Origin: Thermochromatium tepidum ATCC 43061
GTDB taxonomy: Bacteria > Pseudomonadota > Gammaproteobacteria > Chromatiales > Chromatiaceae
Reading direction: 5' to 3'
DNA length: 64,000 nucleotides
Assembly: GCF_009664085.1 (NCBI RefSeq)
Contig: NZ_CP039268.1
Coordinates: forward strand, 1,473,501 to 1,537,500
In this document: positions 1 through 64,000 of the stretch, piece after piece
Layout: each line of letters begins with the position of its first letter
How positions within the stretch are numbered: the first letter of the stretch is position 1
Made by a program: the position numbers and the translations under genes
The notes under the pieces: model-generated
The model's database searches: none
What the model saw: only the letters and a program-made list of their open reading frames with translations
What the model was told of the DNA's origin: nothing

Positions 1-691
1 AGAAATCGGCGTCAAGCGCCTGGACATCGGTCGGGCCGTGGGCGACCCACTGGGCACCATCGATCAGCACCAGGACCCCGGCGGCATGGGCCTCGGCGAT
101 GATCTCGGCGACCGGGTTGATGGTCCCGAGGGCGTTGGAGACCTGATTGACCGCCACCAGGCGCGTGCGCGGCGAGAGCAGACGCCGATAGGCGTCCAGA
201 TCCAGCTCACCCGCGTCGTCGATCGGGATGGCGCGAAGACGGACACCCCGGGACTCGGCGACCATCTGCCAGGGTACGAGGTTGGAGTGATGCTCTAGGG
301 TCGAGACCAGAATCTCGTCGCCGGGCTGGAGTGTGGCGCGGCCCCAGCTGGCGGCGACCAGATTGATCGATTCTGTTGTCCCGCGCGTGAACAGACACTC
401 GACCGGCTCGGCGGCGTTGAGAAAGCGCGCCACCCGTTCGCGCGCCTCCTCATACAACCGGGTCGCGGTGCGTGAAAGCCGGTAGGCGCCGCGATGGATG
501 TTGGCGTGATGACCGCGATGATAATCGGCGACCGCCTCGATCACGCACTCGGGCTGCTGGGTGCTGGCGGCGCTGTCGAGATAGATCAGGGGTCGCTCAT
601 CGAGCTTGGCAGTCAGGATCGGGAACTGGGCACGGATCGCCTCCAGGTCGAGCACGGGGCGATCCGCGCGTTCGGGAGAAGTCTTGAGCAT
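1..691 (-). CDS. sufS: Cysteine desulfurase, SufS type (3' end outside the window)
   Basis: PLP enzyme that removes sulfur from cysteine for Fe-S cluster assembly in the cytosol. Reading the minus strand from the ATG at 691 gives 230 codons without a stop. They contain IYLDSAASTQQP near residue 37, the cofactor phosphate-binding FTRGTTESINL, STLEHHSNLVPWQ and VNQVSNALGT, then a DGAQ motif (Asp binding the PLP ring). These are the N-terminal landmarks of class V aminotransferases of the SufS/CsdA group. The PLP lysine and the persulfide cysteine lie beyond the window edge, so catalytic competence cannot be judged. The gene diverges from potF. CsdA is the main alternative; the missing neighbours (sufBCD or csdE) would decide. 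Confidence 0.88.
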   Translation of the reverse strand, partial: MLKTSPERADRPVLDLEAIRAQFPILTAKLDERPLIYLDSAASTQQPECVIEAVADYHRGHHANIHRGAYRLSRTATRLYEEARERVARFLNAAEPVECLFTRGTTESINLVAASWGRATLQPGDEILVSTLEHHSNLVPWQMVAESRGVRLRAIPIDDAGELDLDAYRRLLSPRTRLVAVNQVSNALGTINPVAEIIAEAHAAGVLVLIDGAQWVAHGPTDVQALDADF

Positions 692-1013
692 GATATGGGC
701 CGTCTATCCAAGTGTGGCTCGTCGATGCGAGCCGGTCCTGCACTGAACCCAGTATGACAGTTGGATAATTCGAGTGGAAGAGCGGTGCATCAGGTGAGAA
801 CAGGGGCCGAACCCGGTCGCGCGCTCGGAGAGTGAAGGCACGACTCAGACGTCAACGAGCGAGTGTCCGCCCGCATGGAGCAACGGTTCGGTGTCACGAA
901 TTCGCCATACCGTTCGCTCGCGCCATGCGTTAGCATTGCGGCCTGTTCGGGCATCCACGCCAAGGTATGCCTAAACCCGTGATCGAACGCTGATCGCCCA
1001 GAGGAGTACTCCA
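692..1013. other. Divergent intergenic region between sufS and potF
   Basis: About 320 bases with no credible coding region. It must hold the promoters of both divergent units. No confident -35/-10 pair or operator could be picked out. An AGAGGAG ribosome-binding site lies just before the GTG of potF. Confidence 0.5.
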
Positions 1014-2117
1014 GTGCCTGGTCAAACCCAGATCCCGCGTCTGCTGCTGTCTTTGTCTTTGCTCGTCTTCGGTGCTGCCGCCCTGGCCGAGGAGCGCGTC
1101 CATGTCTATAACTGGAACGACTATTTCGCCGCGGATACCCTCTCTGGCTTCCAGGCGCACACCGGCATCCGCCCGGTGCTCGATCTCTACGACTCCAATG
1201 AGGTCTTGGAGGCCAAGCTGCTGGCTGGCGCGAGCGGCTATGATCTGGTGTTCCCGACCGCACACCCCTTCGCGGCGCGTCACGTCAAGGCCGGCATCTA
1301 CCGCCCGCTCGACAAATCCAAGCTCCCCGGACTCGACCAGATCGACCCGGCCATCATGGCCGAGTTGGCCAAGATCGATCCGGGCAACGCCCACCTGGTG
1401 CCCTATCTGTGGGGGACGACCGCGCTCGGGCTCAACCCCGACCAGGTCCGCGCCGCCCTCGGCGCCGAGGCGCCGCTCGACACCTGGGCGCTGATCTTCG
1501 ATCCGGAGAAGGCGTCCAGGCTCGCTGGCTGCGGCATCAGCCTGCTCGACGATCCAACCGAGGTGTTCGCCGCGGCGCTGGTCTATCTCGGCAAGGACCC
1601 CAACAGCCAGGCGTCCGCGGATCTCGAGGCCGCCGCCGAGCTGATCAAGGCCGTGCGTCCATACATCCGCTACTTCCATTCGTCGCAGTACATCAGTGAC
1701 CTGGCCAATGGCGCCCTGTGTCTGGCCCATGGCTACTCGGGTGACGTGCTCCAGGCACGCGAGCGCGCTGCGGAGGCCGGCAAGGGGGTGACGGTCGTCT
1801 ATCGCATCCCGCGCGAGGGCGCCGTGCTCTGGACCGATGTCATGGCCATCCCCAAGGATGCCCCCAACCCCGAGGGGGCCCAGGCCCTGATCGCCTATCT
1901 GCTTCGACCCGAGGTGATTGCCCAGGTCTCGGATCACGTGTATTACGCCAACCCCAATCTAGCGGCCACCCCCCTCATCGAGGCCGAACTGCGCGACGAT
2001 CCGGGCATCTATCCGCCACCTGAGGTGCGTGCCCGGCTGTTTACGCCCAATGAACGCACTGAGCGCGAGGTCCGCACCCTCAATCGGCTGTGGACGCGCC
2101 TGAAGTCCGGCCAATGA
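1014..2117 (+). CDS. potF: Putrescine/spermidine-binding periplasmic protein
   Basis: Solute-binding component of a polyamine ABC importer. The GTG start is supported by an upstream AGAGGAG. Residues 1-25 form a Sec signal peptide (hydrophobic LLLSLSLLVFGAAALA, cleavage near ALA-EE). The mature protein opens with VHVYNWNDYF, a hallmark of the PotD/PotF family, followed by LYDSNEVLEAKLLAG and YDLVFPTAHPFA. Length (367 aa) fits PotF. It is first of four co-directional genes, with potG starting 15 bases after its stop. Whether putrescine or spermidine is preferred cannot be read from the sequence. Confidence 0.93.
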   Translation: MPGQTQIPRLLLSLSLLVFGAAALAEERVHVYNWNDYFAADTLSGFQAHTGIRPVLDLYDSNEVLEAKLLAGASGYDLVFPTAHPFAARHVKAGIYRPLDKSKLPGLDQIDPAIMAELAKIDPGNAHLVPYLWGTTALGLNPDQVRAALGAEAPLDTWALIFDPEKASRLAGCGISLLDDPTEVFAAALVYLGKDPNSQASADLEAAAELIKAVRPYIRYFHSSQYISDLANGALCLAHGYSGDVLQARERAAEAGKGVTVVYRIPREGAVLWTDVMAIPKDAPNPEGAQALIAYLLRPEVIAQVSDHVYYANPNLAATPLIEAELRDDPGIYPPPEVRARLFTPNERTEREVRTLNRLWTRLKSGQ

Positions 2118-2132
2118 GCGAGTGAAGCCCTC

Positions 2133-3269
2133 GTGCCCACCCCGACCGATCGCCACTCCTTGGAACCCTGGCAGGATCCCAAGGCCGCGCCCTATGTGCG
2201 CATCGAGCGCGTCACCAAGAAGTTCGGCGACATCTATGCCGTCGACGACGTCAGCCTGAACATCTTCCAGGGCGAGTTCTTCTCGCTCCTGGGCAGCTCG
2301 GGCTGTGGCAAATCGACCCTGCTGCGGCTGTTGGCCGGGCTGGAATATCCCACTTCCGGGCGGATCCATATCGACGGCGTCGATGTCACCGACGTGCCGC
2401 CCTACTCGCGCCCGGTGAACATGATGTTCCAGTCTTATGCCCTCTTTCCACACATGACGGTGGAACAGAACATCGAGTTCGGGCTCAAACAGGATCGGCT
2501 GCCGCGGCGCGAGCGCGCCGAGCGTGTCGATGAGATGCTCGAGCTGCTGCGGATCCGGGAGCTGCGCAAACGACGCCCCGATCAGCTCTCGGGTGGCCAG
2601 CGCCAGCGCGTGGCCTTGGCGCGCAGTCTGGCCAAGCACCCCAAGCTCTTGCTGCTCGACGAGCCGCTCGGCGCGCTCGACAAACGGCTGCGCGAGAACA
2701 CCCAGTTCGAGCTGGTCAACCTCCAGGAACGACTCGGGATTACCTTTATCACCGTCACCCACGACCAAGAGGAGGCCATGACCATGTCGAGCCGCATCGC
2801 GGTCATGGAGGCCGGGCGGATCATGCAGATCGATACCCCGACTGCGATCTATGAATTCCCCAACAGCCGCTTCGTGGCCGAGTTCATCGGTTCGGTCAAT
2901 CTGTTCGAGGGCAAGATCATCGAGATCCAGGGCGACGAGGTCCTGATCGAGGCCCAGTTCGGGGGGCTGATGCGGATGCGTAGCCTCCAACCCCATCCGA
3001 TCGGCACCCCGGTCATGGTGGCGATCCGGCCCGAGAAGCTGCGTCTGTGTCAGATCCAGGGCGATGAGGGCGTCAACCGGCTCAAGGGTGTGGTCGAGGA
3101 CATCGCCTATCTCGGCGATGTATCGGTCTATCGCCTCCGCACCGCCAGCGGCACCCTGGTCGAGATGACCCTGACCAACATCCAGCCGCGCACCGAGCAG
3201 GCCCTGACCTGGGAACAGGAGGTCTGGGTCGAGTGGTCGCCGACCAGCGGCGTGGTCCTGACCGACTGA
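2133..3269 (+). CDS. potG: Polyamine ABC transporter ATP-binding protein
   Basis: Cytoplasmic ATPase that powers polyamine import. Walker A GSSGCGKST is at about residues 54-62, followed by the Q-loop in MMFQSYALFPHMT, the ABC signature LSGGQRQRVALARSL, Walker B LLLLDEPLGALD and the switch histidine in TVTHDQEEA. A C-terminal TOBE domain (about 280-375) matches the CUT1/PotA-PotG class. The GTG start follows the potF stop closely. At 378 aa it has the usual PotG length, longer at the N terminus than PotA. Confidence 0.94.
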   Translation: MPTPTDRHSLEPWQDPKAAPYVRIERVTKKFGDIYAVDDVSLNIFQGEFFSLLGSSGCGKSTLLRLLAGLEYPTSGRIHIDGVDVTDVPPYSRPVNMMFQSYALFPHMTVEQNIEFGLKQDRLPRRERAERVDEMLELLRIRELRKRRPDQLSGGQRQRVALARSLAKHPKLLLLDEPLGALDKRLRENTQFELVNLQERLGITFITVTHDQEEAMTMSSRIAVMEAGRIMQIDTPTAIYEFPNSRFVAEFIGSVNLFEGKIIEIQGDEVLIEAQFGGLMRMRSLQPHPIGTPVMVAIRPEKLRLCQIQGDEGVNRLKGVVEDIAYLGDVSVYRLRTASGTLVEMTLTNIQPRTEQALTWEQEVWVEWSPTSGVVLTD

Positions 3270-3279
3270 GCGCGCAGAC

Positions 3280-4191
3280 ATGTCATCTCCACGACTGAGC
3301 GACGACCACCGTCTAGGGCGACTGATCAACATCGGCCTACCCTATTTGTGGCTGGGTCTGTTTTTCCTCCTGCCCTTCGCCATCGTGCTGCGCATCAGCC
3401 TGGCCGAATCCCAGCTCGCCCAGCCGCCCTATACCGCGCTCTGGGAGTGGGTCGAGTCGGGTGTGCTCCAGATCCGGCTCAACCTGGCCAACTTCCAGTT
3501 GATCGGTCAGGATCCGATGTATCTGGCGGCCCTGCTCAACTCGCTCTGGGTCGCCCTGGTCGGCACGCTCGGCTGTCTGCTGCTCGGCTACCCCATGGCC
3601 TATGCCATCGCCACGGCACCCGAGTCACGGCGCATCCCGCTTTTGATGCTCATCATCCTGCCGTTTTGGACCTCATTTCTGATCCGGGTCTATGCCTGGA
3701 TCGAGCTTTTGAACGCCAACGGGCTGCTTAACGGCCTTTTGCTCTGGCTCGGGGTCATCGATGAACCGCTCCGGATCCTGCATACCCAAACGGCGGTCTA
3801 TATCGGCGTGATCTATTCCTATCTGCCATTCATGATCCTGCCGCTCTATGCCAACCTGACCCGGCTCGACCCGACCCTCCTGGAGGCGGCGGCGGATCTT
3901 GGCTGCCGGCCGTGGTGCGCCTTTATCCGCATCACCCTGCCGCTGTCATTTCCAGGTATCGTCGCCGGGAGCATGCTGGTGTTCATCCCGGTGGTCGGGG
4001 AGTTCGTGATCCCGGACCTGCTCGGCAGCCCGGGCAGCCTGATGGTCGGCAAGCTGATGTGGACCGAGTTCTTTGCCAATAAGGACTGGCCGCTGGCCTC
4101 GGCCCTGGCGATCGTGTTGCTCGGGGTGCTGGTGGTGCCCTTCGTGCTCATGCAGCGTCTGCAACGAGACGATGAGGCCGAACAGGTATGA
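3280..4191 (+). CDS. potH: Polyamine ABC transporter permease PotH
   Basis: Inner-membrane permease of the PotFGHI importer, 303 aa with about six hydrophobic segments. The EAA-type cytoplasmic loop that docks the ATPase is visible as LLEAAADLGCRPWCAFIRITLPLSFPGI. The ATG start is 10 bases after the potG stop. The 3' end overlaps potI by four bases (ATGA), which indicates translational coupling. Confidence 0.93.
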   Translation: MSSPRLSDDHRLGRLINIGLPYLWLGLFFLLPFAIVLRISLAESQLAQPPYTALWEWVESGVLQIRLNLANFQLIGQDPMYLAALLNSLWVALVGTLGCLLLGYPMAYAIATAPESRRIPLLMLIILPFWTSFLIRVYAWIELLNANGLLNGLLLWLGVIDEPLRILHTQTAVYIGVIYSYLPFMILPLYANLTRLDPTLLEAAADLGCRPWCAFIRITLPLSFPGIVAGSMLVFIPVVGEFVIPDLLGSPGSLMVGKLMWTEFFANKDWPLASALAIVLLGVLVVPFVLMQRLQRDDEAEQV

Positions 4192-4979
4192 GAAGACGTC
4201 ACTGGCCATTGCTGAGCGTGCTCGCCTTCGGCTATGCCTTCCTCTATGTGCCGATCCTGCTGCTCATCCTCTATTCGTTCAATGAATCGCGATTGGTGAC
4301 GGTCTGGTCGGGCTTCTCGCTCAAGTGGTATGGCGAGCTCATCCACAACCGCCAGCTGCTCGAGGCGGCCTGGCTGAGCGTGCGCATCGCTGCCGTCAAC
4401 GCCAGCATCGCCCTGGTGCTGGGCACGCTCGCGGCCAACGCCCTGGTCCGTTACGGGCGCTTTCGCGGACGCACCGGGCTGGAGCTGTTACTGACCGCGC
4501 CGCTGGTGATGCCAGACGTCATCATCGGTCTGTCGCTGCTGCTTCTGTTCGTTGCGCTGCAACAGACCATCGGCTGGCCGGACGGACGGGGCTTTAGCAC
4601 CATCACCATCGCCCATGTCACCTTCAGCCTGGCCTATGTCGCGGTGGTGGTGCGCTCGCGTCTGTCCCGGATGGATCGCTCGCTGGAGGAGGCGGCGATG
4701 GACCTGGGCGCACGCCCATTGACGGTCTATCTGCGCATCACCTTGCCCTTGATCGCCCCGGCGCTGCTCTCGGGGTGGCTTCTGGCCTTTACGCTCTCGC
4801 TCGACGACCTGGTCATCGCCAGCTTCGTCGCGGGGCCAGGCGCGACCACACTGCCGATGCTGATCTATTCGAGCGTACGCATGGGCGTCTCGCCCCAGAT
4901 CAACGCGCTTGCGACCCTGGTGGTCGCCCTGGTCACGCTGGCCGTGCTGATCGCCGGGGTCTCGCTAAGGCGACGCTAG
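4188..4979 (+). CDS. potI: Polyamine ABC transporter permease PotI
   Basis: Second inner-membrane permease of the importer (263 aa), with six predicted membrane spans and the EAA loop LEEAAMDLGARPLTVYLRITLPL. The SLDDLVIASFVAGPG segment is typical of PotC/PotI. The start overlaps the potH stop in an ATGA. It is the last gene of the operon and converges with metZ only 19 bases away, with no recognisable hairpin between them. Confidence 0.93.
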   Translation: MRRRHWPLLSVLAFGYAFLYVPILLLILYSFNESRLVTVWSGFSLKWYGELIHNRQLLEAAWLSVRIAAVNASIALVLGTLAANALVRYGRFRGRTGLELLLTAPLVMPDVIIGLSLLLLFVALQQTIGWPDGRGFSTITIAHVTFSLAYVAVVVRSRLSRMDRSLEEAAMDLGARPLTVYLRITLPLIAPALLSGWLLAFTLSLDDLVIASFVAGPGATTLPMLIYSSVRMGVSPQINALATLVVALVTLAVLIAGVSLRRR

Positions 4980-4998
4980 TGCATGGTCCATAGACCGA

Positions 4999-6246
4999 CT
5001 AGGCGCCGACATCCTGATTCAAGCCGTTCAGCCCGCGCGCCAGATCGGCCCGGATGTCAGACGGATCTTCCAGCCCCACGGCTACCCGGATCAGACCCTC
5101 GCCGATCCCGGCCTCGGCACGCTGCTCGGGCGTGAGGCGACCGTGCGTGGTGGTCGCCGGATGGGTGATGGTGGTCTTGACGTCGCCCAGATTGGCCGTG
5201 ATCGACAGCATCCGGGTGGCATCGATCACCCGCCAGGCCGCCGCACGCCCACCCTGCACCTCGAAGGCGAGGATCGCCCCGCCGGCGCGCTGTTGCGTCC
5301 CGACCAAGGCGTGCTGTGGATGATCCACCAGCCCCGGATAATGGACACGCGCGACCGCCGGCTGCTGCTGCAACCACTCGGCCAGCCCCGCCGCGGCACG
5401 CGACTGGGCGAGCATCCTTAGCTCCAGCGTCTCCAATCCCTTGAGAAAGACCCAGGCATTGAAGGGGCTCAGGGTCGGTCCCGTGGTCCGCAGCACGCCG
5501 TAGACCTCCTCGCCGACCCGCTTGCGATCGCCCACCACGGCCCCGCCGACACAGCGCCCCTGACCATCGAGATACTTGGTCGCCGAATGCACCACCAGGT
5601 CGGCCCCAAGCTCGAGCGGGCGTTGCAGGGCGGGAGTACAGAAACAGTTGTCGACCACCAACAGCGCCCCATGCCGGTGCGCGATCTCGGCCAGGGCGCG
5701 CAGATCGACCATCTCGGTGAGCGGATTGGATGGGGTCTCGCAGAAAAGAAGCCGAATGCGCCGCGCCTGATCGCGCCCGAGCCCCGCCTCCCAGGCCGCA
5801 AGATCGCTCAAGGGTACATAATCGGTCTGGATGCCGAAGCGCGTCAGATACTTGTCGAACAGCATGGTGGTGCTACCGAACAAACTGCGCGCGGCCAGGA
5901 TCCGATCCCCGGTCTTCAGCAATCCCAGACAGATGGCCAGGATCGCCGCCATGCCCGAAGCTGTGGCGACACAGGACTCACCCCCCTCCAGGGCCGCCAA
6001 ACGCTCCTCGAAGGCGCGCACCGTGGGATTGGTGAAGCGCGAATAGATATTTCCGACCTGCTCGCCTGAGAAGCGCGCCGCCGCCTCGGCGGCGCTGGCG
6101 AAGACGAAGCTGGAGGTGGCAAAGATCGGCTCGCTGTGCTCGCCCTCGTCCGTGCGTCTGTGCCCGACACGGATGGCGCGCGTGGCGAATCCGGACGCGC
6201 CATCCCAGTCATCCGGCGGCGGATCAGTTGGAGTTGTAGAGGTCAA
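4999..6246 (-). CDS. metZ: O-succinylhomoserine sulfhydrylase
   Basis: PLP enzyme that makes homocysteine directly from O-succinylhomoserine and sulfide. Seen are the Cys/Met metabolism fold motifs [35 protein letters not shown] and the PLP lysine in [12 protein letters not shown], then SLGxxxT-like [18 protein letters not shown] near the C terminus. The start chosen is TTG at 6246, preceded by GAGGG at good spacing and overlapping the last 23 bases of purF. An in-frame ATG at 6288 lies deeper inside purF and has no clear ribosome-binding site. MetB/MetC-type activity is possible, but the [14 protein letters not shown] pattern favours MetZ. Confidence 0.9.
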
Positions 6247-7738
6247 GGATGCCCTCGCTTTCGGCCAGGCACTGTTCCTTGGCGACATCGTTGCGGCGAT
6301 CCTCGAGCGCCTGGAGATACTCGGGTGTCACATCGCCCGTCACATACTGGCCATCGAAGACCGAGGTATCGAAACGATCGACGTGTGATTTACCCTTTTT
6401 GCGCACGGCGTCGATCAGATCATCCAGATCTTGAAAGATGAGCTTGTCGGTCCCGAGTTCGTGTCCGATCTCTTCTTCGGTGCGACCATGGGCGATCAGC
6501 TCGCTGGCCGAAGGCATGTCGATGCCATAGACGTTGGGGAAGCGCACCGGCGGCGCGGCCGAGGCGAAATAGACGCGATTGGCGCCGGCATCGCGTGCCA
6601 TCTGGATGATCTGGCGCGAGGTGGTGCCGCGCACGATCGAGTCGTCGACGAGGAGCACGTTCTTCTTGCGGAACTCCAGATCGATGGCGTTGAGCTTCTG
6701 GCGCACCGAGCGTTTGCGTACCTTCTGGCCCGGCATGATGAAGGTCCGTCCGATATAGCGGTTCTTGATGAAGCCCTCGGCATAGTGCACGCCGAGCTGA
6801 TTGGCCAGCTGCAGCGCGGCGGTGCGGCTCGTGTCCGGGATCGGGATCACCACGTCGATGTCATGAGCGGACCACTCGCGCTTGATCTTGGCCGCGAGCT
6901 TCTTGCCCATGCGTGAGCGCGCCTTGTGCACCGAGATATTGTCGATGATGGAATCGGGGCGGGCGAAATAGACGAACTCGAAGATACAGGGTGAGAGCAC
7001 CGGATTCGGGGCACATTGGTGGGTATAGAGATGGCCATCGCAGGTGATCAGCACGGTTTCACCCGGTGCGACATCGGCGATCAGCTCGAAGCCGCCCGTG
7101 TCGAGCGCCACGCTCTCAGAGGCGATCATGTACTCGCGGCCCTCGGACGTCTCGCGCCAGCCATAGACCAGCGGGCGGATGCCGTAGGGATCTCGGAAGC
7201 CAAAGACGCCGAAACCTGGGATCATGGCCACGGCCGCGTAGCCACCGCGACAGCGCCGGTGCACCCCGGCGACGGCGCGGAAGATGTCCTGCTCATCGAT
7301 GCGCAGTCGGCCCTGGATCTGTAACTCGTGGGCAAGGATGTTGAGCAGGACCTCGGAGTCTGACTCTGTGTTCAGATGACGCAGATCCTCGACGATCAGA
7401 TCGTGCTTGAGCTCATCGGTATTGGTCAGATTGCCGTTGTGGGCGAGCACGATGCCGTAGGGTGAGTTGACATAGAAGGGCTGCGCCTCGGCCGAGCTAG
7501 AGGCGCCGGCCGTCGGATAACGCACATGCCCAACGCCCATGTTGCCGCGCAGTCGGATCATATGTTTGTTCTGGAACACATCGCGCGCCAGCCCATTGTC
7601 CTTGCGCAGATGGAGCCGATTACCCTCGCAGGTGACGATCCCGGCGGCGTCCTGGCCGCGATGTTGCAGGACGAGTAGGGCATCATAGAGTGATTGGTTG
7701 ACCGGAGCCTGGCCAACGATCCCGACGATTCCACACAT
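6224..7738 (-). CDS. purF: Amidophosphoribosyltransferase
   Basis: First committed enzyme of purine synthesis; it transfers glutamine amide nitrogen to PRPP. The start is fixed at the ATG giving MCGIVGIVG, because the second-residue cysteine is the N-terminal nucleophile of the Ntn glutaminase after Met removal; a longer in-frame start would bury it. Other landmarks are [16 protein letters not shown], and the PRPP-binding [12 protein letters not shown] in the C-terminal phosphoribosyltransferase domain. At 504 aa it has the standard length. It lies upstream of, and overlaps, metZ. The cvpA gene that often precedes purF is absent; lptF precedes it instead. Confidence 0.96.
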
Positions 7739-7823
7739 GAATGGCAGCCTCGACCGCACCCTTGGGGTGATCTGGTGCGGGTGATTGGAGACCGCGGAGA
7801 TTAAACGAAGCCTGCCGAGGCTA

Positions 7824-8948
7824 TCAAGACGGCTCGACGCGCCCGAAGCGATCGCCGCGCAGACGCCAACTCAACCGTCTGAACCAAAAGTGTTCGGGCA
7901 ATAGCATCAGATGTACGAACACTAAAAGCGCGGGTTGGTACCAGAGACTGCCAAGCCAAGCGGGCGTGACACCGGATGCCATCCAGCCCTCAGCGAGGCG
8001 CTGCAGATTAAAGAAACTAAAATAGGCCAACAGCGCCAGCAGCAGGCGCCCGAGGGCGCGTTGACGTGGTGAGGGATCGACCAGTGGAATGGCTAGCAAC
8101 GTCAGGGTCAGGATGGAGCAGGGCGCGGCGAGCCTGTGTTCGAGTTCCACGCGATCGGCTGGATCGCCGGAACGCATCAGGTCCGGCGTTGGAATGGTGG
8201 CACGCTTGCCAGAGGCGCGTTGAGCCGGTCCATCGCCGGCGAGGTGCAGTTCGTACCTATCGAAGTTGCCGATCAAATAGTCACCAAAGCCGGCCTGACC
8301 ATCGAAACGATGGCCCTTGTCCAGGATCACGACATGATCTCCTGTCCCCTCCTCGACGCGATGCTGACCTGACTCACTCACCACCAGGCGCGTCCTTTCG
8401 CCGCTTCGATCGAGCACAAAGACATCGCCGAGCGACCTGTTCCGGTCGATCTCGCCGATATAGACCACCACCTTGCCGCGTTGCTCGACGTAAAAGCGTC
8501 CCGCCTGGAGTCCGGCGATCTGGGCCGCCTGCCCCCTCTGCTGAATCCGGATCTCTTGGATGTTGGCGGCGGCGCGCGGCTTGAGCTCGAGTGCGCTCCA
8601 GGCGGTGACGAGCATCACCGGCACGGCCAGGAACAGAAAGGTGCGATAGAGCCGTGGTGACCCAACGCCGCAGGCCTGCATGGCGATCAGCTCGCTGTCG
8701 CGCGCGAAACGCGTCAGTGTCAAGAGGATCGATAGAAACAAGGCCGGTGGCAGCAAGCTGGAGAGATCGCGCTGGAGCTGGAGCCCTAGATACCGAAAGA
8801 CGATGTCCACCCCCAGGCCACCGAGGTTCACCTCCTCCAGGGTGCGCAGGAACATCAGGCTGGTGAAGATCAGAATCAACACCAGCACGATGGCCAAAAA
8901 GACCTTGACAGTCTCGCGCAGCAGATAGCGGTCGAGTCGTCCGAGCAT
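7824..8948 (-). CDS. lptF: LPS export system permease LptF
   Basis: Inner-membrane permease of the LptB2FG complex that extracts lipopolysaccharide for transport to the outer membrane. The N terminus ([20 protein letters not shown]), the [12 protein letters not shown] loop and three more C-terminal membrane segments match YjgP/YjgQ proteins. The central 130 or so residues form the periplasmic beta-jellyroll. Local similarity ([28 protein letters not shown]) points to LptF rather than LptG. It is separated from purF by 85 bases. The usual partner lptG is not adjacent in this window. Confidence 0.88.
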
Positions 8949-9226
8949 ATCACCTCGTGTCGCAAATTGATGGCTGACCCTAAGCGCACAAGTCTAAGCC
9001 AAGGTTTGAGCGCGCCTGTTGGCACAGACAGATGTAGGCCCATCGCATGCGTTTTTCGGTGATCCGCCAACGATGAGGATCGGGCAACGGCGATCGAGGG
9101 CCGCCATGAATCTTCCCTCTCCCTCACTGGATTCCATGATTGGTGCACACTGGCCCAGTGCGTTTGATCGATAATGGCATCGGGTTCAATGGACGCTGGG
9201 CGTCGGCCCAAACCCTGGAGGTTTCT
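8949..9226. other. Divergent intergenic region, lptF / EF-hand gene
   Basis: About 280 bases with no convincing gene. It separates the divergent lptF and EF-hand genes and presumably carries both promoters. No specific operator recognised. A GGAG motif sits seven bases before the ATG at 9227. Confidence 0.45.
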
Positions 9227-9601
9227 ATGAACAATCGATCTAATCTCGTTCGTTGGCTGGGTGCCTTCACGCTTGGACTCTGTCTCGTCCCGCTCGCCGA
9301 GGCGCAACCACCGAGCAGTGGTGGGGGACCAGGTGGCGGCATGGGACGCGGTATGGGCTGGCAGGCCCCCCCATTCAGCGCGTTCGATCTGGACGGCAAT
9401 GGCGTCCTGACCGAAGCGGAGTTCTACCAGGCCCGCGCGCAACGCATCGCCGAACGTTCGCAACAGGGCTATGCCATGCGTGGTCTGGCCAATGCGCCTG
9501 AGTTCAGCGCGATCGACCGCAACGGCGACGGTCAGGTCGATGCGTCCGAGTTTGCCTCGGTTCAGGCCCGGCATCCGCAGCAGCGGTTTCAGACGCCTTG
9601 A
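9227..9601 (+). CDS. Small periplasmic EF-hand calcium-binding protein
   Basis: A 124-residue secreted protein with a signal peptide (LVRWLGAFTLGLCLVPLAEA), a glycine-rich linker (GGGPGGGMGRGMG) and two EF-hand loops. The first is near residues 53-64 (FDLDGNGVLTEAEF), the second near 98-109 (IDRNGDGQVDASEF). Both retain the D-x-D/N-x-D/N-G pattern and a Glu at position 12. The start at 9227 is preceded by GGAGG; the longer upstream frame would bury the signal peptide. The ligand is presumably calcium. The function is unknown; such proteins are common next to unrelated genes in proteobacteria. Confidence 0.8.
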   Translation: MNNRSNLVRWLGAFTLGLCLVPLAEAQPPSSGGGPGGGMGRGMGWQAPPFSAFDLDGNGVLTEAEFYQARAQRIAERSQQGYAMRGLANAPEFSAIDRNGDGQVDASEFASVQARHPQQRFQTP

Positions 9602-9610
9602 GCGCTGACC

Positions 9611-9628
9611 GCACCGCTCGGCCGGTGC
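9611..9628. terminator. Possible bidirectional hairpin between convergent genes
   Basis: GCACCG and CGGTGC form a perfect 6-bp stem around a 6-base loop in the 31-base gap between the convergent EF-hand and hydrolase genes. There is no T-run on either side, so it is a weak terminator candidate at best. Confidence 0.3.
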
Positions 9629-9632
9629 AGGC

Positions 9633-10427
9633 TCACTCGGCCATCAAGGCGCGGATCGCCGTCACCGAGCGCGCGAGGATCGCGGCACGCCGCTGTCTCT
9701 CGCCCGCTCGATCCGACTCGCAGAGCGCCCGACAGAGCCAGTCGGTCGGGGACTCGAAGTCGCAATGACTGGCCCCAACGATGCGTTCGACGCGCGCCCG
9801 GCGCGCCGCCGCCAGTGTAGCCAGGCCATTGTTGTCGGCGTTGCAGGGCGCCGGCTCACCGAACAGCCCGATCACCGGACGGTCAAACTCCCGCACCATG
9901 AGACGCCCCAGGTCCTGCGCATCGACCAGATCCAGCGTCAGCACGCCGAGCGTGCGCGGATCGTTGCGCGCGGCCACCAGTGCCGCCAGCCCGCCGGCCG
10001 AGAAACCAGCATAGACCAGACGCCGCGCCTCCAGCCGATTGGCAACCGCAATCAGATCAAAGCCATTGCGGGCATGGTTGCCGCGCCAGGGCCTGGTATT
10101 GCAGAAATCGACCGTCACCACCGAGATCCCGGTCTCGGCCAGGGCGCGCGCCAAGCCACTGAGTCGTGTCTTGTCGCGCAGAAAGCCGTGCGCCAGGACC
10201 ACCAGATCGCCTGGCTTGGCTGAATCTGGGCGATACCAGGCATAGTCCAGGGCGCAACCGGTCGCCGACTGGACGCGGCCCCATTCGATTCGCACGTCCG
10301 ACGCCTGTCGCTGACTCGGTCGCGACGCGACAGCAGGCCTGGGGGCCTCGGGCATGACGCCACCGAAACATCCGACTAGGGCCAGACAAGCGAACCAGAC
10401 CGCTGTAAACTTCGATTGACAAGGCAT
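9633..10427 (-). CDS. Lipoprotein with alpha/beta-hydrolase fold
   Basis: A 264-residue protein starting at the ATG at 10427, so that a lipobox (LALVGC) falls about 18-20 residues in, which predicts a lipid-anchored envelope protein. The alpha/beta-hydrolase landmarks are present: the oxyanion-hole VLAHGFLRDKT, the nucleophile elbow GFSAGG, and a terminal GASHCDFESP that supplies the catalytic His. An Asp in LTLDLVDAQD or FGEPAPCNAD could complete the triad. This resembles dienelactone-hydrolase/lipase-like proteins, but the substrate is unknown. It converges with the EF-hand gene. Confidence 0.72.
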   Translation of the reverse strand: MPCQSKFTAVWFACLALVGCFGGVMPEAPRPAVASRPSQRQASDVRIEWGRVQSATGCALDYAWYRPDSAKPGDLVVLAHGFLRDKTRLSGLARALAETGISVVTVDFCNTRPWRGNHARNGFDLIAVANRLEARRLVYAGFSAGGLAALVAARNDPRTLGVLTLDLVDAQDLGRLMVREFDRPVIGLFGEPAPCNADNNGLATLAAARRARVERIVGASHCDFESPTDWLCRALCESDRAGERQRRAAILARSVTAIRALMAE

Positions 10428-10555
10428 TGTCCAAATTATTTGACAGTGCGCACAACTGTTTCGCCTCTTCCAGCCAGACGCGGCGGTGAATCCGGATGGT
10501 TTGACCTCGGATGTCACTCAACGCGCACGATCTTGCGATTCATAGACCCTCCGCA

Positions 10556-10801
10556 AGGAAACCCGCGACTTGAGTCGCGGGAGGAATGGCGGGCGCGCGA
10601 AGTGCGCCATGTGGTGTATAATGCACCGCAAGCGTGGTCTCCGGGCGCACGCCGACTGCAACGCCAGTCGAAACCTGGCCCGGATTGGCAGCGGAGCCCC
10701 GCTGCCAAGGGCGGCTGTAAACACGCCCAATGTTGGGGATGCGGTCAACCATGTTTGCTGCGTCTTACAATAAAGCCTTCGACTTCAGTCGAGGGTTGTT
10801 T
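10556..10801 (+). mobile_element. IS200/IS605-family remnant (tnpB 3' scrap with terminal palindromes)
   Basis: A ~245-base segment bounded by two subterminal hairpins of the type found at IS200/IS605 ends: CCCGCGACTTGAGTCGCGGG at 10561-10580, and CTTCGACTTCAGTCGAGG near 10777-10794, followed by GTTGTTTAC. Between them one frame reads GLRAHADCNASRNLARIG, which matches the C-terminal zinc-ribbon tail of TnpB (canonical form HADxNAAxNI). The rest of the transposase is missing, so this is a decayed or non-autonomous (PATE-like) copy. A perfect TATAAT occurs at 10617-10622. Assignment is by motif recognition only. Confidence 0.6.
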
Positions 10802-10822
10802 ACGATCAAAGGTATTGAGCCG

Positions 10823-11734
10823 ATGGACTCCGCGATCAACCCTCCAGACCAGCACGCCAAACGCGGACGGCCCCTGCCGGCCGCCATCGCCGCCCAGCGT
10901 CACGACCTCCAGACAGATGCCGGCGGACGTGTCCATTACTATGCCGACACCAGCGCCGCTGGGCGTCCACTGGTGCTGATCCACAGCATCAACGCCGCAC
11001 CCAGCGCGATGGAGATGAAGCCGCTCTTTGAACATTTCCGCGCCAACCGTCCGGTCTATGCGCTCGATCTGCCCGGTTTCGGACACTCAGAGCGCGCCAA
11101 GCGCCGCTATTCACCCGAACTTTTCGCCAAAACCATCGGCGAGTTCCTGGCCGAGGTGGTCCGGGATCCGTCCGACCTGATCGCCTACTCGCTCGGCTGT
11201 GAGTTCGCCGCCATGACAGCCATAGAGACACCGGAACGCATCCGCTCGCTGGTGTTTTTGTCGCCGACCGGTTTCAACACCCGCGGACTGCCGACTGGTG
11301 CGGCCGCCGAGCGTGCCCATCGCATCCTGAGTCTTCCCGGACTCAGCGATGGCCTCTATGCCCTGCTGACCACCCGACCCAGCATCCAGTATTTCTACAA
11401 TCAGGTCTTCGCCGGCTCGACCCCGCCCGAACTGATCGACTATGCCTATGCCACCACGCATCAGCCAGGGGCCAAGATCGCACCGCTCTATTTCCTCTCG
11501 GGGCAGCTCTTTACGCCGCGCGCTTGTGATCGTCTCTACCCCCGCGTGACCCAGCCGACGCTGGTCATCTATGATGAGGATCCCAATATCGATTTTCGGG
11601 AGCTACCGGATTTCCTCGCCCGCCAGCCGCACTGGCGTGCTGAGCGTCTCACGCCTACCCATGGGATGCCGCAGTGGGAAAAGCCCGCCGAGACCATTGC
11701 CGCCATCGAGCGGTTCTGGGATTCGCTTGGCTAG
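10823..11734 (+). CDS. Alpha/beta hydrolase
   Basis: A 303-residue soluble hydrolase. The start at 10823 (MDSAIN) is chosen because the longer frame runs into the IS remnant. The fold is clear: oxyanion region LVLIHSINAAPS, strand VYALDLPGFGHSERA, nucleophile elbow AYSLGCEFAA (Ser in SLGC), and a C-terminal LTPTHGMPQWEKP supplying the His. SLGC instead of SxGG and Ser-Ile replacing the usual His-Gly-x oxyanion pattern are mild oddities. No signal peptide. The gene stands alone between the IS remnant and menF; the substrate is unknown. Confidence 0.78.
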   Translation: MDSAINPPDQHAKRGRPLPAAIAAQRHDLQTDAGGRVHYYADTSAAGRPLVLIHSINAAPSAMEMKPLFEHFRANRPVYALDLPGFGHSERAKRRYSPELFAKTIGEFLAEVVRDPSDLIAYSLGCEFAAMTAIETPERIRSLVFLSPTGFNTRGLPTGAAAERAHRILSLPGLSDGLYALLTTRPSIQYFYNQVFAGSTPPELIDYAYATTHQPGAKIAPLYFLSGQLFTPRACDRLYPRVTQPTLVIYDEDPNIDFRELPDFLARQPHWRAERLTPTHGMPQWEKPAETIAAIERFWDSLG

Positions 11735-11886
11735 GAGCCAAAACGGTTCGTCGATTTATCATCAGCTGAGCTTTGATTTAGAACGGCGCACCAGGCATTC
11801 AGTTTTGACCCTGGATGTGCGGGAACCCCTTGGATATCCGCGCGTCCTAGGGGTGGTCATTCCATTCCCTCGTCACGACTCGATTC

Positions 11887-13269
11887 ATGCTGCAATCGCT
11901 CCAAGTCCTCGATCAGCTCAAGGCTCGACTGCGCGAAACCCTTGCCCTGCTGCCGCTCGCCGAGGGTCGCGGCCCGGTCTCGCTGATCCTTGGACTGCCG
12001 CATCCGCCGTCCGGCGCACCCGATCTCGACGGACCGCGCTTTTATTTTGCGCACAGCCATCGCGGCGACCTACGCGCGGGTTATGGCATCGCCGGCGAGT
12101 GGCAGGCGCAGGGGCCCGAGCGCCTGAGCAAGCTGCGGCACGTCGCCCTGGGACTAAGCGACGCCTGGGTACACTGCGATCCGGACGAGACCGGTTTCAG
12201 CGGATTTGCGATGCTTGGCTTCGCGGCCACGCCCGAGACACAGACCAGAAACGCTGATCTGCCCAATGCGCTCCTGTGGCTGCCGGAGTTGGCGCTGATC
12301 GTCCGGGGTGGTCAATCGGCGCTGGTACTGACGACGCTCTGTCCAGCCCCGGGCGATGACCTGCGAGCGCGCTGGGAGTCCTGGCTCGACCGTCTGGTGC
12401 CCCTGCTCGGGCGTCCAGCGCTCGATCCGCTCACACCGGCGCATCTCGACGCTTTGGGCAGCACGCCGGATCGCGACGACTGGCGCACCCTGGTCCTGAA
12501 CGCCCTCGACGAGATCCAAAGGAAACGGCTGGAAAAGGTCGTCGTCTGCCGTCGGCAGCGGCTCCAGGGTCATCGACGTTTCGATCTGGATCGGCTCAAT
12601 GCGGCGCTGAGCTATCTGTTCCCGTCTTGTCAGGTGATCAACATCCGGCGCCATGCCGCCAGCTTAGTCGCTGCCACGCCCGAGCGGCTCTTTACCCAGC
12701 GCCGCGATCAGGTCGAGGCCGACGCCATCGCCGGGACCGCCCGGCGCGCCGAGGACACTGAACGCGACGCCGAGATCGCGCTCGCCTTCCAGAGCTGCGA
12801 GAAGAATCGCCGCGAGCACCGGGTGGTGGTCGAGGCGGTTCGCGAGGCGCTCGACCAGTGTTGCCGGCATCTGGATGCACCCGAGGGGCCGAGCATCCTG
12901 CGTCTCAACAACGCCCAACACCTCTGGACCCGTCTGCACGGCGAGCTCAAGCCAGGGGTCGATGCCTTTGAGCTGGCCGAGCGTCTGCACCCGACGCCCG
13001 CGACCAATGGCCAACCGCGCCGCGCCGCACACGACTGGCTCGATGTCAACGAACCGCTCGAGCGCGGCTGGTATACAGGTGCCGCAGGGCTCATCGAGCC
13101 AGACCTGACCGGCGAGCTCTGGGTGCTGCTGCGCTGCGCCCTGATCCTCGACCGGCGCGCCGATCTCTACGCCGGTGCCGGGATCGTCGCCGGATCGGAT
13201 CCGGACGACGAATGGCAGGAGACCGAACAGAAGATGGCCGCCATGTCGATGGCACTCCAATTCGCATGA
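11887..13269 (+). CDS. menF: Isochorismate synthase
   Basis: Converts chorismate to isochorismate, the entry step of menaquinone synthesis. The C-terminal 260 residues carry the chorismate-binding domain: LEKVVVCRRQRL with the catalytic Lys, ASLVAATPERLF, the AIAGTARRAED loop, and HLWTRLHGEL, HPTPATNGQPR and WYTGAAGLI. The poorly conserved N-terminal half is typical of MenF/EntC. It opens the men cluster and overlaps menD by four bases (ATGA), so translation is probably coupled. EntC or salicylate synthase is excluded by the following menDBAC genes. Confidence 0.93.
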   Translation: MLQSLQVLDQLKARLRETLALLPLAEGRGPVSLILGLPHPPSGAPDLDGPRFYFAHSHRGDLRAGYGIAGEWQAQGPERLSKLRHVALGLSDAWVHCDPDETGFSGFAMLGFAATPETQTRNADLPNALLWLPELALIVRGGQSALVLTTLCPAPGDDLRARWESWLDRLVPLLGRPALDPLTPAHLDALGSTPDRDDWRTLVLNALDEIQRKRLEKVVVCRRQRLQGHRRFDLDRLNAALSYLFPSCQVINIRRHAASLVAATPERLFTQRRDQVEADAIAGTARRAEDTERDAEIALAFQSCEKNRREHRVVVEAVREALDQCCRHLDAPEGPSILRLNNAQHLWTRLHGELKPGVDAFELAERLHPTPATNGQPRRAAHDWLDVNEPLERGWYTGAAGLIEPDLTGELWVLLRCALILDRRADLYAGAGIVAGSDPDDEWQETEQKMAAMSMALQFA

Positions 13270-15011
13270 GAGAGGACCCAGGCTGTGTCAATCTGCGCTG
13301 GGCGCTGGCGCTGTTCGATGGATTGGTCGCAGGCGGGATGCGTCATCTGGTGCTCTCCCCCGGATCGCGGTCCACACCCCTCGTGCTCGCGGCCCAGCGT
13401 CAAACGCTGCTGACCCTAACCCCGATCCTCGATGAACGCAGTGCGGCCTTTTTCGCCCTGGGGGTGGCACGTGCGTCCGGGCGTCCGGTCGGTCTGGTCT
13501 GCACCTCGGGGAGCGCACTCGCCCATTGGTTCCCAGCGGTCATCGAGGCCTCAGCGTCGGCCATCCCACTGATCTTGCTCTCGGCCGACCGTCCGCCTGA
13601 GCTGCGCGGCTGGGGCGCGAACCAGACCATCGACCAGATGCGCCTGTTCGGGGTCCATGTGCGTGCCTTCTACGATCCGGGTCTGCCCGAGACAACACCG
13701 GATGCCATCAAGTGGCTGCGGGCACTGGGGCGACGTGCTGCAGCCGAGAGCCTAGGAGACTGGCCGGGGCCCGTCCATCTGAACCTGCCGTTTCGCGAAC
13801 CGCTGGTGCCGGGGCCGGATTGCCGGGCTGAAGCCGCACAGGTTCAAACAGCCGTTCAGTCTCAAGCCTCCAGCCACCGGCTTGGTCTTGCTGGGGGCTG
13901 GACGCCGGAGGCTGGTCGCTGGCCGCTGACAGCCAGCTTGACATCCCGATGTTCCGGACGCGGCCTGATCTGCTGTGGACCGGGTGACTGGACCCCAGCG
14001 GGCGCAGCCGCGCTGTGGCGGCTCGCCGCTCGGCTCGGCGTGCCTGTACTCTGCGACCCACTCTCGGGTCTGCGGTTTGGCCCGGCGTCGGACCCGCGCG
14101 TGACCCATTACGATAGCCTGCTGCGCCGACCAACGACGGCCACCGCGCTCAGGCCGGATTGGGTGCTGCGCTTCGGACGTGCGCCGGTCTCCAAAACGCT
14201 GCTCAACTGGCTGGCGGATGTCCCGACCATCCTGGTCGATCCCGGACACGGCTGGAGCGATCCGAACCACGACGTCTGGCTCAAGATCGATGCCGACCCC
14301 CAGGTCTTCTGCGCTTGGCTCGCCGATCTGGAATTCGGCGCGCCGGATCAGGATTGGCTTGCACACTGGATCCGGGCCGAGCGCCGTCTGGAAGGCTTGA
14401 TCGCCGAGTATCTCGACCAGGCGCCCTGGTGCGAGGCCCATCTGATCCGCACACTCATCGCCCGGCTACCCGAGGGTGAAGGTTTGCTGTGCGCCAATTC
14501 GCTGCCGATCCGTCAGCTCGACACCTGGTCGGGCCAGCGCCGCCGGACGCTGCGGGTGTTCGGCAATCGCGGTGCCAGCGGGATCGACGGTCAGACCTCG
14601 ACGCTCGCCGGGCTCAACGCCGGCGGCATCCCGACCACGGCCCTGCTCGGCGATCTCTCCTTCCTGCACGACCTGAGCGGTCTGCTGCAACTGCGCGGGC
14701 TCAGCCGACCCTGTCTCGTCATCAACAACGGCGGCGGACGCATCTTCGACGCCCTGCCCCAGCACGGACTGCCCGGATTCGAGGCCCTCTGGCGCACCCC
14801 GATCGCACTCGATCTGGGTGCGCTCGCCCGGACCTTCGGTCTGGTCCACCGGTTGGTCTCCGATGGGCCTGGGTTTGAGCAGGCACTCAGCGAGGCGCTC
14901 CAGGGGTCTGGCCCGGCTGGGGTGATCGAGGTCATGATCGACGCCGATCTGAGCCGGCGGATCCAAAGCGAGCTTTGGTCGGCGCTCGCCGCGCTGGACG
15001 AACTGGATTGA
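13266..15011 (+). CDS. menD: SEPHCHC synthase
   Basis: ThDP enzyme that joins isochorismate and 2-oxoglutarate in menaquinone synthesis. The start is the ATG in the ATGA overlap with menF (13266), giving 581 aa. Motifs include LSPGSRSTPLVLAA, the DERSAAFFALG segment with the ThDP-activating Glu, GLVCTSGSALAHWFPAVIEA, LLSADRPPELRGWGANQTIDQ, and the C-terminal NRGASGIDGQTSTLAGL with LLGDLSFLHDLSGL. A 30-residue stretch near 200 (VQTAVQSQASSHRLGLAGGW) looks like a species-specific insertion. Confidence 0.95.
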   Translation: MREDPGCVNLRWALALFDGLVAGGMRHLVLSPGSRSTPLVLAAQRQTLLTLTPILDERSAAFFALGVARASGRPVGLVCTSGSALAHWFPAVIEASASAIPLILLSADRPPELRGWGANQTIDQMRLFGVHVRAFYDPGLPETTPDAIKWLRALGRRAAAESLGDWPGPVHLNLPFREPLVPGPDCRAEAAQVQTAVQSQASSHRLGLAGGWTPEAGRWPLTASLTSRCSGRGLICCGPGDWTPAGAAALWRLAARLGVPVLCDPLSGLRFGPASDPRVTHYDSLLRRPTTATALRPDWVLRFGRAPVSKTLLNWLADVPTILVDPGHGWSDPNHDVWLKIDADPQVFCAWLADLEFGAPDQDWLAHWIRAERRLEGLIAEYLDQAPWCEAHLIRTLIARLPEGEGLLCANSLPIRQLDTWSGQRRRTLRVFGNRGASGIDGQTSTLAGLNAGGIPTTALLGDLSFLHDLSGLLQLRGLSRPCLVINNGGGRIFDALPQHGLPGFEALWRTPIALDLGALARTFGLVHRLVSDGPGFEQALSEALQGSGPAGVIEVMIDADLSRRIQSELWSALAALDELD

Positions 15012-15101
15012 GGGTCAGCGAAGTTCACCCGGGCCCTCGTCACGGACCATTTGCGGCTACAATGATGCCCCCAGTTTCCATCGACAGCGAGGCACCCCAA
15101 G

Positions 15102-15977
15102 GTGGCGTCAGAGACCATGCAACCAACTGTCAATCGACCCGAGACCGACTCGCCTCCCATCCGCTGGGAGGCCCCCTCAGACGCCCGCTATCAGGACATC
15201 CTCTACCACCAGGCCGAGCACATCGCCAAGATCACCATCAACCGGCCTGAGGTCCGCAATGCCTTTCGCCCCCAGACGGTCCGCGAGCTGAGCGATGCCT
15301 TCCGCCGGGCACACCTGGACCCTGAGATCGGTGTCATCATCCTCACCGGCGCCGGCGAGCTCGCCTTCTGCTCGGGTGGCGATCAGCGTGTCCGCGGCCA
15401 CGCGGGTTACAAAGACGAGCTCGGGATCGAACATCTGAATGTGCTCGACCTCCAGCGCCAGATCCGTAGCCTGCCCAAGCCGGTGGTGGCCATGGTGGCC
15501 GGCTATGCGATCGGCGGCGGTCATGTCCTGCATCTGGTGTGCGATCTGACCATCGCTGCCGACAATGCCCGCTTCGGCCAGACCGGCCCGCGTGTCGGCA
15601 GCTTCGATGCTGGATTCGGTGCCGGACTCATGGCGCGCACCCTGGGTCTGAAGAAGGCCAAGGAGATCTGGTTTCTGTGCCGTCAGTACGACGCTCAGGA
15701 GGCGCTCGCCATGGGTCTGGTCAATGCCGTCGTCCCGCTCGCCGAGCTGGAGGCAGTGACGGTCGACTGGTGCCGTCAGATGAATCGCCTGTCGCCGACG
15801 GCGCTGCGCGTCCTCAAATCGGCCTTCAATGCCGACACCGACGGTCTGGCCGGGATTCAGGAGCTGGCCGGCAATGCCACGGCGCTCTTTTACACCACCG
15901 AGGAGGCTCAGGAAGGACGCAACGCCTTTCTCGAAAGGCGCGCGCCCGATTTCAGCCGGTTCCGGCGGCGACCCTGA
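15102..15977 (+). CDS. menB: 1,4-dihydroxy-2-naphthoyl-CoA synthase
   Basis: Crotonase-family enzyme that closes the naphthoquinone ring. GTG at 15102 has a GAGG at good spacing; an ATG five codons later is possible. The crotonase landmarks are [24 protein letters not shown] (oxyanion hole), [20 protein letters not shown] and [16 protein letters not shown], which is diagnostic for MenB within the superfamily. The C-terminal [12 protein letters not shown] is also typical. An N-terminal extension of about 25 residues precedes the core. It sits 90 bases after menD and 5 bases before menA. Confidence 0.95.
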
Positions 15978-15982
15978 GCGAG

Positions 15983-16903
15983 ATGACCGATCGCCCTCTC
16001 GCCCCGTCCGAGCCGGCGCCCCTGCCCCAGTGGAGACGCTGGCTCCTGGCCGCGCGCCCCAAGACCCTGCCGCTGACCCTGTCGCCCGTGATCGCGGGTC
16101 TGGCGCTGGCCGTCGCCGCGACCGGTACGCTCGCCGTCTGGACCGCGCTCGCCACACTGCTGGCGGCGGTATCGATCCAGATCGGCACCAACCTGTATAA
16201 CGACGCCGCCGATTTCGAGCGCGGCGCCGACACCGTCGAACGGCTCGGTCCGCCACGCGCCACGGCGCAAGGCTGGCTGACCGCGCGTCAGGTCAAGAAC
16301 GCCGCGCATGGCATGTTCGCGCTCGCCTTCGTGCTCGGGCTGGCGCTGCTGGCGCGCGGCGGCTGGCCGATCCTGGTGGTCGGGCTGGCATCCTTGGCGT
16401 CCGGCTACGCCTATACCGGCGGCCCGCGCCCGATCGCCTATGGCCCCTTCGGTGAGCTCTATGCCCTGCTCTTTTTCGGCGTAGCGGCCGTCGGCGGCAC
16501 CTACTATCTGCAGACGCTGACGCTCGACGGCTCGACGCTGGTCGTGGGGGCGGCGCTCGGTTGTCTGGCCGCGGCCGTATTGCTGATCAACAACTATCGT
16601 GACCTCGAGACGGATATCACTGCCGGGCGGCGCTCGCTCTGCCGTCTGATCGGACGCAGGCGAGCCAGGGTGCTCTATGCACTGCTGCTGCTCGTGCCCA
16701 TCCCGTTGCTCATGCTGTTCGATCCGTCGCACGTCTTCTGGCCCGTGCTGGCCGCCTTGCCGTCTGCCATCCACCTGATCCGGCGGCTGTGGCGCGGAAC
16801 CCTGGGCTCGGCCCTCAACGAACTCTTGGCACAGACCGCCCAGTATCAGGCCCTGCTGGTCGGGTTGCTGATCCTGAGTCTGGTGCTGACCCGGATGGGG
16901 TGA
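15983..16903 (+). CDS. menA: 1,4-dihydroxy-2-naphthoate polyprenyltransferase
   Basis: UbiA-family membrane prenyltransferase that attaches the isoprenoid tail to DHNA. The start is the ATG at 15983, five bases after menB; the open frame extends much further upstream only as a shadow of menB. It has 306 aa with about eight hydrophobic helices. The two Asp-rich prenyl-diphosphate sites are NLYNDAADFERGAD and NNYRDLETDITAGRRSL. The last codons overlap menC in a GTGA. Confidence 0.94.
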   Translation: MTDRPLAPSEPAPLPQWRRWLLAARPKTLPLTLSPVIAGLALAVAATGTLAVWTALATLLAAVSIQIGTNLYNDAADFERGADTVERLGPPRATAQGWLTARQVKNAAHGMFALAFVLGLALLARGGWPILVVGLASLASGYAYTGGPRPIAYGPFGELYALLFFGVAAVGGTYYLQTLTLDGSTLVVGAALGCLAAAVLLINNYRDLETDITAGRRSLCRLIGRRRARVLYALLLLVPIPLLMLFDPSHVFWPVLAALPSAIHLIRRLWRGTLGSALNELLAQTAQYQALLVGLLILSLVLTRMG

Positions 16904-17964
16904 TCGAACGCGCTGGGTTTCGACCCTATGACCTGCCGCTTCGCCAGGGTTGGGCTAGCGCGCGCGGCGGGTTCACGCGGCGGCTGGGCTGGTTGGTCTG
17001 GGCCGAGTCAGAGGGTCTGACGGGCTACGGCGACTGTGCCCCGCTGCCGGCGGCGGGGACCGAGTCTCACGAAATCGCCGCATCGGCGCTCAAACGACTC
17101 ATCTCGGCCCTGCCTGGACAGGAGATCGCCACCGCTTTGGCGGCACTGGATGTCGAATGCGCGGCGACCACCACCCCGGCTGCGCGCTTTGCCCTGGACT
17201 GTGCCCTCGCCGATCTCGCTAGCCGGCGTCAGGGCCTGAGTCTGCGCCGTTGGCTTGCGCCCGAGGCCGTCGATCGTCTTGCCGTCAATACCCTGCTCGG
17301 CGCGCTCGGCCAGCTCGACCGCGAGACCCTCGTCGCCGCCCAGGCGCAGGGATTCCGGGTGCTCAAGCTCAAGGTGGGGCTTAGGTCGCCGCCCGAGGAC
17401 CTGGAGGCGCTGATGACACTGATGCCAGCCTTGAAGGCGCCCACCACGCTGCGTCTGGATGCCAATGGCGCCTGGAGCCTCGATCAGGCCCGCTGGTTCA
17501 TCGAGTCTCTGGTCCACACCCAGGTGCCGATCGAGTCGATCGAGGAGCCCCTGGCCGAACCGACACCCAAACGGCTGGCCGAGCTGCAGGCCCTCGCCCC
17601 CTTCCCCCTGGCGCTGGACGAATCCCTACCGACACGCCTGGCGACGCTCGATCCCACGCAGCTCGGGGCACGACGTCTGGTGCTCAAGCCAGCGGCGCTC
17701 GGCGGTCTGAACCGCACCCTGGCGCTCGCACGTCGCGCCCAGGACGCGCAAATCGAAGTCGTGGTCACCAGCCTGGTCGAGAGCGCCGCCGGACTCTGGC
17801 CGACGGCGCAACTCGCTGGGGCCATCGCCACTCCGGTGGCCCATGGACTGGCCACCGCCGACTGGCTTGCCGCCGATCTAGGGGCGACACCCCGCCCCCG
17901 CGCCGGCTGGATCGAGCTGCCGGACCGACCTGGGTCGGGATTCGTCCCTACCGCCCCTTCATGA
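16900..17964 (+). CDS. menC: o-Succinylbenzoate synthase
   Basis: Enolase-superfamily enzyme that dehydrates SHCHC to o-succinylbenzoate. The GTG at 16900 overlaps the menA stop (GTGA), giving 354 aa; the frame is open further upstream but only as a menA shadow. The barrel shows VLKLKVG (catalytic Lys), RLDANGAWS, IEEPL and ALDES metal ligands, and LVLKPAALGG (second Lys). The N-terminal capping domain contains GYGDCAPLP. It is the last gene of the cluster; menE, menH and ubiE/menG are not in the window. Confidence 0.93.
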   Translation: MIERAGFRPYDLPLRQGWASARGGFTRRLGWLVWAESEGLTGYGDCAPLPAAGTESHEIAASALKRLISALPGQEIATALAALDVECAATTTPAARFALDCALADLASRRQGLSLRRWLAPEAVDRLAVNTLLGALGQLDRETLVAAQAQGFRVLKLKVGLRSPPEDLEALMTLMPALKAPTTLRLDANGAWSLDQARWFIESLVHTQVPIESIEEPLAEPTPKRLAELQALAPFPLALDESLPTRLATLDPTQLGARRLVLKPAALGGLNRTLALARRAQDAQIEVVVTSLVESAAGLWPTAQLAGAIATPVAHGLATADWLAADLGATPRPRAGWIELPDRPGSGFVPTAPS

Positions 17965-17978
17965 CCCATGTCCCTGCT

Positions 17979-18093
17979 AAGGAAACGCTGAATAAATCGC
18001 GTGTCTCTCAATCGCGGCTGAAGCCGCTCCTACAAAATCAATTGGTTACGGAAGAAGGTTTTGCCACGAATGGAATAAATCGGCCTTTCCCTA
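17979..18093. repeat. Dispersed REP/MITE-like repeat, copy 1
   Basis: A ~115-base element between menC and the histidine kinase gene. It contains the palindrome GCGGCTGAAGCCGC (18014-18027) followed by TCCTACAAAATCAAT, then a ~50-base tail ending CGGCCTTTCCCT. The outer ends form imperfect inverted repeats (GGAAACGCTGAATAAATC versus GGAAAGGCCGATTTATTC). About 90 bases recur in inverted orientation near 37034-37125, differing at few positions. No coding capacity. It could be a REP nested in, or captured by, a small non-autonomous transposon. Confidence 0.75.
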
Positions 18094-18245
18094 AGGTGCC
18101 TAAGCGGCGGACACAGCGTCCGCAGGCCCAGGGATGGGGCGGTTCTGCCAATTAAGCTAGTGTTACAATCTAGAAATCCAAAGGCGCCGCTCGTCTGACC
18201 AGGCCACCTACCCTTGCCCTATTTTTAGAACTCAACGATCACATC

Positions 18246-22874
<4,629 letters not shown>

Positions 22875-22941
22875 TCGTCCGAGTGGCGCTAGAACGCGCC
22901 TGCCTACGCCCTTGCCGCCTGGACAAGCACGCCGGTCTGTG

Positions 22942-23484
22942 TCAGTCGGCCTCGACATAGTAGATCCAGGCGTCCTGATCGACCTTGAGGTCGATCAGGC
23001 TGCCGTTGCGCACATCGAGATGGAGATAGATCGGTTGGCCGGCCTGGACCATCAGTCCATAACCGGACGGAAAGCTGATAGAGGTGTTGGTGATGTTGGA
23101 GCCGAGATAGGTGCTGCCCGAGGTCGCACCATAGTCGAAGAGCCCGGGTCCGGCATACTTGGCGCGGAAGATACAACCCCTGGAGTCGTCTCCGGCGCAC
23201 TGATACATCTCGGGTCGGGTGCTCAACTCGATGTCGGCATAGAGATCGATATCGGCCTGTTCGGCGACCGAGACGGCCAGGATGGCGATCGCCTTCCTCG
23301 GGGTCCAGGAGCCGGCGCGATCGGTGTGACAGGTCTCACCGCGCCGGCACAGACCGGTCGTGGCCTTGATGACGGCGACCTGTAGCGGCTTGATGTCGCC
23401 GGCGCGCGACAGACCGAAGGGTGGCAGTGAGCCGATGAGTGCCGCGGCGATCAGGGGACGCGCGCGTTTGACAGTCAGGGACAT
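22942..23484 (-). CDS. Small exported protein of unknown function
   Basis: A 180-residue protein that I do not recognise. The N terminus (KRARPLIAAALIGSLPPFGLSRAGD) looks like a Sec signal peptide. The mature part is rich in beta-prone, Gly/Ser/Thr segments. It has two close cysteine pairs (GLCRRGETCH and YQCAGDDSRGCIF), suggesting two disulfides in the periplasm or outside. It starts only 21 bases after the GH94-type gene on the same strand, so it is probably the third gene of that operon. It converges with the histidine kinase gene. A carbohydrate-related role would be inference from position only. Confidence 0.6.
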   Translation of the reverse strand: MSLTVKRARPLIAAALIGSLPPFGLSRAGDIKPLQVAVIKATTGLCRRGETCHTDRAGSWTPRKAIAILAVSVAEQADIDLYADIELSTRPEMYQCAGDDSRGCIFRAKYAGPGLFDYGATSGSTYLGSNITNTSISFPSGYGLMVQAGQPIYLHLDVRNGSLIDLKVDQDAWIYYVEAD

Positions 23485-23505
23485 GGTCGATCCTTATCGA
23501 TTGGC

Positions 23506-26500
23506 TTAGGAAACAGGCGAGGCGCTAAGCCTCACCCAAATGGAATGGCGACCCGAACCAGCGGTCAGCCGGGCACGCGCGGCGCCGTCCAGGATATTCA
23601 GGGGTTTGCCGTCGAGCGTCGCTGCGACCACTGACCCGCCGCGTCCGTTATCCACCGTGATCTCGCACTCGGTCACCCCGTCGGGCAGACGGTAGCGCAC
23701 ACGAAAGCCTGGCCAGCTCGCCGGGATACAGGGACGGATCACCAACTCGCGTCCGTTCTCGAGCCGCACACCCAGGATGGATTCGAGCGCCACCCGATAC
23801 CACCAGCCTGCCGAACCCGTATACCAGCTCCAGCCGCCGCGACCCACATGGGGCGGCTCGGCATAGATGTCGGCAGCGATCACATAGGGTTCGAGCCGGT
23901 AGCGCGCGACGTCCTCGGCGGTTTGGCTGTGGTTGATCGGACTGAGTCGTACCAGCCAGGGTGCCGCCTGGTCGCACCAGCCGAGCTTGGCCAGGGCCGC
24001 GACCGCCCAGCAGGCGGCATGGGTGTACTGGCCACCGTTCTCACGCACCCCGGCGACATAGCCCTTGATATAGCCGGGGTCGCGCGGGGTGGTGACGAAA
24101 GGCGGGGTCAGCAAGCGGATCAGCCGATCCGATTCGCTGGCGAGCTCCCGCAACAGCGAATCGAGCGTCTGCTCGGCGCGCTCGCGCGGCACTGCGCCAG
24201 AGAGCACCGCCCAGGATTGTACCAGGGCATCGATCCGGCACTCGGTATCCGACGCTGAGCCAAGCGGTGTGCCGTCGTCGTAATAGGCGCGACGGTACCA
24301 GGCACCGTCCCAGCCCGCGCGCTCCAGGGCGCGTTCCAGATCCGCCTGATAGGCACGATAACGGGCCTGGCGCGCCTGATCGCCGCGTCGTTCGCACAGC
24401 GGCAGGAAATCGGCGAGCACCAAGTACAGGAAGAACCCCATCCAGACGCTCTCGCCGCGCCCCTCGCGCCCGACACGGTTCATGCCGTCGTTCCAGTCGC
24501 CGCTGCCCATCAGCGGCAGACCGTGCGCGCCGCGCGTCAAGGAACGATCGATGGCACGGCAACAGTGGTCATAGAGGTCACCGATCTCGCCGCTCGGCAT
24601 CGGGGTCAGATAGTCTTCGTCCTGTCCGGGCGCCAAGGCGGGTGCAGTGAGATAGGGCTGGATCTCGTCCAGGAGGGCGAGGTCACCCGTTACCCGCACA
24701 TACTGGGCGGTGACATAGGGTAGCCACAGCAGGTCGTCGGCGAAACGGGTGCGCAGCCCACGCTCGAGCGGCGCCGGGTGCCACCAATGGAGCACATCGC
24801 CCTCGACGAATTGGTGTGCGGCTGCAAGCAGGATCTGGGCGCGCGTGATGTCCGGGCGGATGACGGCAAGCGCGGCGGCGTCCTGGAGCTGGTCGCGATA
24901 ACCATAGGCACCGCCGGACTGATAGAAGGCCGAGCGGGCCCAGATCCGGCAACCAAGTGTCTGGTAGAGCAGCCAGCCGTTGATCAGCAGATCGATGGCC
25001 GGCTCGGGGGTCTCGACCTGGAGGCGCGAGACCAGGGCGTCCCAGAAGGCCACGGCCTCATCGAAGGCCGTGCGGATGGTCGCCGGATCGGTGTAGCGTC
25101 GTAACAGATCGTTCAGTTGCGTCTCGCTCATCGCCTCGCCGAACAACCAGTCGCAGGTCAGACTGGCGCCCGGCTCGAGCGCCACCGTGAGACGTTGGGC
25201 GAAACAGGGATCGCGCATCCTGCCCTGGCGTCCGTCGAGCCGTCGTCCGGGTTCGAGCGCCACCGGATCGCTTGGATCACGATGGCGCCCGATGAAGGCG
25301 AGCCGGTCGGTGGTGAACTCGCGCGCCCTGACCGAGACGCCCGAGAGGTGCGCCGCCGCGAAGACGATGCCGCCGGCAAATTCACCCGCCTCTGGATTGA
25401 TCGCGCGCAACAGCCCCGACTCAGGCTCGATCGCCGTGACGATGGCGCGGCCCGAGGATGGCTGCTGGCCCATGACCAGACGCTGATAGCCGACCAGTGA
25501 CAGATGCCGCGTACTGGTTCCGGGATTGGTCAGACGCAGTCTGAGGAGGCGCAACGGGTCATGGCGCGGCACGAACAGGGTCGTTTCCTGCGAAAGCCCG
25601 GCATACTGGAGCAAACAGCGCGTAAAGCCCAGTCCATGCGTCACCCGGTAGTCGGCTGGGGCCGGGCGCGGCCCGGGGAACGGTGACCAGGACTCGCCGG
25701 TCGCCTCGTCGCGCACATAGAGCGCCTCACCGTGCGGGTCTAGGACTGGATCGTTCGACCAGGGTGTGAGCCGGTTGACCTGACTGTTGCGCGACCAGGT
25801 GTAGCCCGCGCCCGACTCGCTCACCAGACAACCGAAATCGGGATTGGCGAGGACATTGATCCAGGGCTGCGGCGGACGGCGATGACCGGCGGCCCCCTGA
25901 TATGGAAGCCGGATTTCGTAGCAGCGCCCGTCGGCGGAGAAACCGCCATAGCCGTTGAAGAACCTCAGGTCCGGGGCGGACTCGGCCTCAGACGGGGCGC
26001 AGGGATCGGGCTCGGGACTCACCGGATCCAGAGCGGCGCTCGGATGCCGCCAATCACCGTCCAGCAGGTCCAGCGCCGCTGCCCGCTCCCAGGCGACCCC
26101 GGTGAGCCAGGTCAGTTCGACCTCGGATCCAGGTTGGAGCACGACCCAGGTCCGCAACGCCAGGATGGGGTCGAGTACCGCACCCAGGGTACCAGACAGG
26201 GTATCGGTGCCGGGTGAGAGCGCCGCCGGATGCGCCAGGCGGCGCCCGCGACCGATGAAACGGGCGCGATCGGTCTCCCATTGCCTCCCCTCGCCCCCGA
26301 TCAGGGTCTGGATCAGCCACGGCCAGGACTCGTCCTGACGGCGGGCGCGGCGCCGGGCAAGCAATGCCCCGCTGGCCGGGTCGCGTTCGGTCTGGACAAA
26401 GAGCTTGGCGAATGCCGGATGCGCGGCATCGGCCTCGGCTGGAAAGAGCACCACCTCAAGATAACTGGTCAGCTCCAGGCGCCGCACCCGGTCCGAGCGA

Positions 26501-26871
26501 TTACCGAGGCGCACCTGGCGCCGTTCCAGGTCTTTGCTCGGATCCAGGCTCAGATCGAGCCTCAGTGCGATCCCCGCATCCTCGCGTGCGAGCCAGAACC
26601 GCCCGTCCTGCTCGCCGGTCTGGTAGCGGTCGGGCCTCGCCCGGGTCGGCTGGTAACCGAGCGACCAGACCGCACCCGAGTCCAGGTCGCGTACATAGAG
26701 CAGGCTCCCGAGGTCGTCTTCGACCGGATCCTGGGTCCAGCGGTTTAGGGCCAGTCCGTTCCAGCGCAGCTGGCCGGCGCCCGAATCCGTGATCACGACC
26801 TCGAGCGCCCCTCGGGTCAGTCGATGCAGGGTCGGTTCAGGCCCGTCGGGGGCAAAGGGCTGTCGATCCAT
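23506..26871 (-). CDS. GH94-type phosphorylase-like protein (cyclic beta-1,2-glucan synthase C-terminal homologue)
   Basis: A 1121-residue protein with the architecture of two beta-supersandwich domains (roughly 20-280 and 310-600) followed by an (alpha/alpha)6 barrel and a C-terminal beta domain. The barrel contains GSGDWNDGMNRVG, with Asp 792 and Asp 795 in the position of the GH94 catalytic acid, plus WWHPAPLERGLRTRFADDLLWLPY, ENGGQYTHAACWAV and GWSWYTGSAGWWYR, all typical of GH94 and NdvB C-terminal regions. There is no GT84 domain or membrane segment. Length and tandem sandwiches recall 1,2-beta-oligoglucan phosphorylases; the actual substrate is unproven. It lies 18 bases after the upstream glycosidase-like gene. 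Confidence 0.82.
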   Translation of the reverse strand: MDRQPFAPDGPEPTLHRLTRGALEVVITDSGAGQLRWNGLALNRWTQDPVEDDLGSLLYVRDLDSGAVWSLGYQPTRARPDRYQTGEQDGRFWLAREDAGIALRLDLSLDPSKDLERRQVRLGNRSDRVRRLELTSYLEVVLFPAEADAAHPAFAKLFVQTERDPASGALLARRRARRQDESWPWLIQTLIGGEGRQWETDRARFIGRGRRLAHPAALSPGTDTLSGTLGAVLDPILALRTWVVLQPGSEVELTWLTGVAWERAAALDLLDGDWRHPSAALDPVSPEPDPCAPSEAESAPDLRFFNGYGGFSADGRCYEIRLPYQGAAGHRRPPQPWINVLANPDFGCLVSESGAGYTWSRNSQVNRLTPWSNDPVLDPHGEALYVRDEATGESWSPFPGPRPAPADYRVTHGLGFTRCLLQYAGLSQETTLFVPRHDPLRLLRLRLTNPGTSTRHLSLVGYQRLVMGQQPSSGRAIVTAIEPESGLLRAINPEAGEFAGGIVFAAAHLSGVSVRAREFTTDRLAFIGRHRDPSDPVALEPGRRLDGRQGRMRDPCFAQRLTVALEPGASLTCDWLFGEAMSETQLNDLLRRYTDPATIRTAFDEAVAFWDALVSRLQVETPEPAIDLLINGWLLYQTLGCRIWARSAFYQSGGAYGYRDQLQDAAALAVIRPDITRAQILLAAAHQFVEGDVLHWWHPAPLERGLRTRFADDLLWLPYVTAQYVRVTGDLALLDEIQPYLTAPALAPGQDEDYLTPMPSGEIGDLYDHCCRAIDRSLTRGAHGLPLMGSGDWNDGMNRVGREGRGESVWMGFFLYLVLADFLPLCERRGDQARQARYRAYQADLERALERAGWDGAWYRRAYYDDGTPLGSASDTECRIDALVQSWAVLSGAVPRERAEQTLDSLLRELASESDRLIRLLTPPFVTTPRDPGYIKGYVAGVRENGGQYTHAACWAVAALAKLGWCDQAAPWLVRLSPINHSQTAEDVARYRLEPYVIAADIYAEPPHVGRGGWSWYTGSAGWWYRVALESILGVRLENGRELVIRPCIPASWPGFRVRYRLPDGVTECEITVDNGRGGSVVAATLDGKPLNILDGAARARLTAGSGRHSIWVRLSASPVS

Positions 26872-26889
26872 GTCGATCGCCTCTTTGAG

Positions 26890-29800
26890 TCAGCCGAGCA
26901 GCGCGACCTCGGCCGGCAGGGTCATCAGATGGGCCGCCGTCGCATTGAAATCACGGCTCGGCTCACCATCGATCGTGACGGATGTCAGCGGTCCGGGCAG
27001 CGGCGGGGCCAGCCACAGACCGCCAGGTGGCAATCGCAGTTCCCCGCCGACCTGGATCCGCACCGCACCACCCTCGAAGCGCGCGATCTCCAGATCGAGC
27101 CGACCATAAGCCGTCGGCAGACGGCGCACGCGGATCTCGCCTGACTCCAACCACTTGGCCGGCAAACCGCCAGCGATCACAAGTGAGCGATCCGAGGCAC
27201 GCTCATAGACGAAGAGATCGCGGAACACCAGACAGTATTCGGCCCCGATCCAGGCATGGGGCAGATCGCCCTGATGGCCAGGTGACCTGGGGTCGCGCCA
27301 GGTGATCTCGGGCCACTGGTTCCAGACCGGGGGCCGGCGCTCGGCGAGATAGACCTCCAACAGCTCCTGGGCCTCCGCGCGCCACCCGAGCCGGATCAGG
27401 GCGCCGATGATCCGGATCTCATAGGCGGTGTAGTTGACCCAGTGCACGGGGTCTGGTCCATGGATGGCGCGAAAGCGCTCTATGAATCGCTCGAAGGTGT
27501 GTCGCACGGCCGCCGCCGGCAGGCGGTGGGACTCGTCGATCAGGGTCAGTGCCATGGCGGTCGAGGTCGGGTCGTGATCGGCCCACTCGACCGATCCAGG
27601 CAGGAAATCGATGCCGCGCTCCTCCATGACCCGATCCAGTGACAGATAGAGGGCGGCGCTGAAATCATCCCGCAGACGGGCGAAGTGCGCGGCGCGCTCG
27701 GTGTCGCCCAGCACCTCGGCCAGCTCGACGGCATCCTTGAACCCACGCAGCGCCCAAAAGTCGTCCCAATACGAATGGACCGGATGGGCCAGATAGCCCT
27801 CGTGGCTCACCGACTCGGGCAACAGACCCAGACAGGCGCGGCGCTCGGGTTCCCGATCGCGCGGGGTGAGATGCTCGGCACGCAACGGCTCCAGATAGGC
27901 GACGGCCTTGCAGACCGCCGGCCAGCGTGACTCCAGACGCCCCCGATCCGCACCAAACCGCCAACACTCGGCGATGGCAAAGATGAACTGGCCCGGGCTG
28001 TCATGTTCGACCAAGGGGTCCACCCCCTGCCGATCGACACAACAGGGCACCCGACCGTCCTCGCCCTGGAACTGGGCATACCAGTCGACGAATGATTCTG
28101 CCTCCTCGGTCAGGCCGAAACGCAGGAGCGCCGCCACCATGACGGCGCCGTCCCGGATCCAGGAGCGTGCATACCGGCGCGGTCCGGGCTGGAGTGCAGG
28201 ACCGTCGCGATTGATCAGGATATGCGCCAGTGCGCCCAAGCAGCCGTGCCAAGGGTCGTGCACAACCTCCGGTAGGTGCAGCTCGACGGCACCGAGTCGC
28301 TGCGACCATTGATCGATCGCGGCCTTCAGACGCATTTCGATGCCGCCCGCCGCGCCCCTCAATTCGATCGGATGCGCATCGCCGCGTTCGCCCAGAGGCG
28401 CGGCGATCCAGACCTCGCCATGAGCGCCGGGCGCGACGTTCAGATCGAAGCGCAAGGCCGCAGAGGCAAGGCCGAACCCATCCTCGATCGCCTCGACCTC
28501 AGGCAGATTTCCGGTCGCGATCGCCTCGACGATCGGACCCTCGTCGAAAGTCATGGCCCCAAAACCGGACGGCGTCGAGAGCGGAACCAAGGCCAGCCTG
28601 TCATCGACCCACACTTCGCCCTGTCCCAGGGCGATCCGGTGGATGCGTGACACCCCGCCGATGTCTCTATGTCCCTGCCAGGGCGGCGAGACCTGAAAGG
28701 GGCGGATCAGGGTATAGAGATCCGCACTCAAGGGCCCAGTCCCCCGGTTCTCCAGCCGGTAGCGGATGAACAGCCACGCCCTCCCCGGCGCGCCCTGAGC
28801 AAAGGCCGTGGTCTCGAATACCAGGTCCTCGGTATTCCAGAGCGAACGCGGGATCGGCAGCGGCGGCTGGAGCAGCGAGGGCTCGACAGTGCAGTCGGCC
28901 CAGGTCAGCCGTTTGCCCCGAACGCACAGCAGTGGCTCGATCGCATGGCCGGCACGCGCGACCTCGATCAGCCCGTCCTCGTTGAACAGTGCCGGGACCG
29001 TGCCGTCCGGGATGTCGATCGCGGTCCAGTAGGTCTGTTCGCGATACAGCCAGCGAGGATAGAGGCCACAGGGTGACTGTTCGGCCAGATGGTGAAAGAA
29101 GTCGGCGATGGAGCGGGCGAAGGTCTCGGGCTTGAGTTCGAGACCGACCAGACCCGGGGCCGGCTCACCCTCCCCGGCCTCCAGTCCGAGCCGCAGGAAC
29201 CGTGAACAGCCATCTGGCAGATACACAGGACTGCAGAGACCACGCGAGCGGGGCGCTGCATGCAGGGGCCTCCAGGTCTCACCATCGTCGCTGGCCAGGA
29301 TCTCGAAGGCGTGCGGCCCGGCCCCCTCCCAGTGCAGGATCAGGGCGCTATAGTCGCGCGGTTCATGGAAATCCAGTTCGATCCAGGCCGGCAGGTGCGC
29401 GGCACACCAGGCCGTATCGGATCGCCCATCCAGGACGCAGCCCGCCTCCTGCCCGGGCTGTTCGCTGGAGGCGCGGACGCTGGGCGGCTGCGAGGGCGTG
29501 CGATCCTCAAGCCGCAGATCGGCGATCCACAGCCGCCCACACCCGCCCGGACCTGCGGTGATGGCGAGCTCGATGGCCCCGACCTCGGTCGGGGCACCGC
29601 CGCCGGCTGGCCCCCAGCCGAAGGCGATCGCGCGACTGCCGATACGCAGCTCGCGCCAGTCCGAATCGAAGTCGAATGACTCGTCGCGAAAACGCCAGAC
29701 GTTCTCGCCGCTGGGATCGATCAGCTTGAACTCGAAGACATTGGCCGGGGCCTCGGCACGCACGTGCATGAGCAGGGCAAAGCTGTCGGGCAGGCTCAGA

Positions 29801-29979
29801 GACAGCGCCCGACGCGCGACCACGAACCCCCCGCCCTCGCCGAAGTCGAAGTCCAACCGCAGCGCGCGACCCCCGCCTTGCGGTCCAACATCGGCGGCCA
29901 GGTCGAGACGCGCCTGCCCCGAAACGACGCTGGACCAGCTAGAGAGGTCACTGAAATCGTCCAGATCCAGGATATGCAT
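26890..29979 (-). CDS. F5/8-domain (alpha/alpha)6-barrel glycosidase-like protein
   Basis: A 1029-residue cytosolic protein with no signal peptide. The start at 29979 (MHILDLDDFSD) has a GAGGAG eight bases upstream. Domain order: an N-terminal jelly-roll resembling a carbohydrate-binding module (1-150), an F5/8 type C domain (about 155-280; VLDGRSDTAWCA, IELDFHEPRDYSALIL), a beta-sandwich (290-560), an (alpha/alpha)6 barrel (about 580-930) and a C-terminal beta domain. The barrel has RSWIRDGAV (Asp 610), EHDSPGQF (Asp 660) and HSYWDDFWALRG, resembling the active-site acids of GH15/GH63/debranching-type barrels. The glycosidase family cannot be fixed by eye. It is the first gene of a three-gene operon with the GH94-type gene. 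Confidence 0.75.
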   Translation of the reverse strand: MHILDLDDFSDLSSWSSVVSGQARLDLAADVGPQGGGRALRLDFDFGEGGGFVVARRALSLSLPDSFALLMHVRAEAPANVFEFKLIDPSGENVWRFRDESFDFDSDWRELRIGSRAIAFGWGPAGGGAPTEVGAIELAITAGPGGCGRLWIADLRLEDRTPSQPPSVRASSEQPGQEAGCVLDGRSDTAWCAAHLPAWIELDFHEPRDYSALILHWEGAGPHAFEILASDDGETWRPLHAAPRSRGLCSPVYLPDGCSRFLRLGLEAGEGEPAPGLVGLELKPETFARSIADFFHHLAEQSPCGLYPRWLYREQTYWTAIDIPDGTVPALFNEDGLIEVARAGHAIEPLLCVRGKRLTWADCTVEPSLLQPPLPIPRSLWNTEDLVFETTAFAQGAPGRAWLFIRYRLENRGTGPLSADLYTLIRPFQVSPPWQGHRDIGGVSRIHRIALGQGEVWVDDRLALVPLSTPSGFGAMTFDEGPIVEAIATGNLPEVEAIEDGFGLASAALRFDLNVAPGAHGEVWIAAPLGERGDAHPIELRGAAGGIEMRLKAAIDQWSQRLGAVELHLPEVVHDPWHGCLGALAHILINRDGPALQPGPRRYARSWIRDGAVMVAALLRFGLTEEAESFVDWYAQFQGEDGRVPCCVDRQGVDPLVEHDSPGQFIFAIAECWRFGADRGRLESRWPAVCKAVAYLEPLRAEHLTPRDREPERRACLGLLPESVSHEGYLAHPVHSYWDDFWALRGFKDAVELAEVLGDTERAAHFARLRDDFSAALYLSLDRVMEERGIDFLPGSVEWADHDPTSTAMALTLIDESHRLPAAAVRHTFERFIERFRAIHGPDPVHWVNYTAYEIRIIGALIRLGWRAEAQELLEVYLAERRPPVWNQWPEITWRDPRSPGHQGDLPHAWIGAEYCLVFRDLFVYERASDRSLVIAGGLPAKWLESGEIRVRRLPTAYGRLDLEIARFEGGAVRIQVGGELRLPPGGLWLAPPLPGPLTSVTIDGEPSRDFNATAAHLMTLPAEVALLG

Positions 29980-30160
29980 GCAGTCACTCCTCGGCGATGG
30001 GGTACGCACCCGAAACCCGCCGACATGGCGCTCCGGCGGGCGGTGGAATGCCTCTCGGCAACACGGGCGCTAGGCTATACTGGGCGCGGCCCAAAGTCAT
30101 CCGATGGTCGCATCGTTCCGACCGATGCCCGAACCGTTCCATCAGACCGACTCATTTTTC

Positions 30161-30555
30161 TCAGACAGCAACAAAGCTGACGTCCCGCTTCAGGACGGAC
30201 CATCCGGAAGGATGGTCCCTGGCCGCATTCAGATCCCGATCTTGGCTTGTGCCGCAGACCGGGCCAATCTGCGATTGGCTAAGCCCTTCTTCCAGCGCGA
30301 CAGCCCCCCGGGACAAGCGCCGCCGGCAAGACAGCAGCGCCCGCTGTGGCTTGGGGCCGGCGCCCTTTTCTCCCGTCGAACGCCGTGCCCACCTCAAGAC
30401 GCCGATCAACCCGGCCCTCAAAAAGACGTGGATCGCGCCTTACGGCGCTCCTACAGACCCAACTAACCCAAGGATCGCCCGTTGCGGGGCACGCTCTTGG
30501 AATAGATCGCCTGCCGGTTGTTGGGGTTGAGCGCGATCTTGTGGGCGATGATCAT
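30161..30555 (-). pseudogene. Decayed tnpB (IS200/IS605 family)
   Basis: On the minus strand an ATG at 30555 begins MIIAHKIALNPNNRQAIYSK, the hallmark helix-turn-helix start of TnpB. The frame leaves homology after about 20 residues and stops at 30463. Further on, other frames contain KKGLANRRLARS and PVCGTSQDRDLNAARDH, which match the RuvC-side helix and the zinc-ribbon tail (CGxxxDRDxNAA). The middle of the gene (about 300 codons) is missing. Two palindromes, CGTCCCGCTTCAGGACG and GGACCATCCGGAAGGATGGTCC, near 30180-30217 look like the element's right end. A REP-like sequence lies between the surviving pieces. Confidence 0.65.
30431..30457. repeat. REP-like palindrome inside the tnpB remnant
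   Basis: GCGCC-TTAC-GGCGC (30435-30448), flanked by TCCTACA. The same flank follows the palindromes at 18014-18027 and (as TGTAGGA) at 37093-37112. The stem sequence differs but the GATCGCG...GCTCCTACA frame is shared, which is typical of REP family members. Confidence 0.55.
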
Positions 30556-30644
30556 TGGTTTTCGGTTTGAATGCAGGCAAAAACGCAAGAGTACGAAAGA
30601 ACGAGCAAGTCTTAAAGGTTGCTCTAACCCCAGGGTCGGGGCGA

Positions 30645-31688
30645 TCAGCTCGATCCATCGAGCAAGAGTCGACGATAACAGGGTTCCGACATCAGGGGCT
30701 GGGTATCCAGTTCATCTTCGGGAAGACATCTCTTTTCGACCAGGAGACTCAGTTTGGCATATTGATCGGCGATGGCCAGGATCGCACCCAGCCAAGAACG
30801 CGCCGCATTCGGCTCCGGATTGGCCTGCTCGTCGATGGCGCGGATGATGCCTTCGGGAAAATCCCATTCCTTGATGATGCGGTGCGAGGTCTGTCTGGAT
30901 CGCTCGATGAAGACGGCATAGAAGGCGCGCGAATTCGGGATCAGATCGCGCGGACTTGCAAGCACCTGATCCATGAGCCGAAAGCCGACCATGAGACCCA
31001 CATTCGCGACCAGCCCGGCTAGATAGGCCGAGAACACATCCTGATCGCGATGCTCGGCCAGACAGTGGCAGACTAAGGCACAGCGTTCGGACTGGGTCCA
31101 GACGCGCCCGGCAGCCAGATTGGTGAAATGTCCAGATTTGAGATTAAAGATCGGATAGAAGGCCACGCGCGCGATGATCTGATGGAGTCCGTCGCGCCCC
31201 AAGATCAAGACCGCCTGTTCGATGCTCGAGATCTTGTGCGCGCGCCGATAGTAGGGACTGTTGGCCACGCGAATGACTTCCCCCACCAGCACCGGATCCT
31301 TGGCGATCTGGCGCGCCAACTGCGCGCCGGTCATGGTGTCGTCCTTCAGACTGCGCATCAGTTGCGGAATCACCATCGGCAGGCGCGGAACCAGGGTGGA
31401 ACTTGACTTCTGGCCCGTGACCAGTTGCTCGAAGGCGTCGAGCACGCGACTCTCGGATGGACTCAGCGGCCAATCGGTTAAGGCGTCCAGATCGAGCAGC
31501 CAGGGATAGAACCAGGGATCGATGCTGATCGTCGGTATACCCAGATCGAGTGCCTCCGCGTTCGACTCAGGATCGCCTTTGGGTTCGACGTCCTCGATCG
31601 CATCGGAGACATCGCTCGTCTCTTCGAGCGATACCTGCGCCGGCTTGCCGTGCAACAGACGAGCGAACAGATTGCTTAAAAAACTCAT
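30645..31688 (-). CDS. HDOD-domain protein
   Basis: A 347-residue cytosolic protein with an HDOD domain over about residues 95-290 (VPRLPMVIPQLMRSLKDD, LARQIAKDPVLVGEVIRVANSPYY, SIEQAVLILGRDGLHQIIARVAF). HDOD proteins are HD-related signalling modules that generally lack the metal-binding HD pair, so an enzymatic role is not predicted. The N-terminal 90 residues are acidic and poorly conserved. It begins inside the end of the helicase gene (ATGA overlap), so the two are co-translated. The biological role is unknown. Confidence 0.82.
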   Translation of the reverse strand: MSFLSNLFARLLHGKPAQVSLEETSDVSDAIEDVEPKGDPESNAEALDLGIPTISIDPWFYPWLLDLDALTDWPLSPSESRVLDAFEQLVTGQKSSSTLVPRLPMVIPQLMRSLKDDTMTGAQLARQIAKDPVLVGEVIRVANSPYYRRAHKISSIEQAVLILGRDGLHQIIARVAFYPIFNLKSGHFTNLAAGRVWTQSERCALVCHCLAEHRDQDVFSAYLAGLVANVGLMVGFRLMDQVLASPRDLIPNSRAFYAVFIERSRQTSHRIIKEWDFPEGIIRAIDEQANPEPNAARSWLGAILAIADQYAKLSLLVEKRCLPEDELDTQPLMSEPCYRRLLLDGSS

Positions 31689-33622
31689 AGAGTTGATCCA
31701 TCTCGGTCAGGCCGGTCATCGCAGGCGAAGAAACACAGGACCTGCTCGATGTCGCGCGTCCGGGCCATGGGCGGCAGGCTGTCAAGAAAGGTCCGACCAT
31801 AGGACTTCGACAGCAGCCGCGGATCACAGACCACCAGCACGCCGCGATCCTCGGCCCCGCGAATCAGACGCCCCGCCCCCTGTTTGAGCGCAATCACAGC
31901 GCGCGGCAGCTGATAGTCCCAAAACGGATTGCCGCCGGCTCGGCGCAGTGCCTCGATGCGCGCGGCCAATACCGGGTCCCCAGGCGAGGCGAAGGGCAGC
32001 CGGTCGATGAGCACACAGGACAGGGCCTCGCCGCGCACATCGACCCCCTCCCAGAAGCTCGAAGTCCCGAGCAACACGGCATTGCCGAGCCGACGGAAGC
32101 GCTCGACCAGCTCGGCGCGCGGCGCCGTGCCCTGCACCAGCAATGGATAGCGGATCCGCCCCTCCAGGCCGGCGGCGACCTCGCGCAGCGCGCGATGACT
32201 GGTGAAGAGCAGAAAGGCGCGACCGCGACTGGCCTGGATCAGTTCACACGCCAGCTCCAGGACGTGCCGATTGTAGTCCGGCGCGGCGGGCTGAGGCATC
32301 CCGCCTGGCACAAACCAGAGCGCCTGACGGGCATAATCGAATGGACTGTCCCAACGCGCCGTTTCGGCACCCTCGATGCCAAGCTGACGGGCGAAGTGCT
32401 CGAAGCTGTCGCCGACGGCCAGGGTGGCCGAGGTCAGAACCCAGGCCGTGCCCGGGCGCCCGATGCGCCCGCGGAAGAGATCGGCGATCTCCAGTGGGGT
32501 CTGGTGCAGTCTGAAACCGCGTCCGAGCGTCTCGAACCAGCGCACACGATCGGACGAAGCGCCGGTGGTGATCTGCATGAGGCGCTGGAGCTGATCCAGG
32601 GCGCGTTCCAGACAGGCATCCAGGCCCTTGCCGCGCCCGGCGACGGTTGTGAGCGCCTGGATCAGGTCCCGAAGTCGATCCCCAAGCGTCAGGATTGCCG
32701 CCGACACCGAGGTGTCGGCCTCCAGCGCGTGCCAAGGACCGCGCCGGTCATGCTCGCCCAGCGTCAGACGTAACTCTTGAGTCGCCTGGCGCAAATGCGT
32801 CACCCGATCGCGCAGTACAGGCATGTCTAGGGCGTCGCGGAGTGCCTCAAGCTCGGTGTCGTGCGCCAGATCCAGGAGCTGGCGGCTGGTCAGGCTGATG
32901 CCGAAGAAACCGGTCGCGATCTCGGGGAGCTGATGGGCCTCGTCGAGGATGAAGCCGTCGGCACCGGGCAGGATCTCGCCAAAGCCCTCGTCCTTGAGGG
33001 CCAGATCGGCGCAGAAGAGATGGTGGTTGACCACCACCAAATCGGCGGTCTGGGCCGCGCGCCGCGCGGCGACCAGATGGCAGCCATCCAACTCGGGACA
33101 GTCTTGACCCAGACAGTTATCGGTGGTCGAGGTCACCTCGGGCCAGATGGCCGCGTCCTCAGGGATCGGCAGCTCGGCGATGTCGCCGCTTTGGGTGACG
33201 CTCGACCAGTCGCGGATCCGTTTGAGTTGGCGGCATGTCGGACCCTCGAGACGGGCGCTGTCGGCCAGGATCAGGTTCAGGCGATGGCAGCACAGATAGT
33301 TGGCGCGGCCCTTGAGCAGTGCTGCGGTCACGGGCACACCGAGCGCGTCGCGGATCAGCGGCAGGTCGCGATGGAAGAGCTGATCCTGAAGATGGCGCGT
33401 CCCGGTTGAGATCACGACCTTGCGCCCTGAGAGCAGCACCGGGACCAGATAGGCGAAGGTCTTGCCGGTGCCAGTGCCGGCCTCGCAGATGAGTACGCCG
33501 CCGGAACCGAGGACATCGGCGACCCGCTCGGCCATCGCCAGTTGCTGAGCACGATAGGTAAAACCTGGGATCTGGTCGGCGAGTCGTCCGGCGGGGCCGA
33601 GGATGTGGGCGAGGTCTGTCAT
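31685..33622 (-). CDS. yoaA: ATP-dependent helicase, DinG/YoaA family
   Basis: An XPD-like superfamily 2 helicase of 645 residues, probably 5'-3', that acts on damaged or stalled DNA. Walker A is in CEAGTGTGKT (about residue 50) and the DEAH box is FILDEAHQLPE. Four cysteines for a 4Fe-4S cluster are available in YLCCHRL, NCLGQDCPELDGCH. C-terminal motifs are LTSATLA, LFTSHRALRE, GTSSFWEGVDVRG and QGAGRLIRGAEDRG. The start at 33622 (MTDLAHILG) is preferred to an upstream frame start lacking conserved residues. YoaA is favoured over DinG by its length (about 640 versus 710 residues). Confidence 0.88.
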   Translation of the reverse strand: MTDLAHILGPAGRLADQIPGFTYRAQQLAMAERVADVLGSGGVLICEAGTGTGKTFAYLVPVLLSGRKVVISTGTRHLQDQLFHRDLPLIRDALGVPVTAALLKGRANYLCCHRLNLILADSARLEGPTCRQLKRIRDWSSVTQSGDIAELPIPEDAAIWPEVTSTTDNCLGQDCPELDGCHLVAARRAAQTADLVVVNHHLFCADLALKDEGFGEILPGADGFILDEAHQLPEIATGFFGISLTSRQLLDLAHDTELEALRDALDMPVLRDRVTHLRQATQELRLTLGEHDRRGPWHALEADTSVSAAILTLGDRLRDLIQALTTVAGRGKGLDACLERALDQLQRLMQITTGASSDRVRWFETLGRGFRLHQTPLEIADLFRGRIGRPGTAWVLTSATLAVGDSFEHFARQLGIEGAETARWDSPFDYARQALWFVPGGMPQPAAPDYNRHVLELACELIQASRGRAFLLFTSHRALREVAAGLEGRIRYPLLVQGTAPRAELVERFRRLGNAVLLGTSSFWEGVDVRGEALSCVLIDRLPFASPGDPVLAARIEALRRAGGNPFWDYQLPRAVIALKQGAGRLIRGAEDRGVLVVCDPRLLSKSYGRTFLDSLPPMARTRDIEQVLCFFACDDRPDRDGSTL

Positions 33623-33810
33623 GATCTCAGGCGTCAGCGCGGGTTTGGAGCACACTCCCCCTGTGGTATTTCCGCCGGCCTGGATCAGGGCATCATGATT
33701 TCATGGTCCTGTCAATAGGGACGATGATTGACAATGTGTTGGCGCGGGTTTGAGAATGCCGCACGGCCGTCCGCCTGGCCGGGTTCATTCACCACACACA
33801 AGGATTCCGC

Positions 33811-34491
33811 ATGACGTCCGATCTCCATCTGACCTGGCACGAACACCGTGTTTCGCGCGAGGATCGAGAACGCCTCAACGGCCATCGCGGTTGTGTCATC
33901 TGGTTGACAGGTCTAAGCGGCTCGGGCAAGAGCACGCTGGCCAATGCGCTTGATCATCTATTGTTGGAACGCGGCGTCAGGACAGTCGTGCTCGATGGGG
34001 ACAATGTGCGTCATGGCCTCAATGCCAGCCCAGAGCGGCTGCGCGAGACGCACGGCGAGGAGTTCGCCCGGCGTTTCGGACTGGGCTTCAGTGCGATTGA
34101 TCGCGAGGAAAACATCCGACGCATCGGCGCGGTCGCTCAGCTCTTCTGCGAGGCGGGTATCATCGCCTTGACGGCCTTCATCAGCCCCTATCGGATTGAC
34201 CGTCGGCGCGTCAGAAACAGCATGCGCGAGGGTGACTTCATCGAGGTCTTCGTCGACACGCCGCTCGAGGTGTGCGAACGACGTGACCCCAAGGGGCTGT
34301 ACAAGAAGGCCCGCGCCGGTGAGATCAAGCACTTCACCGGTATCGACGACCCCTATGAGACACCGGAATCCCCGGAACTCGTCGTCAAGGCCGACGGCGA
34401 ACGCACGCCACAAGCACTGGCCGAGGACATCATCGCCTATCTCGTCGGACGCCAGATCCTGCCACCCCTGGACTCGAACCCGACAGACTGA
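33811..34491 (+). CDS. cysC: Adenylylsulfate kinase
   Basis: Phosphorylates APS to PAPS for sulfate assimilation or sulfation. The P-loop is GLSGSGKST (about 34-42), then [79 protein letters not shown], all canonical CysC. At 226 aa it is slightly longer than E. coli CysC. It stands apart from cysDN. The APS-forming sat gene of the dissimilatory operon lies about 8 kb away. It is followed six bases later by the phosphoesterase gene, probably co-transcribed. Confidence 0.95.
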
Positions 34492-34497
34492 GGTTTT

Positions 34498-35013
34498 ATG
34501 AAAATCTGCATTGTTTCCGACAGCCATGATCGCGGTCCCATGTTGGCGACCGCCATCGCCGAGGCCAAGACGCGCGGGGCCGAATGTGTGCTGCATTGCG
34601 GCGATCTGATCGGCACCAATACGCTGCTGGCCTCCCTCAAGCTGGGACTGCCGATCCATGTGATCCACGGCAACAATCTCGGCGATCCGGTCTCCATCTC
34701 GCGTCTGGCCTGCGGATCTGGAGGACAGCTCCAGTATCACGGCCATGATGCGGATCTGATGTTGGCAGAACGCCGGATCTTCATGACCCATTATCCGCAC
34801 ATCGGCGAGGCATTCGCCTGTGTGGGCAATCACGATCTGGTCTGCTGTGGGCACAGCCATGAGCCGGAGATCCGTTGTCTGGACAACGTGAAGGGCGGCA
34901 AGACCTGGCTCGTCAATCCTGGCACCGTGGCTGGTCTCGGCGCCCCGGCGGCAACCTGGATCTTTGCGGATCTGGCGGCGATGCGCTTCGATCTCCAGGA
35001 GCTCGAACGTTAA
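34498..35013 (+). CDS. YfcE/MJ0936-type metallophosphoesterase
   Basis: A 171-residue calcineurin-like phosphoesterase. Metal-ligand motifs appear in order: SDSHD near residue 7 (D-x-H), CGDLIG (GD), GNN, THYPH (GH-equivalent) and CGHSHEPE with NPGTV. These match the YfcE family, which hydrolyses phosphodiesters or small phosphoesters with Mn/Ni. It starts six bases after cysC. Its substrate is unknown; a link with nucleotide products of sulfur assimilation (PAP) is speculation from position. Confidence 0.85.
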   Translation: MKICIVSDSHDRGPMLATAIAEAKTRGAECVLHCGDLIGTNTLLASLKLGLPIHVIHGNNLGDPVSISRLACGSGGQLQYHGHDADLMLAERRIFMTHYPHIGEAFACVGNHDLVCCGHSHEPEIRCLDNVKGGKTWLVNPGTVAGLGAPAATWIFADLAAMRFDLQELER

Positions 35014-35144
35014 CGACTCGGTGGCCTGCACAGGTTTCCGTGGGACTTGACAGGCCAGGGATCTGCCGTGATAGTGCATGCACCCATGTCTTTTAAGATC
35101 CGTATGGACACATTGGCCCATCACTCGTCACAAGGTCAGCACTC

Positions 35145-35303
35145 ATGAGCGAACAAAAGACCCGCCCTCAGGTTCCGGATGGCCGCAGCCGATTCGTCCT
35201 GACCCGTCAAAAACAACCGAATGAAAAGGGCTTCGTCGGTTATGAGGTCATTTGGGACTCGTTCCAAAAAGAAGTCAAGTATCAGACCCCGAAGCGTCCC
35301 TGA
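35145..35303 (+). CDS. Small hypothetical protein (52 aa)
   Basis: A short open frame from the ATG at 35145 to TGA at 35303, encoding a basic, hydrophilic peptide (SEQKTRPQVPDGRSRFVLTR ... GYEVIWDSFQKEVKYQTPKR). It has no signal or membrane segment. Coding-like composition and a hairpin just downstream support a real gene; the ribosome-binding site (CAAGGT) is modest. Function unrecognised. Confidence 0.5.
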   Translation: MSEQKTRPQVPDGRSRFVLTRQKQPNEKGFVGYEVIWDSFQKEVKYQTPKRP

Positions 35304-35325
35304 GACTTAAAAACGGGCCCTTTGA

Positions 35326-35356
35326 GCGGAATGCGGCGAGAAACGTCGCATTCCGC
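35326..35356 (+). terminator. Stem-loop after the 52-aa ORF
   Basis: GCGGAATGCG (35326-35335) and CGCATTCCGC (35347-35356) form a perfect 10-bp stem with an 11-base loop. A weak ATTAGG rather than a T-run follows, so termination efficiency is uncertain. It could instead be an RNA-stabilising or processing element. Confidence 0.5.
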
Positions 35357-35376
35357 GATTAGGGTTCGCTCGAATC

Positions 35377-35694
35377 ATGAAACTGATACTGGACAGTTCA
35401 ACCTTCAACGATCTGCAGGCCAGGTTCACGGCTGAGATCGTTACCCGAATCAAGATCAAGCTTCAGGAAGCTGCTATCGAGTCAGATAGGCTCGAAGACC
35501 TTACGGCAGAGATCGCCTTGAGCATTGCTGGTGTCATTGACGATCTCGCCGGGATTGACTCCGATGGCGTCGAGGTACACCCCTATCTGACCTTTCGCAC
35601 CGACGATGAAACACTCCTCCACTGGGGCGAGAACGCCTATACCCATGAGCAGGTCTATGGCGCCATGAGGAAGCTGTTTCAGCGTTCGCCTTGA
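35377..35694 (+). CDS. Conserved hypothetical protein (105 aa)
   Basis: A 105-residue acidic soluble protein (KLILDSSTFNDLQARF ... HWGENAYTHEQVYGAMRKLF). It is predicted mostly helical with a short C-terminal strand region. No catalytic motif, signal peptide or membrane segment is visible. It follows the 52-aa ORF in the same direction across the stem-loop. I do not recognise the family. Confidence 0.55.
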   Translation: MKLILDSSTFNDLQARFTAEIVTRIKIKLQEAAIESDRLEDLTAEIALSIAGVIDDLAGIDSDGVEVHPYLTFRTDDETLLHWGENAYTHEQVYGAMRKLFQRSP

Positions 35695-36011
35695 ACATCC
35701 TGTTCAAGAAGCCCCCGCCCCCAGCGGCAAATGCCGTTCAGGGGCCAAACGAACTTCTCTGCCCGCAACACCACGACCTCGGACACAAACAGAAATCATG
35801 CCGTAGTGCCCTTGGCAACAGGCCTGCGGGTGATCGGCGATGGCCCTGGAGGTTACGTCAGCGCCGATGACCTCGAGGCGGAGGGTGCCGTGTGCTGTTC
35901 ATGAGCCGAGTCCCCGGGTCAATGCAAAGGCATGCCGCGCCAGGGCATGATCGAGCGGTCTTCAACATCCCGGTCGGCGGCGAAACGGCACGATGACAAG
36001 GTATCCCGATC
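35695..36011. other. Intergenic region before the Sua5-type gene
   Basis: About 317 bases without a supportable gene. A hairpin CGGCA-AA-TGCCG flanked by CCCC/GGGG near 35716-35742 could terminate the upstream gene, but no T-run follows. The remainder shows no recognisable repeat or RNA gene. Confidence 0.4.
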
Positions 36012-36977
36012 ATGTTGTATCTCACTTCCAGCCCGGAAGACCTGACCACGGCAGCGAACCTGCTGCAAGCGGGCGAATTGGTGGCCCTCCCCACCGAGAC
36101 CGTCTATGGTCTGGCAGCCGATGCGAGCAATCCCGAGGCCGTGCGCGCGATCTTTCTGGCCAAAGGCCGCCCCGCCGATCATCCGCTGATCGTGCACATT
36201 GCCGCGGCCGAACAACTGTCTGCCTGGGTCGCTGCCGTGCCAGAAGCCGCCTGGCGACTGGCAGCGGCCTTCTGGCCTGGACCCCTGACCCTGGTCCTGC
36301 CGGCAGCACGGACCGTCTCGCCGCTGGTGACGGGCGGCCAGACCAGGGTCGCGCTGCGCGTGCCCGCCCATCCGGTGTTTCAGGCCGTATTGAAACGACT
36401 CGGTCCAGAACGCGGGCTGGCCGCGCCATCCGCCAATCCATTCGGCCGGATCAGCCCCACCACCGCCCAGCACGTGCAGCGCCATTTGGCGGGCAGGATC
36501 GCGGCCGTCGTCGATGGCGGCCCCTGCCCGGTCGGGATCGAATCCACCATTGTGGACCTCAGCGGCGACCATCCCCGCCTCCTGCGGCCCGGTCGGATTA
36601 CGGCGGAGGCCCTCGCGCCGCATCTGCCCCGACTCCTGACCACAGACGCGACCGCGCCTCGTGTGCCCGGTATGCTGGACTCGCATTATGCGCCAAGCAA
36701 GCCTTGCTACCGGATCCCGATCGATCTGCTCGATCTGCACCCAAGCCCGTTCCCGGACCAGCGTCTGGGACTCATCGCGACTCGTCCCCCCGACTGGCCG
36801 GTCGCGAGGTTCTGGCCGATGCCTGCCGTCCCAGAGGACTATGCCTCGATGCTCTATTCGGTCTTGCACCAGGCCGATGGCAGCGACTGTGACGTCCTGT
36901 TGATCGCCCTGCCACCCGAGGACCCGGCCTGGATCGCCGTACATGACCGGATCCGCCGCGCGGCGCGTTCACTGTAG
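36012..36977 (+). CDS. L-threonylcarbamoyladenylate synthase, Sua5 type
   Basis: Makes threonylcarbamoyl-AMP for the t6A37 tRNA modification. The YrdC-like domain fills residues 1-200 (LVALPTETVYGLAADASN, FLAKGRPADHPLIVHI, FWPGPLTLVLPA, RVPAHPVFQAVL, APSANPFGRISPTTA, GIESTIVDLSG, LRPGRIT). A linker with SHYAPSKP leads to a C-terminal Sua5 domain, giving 321 aa instead of about 190 for stand-alone TsaC. It is convergent with the SlyD-like gene. Confidence 0.93.
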   Translation: MLYLTSSPEDLTTAANLLQAGELVALPTETVYGLAADASNPEAVRAIFLAKGRPADHPLIVHIAAAEQLSAWVAAVPEAAWRLAAAFWPGPLTLVLPAARTVSPLVTGGQTRVALRVPAHPVFQAVLKRLGPERGLAAPSANPFGRISPTTAQHVQRHLAGRIAAVVDGGPCPVGIESTIVDLSGDHPRLLRPGRITAEALAPHLPRLLTTDATAPRVPGMLDSHYAPSKPCYRIPIDLLDLHPSPFPDQRLGLIATRPPDWPVARFWPMPAVPEDYASMLYSVLHQADGSDCDVLLIALPPEDPAWIAVHDRIRRAARSL

Positions 36978-37033
36978 CGAGGCCGGTCTTGCCACGATGC
37001 CAGCGCCGTCCTCTCCACAGGCTTGACATTTTC

Positions 37034-37125
37034 TAGGGAAACGCTGATTTATGCCATTCTTGGCAAAACCTTATCCGTAACCTATTGATTTTGTAGGAGC
37101 GGCTTCAGCCGCGATTGAGAGACTT
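37034..37125. repeat. Dispersed REP/MITE-like repeat, copy 2 (inverted)
   Basis: Reverse-complement counterpart of the element at 17979-18093. It contains GCGGCTTCAGCCGC (37099-37112), preceded by ATTGATTTTGTAGGA and followed by GATTGAGAGAC. The outer end GGGAAACGCTGATTTATGCC matches the far end of copy 1. It lies between the convergent Sua5-type and SlyD-like genes, a position typical for REP elements. It lacks the extra GAATAAATC end seen at the left of copy 1. Confidence 0.75.
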
Positions 37126-37181
37126 CAAGCCCTCGGCTGCTAGGATCGATCGGCAACATCCGGCCAGTTGAAGCCCTGGGA

Positions 37182-37691
37182 TCAGATCGGTCGCGTCGGC
37201 GATCCGCCGATGTCTGGAGCCTGCTCCAGCGGCCCACCGGCGGCGATCTCCTCTGGCGTCGCCGCGCGCACGCTCTGCACTTGCAGCTCGAAGACGACCT
37301 GTCGACCGCACAGCGGATGATTGCCGTCGAGCGTCAGGGTCTTGTCGTCCATGCGGGTCACGAAGAAGGTCTTGGTCTCGCCCTTCTCGTTTTCCATCAG
37401 GATCTGCAGGCCGACTTGGCGATATTCCTCGGGAACGTTTTCGATCAGATCGGTGATGACGAGCGATTCGTCCCGTACCCCATAGAGTTCGCTGCAATCG
37501 ATCGGAACCGAGATCGTCTCGCCCACCGACTTACCTTCCAACTCGGCCATGATGCGCGGATCCAGCACCGAGTTGCGGCCCTGGACATAGCCCAGCGGAA
37601 ACTCGACCGCCGTCAAGACGACCCCTGTCTTCTGATCGAGGATGCGATAGCTCAGTTCGACGAAGCTGTCGTCGCGAATGGTCTGTTTCAT
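37182..37691 (-). CDS. FKBP-type peptidyl-prolyl isomerase, SlyD-like
   Basis: A 169-residue cytosolic folding helper. It has the split FKBP fold with an inserted chaperone (IF) domain: VELSYRILDQKTG, FPLGYVQGRNSVLDPRIMAELEGKSVGE, a middle IF segment, then DGNHPLCGRQVVFELQVQSVRAAT. SlyD's metal-binding His/Cys tail is absent; the C terminus is a short acidic/Pro tail. It follows the 116-aa gene by 14 bases on the same strand, so the two are likely co-expressed. Confidence 0.85.
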   Translation of the reverse strand: MKQTIRDDSFVELSYRILDQKTGVVLTAVEFPLGYVQGRNSVLDPRIMAELEGKSVGETISVPIDCSELYGVRDESLVITDLIENVPEEYRQVGLQILMENEKGETKTFFVTRMDDKTLTLDGNHPLCGRQVVFELQVQSVRAATPEEIAAGGPLEQAPDIGGSPTRPI

Positions 37692-37705
37692 CGTCGGCTC
37701 AGGGC

Positions 37706-38056
37706 TCAGAAGATCGAGGCGGCAAAGATCCGCACCTCGCCATTCTCATAGCCGAGCACCATCCGGCCCAGCCACTCACCGTCCTTGACCTTGCAGCGAA
37801 CGCGATAAAGCGCCGTCACATGCTCGCCGCGCCGGATGAGCCCGAGAAAGTCGCGCTCCTCGACCAGATTCCGCGCCAGCTCACTATGCGCGAACTGTTT
37901 GCCCATCTCGACCTCATTGAGACCAAGCAGCAGATTGTAGGAGAACTTCTTGATGAACTTGCCGTAGTCGCCCTTGTTGGAATACTTGACGAGATCGTCC
38001 CACAGGGGGTGCGCGATCGCGATGATCTCTTCGTCGGTCAGATCATTGATATTCAT
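37706..38056 (-). CDS. Conserved hypothetical protein (116 aa)
   Basis: A 116-residue soluble protein (MNINDLTDEEIIAIAHPLWD at the start; YRVRCKVKDGEWLGRMVLGY near the end). An alpha-helical N-terminal half followed by a beta-rich C-terminal half suggests a small cone-like (NTF2/SnoaL-type) fold, but no catalytic residues stand out. It is co-directional with the SlyD-like gene and downstream of the aprA terminator. Family not recognised. Confidence 0.6.
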   Translation of the reverse strand: MNINDLTDEEIIAIAHPLWDDLVKYSNKGDYGKFIKKFSYNLLLGLNEVEMGKQFAHSELARNLVEERDFLGLIRRGEHVTALYRVRCKVKDGEWLGRMVLGYENGEVRIFAASIF

Positions 38057-38290
38057 AGCATCATCAAATCGTCTTCAAGCCACGGCATTTTAGCCCTCGG
38101 AAGGGGATCAGCGCAGGCGCGCTGACCATCCTACGAATCTGTCATAGCGTGGCGGGTCATCTCTGGTAATCCGCCGTGATCCAGGGCCTGGCTGACCCGG
38201 CGCGGCAATCAGCCGCTTAAGGCCCAGGCCGGGCCTTGGACCGGTCTTGGCGTTGCCCCAAAAGACCAGGGTCGGGTATTTGAGGGCCGG

Positions 38291-38332
38291 ATGAATAAAA
38301 GAACTGGGCCCCCGGTAGCACCGAGGGCCCAG
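38291..38332 (-). terminator. Intrinsic terminator of the sat-aprMBA operon
   Basis: On the minus strand, about 30 bases after the aprA stop, CTGGGCCC and GGGCCCAG form a strong GC stem (38304-38311 with 38325-38332) extended by CGGT/ACCG pairing. The T-rich stretch TTCTTTTATTC follows directly. This is a textbook Rho-independent terminator. Confidence 0.88.
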
Positions 38333-38360
38333 ATCCTATCTCAAGGCGAACTCAAGCCAC

Positions 38361-40223
38361 TCAGTCCTCGACCAGATGGTAGCAGGGTGCCTTTTCCATG
38401 GTGTACTCGCCGGTCTCGGGATCACGACGCGACACCGTCAGCACATGCCAGTTCGCGTCATCGACCTTCATGGCATCGCCACGATAGTAGTAACCCGGCC
38501 AGCGGGTCTCCTTGCGGAACAGGGTGTGCTGCAAGACCGCCTCGGCGGTGAGCTGGCGATGCTTGAGCTCCCAGGCGCGCAGCAGCTCGTGGATATTTTC
38601 GGCCGCCAGCTTTTCGAGGTCCTCTTCCAAGAGCTTCATTTTCTTGAGACCAATGTTGAGCAGATTCTCATTGGTCATGTAGTTGACGGTCACGCCGCCG
38701 CAGTACTCGTCCATCAGCTTTTGCAGGCGATCCAGGCCCTGACGCGGGTTGATGTAGTTCGGGTTGACCGAACCGGCGGTGATCTCGTTGCGATAGATCC
38801 GGTAGTGCTCGAGCGGTTTGTAGATCTCCTTGCGCCGACGCTCGATCTGCTCGTCGGAGACGCGAATCCCCTCGGCCTTGCCGTCGTCGATGTATTTGCA
38901 GGCCGCCTTGGCCGCCAGACGCCCCTCGGTGAAGGAACCGGACGAGAAGGCGTGCGGTGTGCCACCGACCGCGTCACCGGCACCAAACAGACCCTCGACC
39001 GTGGTCATGCGGTTATAACCCCAGAAATACTCGGGCGGCGAGACATCCTCTGGGCCCGAACACCAGGCCCCGCAACCGGTCGCGTGCGAACCCATGACAT
39101 AGGGCTCAGACGTGGTGAGCTCCGGATTCTCGTTCTTGGGATCCACATCGGTCGCGGCCCAGAGCACGGCCTGGCCGACGGTCATGCCGAGGAAGTTGTG
39201 CCAGCCGATCTCTTCCAGATGCGGATCCTGGAAGGCCTCCATGGTGACCATGTGGATCGGCCCGCGACCGGCGTTGACCTCGCTGATCAGCGCATGGTTG
39301 CGCAGACAGGTGGGGATGGGTCGATGGGTGAGATGGAAGGAGTCCGGATCCAGATATTCCTTGCCGACCATCTCCTGCAACTGTGGCCACCACTTGGACT
39401 CGTATTCCTCGCCCAGACCGTTTTGGGTATAGGTCTTGAGATGGAGGAAATAGGCACCGACCGGGCCATAGCCGTCCTTGAAGCGCGCCAGCACGATGCG
39501 GTTCTCCATCTGGGTCATCTTGGCGCCGGCACCGATCAAGAGGCCATAGGCCGAGCCCGAGGACCAGGGGGCATACCAGACGCGACCCGCACCCTCGCCC
39601 ACCGAGCGCGGCTTGTAGATGTTGGAGGCCCCGCCGGCGGCGACGATCACGGTCTTGGACTTGAAGACGTGATAGTTGCCGGTGCGCACATTGAAGCCGA
39701 CCGCGCCCGCGACCCGGTTGGGCTTGCTCTCGTCCATCAGCAGATGGGTGACGCAGATGCGGTTGAAGACCTTGTCGGCCGACTTCTTTGCCGCCTCGGC
39801 GACGATCGGCTTATAGGACTCACCGTGGATCATGATCTGCCAGCGACCCTCGCGCTGATAGGCGCCGGTCTTGGGGTTGCGCATCAAGGGTAGACCCCAT
39901 TCCTCGAACTGGTGCACGGTCGAGTCGACGTGGCGGGCCATATCGAACAGCAGGTCCTCGCGCACCATGCCCATGAGGTCGATGCGGGCATAACGGACGT
40001 GATCCTCGGGTTTGTTTTCGCCGAAGCGGGTGCCCATGTAGCAGTTGATGGCATACAGACCCTGGGCCACGGCGCCGGAGCGATCGATGTTGGCCTTCTC
40101 GGCGATGACGATCTTCTTGTCTTGGCCCCAGTAGCGGGCCTCGAAGGCCGCGCCCGTGCCGCCCAGACCCGCGCCGACGACCAGAATGTCGATGTCGTCC
40201 TCGATGATTGTCTTGTAGGCCAT
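38361..40223 (-). CDS. aprA: Adenylylsulfate reductase alpha subunit (oxidative direction)
   Basis: FAD subunit that in sulfur oxidisers forms APS from sulfite and AMP. At 620 aa it has the usual AprA length. The N terminus has DIDILVVGAGLGGTGAAFEA (FAD Rossmann), then IDRSGAVAQGLYAINCYMG and RIDLMGMVREDLLFD. Later motifs include GPIHMVTMEAFQDPHLEEIGWHNFLGMT and SGSFTEGRLAAKAACKYI. It overlaps the aprB stop by one base (TGATG), so translation is coupled. The aprM-aprB-aprA order and sat neighbour mark the Chromatiaceae-type sulfite-oxidation lineage. Confidence 0.97.
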   Translation of the reverse strand: MAYKTIIEDDIDILVVGAGLGGTGAAFEARYWGQDKKIVIAEKANIDRSGAVAQGLYAINCYMGTRFGENKPEDHVRYARIDLMGMVREDLLFDMARHVDSTVHQFEEWGLPLMRNPKTGAYQREGRWQIMIHGESYKPIVAEAAKKSADKVFNRICVTHLLMDESKPNRVAGAVGFNVRTGNYHVFKSKTVIVAAGGASNIYKPRSVGEGAGRVWYAPWSSGSAYGLLIGAGAKMTQMENRIVLARFKDGYGPVGAYFLHLKTYTQNGLGEEYESKWWPQLQEMVGKEYLDPDSFHLTHRPIPTCLRNHALISEVNAGRGPIHMVTMEAFQDPHLEEIGWHNFLGMTVGQAVLWAATDVDPKNENPELTTSEPYVMGSHATGCGAWCSGPEDVSPPEYFWGYNRMTTVEGLFGAGDAVGGTPHAFSSGSFTEGRLAAKAACKYIDDGKAEGIRVSDEQIERRRKEIYKPLEHYRIYRNEITAGSVNPNYINPRQGLDRLQKLMDEYCGGVTVNYMTNENLLNIGLKKMKLLEEDLEKLAAENIHELLRAWELKHRQLTAEAVLQHTLFRKETRWPGYYYRGDAMKVDDANWHVLTVSRRDPETGEYTMEKAPCYHLVED

Positions 40224-40705
40224 CAGTAATACACCCCCGCCTTCATCTTCAACCCTGCCGCCTCGAGCGTATGCAGACCGCCGTCATCGAAGCGAATGTA
40301 TTTGGGCTCGTTGAACAGCAACTGGCTGTCGCGCATCTCTTGCGAGGGCGCCGGCACCTCTTTGAGGTTGGGCGTGGCCTGACCCCAGGGTTTGGTGGTG
40401 ATGGGGGCGAGCAGGTTCATGTCCTTCTCGCCGTTGCGGAAGATGATGCGCCAGGCGATGACGCCCTTCTCCTCGTCGCGGCGCACCCGCACCGAATGAC
40501 CCAGTGGGGCGAAGTCGGCATAGCCGCGCACGTCGATAGCGTTTTGTGGACAAGCCTTGACGCAGGAGTAGCACTCCCAGCACATGTTGGGCTCGATGTT
40601 GTAGGCACGCCGGATGGTCGTGTCGATGTGCATGATGTCCGATGGGCAGATATCGACGCATTGGCCGCAGCCGTCGCAGCGCGTCATATAAACGAACGTT
40701 GGCAT
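40223..40705 (-). CDS. aprB: Adenylylsulfate reductase beta subunit
   Basis: A 160-residue ferredoxin-like partner of AprA that carries two 4Fe-4S clusters. The cysteine motifs are CDGCGQCVDICPSDIM (cluster I) and CWECYSCVKACPQNAID (cluster II). The conserved C-terminal tail that wraps AprA (PITTKPWGQATP) is present. It lies between aprM and aprA, 44 bases downstream of aprM. Confidence 0.97.
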   Translation of the reverse strand: MPTFVYMTRCDGCGQCVDICPSDIMHIDTTIRRAYNIEPNMCWECYSCVKACPQNAIDVRGYADFAPLGHSVRVRRDEEKGVIAWRIIFRNGEKDMNLLAPITTKPWGQATPNLKEVPAPSQEMRDSQLLFNEPKYIRFDDGGLHTLEAAGLKMKAGVYY

Positions 40706-40749
40706 TCGTGTGATCCTCTTCTCTCTCGACTGTGTTCAGCGTGGCGGGA

Positions 40750-41577
40750 TCAATAATGGGTCGGCGCCTCGCGCTTGATCCCCAGGCCCATGTAGGGCGG
40801 GTTGTCGCCCATGTAGGTTGGGATGTCCGGATAACGCTGCTTGACCTCGGGATTGCTCAGGTCCTCAGGCAGCTCGGGCAGTTTATCCAGTGAGCCGTCG
40901 GCCTTGGCGATCTTCTTCTGGAAGGCGGCGGCAGGCTTGTAGAACATGTGCGCCAGCTTCGACCAATAGACGGTGCCAAACAGGGTGGTGGCAGCAGCGA
41001 TGAAGAGCGCAAAGACAAGCATCGAGCCCAGCAGTGACCACACCAGGGCCAGGGTCGTGGTCAAGAGCAGCGAGACGATGAACAGGTCCGCCAGATGGAC
41101 GTCCCACCAGGGATGACCTTCGGAACGCACGTCGACGCGGATCTTGAACCAGAACCAGTAGCCGCCGACACAGACCGACAGTGCGCCGAGGTGCCAGAGC
41201 AAGGGCAGGATGAAACCCGAGCTCTTGTCCTCCACCCCGAAGATCAGGAGCGCGGTCGTCACCACGAAGATGACGAAGCCGTACATCATGAGCAGGTGCG
41301 ATTTGCGCCGGTCCGGATTCTCGAACTCGCCCGAGGCCAGGACCTCGTTGGCCAGGGTGCTGACGGCGATACCCAGCTTCTCGGCAGTGCCGACCTCACG
41401 CTTGGCCAGTTTCTTGAGCGACTTGCCTTTCTCGAAGAAATACTCGGCGCTCCGTTTGTGTTTGATGTCGAGCAGGGTACCGCCAATGACCAAAAGGATC
41501 ATCAACACGACATAGCCCTGCATGACGGACGGTGGGATGACCGCCGAAAGCTCGGCGAAGGGGTTGCTGGTAATCAT
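40750..41577 (-). CDS. aprM: AprM, membrane partner of APS reductase
   Basis: A 275-residue membrane protein with about five to six hydrophobic segments (VMQGYVVLMILLVIGGTLL, LLMMYGFVIFVVTTALLIF, ILPLLWHLGALSVCVGGYWFWF, LADLFIVSLLLTTTLALVWSLL, SMLVFALFIAAATTLFGTVYW). It is placed between sat and aprB, as in phototrophic sulfur oxidisers, where AprM is considered the anchor or quinone-linked electron acceptor of AprBA in place of QmoABC. Family identity rests on topology and operon position; the electron route is established by analogy only. Confidence 0.9.
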   Translation of the reverse strand: MITSNPFAELSAVIPPSVMQGYVVLMILLVIGGTLLDIKHKRSAEYFFEKGKSLKKLAKREVGTAEKLGIAVSTLANEVLASGEFENPDRRKSHLLMMYGFVIFVVTTALLIFGVEDKSSGFILPLLWHLGALSVCVGGYWFWFKIRVDVRSEGHPWWDVHLADLFIVSLLLTTTLALVWSLLGSMLVFALFIAAATTLFGTVYWSKLAHMFYKPAAAFQKKIAKADGSLDKLPELPEDLSNPEVKQRYPDIPTYMGDNPPYMGLGIKREAPTHY

Positions 41578-41604
41578 TTCATTGGGCCTCCGGTAGGCTA
41601 AGAC

Positions 41605-42792
41605 TTAAGGGAGCGATTGGTAGTAGTCCATGAGGATTCGCGCAACCTCGGGACGGGAGAACTCGGGCGGTGGGGCCTCGCCCCGTCCGAGCATCTCGCG
41701 CACCCGGGTCCCGGATAACTGGATAAAGTCATCCGGTGTATGGTCGGGGGCGTCGCGCATCATCACGACCCGTCCAAGCTTCTTGGAGTAGGCCGTGTTG
41801 TCGGCGCGGAAGATCTCGATATCGAGCGCCCCGGGCGGCACCTCGCGATCGAAGATGGTCTGGGCATCAAAGGGCCCGTAGTAATCGCCGACACCGGCAT
41901 GATCGCGCCCGACGATGAAGTGGGTCGCACCCATGTTCTGGCGGAAATAGGCGTGCAGCACCGCCTCGCGCGGTCCAGCATAGAGCATGTCGAAGCCATA
42001 GCCGGTCACCATCACGGTGTTGGGTGGGAAATAGAGCTCGGCCATGGCGCGGATGGCGGCATCGCGCACCGGGGCCGGGATGTCGCCCGGCTTGAGCCGA
42101 CCGAGCAGCATGTGGATGACGACCCCGTCGGCCTTGACCGCCGCCATCGCCATCTTGCACAGCTCCTCATGGGCGCGATGCATGGGGTTACGGGTCTGAA
42201 AGGCGACGACCCTCTTCCAGCCGCGTTCCTGGAGTTCGTGGCGGATCTCGACCGCGGTGCGGAAGGTGTCGGGGAAGTCGGTCTGGAAATAGGAGAAATT
42301 GAGGACCTGGATCGGTCCGGAGAGGGCGATGCGTCCCTGGCTGTTGAAGGTCTGGACGCCCGGATGCTTTGGATCCGTGGTGCCATAGACCCGCTCGGTC
42401 ATCAGCGTCATCTGCTCATCTGAGACCGGCTCGATGGCGTTGACATCCATGACCGCGAGCACCGGATGGCCCTCGACGTTCGGGTCGCGCAGCGCGATCC
42501 GTGTGGCACCGGCGAGGGTGTCGGCCGACTCGACCAGACAGAGCAGCGGCACCGGGAAGAAGCGGCCATCGGTCAGGGTCATCGACTGCGCGACGCTGAG
42601 CGCATCGGCTAGATTCATGAAGCCCTCGAGTGGGCTGAAATACCCGGCGCCCAACATGACGGCATTGCCGGCGGCCTGGGAGCTGACGATCACCGAGGGC
42701 AGGGACTCGGCTTCGTGGGCGAGCCGATGATGCTCCTCCGGATCATAGACGAAACGCGGCCTGAGTTGGTCAGACCCGACTGGCTTGATCAT
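41605..42792 (-). CDS. sat: Sulfate adenylyltransferase (dissimilatory, ATP-forming)
   Basis: ATP sulfurylase that releases sulfate and ATP from APS and pyrophosphate during sulfite oxidation. The start at 42792 (MIKPVGSD) has an AAGGAGGT ribosome-binding site; a longer frame start is unsupported. The active-site motifs are VVAFQTRNPMHRAHE (QTRNP and H-x-x-H) and VGRDHAGVGDYYGPFDAQ, plus the C-terminal LSGTRVREMLGRGE. At 395 aa it is the homo-oligomeric prokaryotic type, lacking a kinase domain. It heads the operon, 27 bases before aprM. Confidence 0.96.
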   Translation of the reverse strand: MIKPVGSDQLRPRFVYDPEEHHRLAHEAESLPSVIVSSQAAGNAVMLGAGYFSPLEGFMNLADALSVAQSMTLTDGRFFPVPLLCLVESADTLAGATRIALRDPNVEGHPVLAVMDVNAIEPVSDEQMTLMTERVYGTTDPKHPGVQTFNSQGRIALSGPIQVLNFSYFQTDFPDTFRTAVEIRHELQERGWKRVVAFQTRNPMHRAHEELCKMAMAAVKADGVVIHMLLGRLKPGDIPAPVRDAAIRAMAELYFPPNTVMVTGYGFDMLYAGPREAVLHAYFRQNMGATHFIVGRDHAGVGDYYGPFDAQTIFDREVPPGALDIEIFRADNTAYSKKLGRVVMMRDAPDHTPDDFIQLSGTRVREMLGRGEAPPPEFSRPEVARILMDYYQSLP

Positions 42793-42953
42793 GCACGAAC
42801 CTCCTTCGACAGAGGGTGAAGACGCCACCGGATGCTTCAGTCACCCGCCAGGGTCGCGGAGGGCATGAAACAACCGTCGTTCGGGCGGGAAAAATACCAG
42901 AAAAGCTACGACTTTGTGAAACGTCTTTTAGCCGATCCTTATCGATGTCAGTC

Positions 42954-43781
42954 TCAATTACCTCCTGCGCGTTGCTCGGCCTCACTCGCGGCCGCCAGGT
43001 CTCCCGAACGGCGCCTGGACTCGGCGATGATGCGCCAGTTGTCGCGTTTGAGATCCTCCCTGTCGCCCGCAAGATCATTGGCACGCGAGGCCAGATTGCC
43101 GGCCTGGGCCGCCTGTCCCTGCTCCAGCCGAACGCGCGCAAGCCGGTTCCAGAGATAGGCCTCACGTGGAGCGATGCGCAGCGAGCGCTCCAGTGAGGCC
43201 GCCGCGCCGGCATAGTCGCCTGACTGGCGCTGCTGCTCGGCTTGAGCGGCCAGCTTGGCGGCGGCTGGCGGCAGATTGGGTGGTGCGGCAATGTTCGAGG
43301 GCGGCAGGGCCCGCACGGGCGGCGGGGGGGGCGGTGTTTCGCTTGCAGGCAGGACCGAGCGCGGATCGACCTTGGCAACCCGCTGCTCATCCGGACGCGG
43401 CGGTGGTACGGCAGGCGACGTTGGCGGCACACTAGGCGTCTGAGTCGGCGGAGGTTGAGTCTGGCTGACAGGCGCAACTGGCTGGATATCAGGTGCAGGC
43501 GCTGGGACCCTCTCCTGAGGTGCCGGCGGCGTGACCGGTTCAGGCGCCGTGCTCGGATCCTGGTAGGCATAGACCTGAGTGGTACGCTTGACCGGGGGAG
43601 TCGTATCCTCGGGTACTCGCGGCGGTTTGGGGGGCGACTGGAGCGGACGGACGGTCTGATCCGCACGCGGCGTCACCTGAACAATAGTGGCCGGTGGCCC
43701 CTCGCGCGGCCCCATGGAGCACGCGCCCAGGCCGATTGAGACCAGCAAGGAGACGAGCAGAAATCGATGCAAGGGTTTCAT
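42954..43781 (-). CDS. Proline-rich TPR lipoprotein, LpoP-like
   Basis: A 275-residue lipoprotein: signal peptide with lipobox LGAC (Cys near residue 21), a long Pro/Ala/Thr-rich linker (about 30-165, with PPPPPP runs), then a C-terminal TPR-like helical region (KLAAQAEQQRQSGDYAGAAASLERSLRIAPREAYLWNRLARVRLEQG). It starts 34 bases after mrcB on the same strand. In Pseudomonas the PBP1b activator LpoP is a TPR lipoprotein encoded beside the PBP1b gene; the same layout here suggests an equivalent outer-membrane activator. The homology itself was not tested. Confidence 0.7.
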   Translation of the reverse strand: MKPLHRFLLVSLLVSIGLGACSMGPREGPPATIVQVTPRADQTVRPLQSPPKPPRVPEDTTPPVKRTTQVYAYQDPSTAPEPVTPPAPQERVPAPAPDIQPVAPVSQTQPPPTQTPSVPPTSPAVPPPRPDEQRVAKVDPRSVLPASETPPPPPPVRALPPSNIAAPPNLPPAAAKLAAQAEQQRQSGDYAGAAASLERSLRIAPREAYLWNRLARVRLEQGQAAQAGNLASRANDLAGDREDLKRDNWRIIAESRRRSGDLAAASEAEQRAGGN

Positions 43782-43815
43782 GAATCAGTCGCCTCGAACT
43801 CTCTTTATGTGGAGA

Positions 43816-46230
43816 TTAGCGGTCGAAAAAGTCGCTCATGAAATGGTTTTCTGTGCGTTTGGGTTTGGGCGGCGGTTCCGGTGGTCGGACCGGCGCTTCA
43901 GTCGCCACGGATTCGTCGCGCGCCGTCGTCCGCTCGTCGCCCGCGGACGAGGCGCCGCGCGCCTCCGAACCCTGACCGCCGCCGCATCTGGCCGCCCCCT
44001 TGGCGCTGTTGCCGATATAGGGCACATTCTTGTGCCCGCAGGCATCGACCAGCACCACACCCTCGGGCGGGGTCTCGGGCAAGGGCTCGTTGTCGAGCGC
44101 CAGCATGAAGTCGCCCCATACCCGGAGCGCCCCGGCCCCGCCCGTCAGCCCCATCGGCTTGTAGTCGTCGCGACCGACCCAGACCACAGCCACCTTGTCG
44201 CCTGAAAAACCGGCAAACCAACTGTCGCGCTTCTCGTCGGTGGTGCCTGTCTTGCCGGCCATGGTCATCCCCTTGGGCAACTGATCGCCAAGCCACTTGG
44301 CCGTCCCATGCGTGACCACCCGCTGCATGGCCCAGGTCGTGAGATAGGCGGCCCTGGGATCGACCACGGCCTCGATGGCGAGCGGATAGCGGTTGAGTGG
44401 ACGGCCCTGGGCGTCGACCACCTCGCGGATCGCGCGCAAGGGGGCGCGATAGCCGCCGGCGGCGATGGTCTGATAGATCTGAGCCACCTCCAGGGGCGAC
44501 ATGGACACTGCGCCCAGCAGCACCGCAGGCACGACCCGGATACGACGCTGTGCGCCCATCTTGTAGAGTGTATCTACGACATTTTTGACACCGATGCTCA
44601 GACCCAGGTTGACCGTGGCTAGGTTCAGCGAGCGGGCCAGCGCGCTGTGCAGCTGTACCGAGCCGTTGACCCTGCGATCATAGTTCTTAGGCTCCCAGCG
44701 CTTGTTGCCGTCGAACAGGCTGACGGGGGTGTCTGAAAGACTGGTGGTGAGGGTGTAGCGCTCCGGTTGCGACAGGGCCGTCAGATAGATCGGCGGCTTG
44801 ACCAGCGAACCGATCGAACGCACCGAGTCGAGCGCGCGGTTGAAACCGGCATAGCCCGGCTCGCGCCCGCCAGCGATGGCCAACACCTCCCCCTGCGCGA
44901 CCGAGGTCACGACGGCGGCCGCCTCCAGGCTTCCGGCCTTCATCCGATGCTGCCTCTCCAGCTCGTCCAGTTTCTTAGACAGCGAACGCTCGACGGCGGC
45001 CTGTACCACAGGATCGAGTGTGGTGAAGATATTCAGCCCCTCGGAACGCAGATCCTCGTCGCGATAGTCGCGCTGGAGCTGGCGACGCACCAGCGAGATG
45101 AAGTCGGGATAGTGCCCGGCTGGACGCCCGCCGCCGTCCTGGATCCCGAGCGGCGCACGTTTGGCCCGTTCTGCCTCGTCTGGACTGATGACGGCGTCAC
45201 GCACCATGAGATCGAGGACCAGATCGCGGCGCGCCTTGGCGGCCTCCGGGTTGCGGCGTGGATCCAGACTGGAGGGCGCCTGGATCAGCCCCACCAGGAG
45301 GGCGACCTTGGGCGCATCGAGTTCATCGAGCGGCAGATTGAAGAAGAATTGACTGGCCAATCCGAAGCCGTGGATGGCACGGCTGCCATCCTGGCCCAGA
45401 TAGATCTCGTTGGCATAGGCCTCGAGGATCTCGTCCTTGCTGTAGTGCAGCTCCAGCAAGACGGCCATGTAGGCTTCCTTGATCTTGCGCTCGAGTGTGC
45501 GATCGGCGGTGAGATAGAAATTCTTGACCAGCTGTTGGGTCAGGGTACTGGCACCCTCGACCACGGCACCGGCTTGAAGGTTGCTCACCACAGCGCGCAG
45601 GATGCCCTTGGGATCGACGCCAGGGTGACGTTGGAAGTTGCGATCCTCGACCGCCATCAGTGTCTTGACCAAAAGCTCGGGCAGGTCCTGACGGCGCACC
45701 AGGACCCTGTCCTCATTGTGGGTCGGATAGATGCTGGCGATCAGCATGGCGTCCAACCGCACCAAGGCCGGATCAGCACCGCCATCGGCGTCGGTTAGGG
45801 TCTCGACCTGACCATCGGCGAAGGTGATGTTCAGGTGATGCTCTGGCTCGACACCGTCCCAGAAGCGGAAGGGGCGCGTCCAGACCTCGAAGCGATCGCC
45901 CAGACGCTGATACTGGCCCGGATTGCGCGGCGACTCGACGGCGCGATAGTTCAGGCGCTCGAGTTCGGACTCAAACTGATCAGGACTCAGACGCCGCCCG
46001 GCGTAGAGCTCGAGCGGACGAGCCCAGACGCGCGCGGGCAAGGCCCAGCGCTGCCCCTCGAACTTGCTGCGTACCACACGATCGAGATGGATGCCATAGA
46101 GGACCACGGCCAGGGTCGCCCCGAGCATCAGGACCAGCGACCAGCCGGCGAGTACATGCCCAAGCCACAGGCCACGGCGTTTGGGTGAGCGTCTCCGGCC
46201 GCGCGCGCCGGAGCGACGATTGGATGTCAC
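43816..46230 (-). CDS. mrcB: Penicillin-binding protein 1B
   Basis: Bifunctional class A PBP for peptidoglycan polymerisation and cross-linking, 804 aa. It has a basic cytosolic tail (RRSGARGRRRSPKRRG), one membrane anchor (about 22-45), and a UB2H-like domain before the GT51 domain (VEDRNFQRHPGVD, GASTLTQQLVKN, KEAYMAVLLE). The transpeptidase has SIGSLVKP (nucleophile Ser and Lys), SLN and KTGTTDE. The C terminus is Pro/Ser-rich. It is followed by an LpoP-like gene. Confidence 0.95.
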   Translation of the reverse strand: MTSNRRSGARGRRRSPKRRGLWLGHVLAGWSLVLMLGATLAVVLYGIHLDRVVRSKFEGQRWALPARVWARPLELYAGRRLSPDQFESELERLNYRAVESPRNPGQYQRLGDRFEVWTRPFRFWDGVEPEHHLNITFADGQVETLTDADGGADPALVRLDAMLIASIYPTHNEDRVLVRRQDLPELLVKTLMAVEDRNFQRHPGVDPKGILRAVVSNLQAGAVVEGASTLTQQLVKNFYLTADRTLERKIKEAYMAVLLELHYSKDEILEAYANEIYLGQDGSRAIHGFGLASQFFFNLPLDELDAPKVALLVGLIQAPSSLDPRRNPEAAKARRDLVLDLMVRDAVISPDEAERAKRAPLGIQDGGGRPAGHYPDFISLVRRQLQRDYRDEDLRSEGLNIFTTLDPVVQAAVERSLSKKLDELERQHRMKAGSLEAAAVVTSVAQGEVLAIAGGREPGYAGFNRALDSVRSIGSLVKPPIYLTALSQPERYTLTTSLSDTPVSLFDGNKRWEPKNYDRRVNGSVQLHSALARSLNLATVNLGLSIGVKNVVDTLYKMGAQRRIRVVPAVLLGAVSMSPLEVAQIYQTIAAGGYRAPLRAIREVVDAQGRPLNRYPLAIEAVVDPRAAYLTTWAMQRVVTHGTAKWLGDQLPKGMTMAGKTGTTDEKRDSWFAGFSGDKVAVVWVGRDDYKPMGLTGGAGALRVWGDFMLALDNEPLPETPPEGVVLVDACGHKNVPYIGNSAKGAARCGGGQGSEARGASSAGDERTTARDESVATEAPVRPPEPPPKPKRTENHFMSDFFDR

Positions 46231-46345
46231 GGATGATTGACCTGCACGAGCGGGTTCGGATCACGAAAACGAGCGTTCGCGTATCCGTCAATGGAGGTTT
46301 GGTCTCGAATTATGACACATCGGAGGCCGGGATCGACGGAATCCC

Positions 46346-47134
46346 TCAGGTCTTGATACCCACGCCCCGGCGCAGCAGGCTCAAACTATAGGCCGTTAGC
46401 ATCACGATGAACACCAGGATCATGCCGAACGCCAACCCGAGCGGGATATCGCTGACCCCAAGCAGGCCGTGGCGGAAGGCATTGACCATGTAGAGCACCG
46501 GATTGGCCAGAGAGACGCGTTGCCAGAACTCGGGCAACAGATCGATCGAATAAAACACCCCGCCTAGATAGGTCAGGGGCGTCAGCACAAAGGTCGGTAC
46601 GATCGAGATGTCGTCGAAGCTATTGGCATAGATAGCGTTGATGAAGCCACCGAGCGAGAACAGCGTCGCGGTCAGGAGACAGATCAGAACGGTCAGGAGC
46701 GGATCATGAAGGTGGATCTCGGTGAAGAAGAGCGCCACCAGCATCACAGACGCGCCAACCGTTAGACCACGCGCCACACCCCCGGCGATATAACCGGCCA
46801 GGATCACCCAGTTGGGCGCGGGCGAGACCAGGAGCTCCTCGATGTAGCGCGAGAACTTGCTGCTATAAAACGACGACACCACGTTGGAATAGGAATTGGT
46901 GATCACGGCCATGAGCACCAGTCCGGGGACGATGAAGTCCAGATAGGCGAACCCGTCCACGGTGCCGATACGCTCGCCGATCAGACGCCCGAAGATGACG
47001 AAATAGAGCGTGGTGGTGATGACCGAGGGCAAGATCGTCTGCACCCAGATGCGCGAGAAGCGCAGTACCTCCTTGCCCAGGATCGTCTGAAAGGTCACCC
47101 GATAACGGCGCCAATCGTCCAACCGACTCCTCAT
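46346..47134 (-). CDS. ABC-2 type exporter permease
   Basis: A 262-residue, six-span ABC-2 membrane protein (YadH-like). The start is the ATG at 47134, which overlaps the ATPase stop (ATGA); frames continuing upstream are ATPase shadows. Landmarks are WVQTILPSVITTTLYFVIFG at the first span and PLTYLGGVFYSIDLLPEFWQ before the fifth, the typical ABC-2 signature. The substrate is unknown; relatives export drugs, polysaccharides or lipids. Confidence 0.88.
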   Translation of the reverse strand: MRSRLDDWRRYRVTFQTILGKEVLRFSRIWVQTILPSVITTTLYFVIFGRLIGERIGTVDGFAYLDFIVPGLVLMAVITNSYSNVVSSFYSSKFSRYIEELLVSPAPNWVILAGYIAGGVARGLTVGASVMLVALFFTEIHLHDPLLTVLICLLTATLFSLGGFINAIYANSFDDISIVPTFVLTPLTYLGGVFYSIDLLPEFWQRVSLANPVLYMVNAFRHGLLGVSDIPLGLAFGMILVFIVMLTAYSLSLLRRGVGIKT

Positions 47135-48060
47135 CCCTCGACCTCCAAGCCGCGCCGGTCGACCAGCTCCAGGAATAGCCGTTCGAGCCGGTTTTGCTTG
47201 TTGCGCAGGCTGATGACCTCGATGCCGTTGCGTGACAGCGCCTCGAAGAGTCTGTTGATGGTATGCTCGCGACTCATCTCTACTTCCAGGGTACAGTCGT
47301 CCAACGCCTGGAGCACAAAGCCACCCAGCTCCGGCAACTCTGACACCCGCCCCTTGAGGTTGAGCACGAAGGTCTCGGTGTGGAGCCGGTTGAGCAGCAC
47401 CGCCAGGCTGGTGCGTTCGGCGATCCGACCACCGTCGATGATGGCGATATTGCGACAGAGGCTCTCGGCCTCTTCCAGATAATGAGTGGTGAGGATGATG
47501 GTCGTCCCCTGGGCATTGAGGTCGCGCAGGAAGGACCACATCGAGCGACGGATCTCGAGGTCAACCCCGGCGGTCGGCTCGTCGAGGATCAGGAGACGGG
47601 GCTCATGGACCAGGGCACGTGCGATCATCAGCCGGCGCTTCAGTCCGCCTGAAAGCCGGCGCATCTCGGTATCGCGCCTGTCCCAGAGGTCGAGCTGGCG
47701 CAGATAACGCTCGGCCCGGGCCTTGGCCAGGGGGCGCGGGATCCCATAATAACCGGCCTGATTGAGCACGACCTCGATCACTGGCAGGAACAGATTGAAG
47801 TTGAACTCCTGTGGCACCAGGCCGATGCAGGCCTTGACACCCTCCGGATCGCGATCCAGATCGTGCCCGAACACCGAGACCCGGCCCGAAGTCTTATTCA
47901 CGAGTGATGAGACGATGCCGATGAAGGTCGATTTTCCGGCCCCATTGGGTCCGAGCAGGGCGAAGAAATCCCCCTCCTCGACCTGGAGATCGACGCCCTT
48001 GAGTGCCTGGAAACCGCCGCGATAGACCTTGGTGAGTTGCTGAACGTCGAGTGCGAACAT
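47131..48060 (-). CDS. ABC-2 type exporter ATPase (YadG-like)
   Basis: ATP-binding subunit paired with the permease that follows. Walker A GPNGAGKST (about 38-46), Q-loop VPQEFNFNLF, signature LSGGLKRRLMIARAL, Walker B LLILDEPTAGVD and H-loop TTHYLEEAE are all intact. The QEFN Q-loop and LSGGLKRR signature are typical of YadG. A C-terminal domain of about 80 residues completes the 309 aa. The operon is divergent from the RMD1-family gene. Confidence 0.9.
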   Translation of the reverse strand: MFALDVQQLTKVYRGGFQALKGVDLQVEEGDFFALLGPNGAGKSTFIGIVSSLVNKTSGRVSVFGHDLDRDPEGVKACIGLVPQEFNFNLFLPVIEVVLNQAGYYGIPRPLAKARAERYLRQLDLWDRRDTEMRRLSGGLKRRLMIARALVHEPRLLILDEPTAGVDLEIRRSMWSFLRDLNAQGTTIILTTHYLEEAESLCRNIAIIDGGRIAERTSLAVLLNRLHTETFVLNLKGRVSELPELGGFVLQALDDCTLEVEMSREHTINRLFEALSRNGIEVISLRNKQNRLERLFLELVDRRGLEVEG

Positions 48061-48161
48061 GGAGTGGTCAGTGGTCAGTGATTGGATCCACGGCCATCGA
48101 GCGCCTCAACCCGAGGCGAGCAGTCGAACCGAAAGACGCGCAAAGAACGCAATAGGGTTGC

Positions 48162-48356
48162 AATGGAATTCGTGGAGCCTGGGGTGCTGCTGTCGGCGGT
48201 CGCGCACGGCTCGGCTACAACCTCAGACGCGCCACCGCCCATAGCCAGGCGCCCAACTTTACCAGCAATCGCGCCGCCCTGCTGTGTTTCGTCCAGGGCG
48301 ACCCGATCCTGGGGCCGATCGCACTGGCGATGGCGCTGGCGCAGATGCTCGGGTGA
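48162..48356 (+). pseudogene. Possible 3' gene fragment of unknown identity
   Basis: An open frame without a start codon reads GAAVGGRARLGYNLRRATAH ... ALLCFVQGDPILGPIALAMALAQMLG and ends with TGA at 48354-48356. Amino-acid composition and hydrophobic patterning look like a real protein C terminus rather than random sequence. Upstream bases have no start or continuing frame. I do not recognise the family. It may be the tail of a gene truncated by deletion. Confidence 0.3.
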
Positions 48357-48359
48357 TCC

Positions 48360-48395
48360 ATGACAGATCCAATCCATTGGACCTGGATCTGTCAT
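48360..48395. repeat. Perfect 11-bp inverted repeat
   Basis: ATGACAGATCC (48360-48370) and GGATCTGTCAT (48385-48395) are perfect inverted repeats separated by 14 bases. They lie just after the gene fragment and about 100 bases before the RMD1-family start. They could be an operator, a transcript hairpin or the end of a lost mobile element; no T-run follows. Confidence 0.5.
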
Positions 48396-48499
48396 ATTGG
48401 ATTCCCATAATCGGCCATCCGCTCAAACCGAACCGACCAGGCGCCGCTTGGACCAATTATCCACCCAGTTAGATGATCCATCGCTTCAGGGGAAGGCCC

Positions 48500-49312
48500 A
48501 TGTCTGTCATGATCGACGGTGGCAACACCATCCTGACCGCTCGTGCTCGATTGCTCGGTCGTCATCTCGACATCAAGCGTCTCGGGCATATGGAGGCCCT
48601 GGCGACCAATCCGCTGGTGACGGCGATCGGCGACACGGGCCACGCCGTGCTCTTTCGCTCAGGCGCCGTGGTGCTATTCGGGGTTGACGAGGCGCAAGAG
48701 GCCGCCTTCATCGAGGAGATCCGCCCCTTCGTGCGCGACCCGCTGATCCAGCCCGAGCGCGAAGACCTGCCGATCTTGATCGATCCCAATCGCGCCGAGT
48801 CACTCGAGCGCGATCGCCTGGTACTGGCCGATGGTGATTTGGCCCGACTCCAGGTCGTGGCTGACATCCTGGGCAAGAGCGTGCTGCTGGCTGATCAGGA
48901 GGCGCGTGTAGCACTGGCCTTCGACCGCATCGAGCCGCTGGCCGAGCGGCTCAGGCGTCAAGGGCGCGGCGTGAGCGATGCCGACACACTTCTCCGCCAC
49001 ATCGGCGAGGCATTGGCGATCCAGCAGGACATGGTCGGACGCGGCGAGATTGGGGACAAACCCGAGATCCTTTGGGAACACCCGGAGCTTGAACGGCTGT
49101 TTTTGAACCTAGAGGCCGAGTACGAGATCCGTGAGCGTCAGCTGGTGTTGGAGCGCAAGCTGACGCTGATCAACGACACCGCCGGCACCCTGCTGAATCT
49201 GTTGCAGAACAAGCGCAGTTTGCGGGTTGAGTGGTACATCGTCATCCTGATCGTGGTTGAGATCGTGCTGACGCTCTATGAGCTGTTCCTACGCGCTCCT
49301 GGACACGGATGA
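48500..49312 (+). CDS. RMD1/YagE-family (DUF155) protein
   Basis: A 270-residue protein of the RMD1 family. The start at 48500 has GGGGAAGG upstream. The N-terminal region is a mixed alpha/beta domain (AVLFRSGAVVLFGVDEAQE). It is followed by a helical region (RHIGEALAIQQDMVGRGEIGDKPEILWEHPELERLF), a LERKLTLINDTAGTLLNLLQNKRS helix, and a C-terminal membrane anchor (WYIVILIVVEIVLTLYELF). These features match the family shared by bacteria and mitochondria. Its biochemical function is not established. Confidence 0.85.
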   Translation: MSVMIDGGNTILTARARLLGRHLDIKRLGHMEALATNPLVTAIGDTGHAVLFRSGAVVLFGVDEAQEAAFIEEIRPFVRDPLIQPEREDLPILIDPNRAESLERDRLVLADGDLARLQVVADILGKSVLLADQEARVALAFDRIEPLAERLRRQGRGVSDADTLLRHIGEALAIQQDMVGRGEIGDKPEILWEHPELERLFLNLEAEYEIRERQLVLERKLTLINDTAGTLLNLLQNKRSLRVEWYIVILIVVEIVLTLYELFLRAPGHG

Positions 49313-49400
49313 TCATGGCGGCAAATCGTTCCAACGATTCCTCATGCGACAGGCCATACCGACCGCGTGTGCCACAGCTCCACGGTGATCGCATGTGGCT

Positions 49401-49970
49401 TCACCCGTCCGCGATCGCCGCCTGGGAGAGCCAGATCAACGCTGCATCAGCGTCATGAGTCAGCTCGCCATCCTGCATCAGGAGCAATCCATGAGCGACC
49501 GGACGCGCGATGACGCCCTCTTCCTGGGCGGGGACAGGTGTTGGGTTGACCTTGTGTGTCCCAACCCGCTGATCGACCCAGCGCCGAACCATCGCGTGAT
49601 AAGGGGGCTGATAAACCACCTTGGCCGCACGTAGCTGATCATCTTGGAAGAAGAGCAAGACGGACCTGGCTGGAATCTGGTTAAAGGCACCGATCTCAGC
49701 ACCACACAACCGATTGCCAAACGGATTGGTACCAACCGCACACTGGAATTCGAGCTTTGGGAAGGTCTCGCGCAGTTTCGCCTCGGTTAGCCGACTGTCG
49801 AAGGCCTCGAGCGCGGCATTGAAGTCGGGCTTGCCGAGAAACCCCATCAGGGCCAGATCGGTGCGCCGTTGGCCCTCTTCGGTGAAGCTGAGCCAGAAGA
49901 ACGGCCCGATCACCAGGACCAGCATCAGAAACGTCTTGTAGGCCTTCGGCAGCTTCAGATCGGCGCTCAT
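49401..49970 (-). CDS. Hypothetical single-span membrane protein
   Basis: A 189-residue protein from the ATG at 49970 (MSADLKLPKAYK). One membrane span (TFLMLVLVIGPFFWLSF) near the N terminus anchors a soluble domain of about 160 residues, likely periplasmic, with two cysteines (FQCAVG, RLCGAE) that could pair. An ATG eight codons earlier is also possible; neither has a strong ribosome-binding site. It follows the OmpA-like gene on the same strand by about 77 bases. Function unrecognised. Confidence 0.6.
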   Translation of the reverse strand: MSADLKLPKAYKTFLMLVLVIGPFFWLSFTEEGQRRTDLALMGFLGKPDFNAALEAFDSRLTEAKLRETFPKLEFQCAVGTNPFGNRLCGAEIGAFNQIPARSVLLFFQDDQLRAAKVVYQPPYHAMVRRWVDQRVGTHKVNPTPVPAQEEGVIARPVAHGLLLMQDGELTHDADAALIWLSQAAIADG

Positions 49971-50046
49971 TCGTTTATCGTCTATTCGTGTCATGTCTTT
50001 TGCATTACCGCTCTGACCAGCCCAGTTCCCATGAGTGGAAAGGGGC

Positions 50047-51090
50047 TTACTGAGCCACGATCTCGACCCTGCGGTTGAGCGCGCGCCCCTCTTCGGTGGC
50101 ATTGCTAGTCAGGGGCGCGAGGTTGGCCACGCCCATGGGTTTGAGGCGTTCGCCCAGAATGCCGTAATTTTGGATGAGCGTGCGCACCACTTCCTCGGCG
50201 CGGCGGCGCGAGAGATCCAGGTTGTATTCCAGCGTACCGCGATTGTCGGTGTGGCCAACAATATAGAGTTTAAGGTCGGGGTTCTCGACCAGCATCAGGG
50301 CGATCTGTTCGAGTTGAGGCTTGGATTCGTCCTTGATGGTGGCCTGGTCGAAGTCGAATTGGATACCGTGGACGGCGATGCGCCCGGCGTCTGAGAGTCC
50401 CTGGGCCAGTTCGCGGGCCTCGAGCGAGGCCGGGCGCTCGCGCATCGGCTGTGACAGCACCTCCTCGACAAAGATGGCCACGCGGTTACCGGCGGACGAG
50501 TCGGCAAAGTTGTCCTGGAAGGCGGCAAAGACAAAGACATAGGAATCACCGTCCGGGGTCCGGCGATGCCCAGTATAAAGCTGCGGTTCACGGACCGAGG
50601 TCTCCGAATAGACATGCTTGAGCAGATGACTGGTGGTGAGCTGCTTGCCGTTGGCGGCCTCACCGTAGAAGCGATCGACGCCCTCCCCACATTCCTTGAA
50701 GCCCGAACACTGATAGAGCGGCTCATAGCCGAGGTTCTCCAGTGCCTTTCGGTAGTGGCGGATGACCTCCGGCGCACCGGCATGACGCGGGGCCAGATAG
50801 AGGATCCGCGTGCGCCGACCGGATACCCTGATCGTCTTCTTCCAGTCGCCGGCCCCCGTGTCCCAAGGGCCGTTTGGGATCAGCGTCTCATCGAAAGGAT
50901 TGACCTGATGACCGATGATGACCGAGCCCTCGAAGCGCGGAAGACCGGGGATGTCGGTTGCGCCTGGGAGATCAGACTCGAAGTCGGGCGCCGCGACCGC
51001 TTTGGCCATCCCCATGAATCCCATGAGCGCCAAGACCGTCATCAGTCGTCCGACTCGCCCGAGCAGCTGCCGTCCATGCATACCCGACAT
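50047..51090 (-). CDS. OmpA-family peptidoglycan-associated protein
   Basis: A 347-residue exported protein. The chosen start (51090; an ATG three codons later is also possible) leaves a signal peptide ending KAVA-AP. The N-terminal domain (about 50-210) resembles DUF4892-type domains and has two cysteines (YQCSGFKECGEG). The C-terminal 110 residues form an OmpA domain: IQFDFDQATIKDESKPQLEQIALML, IVGHTDNRGTLEYNLDLSRRRAEEV, and the RALNRRVEI ending that binds diaminopimelate. It probably links the outer membrane or periplasm to peptidoglycan. It diverges from mutS. Confidence 0.82.
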   Translation of the reverse strand: MSGMHGRQLLGRVGRLMTVLALMGFMGMAKAVAAPDFESDLPGATDIPGLPRFEGSVIIGHQVNPFDETLIPNGPWDTGAGDWKKTIRVSGRRTRILYLAPRHAGAPEVIRHYRKALENLGYEPLYQCSGFKECGEGVDRFYGEAANGKQLTTSHLLKHVYSETSVREPQLYTGHRRTPDGDSYVFVFAAFQDNFADSSAGNRVAIFVEEVLSQPMRERPASLEARELAQGLSDAGRIAVHGIQFDFDQATIKDESKPQLEQIALMLVENPDLKLYIVGHTDNRGTLEYNLDLSRRRAEEVVRTLIQNYGILGERLKPMGVANLAPLTSNATEEGRALNRRVEIVAQ

Positions 51091-51319
51091 CCGACCAGAC
51101 AGCCGTTTCCAAGGGTTTGAGGGCGCGATGGGGTCCATGGCTGGAAATGTCGAACAGAGCTGGGTTGCAATGGACAGGGCTAGCAACAGACCGAATCGGC
51201 AGGATTTTACCAGGATTGGCTGATCTTTCCGGATCTGTGGTAAAACGCAGTCCCTTTCAGCCGCGACATTCGGCTCAGTCCGGCCCGTTCAGTCCAGCCT
51301 GCTGTCCAAGCGACCTCTC

Positions 51320-53974
51320 GTGACTCAAGATAGCTCGACCCCCGATCTCTCCCGACACACGCCTATGATGCGACAGTACCTGCGCCTCAAGGCCGAGTAT
51401 CCGCATCTGCTGCTGTTTTATCGCATGGGCGACTTCTATGAGCTGTTCTATGAGGATGCCGAGCGTGCCGCGCGTCTGCTCGACATCACCCTAACCCGGC
51501 GCGGTCAATCGGACGGACGTCCGATCCCGATGGCCGGCGTGCCCTATCATGCCGTCGAGAGCTATCTGGCCAAGCTGGTGCGTCAAGGTGTCTCTGTCGC
51601 CATCTGCGAGCAGCTCGGCGATCCGGCCCAGTCCAAAGGGCCGGTCGAGCGCCGGGTGACGCGCATCGTCACCCCCGGCACCCTGACCGACGAGGCCTTG
51701 CTGGAGGAGCGGCGCGAGAACCTGCTGGTCGCCATCGCCGAGGACGCCTCTGGATTGGGTCTGGCGGTACTGGAACTCTCGAGCGGACGCTTCTCGGTGC
51801 TCGAGGTCGGATCGCGCGAGGCGCTTATGAGCGAACTCGAGCGCCTCAAGCCCGCCGAGATCCTGATCGCCGAGGACAGTCGGCTCGACAACGAGCTGCG
51901 GCCTGAACGCAGTATCACCCGGCGCCCGGTCTGGCACTTTGACCCTGACAGCGGCAAGCGTGCACTGTGCGAGCAGTTTGGTACCCGCGACCTGAGCGGC
52001 TTCGGCTGTGCCGGGATGCGGTTGGCGATCGGGGCGGCGGGTTGTCTGCTCCAATACGTCCGCGACACCCAGTTCTCTGCCCTACCCCATATCCGCGGCC
52101 TGTCCACCGAGTCACGCGACGAGGCGCTGATCCTGGACGCCGCAACCCGGCGCAATCTCGAGATCACCGAGAGCCTCGGCGGGCGCCCGGAACACACCCT
52201 GGTCGGGGTGCTCGACCAGACCGTCACTGCGATGGGCAGCCGGCTGCTGCGCCGCTGGCTGAACCGTCCACTGCGCGACCGCAAGGCCATCTGTGCCCGG
52301 CAGGGCGCCATCCGCGCCTTGATCGACCAGGGTCAGGTCGTCGCCATCCAGTCGCTCCTGGCCGGGATCGGCGACCTGGAACGCATCCTGGCGCGCGTGG
52401 CGCTCGGCACCGCCCGACCACGTGATCTCGCCGCGTTGCGCGACTCGCTCGCCGTCTTGCCCGAGCTGCGCGCCGGGCTAGCCGATTTCAACGATCCTTT
52501 GCTTGTCGAGCTGCGCGACGAGCTCGGCGAGCATCCCAAGGTGTTGGAGCTGCTCCGGCGCGCCATCCTCGAACAGCCGCCGCTGCTCATCCGCGACGGC
52601 GGCGTGATCGCGCGCGGCTATGACGCCGAACTCGATGCGCTGCGCGACCTCTCCGAACATGCCGATCAGTTCCTGCTCGACCTGGAGGCGCGCGAGCGGG
52701 CGCGCACCGGCATTGCCAACCTCAGGGTCGGTTACAACCGGGTGCATGGCTATTACCTCGAGCTGAGCCGCACCCAGGCCGATCGGGTCCCGGCCGATTT
52801 CGTGCGCCGCCAGACGCTCAAGGGCGTCGAGCGCTATATCACGCCCGAACTCAAGCGCTTCGAGGATCAGGTCTTGAGCAGCCGCGAGCGTGCGCTCGCC
52901 CGCGAGAAATGGCTCTACGAGGAACTCTTGGGTCAGTTGGGCCTGTCGCTCGGACCGCTCCAGCTGACCGCCGCTGCCGTCGCCACGCTCGATGTGCTGA
53001 CCAATCTGGCCGAGCGCGCCCAAACCCTAAACTGGAGCTGTCCAGAGCTCACGGACCGCCCCCAGATCGAGATCCAGGAGGGGCGCCATCCGGTGGTCGA
53101 GCGGGTGCTCGATCGCCCCTTCGTCGCCAATGACCTACGCCTGGACGGCAAGCGACGGATGCTGATCATCACCGGCCCCAACATGGGCGGCAAATCGACT
53201 TACATGCGCCAGAATGCGCTGATCGTGCTCCTGGCCCATATCGGGAGCTTCGTGCCGGCGCGCCGTGCCGTCATCGGTCCCATCGATCGCATCTTCTCGC
53301 GCATCGGGGCCGCGGACGATCTGGCTGGCGGTCGCTCGACCTTTATGGTCGAGATGGAGGAGACAGCGAATATTCTGAACAACGCAACGGCCCAGAGCCT
53401 GATCCTGATGGACGAGATCGGGCGCGGGACCAGCACCTTCGACGGGCTGTCGCTGGCCTGGTCGTGCGCGGTCGAGCTGGCCACGCGCATCGGCGCCTAT
53501 AGCCTGTTTGCGACCCATTATTTCGAGCTGACTACCTTGCCTGAGGAGTATCCGGGCATCGTCAACGTCCATCTCGACGCCGTCGAACATGGCCAGTCGA
53601 TCGTCTTCATGCACGCCCTGCGCGAGGGCCCGGCCAATCAGAGCTATGGTCTGGCGGTGGCGGCGCTCGCCGGGGTGCCGCCGGCGGTCATCGCCCGGGC
53701 GCGCGAGCGATTGCGCGAACTGGAAGATGGCGCGCATCGTCACGCCAACCGCGAGACCCGGCAACTGTCGCTGTTTCCAACGGAGCCGACGTCGCACACC
53801 AGGTCAAGCCCTGTCCCTGTTGTCGAGCCGCTGATCTGCGCGGCCTTGCGCGACATCGATCCGGATAGACTCACACCGCGCGAGGCGCTGGAGGCGCTCT
53901 ATCGCCTGCGCGGAATGATCGAGCCCCAGGGCGTCCTTGCCGGGAAGCGCACACGGGCACACAAGCGTCGATAG
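51320..53974 (+). CDS. mutS: DNA mismatch repair protein MutS
   Basis: Mismatch-recognition ATPase, 884 aa from a GTG start. Domain I has the mismatch-wedge [11 protein letters not shown] (Phe and Glu of F-x-E). Later come connector, core and clamp regions ([31 protein letters not shown]) and the ATPase with Walker [17 protein letters not shown]-like [11 protein letters not shown], Walker [16 protein letters not shown] and ATHYFELT. The C-terminal tail resembles the dimer/tetramer region ([20 protein letters not shown]). It stands alone, downstream of a divergent OmpA-like gene. Confidence 0.97.
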
Positions 53975-54367
53975 CACTCGTGCCCCTGTTGTGGTCCTTT
54001 GAGACCTGTTGGCCCTCACCAAGCGTTGAGCGGCACCACACTCTTTGAGTCCCAGGACTTGCCCCCGTCATGGCGTCGCCCGGTGATGGCGGGACCCACC
54101 CACTCAGGTGGATCTAAAAACTGGTGTCTATACAGCAGTTTCCCCACACCCTGGCCAATCGCCGGCCTTGTCAACCCAATTTGGGTCTAGCCACACTATC
54201 TGGTTAGAGCTATACTCGCTAACTACTACATATTGTGCCCAAGCCGGCGGGTGCTTTCAGTTCCAACCAGCGCCAAGGGTACTGATTTGGAACGAAAAGC
54301 GCGATTTCACCCAAGGCAGGGCAGCGACATCTCCGCCTCAAAACCGCACCAGAAACCGAGGATCAAG
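53975..54367. other. Intergenic region mutS-nrdD (promoter and leader of nrdD)
   Basis: A 393-base region without a supportable gene. It includes paired NrdR-like boxes (54191-54238), described separately, and about 130 bases of leader before the nrdD start. No clear mutS terminator was found. Confidence 0.5.
54191..54238 (+). promoter_or_regulatory. Tandem NrdR-like boxes upstream of nrdD
   Basis: The NrdR consensus is acaCwAtATaTwGtgt. The second box (54223-54238, core CTACATATTG) matches the 10-base core at 9 of 10 positions. The first (54191-54206, core CACTATCTGG) matches 7 of 10. The cores start exactly 32 bases apart, about three helical turns, the spacing usual for paired NrdR boxes. 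NrdR represses ribonucleotide reductase genes when (d)ATP is high. Matching was done by eye. Confidence 0.6.
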
Positions 54368-56419
54368 ATGGCCAACCAGACGCACTCTCCCAGTCCCCCA
54401 ACCCGCGTGATCAAGCGCGATGGGCAGGAGGTACGTTTCGATGCCAGCAAGATCGAATCGGCGATCTATCGTGCTGGGCAGGCCAGCGGCGAGTTTGGTG
54501 CCGCCGAAGCCAGTCTGCTGACCGCCCAGGTGGTCAAGGTGCTCGCGCACCGTTTCAGCGATGGCCGTCTGCCCGACATCGAGGCCATCCAAGACGTCGT
54601 CGAACAGACGCTGATCGCCGCCAACCACTTCGGGACTGCGCGCGCCTATATCGTCTATCGCGAGCAGCACAAGAAACTGCGCACCGACCGCCGAACCCTG
54701 GTCGATGTCAGCGCCTCGATCAACGAATATCTGGACCGCTCCGATTGGCGCGTGGCGGCCAATGCCAATCAGGGCTACTCACTCGGTGGGCTGATCCTCA
54801 ATACCGCGGGCAAGATGATCGCCAACTACTGGCTCAATCATGTCTATCCGCCCGAGATCGGCGCCGCGCATCGCGAGGGCGATCTGCACATCCACGACCT
54901 GGACATGCTCTCGGGCTATTGTGCCGGCTGGTCGCTGCGCACCCTGCTCAACGAAGGGCTCAATGGCGTGCCCGGCAAGGTTGAGGCGGCGCCACCCAAG
55001 CACATGTCGAGTGCCATCGGGCAGATCGTCAACTTTCTCGGCACGCTTCAGAACGAGTGGGCTGGCGCCCAGGCGTTCTCCAGTTTCGATACCTATATGG
55101 CGCCCTTCGTGCGCGTCGATCGCTTGTCCTACACCCAGGTCAAGCAATACATCCAGGAGCTGATCTATAACCTCAACGTGCCATCCAGATGGGGGACACA
55201 GACACCCTTTACCAATCTCACCTTCGATTGGGTGTGTCCCGAAGATCTACGCGAGCAGGTGCCGGTGATCAGCGGTAAGGAGCAACCCTTCACCTATGGC
55301 GAGCTCCAGACCGAGATGGACATGATCAATCGCGCCTATATCGAGGTCATGACCGAGGGCGATGCCAAGGGGCGGATCTTCACCTTTCCGATCCCGACCT
55401 ACAACATCACACCGGATTTCCCCTGGGAGAGCGAGAACGCCCAGCGATTGTTCGAGATGACCGCCAAATATGGTCTGCCCTACTTCCAGAACTTCATCAA
55501 CTCGGAACTCTCGCCCAACATGGTGCGCTCCATGTGCTGCCGGCTCCAGCTCGATCTGCGCGAGCTGCTCAAGCGCGGCAACGGGCTCTTTGGTTCCGCC
55601 GAGCAGACCGGATCGCTCGGTGTCGTCACGATCAACTGTGCACGGCTTGGTTACCTGTACCGGGGTGATGAGGCCGGTCTGATGGTGCGGCTCGACGCGC
55701 TGCTCGACCTGGCGCGCAACAGCCTAGAGATCAAGCGCAAGGTCATCCAACGCCACCTGGATGCTGGGCTCTTCCCCTATACCAAGCGCTATCTCGGCAC
55801 CTTGCGTAACCACTTCTCGACCATCGGCGTCAACGGCATCAACGAGATGATCCGCAACTTTACCCAGGATGCCGAGGACATCACCACCGCTTGGGGACAT
55901 GATCTCGCCTGCCGGCTGCTCGATCGGATCCGGGCGCGCCTGGTCGAGTTTCAGGAGCAGACCGGCAATCTGTACAACCTGGAGGCGACCCCTGCCGAGG
56001 GCACGACCTATCGTTTTGCGCGTGAGGACCAGAAGCGCTTTCCGGACATCATCCAGGCCGGCACCAAGGAGGCCCCCTATTACACCAATAGCTCACAGTT
56101 GCCGGTCGGCTATACCGACGACCCCTTTGAGGCCCTGGCGATGCAGGAGACGCTCCAGAGCAAATACACAGGTGGCACCGTGCTGCATCTGTATATGAGC
56201 GAGCGGATCTCTTCAGCCGAAGCCTGCAAACGTCTGGTGCGCCGCGCCCTGGAGAACTTCCGTCTGCCCTATATCACGGTCACACCGGTGTTCTCTATCT
56301 GCCCCAAGCACGGCTATATCGCGGGCGAGCATCAGTTCTGCCCGATCTGCGACGAGGAGCTGATCGCACGCAAGCGCAAGGCCCAGTGCGCGAGCATGGA
56401 CTGCCAGTCGATCCACTAA
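54368..56419 (+). CDS. nrdD: Anaerobic ribonucleoside-triphosphate reductase, large part lacking the glycyl-radical segment
   Basis: Class III RNR catalytic subunit that makes dNTPs without oxygen. The start is the ATG at 54368 (MANQTHSP), giving 683 aa; longer frames enter the promoter region. The N terminus (RVIKRDGQEVRFDASKIESAI) is the ATP-cone, and the barrel includes GDLHIHDLDMLSGYCAGW, NLNVPSRWGTQTPFTNLTFDW and SPNMVRSMCCRLQLDLREL. The C terminus has the Zn-site cysteines (ICPKHGY, FCPICDEEL, CASMDC) but stops there: the glycyl-radical R-V-x-G-Y region that normally follows is missing. That region is on the next small ORF. Confidence 0.9.
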   Translation: MANQTHSPSPPTRVIKRDGQEVRFDASKIESAIYRAGQASGEFGAAEASLLTAQVVKVLAHRFSDGRLPDIEAIQDVVEQTLIAANHFGTARAYIVYREQHKKLRTDRRTLVDVSASINEYLDRSDWRVAANANQGYSLGGLILNTAGKMIANYWLNHVYPPEIGAAHREGDLHIHDLDMLSGYCAGWSLRTLLNEGLNGVPGKVEAAPPKHMSSAIGQIVNFLGTLQNEWAGAQAFSSFDTYMAPFVRVDRLSYTQVKQYIQELIYNLNVPSRWGTQTPFTNLTFDWVCPEDLREQVPVISGKEQPFTYGELQTEMDMINRAYIEVMTEGDAKGRIFTFPIPTYNITPDFPWESENAQRLFEMTAKYGLPYFQNFINSELSPNMVRSMCCRLQLDLRELLKRGNGLFGSAEQTGSLGVVTINCARLGYLYRGDEAGLMVRLDALLDLARNSLEIKRKVIQRHLDAGLFPYTKRYLGTLRNHFSTIGVNGINEMIRNFTQDAEDITTAWGHDLACRLLDRIRARLVEFQEQTGNLYNLEATPAEGTTYRFAREDQKRFPDIIQAGTKEAPYYTNSSQLPVGYTDDPFEALAMQETLQSKYTGGTVLHLYMSERISSAEACKRLVRRALENFRLPYITVTPVFSICPKHGYIAGEHQFCPICDEELIARKRKAQCASMDCQSIH

Positions 56420-56537
56420 AACCAACCCGAACGGCCCGGTGCTGACCGCCCAAGGGCTGGTGCCGGTTAAGACCCGGACCCGTCGCACCAGCGACGAGTA
56501 GCAATCACGACGCATCGAAGTCAAGGAGAATGTGCCA

Positions 56538-56726
56538 ATGCAAGACACTATCGAACTCAAGACCGAAGAACGGACCCCCTGCGAAGTCTGGACCCGTGTC
56601 ATGGGCTATCATCGCCCAGTCTCAGCCTTCAATGCCGGCAAGCAGTCCGAGCACGCCGAGCGTTGTTACTTCAACGAGCAGCCGCGCGGTTCTCTGAAGC
56701 GGCAAGAACAGCGGGTTGCGGCTTAA
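56538..56726 (+). CDS. Separate glycyl-radical polypeptide of class III RNR
   Basis: A 62-codon gene with an AAGGAG site nine bases before the ATG at 56538. It encodes TPCEVWTRVMGYHRPVSAFN followed by AGKQSEHAERCYF, which matches the C-terminal glycyl-radical tail of NrdD (R-V-x-G-Y-x-x-P-V ... N-x-G-K). The Gly of VMGY would carry the radical formed by NrdG. It lies 118 bases after the nrdD stop in a different frame, with stops between, so it is a true separate gene rather than a simple frameshift. It would act in trans with NrdD. Confidence 0.85.
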   Translation: MQDTIELKTEERTPCEVWTRVMGYHRPVSAFNAGKQSEHAERCYFNEQPRGSLKRQEQRVAA

Positions 56727-56768
56727 AGAAAGGCCCTGACTGCCCACACGGCGGCTGAATACCTGTCC

Positions 56769-57506
56769 ATGCCCGACGGCGCACCCTGTGTCACGTCCGA
56801 CCAGCCTCAGACCGCTGAGCGGCTGAGGGTCGGCGGCTTTACGCGCCTGACGACCATCGACTATCCCGGCGAGCTGTCGGCGGTGGTCTTCTGTCAAGGC
56901 TGTCCCTGGCGCTGTCGCTATTGTCAAAACGGCGATCTACTGGACTCGACCGCCGTTGAATCGCTGATCGATTGGGCGGACATCCGTGCCTTTCTGCGCG
57001 GGCGGGTCGGACTGCTCGATGCCGTGGTTTTCAGTGGTGGTGAGCCGACCGTACAGACGGCGCTCGGTGCAGCCATGCGCGAAACCCGCGCGCTCGGTTA
57101 CAAGATCGGCCTGCACACCAGCGGCGCCTATCCCGAACGCTTGCGCACACTTCTGCCGCTGATCGATTGGGTCGGACTCGATATCAAGACGCTGCCCGAG
57201 GACTATGCGGCCCTCACTGGCCTGCCCGATTCGGGTGAGCGTGCCTGGGCGAGTTTGGCCTTGCTGCTGGAAGCGGGAGTGAACCTGGAAGTCCGCACCA
57301 CCCTAATGCCCGGCTGGACATCTGACTATCTGCACGTCCTGAGCTGCACGCTGGCCGCGACCGGCGTTCGGCGCTATGTGCTGCAAATCTGTGCGACCCA
57401 GCGGGCGCTCGATCCCAACCTGCCCGGCTACTCGATCATGCCGCGCGAACTCGTCGAAGCGGTCGACCCACTACTTTTCGAGCACCTCGACATTCGCGGG
57501 ATGTGA
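56769..57506 (+). CDS. nrdG: Anaerobic RNR-activating radical SAM protein
   Basis: A 245-residue radical SAM enzyme that installs the glycyl radical. The cluster motif CPWRCRYC (C-x3-C-x2-C) is near residues 45-52, followed by FSGGEPTVQ and VGLDIKTLPEDY, as in NrdG/PflA-type activases. The N-terminal RVGGFTRLTTIDYPGELSAVVF is typical of the NrdG2 subgroup. It starts 42 bases after the glycyl-radical ORF, forming an nrdD-glycyl ORF-nrdG operon. It converges with hupD only 10 bases away. Confidence 0.93.
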   Translation: MPDGAPCVTSDQPQTAERLRVGGFTRLTTIDYPGELSAVVFCQGCPWRCRYCQNGDLLDSTAVESLIDWADIRAFLRGRVGLLDAVVFSGGEPTVQTALGAAMRETRALGYKIGLHTSGAYPERLRTLLPLIDWVGLDIKTLPEDYAALTGLPDSGERAWASLALLLEAGVNLEVRTTLMPGWTSDYLHVLSCTLAATGVRRYVLQICATQRALDPNLPGYSIMPRELVEAVDPLLFEHLDIRGM

Positions 57507-57516
57507 AGGGAACGCG

Positions 57517-58191
57517 CTACCCCATTTCGATGCACGGACGCCCGGATTCGTAGACCTCCAGCCCCAGGGACGGATGCGGCAGATCGCGATAGTCCGTCGT
57601 TTCAGACGCCTCACAGTCCTCCCACTCAACGCCGAATGCCTCCAGATACTCGCGTGCCAGATGGATCGCCGGTTCGATCTGCGCCTTGACCTCGGAGCGC
57701 AGACTACCGCCGAAGTCGTCCAGCTCGACCGGCTGCACCCCGATCAACAGCAAATGGCGCGGATAGTCGCCGAGCAGATCGGCCAGCGCCAGCACCTCCT
57801 GAAAGCCGGTCTGATGCAGGCTCATCTTCTTGGCGCCCATGAACTTGGGCACCTCGTCGCCCTCGACCCGTTTGAGCGTGCCGGGCGGCAGGCCATAGTC
57901 GATGGCGTCGAACACCACCAGCACCTCGGCCCAGCGAATGTCGTCGACCAGATAGATGCCCTGGGTGCCGCCGTCGAGCAGACGCACACTGGGACCGAAG
58001 CGATAGCGGCGGGCGATCTCCTCGATCACCCGCACGCCAAAGCCCTCGTCGGCCCAGAGCACGTTGCCGATGCCGAGCAGCAGGACATTGGGGGCGTTGG
58101 CCTGCCGCGTTTCCCCCGCTCCCCGGCCCTCTCCCCCAGCAGGAGAGGGAGAAACGGAGTGCGACAAACCTAGTTGCGAAGCCCGGCTCAT
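57517..58191 (-). CDS. hupD: Hydrogenase maturation protease with N-terminal extension
   Basis: Endopeptidase that trims the C-terminal tail of the hydrogenase large subunit after nickel insertion. The core begins at PNVLLLGIGNVLWADEGFGVRV. The nickel-binding triad is visible as Glu in ADEGFG, Asp in FDAIDYG and His in SLHQTGFQEVL. The start is the ATG overlapping the hupC stop (ATGA); the 33 residues before the core include SVSPSPAGGEGRGAGE, a peptide translated from a palindromic repeat. Homologues start almost at PNVLLLG. A 224-aa product is predicted. Confidence 0.9.
   Translation of the reverse strand: MSRASQLGLSHSVSPSPAGGEGRGAGETRQANAPNVLLLGIGNVLWADEGFGVRVIEEIARRYRFGPSVRLLDGGTQGIYLVDDIRWAEVLVVFDAIDYGLPPGTLKRVEGDEVPKFMGAKKMSLHQTGFQEVLALADLLGDYPRHLLLIGVQPVELDDFGGSLRSEVKAQIEPAIHLAREYLEAFGVEWEDCEASETTDYRDLPHPSLGLEVYESGRPCIEMG
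58127..58149. repeat. Palindromic repeat inside the hupD start region
   Basis: CCCTCTCC (58127-58134) and GGAGAGGG (58142-58149) form an 8-bp perfect stem around a 7-base loop, in a purine/pyrimidine-strand-biased stretch. It translates as SPSPAGGEGRG on the minus strand. Such sequences are common as dispersed intergenic palindromes in proteobacteria; here it is within the frame. Confidence 0.6.
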
Positions 58192-58880
58192 GGCCGGTCG
58201 TCCTTGAACATGCGCCACCCGCTGATCATCGTACTGATGAGACTCTGACGCGACATGATGTCCTCGCGGATGGCGGTATAGACGTGCAGCATCACGAACA
58301 CGACGATGACCCACATCCCCCAGTGGTGCCACATGCGCACGTCCTGGCTCTGGCCGACGGCCGGGATGACCCAGCCGAAGAGTTCGTCCTGCCAGCTCCC
58401 CAGCCCGGTCTGCTCGGAATAGAGCGCAAACCCCGTGCCCATCATCACCAGACCGCCGACCGTGATGATCGCGACCATGAACAGATGCGCGAGCGGATTG
58501 TGCCCAACGTATTTGCGCGGCTCCGGTTCCTGGAAGGCATACCAGAGCAGCTCGTGTAACAGCTCACTCCAGAACGCACGCCGCCAGAAGGGCAAGGTGA
58601 ACAACTGACGCGAATAGCGGTTGCCCACGACCGCCCAATAGAGCCGGAATAGGAAGCCAACCAGAAACACATAGCCCGCCGCGAAATGCAGGAAGCGAAT
58701 GTTGCCCATCAAATAGTAATCGCCAGCCTCGCCCGGCAGACTCGGCAGCGGGTTAGCGATCAGATAGCCGGTGATAGCCAGGACCGTGATCGCGAGCGCA
58801 TTGACCCAGTGCCAGATCCGCACCGGGGTCTGGTAGACATAGACGGCGGTCTGCTTGACCGTTGGGACGCCGGTGTACAT
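58188..58880 (-). CDS. hupC: Hydrogenase cytochrome b subunit
   Basis: Diheme membrane anchor that passes electrons from HupSL to the quinone pool, 230 aa with four spans. Candidate heme-ligating histidines lie in RIWHWVNAL (span 1), RFLHFAAGY (span 2), and WHHWGMWVIVVFVMLHVYTA (span 4). The start at 58880 (MYTGVPTVK) has GGAGG at optimal spacing; an ATG two codons earlier and a TTG further upstream are alternatives. It sits between hupL and hupD, with an ATGA overlap to the latter. Confidence 0.93.
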   Translation of the reverse strand: MYTGVPTVKQTAVYVYQTPVRIWHWVNALAITVLAITGYLIANPLPSLPGEAGDYYLMGNIRFLHFAAGYVFLVGFLFRLYWAVVGNRYSRQLFTLPFWRRAFWSELLHELLWYAFQEPEPRKYVGHNPLAHLFMVAIITVGGLVMMGTGFALYSEQTGLGSWQDELFGWVIPAVGQSQDVRMWHHWGMWVIVVFVMLHVYTAIREDIMSRQSLISTMISGWRMFKDDRP

Positions 58881-58896
58881 ACGCATAGCCTCCAAA

Positions 58897-60687
58897 TCAG
58901 CGGACCTTGACCCGTGTCAGCTCCTCGCCGTCCGGGCTCATGATGTGCGTCGAGCAGGCCAGACAGGGATCGAAGCTGTGCAGAGTGCGCAGGACCTCCA
59001 GCGGCTGATCGGGCACCGCCACCGGCGTGTTCAGGAGCGCGGCCTCGAAGGCGCCGATATTGCCCGCTGGATCGCGCGGTGAGCCGTTCCAGGTGGTTGG
59101 CACCACGGCCTGATAGTTGGCGATCTTACCCTCCTCGATGACCACCCAGTGACCGAGCGCACCGCGTGGGGCCTCGGTGGTGCCGACACCCTTGGTCAGT
59201 TTCGGCCAAGTCTTGGGTTCCCATTTCTCGGGATTGGCGGTTGCGCTGTCGCCGGCCTTGAGATTGGCCACCAGCTTGTTCTGGAAGTGGCGCAGCTTGT
59301 GCGCCGCCCAGGACGCCTCCAGCCCGCGCGCCGCCGTGCGTCCGAGTGTCGAGAACAGCGCCGAGACCGGAAGCTGCAAGTCGGTCAGCACCTTCTCGAC
59401 CGGCTCCTTGAACTCCGGGATGCCCTTGGCATAGCCGATGATGTAGCGCGCCAGCGGCCCGACCTCCATCGCATGCCCACGCCAGCGCGGAGCCTTGATC
59501 CAACTGTATTTGGCGTTCTCGTCGATGGCCTCGATCCGGGTCTGGCTGCCCTTGGTGTTCGGACCCAGGACGAAGTTCGGCTCGGTCACGCCGTCCCAGG
59601 GGTGCAGTCCCTTGGACTCGTCTTTGTACTTGAACCAGGAATGGGCGACGAACTCCTGGATCTGCTCGGGATCGCGCAGATCGACCTCGTGGACCTCGTC
59701 GAGCTTGCCGTTGATGATGGCGCCGCGCGGCAGGCACTGGTTGTCGGACGAATCGTCGTTGGCGCGCTCCGGGATGTCGCCATAGGAGAGCACGGCCTGA
59801 CAGCTCAAGCCCCCGCCATAGGTCCAGTCTTTGTAGTAAGAAGCGATGGCCATGAGGTCGGGCAGATAGACCTTGTCGATGAACTCAATGGTGCGGTCGA
59901 TGATCGAGGAGACCAGATTCAGCCGCTCCATATTGACCGCGCCCACAGCGCCGGTGTCATGGATGTTGATGGCGCAGGGCACGCCGCCGACCAGCCAGTT
60001 CGGATGCGGGTTCTTACCGCCGTAGATGGTGTGGATCTTGACGATCTCTTTCTGGAAATCGAGCGCCTCCAGATAGTGGGTGACGGCCAGCAGATTGGCC
60101 TCGGGCGGCAGCCGGTAGGCCGGATTGCCCCAGTAGCCGTTGGTGAAGGGACCGAGCTGACCGGACTCGACGAAGCGCTTGATCCGGGTCTGCACGTCGC
60201 GGAAATAGCCGGGCGAGGACAGCGGCCAGTCCGAGATCGACTGCGCCAGCGCCGAGGTCGCCTTGGGATCGGCCTTGAGCGCCGCGACCACGTCTACCCA
60301 ATCGAGCGCATGCAGATGGTAGAAATGCACCAGATGATCGTGCGCGTAGAGTGTCAACTGCATGATGTTGCGGATGGAGTTGGCGTTCTCCGGGATCTGG
60401 ATGTCGAGCGCATCCTCGATGGCGCGCACCGAGGTCAGGGCATGGGTTCCTGTGCAGACACCGCAGATGCGCTGGGTGAAGGCCCAGGCATCGCGCGGAT
60501 CGCGACCGCGCAGGATCACCTCCAGACCGCGCCACATGGTGCCGGTCGAGACGGCGTTGCGGATGACGTTGTCCGCGTCGAGATTGACCTCGCACCGCAT
60601 GTGACCCTCGATGCGGGTCACGGGATCGACGACGACGCGCCGCCCGGCGGTGTCGAGTTGGAAGCCGTTGGGGGTCTGAACGCTCAT
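58897..60687 (-). CDS. hupL: [NiFe] hydrogenase large subunit
   Basis: Carries the NiFe active site of a membrane-bound uptake hydrogenase, 596 aa. The nickel-binding pairs are RICGVCTG (N-terminal) and DPCLACSTH (C-terminal). The His of the latter is followed by a 15-residue tail ([15 protein letters not shown]) removed by HupD. The N-terminal [15 protein letters not shown] is the L1 signature. Its start overlaps the hupS stop (ATGA), so translation is coupled to the small-subunit frame. The reading frame is intact. Confidence 0.97.
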
Positions 60688-61781
60688 GCCTGTTCATCCT
60701 CGGTGCGCTGGGCACCCGCGCGCTGTTTGATCCGATGGACGGCGCTCGCCGCCGCATGCGCGGTGATGGCCGCGCCGACCGCGCCGGCGGCCGCGATCCC
60801 GACGGCGTCGGCGTTGGCCTCAATGCCGAAAACGCGGGTGTCGGTGACATGGTCGTAGAAGCTGCCCTTGTCCCAGAAATCCTTCTCCGAGCAGCCGATG
60901 CAGCCATGCCCCGACTGGATCGGGAACGAAACTCCATCGTTCCAGCGCGTGGTCGAGCAGGCGTTGTAGGTGGTCGGCCCCTTGCAGCCCATTTTGTAGA
61001 GACAGTAGCCCTTGCGCGCACCCTCGTCGTCCCAGGACTCGACGAACTGACCGGCGTCGAAGTGTGGGCGGCGATAGCATTTGTCGTGGATGCGCTGACC
61101 GTAGAACATCTTCGGCCGCCCCTGGCGATCGAGCTCCGGCAGACGCTCGAAGGTCAGCATGTAGGCGATGACGCCGGTCATGACCTCGGCGATCGGCGGA
61201 CAGCCGGGCACCTTGATGATCGGCTTGTCGTGAATGACCTTGTCGATCGAGACGGCCTGGGTCGGATTCGGATGGGCCGCTTGTACGCAGCCCCAGGAGG
61301 CGCAGGTGCCCCAGGCGATGACGGCCTGACAGTCGGCGGCGACCTCGCGCAACTGATCCAGGAAGGGACGCCCGCCGATGATGCAGCTCATGCCGTCCTG
61401 ACCCAGCGGCGGATTGCCCTCGACGGCCAGGATGTAGCGGCCTTTGTACTGATGGCGGATCTAATCGAGGATCGCCTCGGCCTGATGACCGGCGGCGGCC
61501 ATGAGCGTGTCGTTGTAGTCGAGCGAGATCATCGACAGCACGACATCCGAGGCTAGCGGATGGGCCGAGCGGATGAAGGACTCCGAGCAGCAGGTGCACT
61601 CCAGACCGTGCAGCCAGAGCACCGGGATGCGCGGTTTGGTCTCCATGGCCTCGGCGATGCGACCCGCGAAGCCGGGCGCCAGACCCAGGGTCGCGGCCGT
61701 GATGGTGCAGAACTGGAGGAACCCGCGCCGGCTGATCCCCTGCCGGCGCATCGCCTCGTAGAAGGTATCGGTGGTTGCCAT
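60684..61781 (-). pseudogene. hupS: [NiFe] hydrogenase small subunit with in-frame TAG at codon 107
   Basis: Fe-S subunit of the uptake hydrogenase. Codons 1-106 encode a twin-arginine signal (SRRGFLQF) and the proximal-cluster motif [10 protein letters not shown] (Cys 62, 64, 65). Codon 107 (61463-61461) is TAG, preceded by EAILD and followed by [21 protein letters not shown]. The frame then continues intact to 60684 with [15 protein letters not shown] and the [13 protein letters not shown] cluster ligands. Homologues normally have a sense codon here; TAG is one base from GAG (Glu), CAG or AAG. ECTCC plus CASWGC is the six-cysteine pattern of oxygen-tolerant hydrogenases. It may be a null mutation, a sequencing error or read-through; if the base is wrong it is a normal 365-aa hupS. 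Confidence 0.9.
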
Positions 61782-62084
61782 CTCGTTGTATCTCTTTTCG
61801 TTATTGCGAGGCGCCACGGACGTGACGGCCTTTATCCTCCAAAGGGTGTGGAAATTAGAGCACCCCTTCCGCGACCTCATCAAGATGGCTGACAAAATAA
61901 AATTTGCGTTATCAATGACAATTATCAGTCGATACGATCCAATGACGGTGGTCGCTGTTCGTGCAACCTGTCCACACCAAACGACGGTTTCCGAACTCGC
62001 CCGAACCCATTAGTCTTGTCGCAACGCGGCGGCCAAGAGACAGGCAACGCCCGCCTTCGATCACCCCGACTCAGGAAGTCCCCC
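61782..62084. other. Divergent intergenic region, hupS / AEC transporter
   Basis: About 300 bases between divergent genes. An AT-rich stretch at about 61888-61935 (ACAAAATAAAATTTGCG and TATCAATGACAATTATCAG) contrasts with the GC-rich surroundings and is the probable hup promoter zone. No sigma-54 -24/-12 pair was found. A TATCAAT/ATTGATA-type imperfect palindrome could be a regulator site, but cannot be assigned. Confidence 0.4.
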
Positions 62085-63023
62085 TTGCTCGCTATCCTTG
62101 CCGTCACCGCTCCCATCTTCCTTCTGATCGCGCTCGGCTTCGTTGCCGTGCGTCGGGCCTGGATGCCGCGCGAGGGGGCGGTGGCCATGAGCCGCTATGC
62201 CCTGCTGTTCGCCCTGCCCGCGCTGCTGTTCGACACCCTCTCCAAGCGCTCGCTCGACAGCATCCTGGTGCCCGACTTCCTGCTGGTCTATGTCAGCGCC
62301 TCGCTGATCACCTACGGCATCGGCGTGCTGGTCGCCTCCATCGCGCGTCGCACCTCACCGCTCGACAATGCCTTTTTCGGCATGGGGCTGTCGATGTCTA
62401 ACAGCAGCTATATCGGCTATCCATTGGTGGTGCAATTGCTTGGCGACCCGGCCCTGATCGCGGTGGTCATGGCCATTCTGACCGAGGTGCTGATCATCCT
62501 GCCGCTGACCCTGATCCTGACCGAGCTCCATCGCGAGCGCGGACGCGGTAAGGTGCTGTGGATGCTGGGACGCGTGCTGCGCACGGTCGGTACCAATCCG
62601 ATCCTGTTGGCGATCGGTGCCGGACTGGTATTCGCCGCGCTCGGCTGGCACCTGCCGGTGCCGATCGGACGCACCCTCGAACTGCTGGCCGGCTCGGCGG
62701 CGGTGGTCGCGTTGTTCGCCATCGGTGGCAGTCTGGCTGGGCAGCGGGTGCGGGGTGCGCTCGGTCCAGCGACGGCGATCGCCGCGGGCAAGCTGGCGCT
62801 CCATCCGCTTGTGGCCATGGGGATGCTGAGGCTGGTGCCGACCCTGGACCCGACGCTCGGTCAGGCGGCACTGATCCTGGCCGGACTGCCGATGGTGACC
62901 ATCTTCCCGCTGATCGCAGAGCGCTATGACCAGGGCGAGATCCCGGCCAAGGCGCTGGTGATCACGACGCTCCTGGCCTTCGTAAGTCTCAATCTGTGGC
63001 TCTGGGTGTGGGAGATCGGGTAA
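62085..63023 (+). CDS. AEC-family (auxin efflux carrier-like) transporter
   Basis: A membrane transporter of 312 aa with about ten hydrophobic spans. A TTG at 62085 with AGGAAG upstream gives MLAILAVTAPIFLLIALGFV, a typical first span; a more upstream ATG at 62016 adds a hydrophilic, poorly conserved leader. Family motifs include SRYALLFALPALLFDTLSKR, GMGLSMSNSSYIGYPLV and NPILLAIGAGLVF. Bacterial AEC proteins export malate, malonate or similar acids; the substrate here is unknown. The gene diverges from hupS. Confidence 0.82.
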   Translation: MLAILAVTAPIFLLIALGFVAVRRAWMPREGAVAMSRYALLFALPALLFDTLSKRSLDSILVPDFLLVYVSASLITYGIGVLVASIARRTSPLDNAFFGMGLSMSNSSYIGYPLVVQLLGDPALIAVVMAILTEVLIILPLTLILTELHRERGRGKVLWMLGRVLRTVGTNPILLAIGAGLVFAALGWHLPVPIGRTLELLAGSAAVVALFAIGGSLAGQRVRGALGPATAIAAGKLALHPLVAMGMLRLVPTLDPTLGQAALILAGLPMVTIFPLIAERYDQGEIPAKALVITTLLAFVSLNLWLWVWEIG

Positions 63024-63174
63024 CCGGGTTAACCCAGCGATACTCTAAGCGTCTGGACTGGAGTAGACCTCGAATCTGGCCTATGCTCGCGGCCTTCATC
63101 AACGGATCCGGCGGTCCGACTAGGCTGCCGCTGTCTCAAACCACCCATCCACATCAACCCCGGAGTCTATACCC

Positions 63175-64000
63175 ATGCAGCATTTCGGCTTTCCGATGGA
63201 GGCCATCCTCATCTTCATCACTGTGGTCGCCGTATCCATCTATCTGGACCTGTTCGCGCACCGCAAGGTCGATGAGATCAGCGTCGCCGATGCGGCCAAG
63301 TGGTCGGTGTTTTGGATCGTGCTGGCGCTTGGCTTCTACGGCTATCTGTGGGGGCGTTTCGGCAAGGAGTGGGCCGACCTCTATCTGGCCGGCTATGTAC
63401 TCGAAAAGAGCCTCTCGGTCGATAACCTGATGGTCTTTATGGCCATCTTTGCCTCCTTTGGTATCCGCTCGGGCTTACAACACCGCATCCTTTACTGGGG
63501 CATCATCGGGGCGCTGGTGTTTCGTGCCATCTTCGTCCTGATCGGCACCAGTCTGTTTATGGCCAGCCCCTGGGTCGGGTTCGTCTTTGCCGCCCTGGTC
63601 GGCTGGAGCGGGGTGCAGATGCTCAAGAGCCGCGGTGAGGACGAAGAGATCGAGGACTATTCCGACCACTGGAGCGTGCGCCTGACCGGCAAGATGATGC
63701 CGATCTATACCCGATTGCATCTCGACCGCTTCTTCGTCAGACACGAGGAGCTGTTCGTCGGGCGCGAGGAGACCGAGCGCCAGAAGTCGGTCACGCGCCT
63801 GGGGACGCTCTATGCCACCCCGGCCTTCCTGTGCCTGGCGACCATCGAGACCTCGGACCTGGCGTTCTCGTTCGATTCGGTGCCGGCGGTGATCGCCGTG
63901 ACCCAGGAGCCGCTCCTGGTCTATGCCGCCATGATCTTCGCCATCCTGGGTCTGCGCAGCCTGTATTTCGTGCTCGCGGCCCTGACGCGCTATCTGGTGC
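63175..64000 (+). CDS. TerC/Alx-family membrane protein (3' end outside the window)
   Basis: The first 275 codons of a TerC-family integral membrane protein, cut by the window edge. Features include the acidic membrane motifs YLDLFAHRK, LEKSLSVDNLMVF and ETSDLAFSFDSVPAV, whose Glu/Asp residues are thought to bind metal. VRHEELFVGREET and ATPAFLCLATIE also match Alx/TerC. Family members are linked to manganese export and tellurite resistance. The ATG at 63175 precedes a conserved N terminus. Confidence 0.9.
   Translation, partial: MQHFGFPMEAILIFITVVAVSIYLDLFAHRKVDEISVADAAKWSVFWIVLALGFYGYLWGRFGKEWADLYLAGYVLEKSLSVDNLMVFMAIFASFGIRSGLQHRILYWGIIGALVFRAIFVLIGTSLFMASPWVGFVFAALVGWSGVQMLKSRGEDEEIEDYSDHWSVRLTGKMMPIYTRLHLDRFFVRHEELFVGREETERQKSVTRLGTLYATPAFLCLATIETSDLAFSFDSVPAVIAVTQEPLLVYAAMIFAILGLRSLYFVLAALTRYLV

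Follow-up and report, generated by a model that had tools for sequence, protein, structure and literature searches.

We asked what an in-frame amber codon signifies in the gene for the small subunit of an uptake hydrogenase, hupS, when the rest of the hupSLCD operon of the thermophilic purple sulfur bacterium Thermochromatium tepidum appears undamaged. The window, the whole stretch of DNA analyzed here (64,000 nucleotides), corresponds to positions 1473501 to 1537500 of a genome assembled as one contig (2,958,290 bases; 99.97% completeness). A 252-residue piece of PufL from this genome is identical along its full length to PDB chain 3wmm_L, which belongs to the LH1-RC structure of T. tepidum. 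At 61461..61463 (genome positions 1534961-1534963) the plus strand reads cta, which gives TAG on the minus strand, where hupS is encoded. Counted from the ATG at 61781, this triplet is codon 107 (position 62 of the mature protein) of a 366-codon frame whose terminal TGA, ending at 60684, is codon 366. The TAG is the sole stop ahead of that TGA, confirming the initial annotation, which had described a frame interrupted at codon 107 that runs on to its normal end. With the TAG read as X, HupS matched TIGR00391 at 553.8 bits (model positions 3 to 358 of 365), and residues 1 to 365 were matched by tblastn in the three nearest relatives at 96.4 to 98.6% identity. Nevertheless, with TAG at codon 107, hupS does not offer the complete open frame of a working small subunit.

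The other three genes of the operon, all on the minus strand, were described at the outset as free of defects, and each is indeed open and matches its family. hupL (58897..60687), which encodes the large subunit of 596 amino acids, matched NF007550 at 924.8 bits over residues 6 to 596, a score below that model's own equivalog cut-off of 1101, and its product is 96.3 to 98.3% identical to those of the three nearest relatives. hupC (58188..58886) encodes the b-type cytochrome subunit (TIGR02125, 236.8 bits; cut-off, 121.5), and hupD (57517..58191; family search queried from 58230) encodes the maturation endopeptidase (TIGR00140, 205.6 bits; cut-off, 151.8). Counterparts of hupD scored above the cut-off in five of seven other genomes of the genus. 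Just past its start codon, at about 58100 to 58186 on the minus strand, hupD carries an 87-base, in-frame, repeat-like insert that leaves the frame unbroken. An alignment of the hupC-hupD junction showed that the insert adds 29 residues relative to Allochromatium vinosum and A. humboldtianum, both of which lack it, and that A. palmeri has a similar insert. Two plus-strand genes, at 56769-57506 and 54365-56419, which we took to encode an anaerobic ribonucleotide reductase and its radical-SAM activase-like protein (with a PF04055 match there), abut the operon and are convergent with hupD. These neighbors are also found in A. palmeri and in the congeneric genome G005 and are absent from the stretches of A. 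vinosum and A. humboldtianum that were examined. The gene order of hupSLCD is the same in A. vinosum, A. humboldtianum, and A. palmeri, with hupH elsewhere; since HupH, found in seven of the eight genomes of the genus (T. tepidum included), always adjoins another hydrogenase small subunit, a hupSLCD operon without hupH is normal here.

The features of HupS are those of an O2-tolerant membrane-bound [NiFe] hydrogenase of the HupSLC/HyaABC/HoxKGZ type (group 1d). HupS aligned without gaps to HoxK over mature residues 1 to 311 (phmmer), shares the CTCC and GTCASWGC motifs of this type, and has the two extra proximal-cluster cysteines, Cys19 and Cys120 in mature numbering, that mark the O2-tolerant form. 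As in the HoxKGZ type, genes for a b-type membrane cytochrome and a maturation protease lie alongside. What sets T. tepidum HupS apart from this type is the TAG at mature position 62. The 106 codons before the stop (61464..61781, minus strand) scored 148 bits alone against the NCBIfam model TIGR00391, under the whole-protein cut-off of 179.5, and encode a Tat signal peptide (TIGR01409, 27.2 bits over residues 16 to 45; cut-off, 16.7) together with mature Cys17, Cys19, and Cys20, the only cysteines ahead of the stop. The part after the stop (60684..61460, minus strand) encodes cysteines 88, 106, 115, 120, 149, 190, 215, 221, 230, 249, and 252 and His187. A truncated HupS would comprise 61 mature residues and, of the cluster ligands, would keep only Cys17, Cys19, and Cys20. 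Because nothing else of the ligand set is kept, under the ligand roles known from the structures of Hyd-1 and MBH, the fragment is predicted to leave all three Fe-S clusters incomplete. The initial annotation had held that a truncated product could not form the medial and distal clusters; this part was borne out, but the limit that it implied was too narrow, as the proximal cluster could not be completed either. Its further expectation of an inactive uptake hydrogenase likewise becomes a stronger prediction than first stated, while the absence of the enzyme stays, like the prediction itself, a reading of the gene.

Codon 107 was compared across relatives at two depths. In the three nearest relatives, which we take to be A. 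vinosum, A. palmeri, and A. humboldtianum, the hupS codon at this position is GAG, in contrast to the TAG of T. tepidum, and it is CAG in G005. The proposal that one base change from GAG would explain the stop therefore held in the very comparison suggested for it. HupS was also aligned to 110 loci, comprising 30 from a whole-genome search of relatives (its own locus included) and 80 from named genomes; 109 gave a match (L032 gave none). As aligned, these 109 comprised 105 distinct sequences, and of the 29 counted from the whole-genome search, 19 were paralogues under 70% identity. The residue at this codon in the 109 loci was E in 83, D in 8, Q in 7, A in 3, N in 2, K in 2, and R, T, and M in 1 each, with the sole stop in T. 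tepidum hupS. At 75% identity or more (n = 76), E was found in 65 loci, D in 5, Q and N in 2 each, R in 1, and a stop in 1. TIGR00391 found matches in 167 of 210 genomes of the order (E ≤ 0.001), and among the order-wide matches listed, a stop was present only in T. tepidum hupS.

We then examined how long the gene might have been evolving with this lesion. Changes were assigned to the T. tepidum branch at sites where the three nearest relatives shared a base that T. tepidum lacked. By this count hupS accumulated 23 synonymous and 4 nonsynonymous changes (pN/pS, 0.054), hupL 26 and 7 (0.086), and hupC 16 and 9 (0.167), while a flanking permease-like gene accumulated 32 and 18 (0.222) and TerC, compared to two relatives only, 45 and 15 (0.106). 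Pairwise ratios for hupS between relatives with an open gene ranged from 0.037 to 0.156, and on these substitution counts T. tepidum hupS appears to be as constrained as hupS is between those relatives. Clopper-Pearson bounds, which assume a neutral ratio of 1, ignore transition bias, and depend on a base ratio chosen by the analyst, place the share of the branch spent without selection at no more than about 11% for hupS (base ratio, 0.05) and no more than 8% for hupS and hupL together (base ratio, 0.065). Given the low pN/pS on this branch and these bounds, the stop is therefore either very young or a sequence error, and the initial suggestion of a very recent mutation gains support from the same counts. 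Single-nonsense recent pseudogenes are known in bacterial strains; they combine one stop and no further decay with prior purifying selection and the presence of related enzymes. hupS shares all of these traits and shows no difference of note from such cases: its closest relatives are intact, the lesion is single, and selection had not been relaxed beforehand. Maximum-likelihood trees of hupS, hupL, hupC, joined hupSLC, and two flanking genes had support values from 31 to 100 that were mostly low and conflicting, and for this reason we make no claim on whether the hup operon has been recombined or transferred.

Such stops are not common in this genome, as far as it was examined. None of the listed matches to the ABC-transporter domain PF00005 (48) and the radical-SAM domain PF04055 (22), 70 in all, had an internal stop, and seven of the eight genome matches to PF01058 were likewise clean, the eighth being hupS. 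A codon-usage scan of 25 stretches of the genome, the window included (516,004 bases; 511,003 without overlap; 5,000 masked), yielded 2,811 same-frame pairs; the best 25 of the 2,811 were listed and 20 of their junctions were judged by eye, leaving 5 unjudged, one of them a duplicate. Among the 20, only hupS resembled a broken gene. The other judged junctions were rejected as neighboring genes with a start soon past the stop or as antisense-like frames. Because the lowest score in the list is close to the average for real coding windows, the scan could overlook over half of the true cases and sets only a weak bound on the rate of such stops. A tblastn search with 1,106 frames of relatives, covering 9,388 bases of the window, returned 61463 as the only stop in a gene's own frame; the others were antisense or off the gene's frame. 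The clean domain matches and the scan together indicate that decay is not general in this genome.

T. tepidum also encodes three other TIGR00391 small subunits, at genome positions 25908, 1761192, and 1811668, none of which contains a stop. A. vinosum, by comparison, has one TIGR00391 match besides HupS. As read from their translations, all three have CTGC and a G in place of Cys120, so that among the genome's four TIGR00391-type small subunits the extra cysteines of O2 tolerance occur in HupS alone. The operons at about 25900-30700 and 1811500-1816600 read as HydS-Isp1-Isp2-HydL, and that at about 1761100-1766300 reads as Hyb-like; these readings come from translations, the small subunits being the members searched against families. 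A further PF01058 match at 1965105, in a frame of 226 amino acids with a weak maturation-protease match nearby, is probably HoxY, judging by its size. Thus, other hydrogenases appear to be available to the cell, and with its three further [NiFe] small subunits free of stops, a loss of hupS may be tolerable.

The initial annotation offered a recent mutation, a base-call error, or a stop that is read through, and the first two fit best. We consider it probable that the stop is a very recent null allele produced by one base change, with HupSLC lost. The chief alternative is that hupS is intact in T. tepidum and that the TAG stems from an error in base calling or assembly or represents a minority variant of the sequenced culture, which we regard as rather unlikely but well worth keeping in mind. 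The sequence would look identical under a very young null allele or an assembly error, and hupS bears every tested mark of function except at one base, as an error would leave it. The parts of the genome scanned showed no other convincing in-frame stop, which also accords with an isolated error, yet the clean domain matches equally suggest that such errors are rare, and the assembly is one nearly complete contig. The type of change has some bearing: on the coding strand, G-to-T changes are rare on the T. tepidum branch (1 of 27 polarized changes in hupS, 0 of 33 in hupL, and 2 of 25 in hupC, with C to A, the same change on the other strand, adding 3 in hupL), a rarity that slightly favors error or damage against a recent null allele. 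In preferring the null allele we infer that the base is real, which way the change went, what class it belongs to, and that the enzyme is absent.

Read-through of the TAG by near-cognate decoding or a suppressor, yielding some full-length HupS, would fit the lack of relaxed selection on the part after the stop. Moreover, since the site tolerates many residues among the 109 loci (paralogues included), a misinserted residue need not be harmful. The decoding machinery argues against it. A check for an amber-suppressor tRNA, as initially proposed, found no CTA anticodon among 43 tRNA matches (42 loci; ARAGORN) in the unmasked sequence. tRNA-Ile(GAT) and tRNA-Ala(TGC) are also missing from these matches, probably because they lie in masked or unlisted parts rather than being truly absent; given these two and the masked part of the genome, the tRNA list has some small gaps. 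The genome encodes RF1 (prfA, 532.5 bits; cut-off, 423.25; model positions 4 to 358 of 361; no internal stop), and PylS (TIGR02367) was not found in the genome (0 of 1) at E ≤ 0.001, in a search that matched 13 of 14 control genomes, only 1 of them over the cut-off. Furthermore, a programmed stop should recur, yet no other aligned locus has one at this codon, and the other small subunits are open among the order-wide matches listed. We therefore hold read-through to be improbable, and its most consequential form, a real TAG usefully decoded to give a small, perhaps condition-dependent supply of O2-tolerant hydrogenase by UAG read-through without a dedicated suppressor, to be highly improbable. 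The hupS TAG raises no question about the genetic code, and our searches gave no sign of a new decoding mechanism. Barely credible, finally, is an old pseudogene or a gene whose halves work as separate proteins through a restart at the first in-frame ATG past the stop (61389..61391, minus strand; codon 131). This ATG lies 23 codons past the TAG and was said to lack a ribosome-binding site, but AGGA stands upstream with 4 bases between, a weak Shine-Dalgarno-like match. That correction leaves the conclusion on the loss of hupS unchanged: the restart product would have neither the Tat signal nor Cys17, Cys19, and Cys20, neither half would hold a complete set of proximal-cluster ligands, and the same stretch lies inside an uninterrupted gene in the relatives. 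Long decay, for its part, is at odds with the low pN/pS of hupS and the narrow bound on its time without selection.

Under the null-allele reading, a G-to-T change on the coding strand would have turned the Glu codon at position 107 into TAG in a gene under strong purifying selection, and RF1 would end translation after 106 residues. The product would retain the Tat signal, but of the cluster ligands only three of the six proximal cysteines and none of the medial or distal ones, and could form no Fe-S relay. In Tat-exported [NiFe] hydrogenases the large subunit is exported together with the small one; HupL would be left without its partner, and the HupSLC enzyme would be lost. Such a loss may be bearable with a probable HoxY gene and three further [NiFe] small subunits still in the genome, in a strain that has presumably long been grown on sulfide.

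No mention of the hupS stop was found in the titles and abstract openings of the literature searched, a scope that did not take in the genome paper (10.1007/s11120-021-00870-y). The case is that of an ordinary recent pseudogene or of a base error. For T. tepidum, an organism of photosynthesis research, this means that gene content by itself is no sufficient basis for ascribing hydrogen metabolism to HupSLC. If real, the stop would be a clear instance of a gene caught very early in its loss while related enzymes remain.
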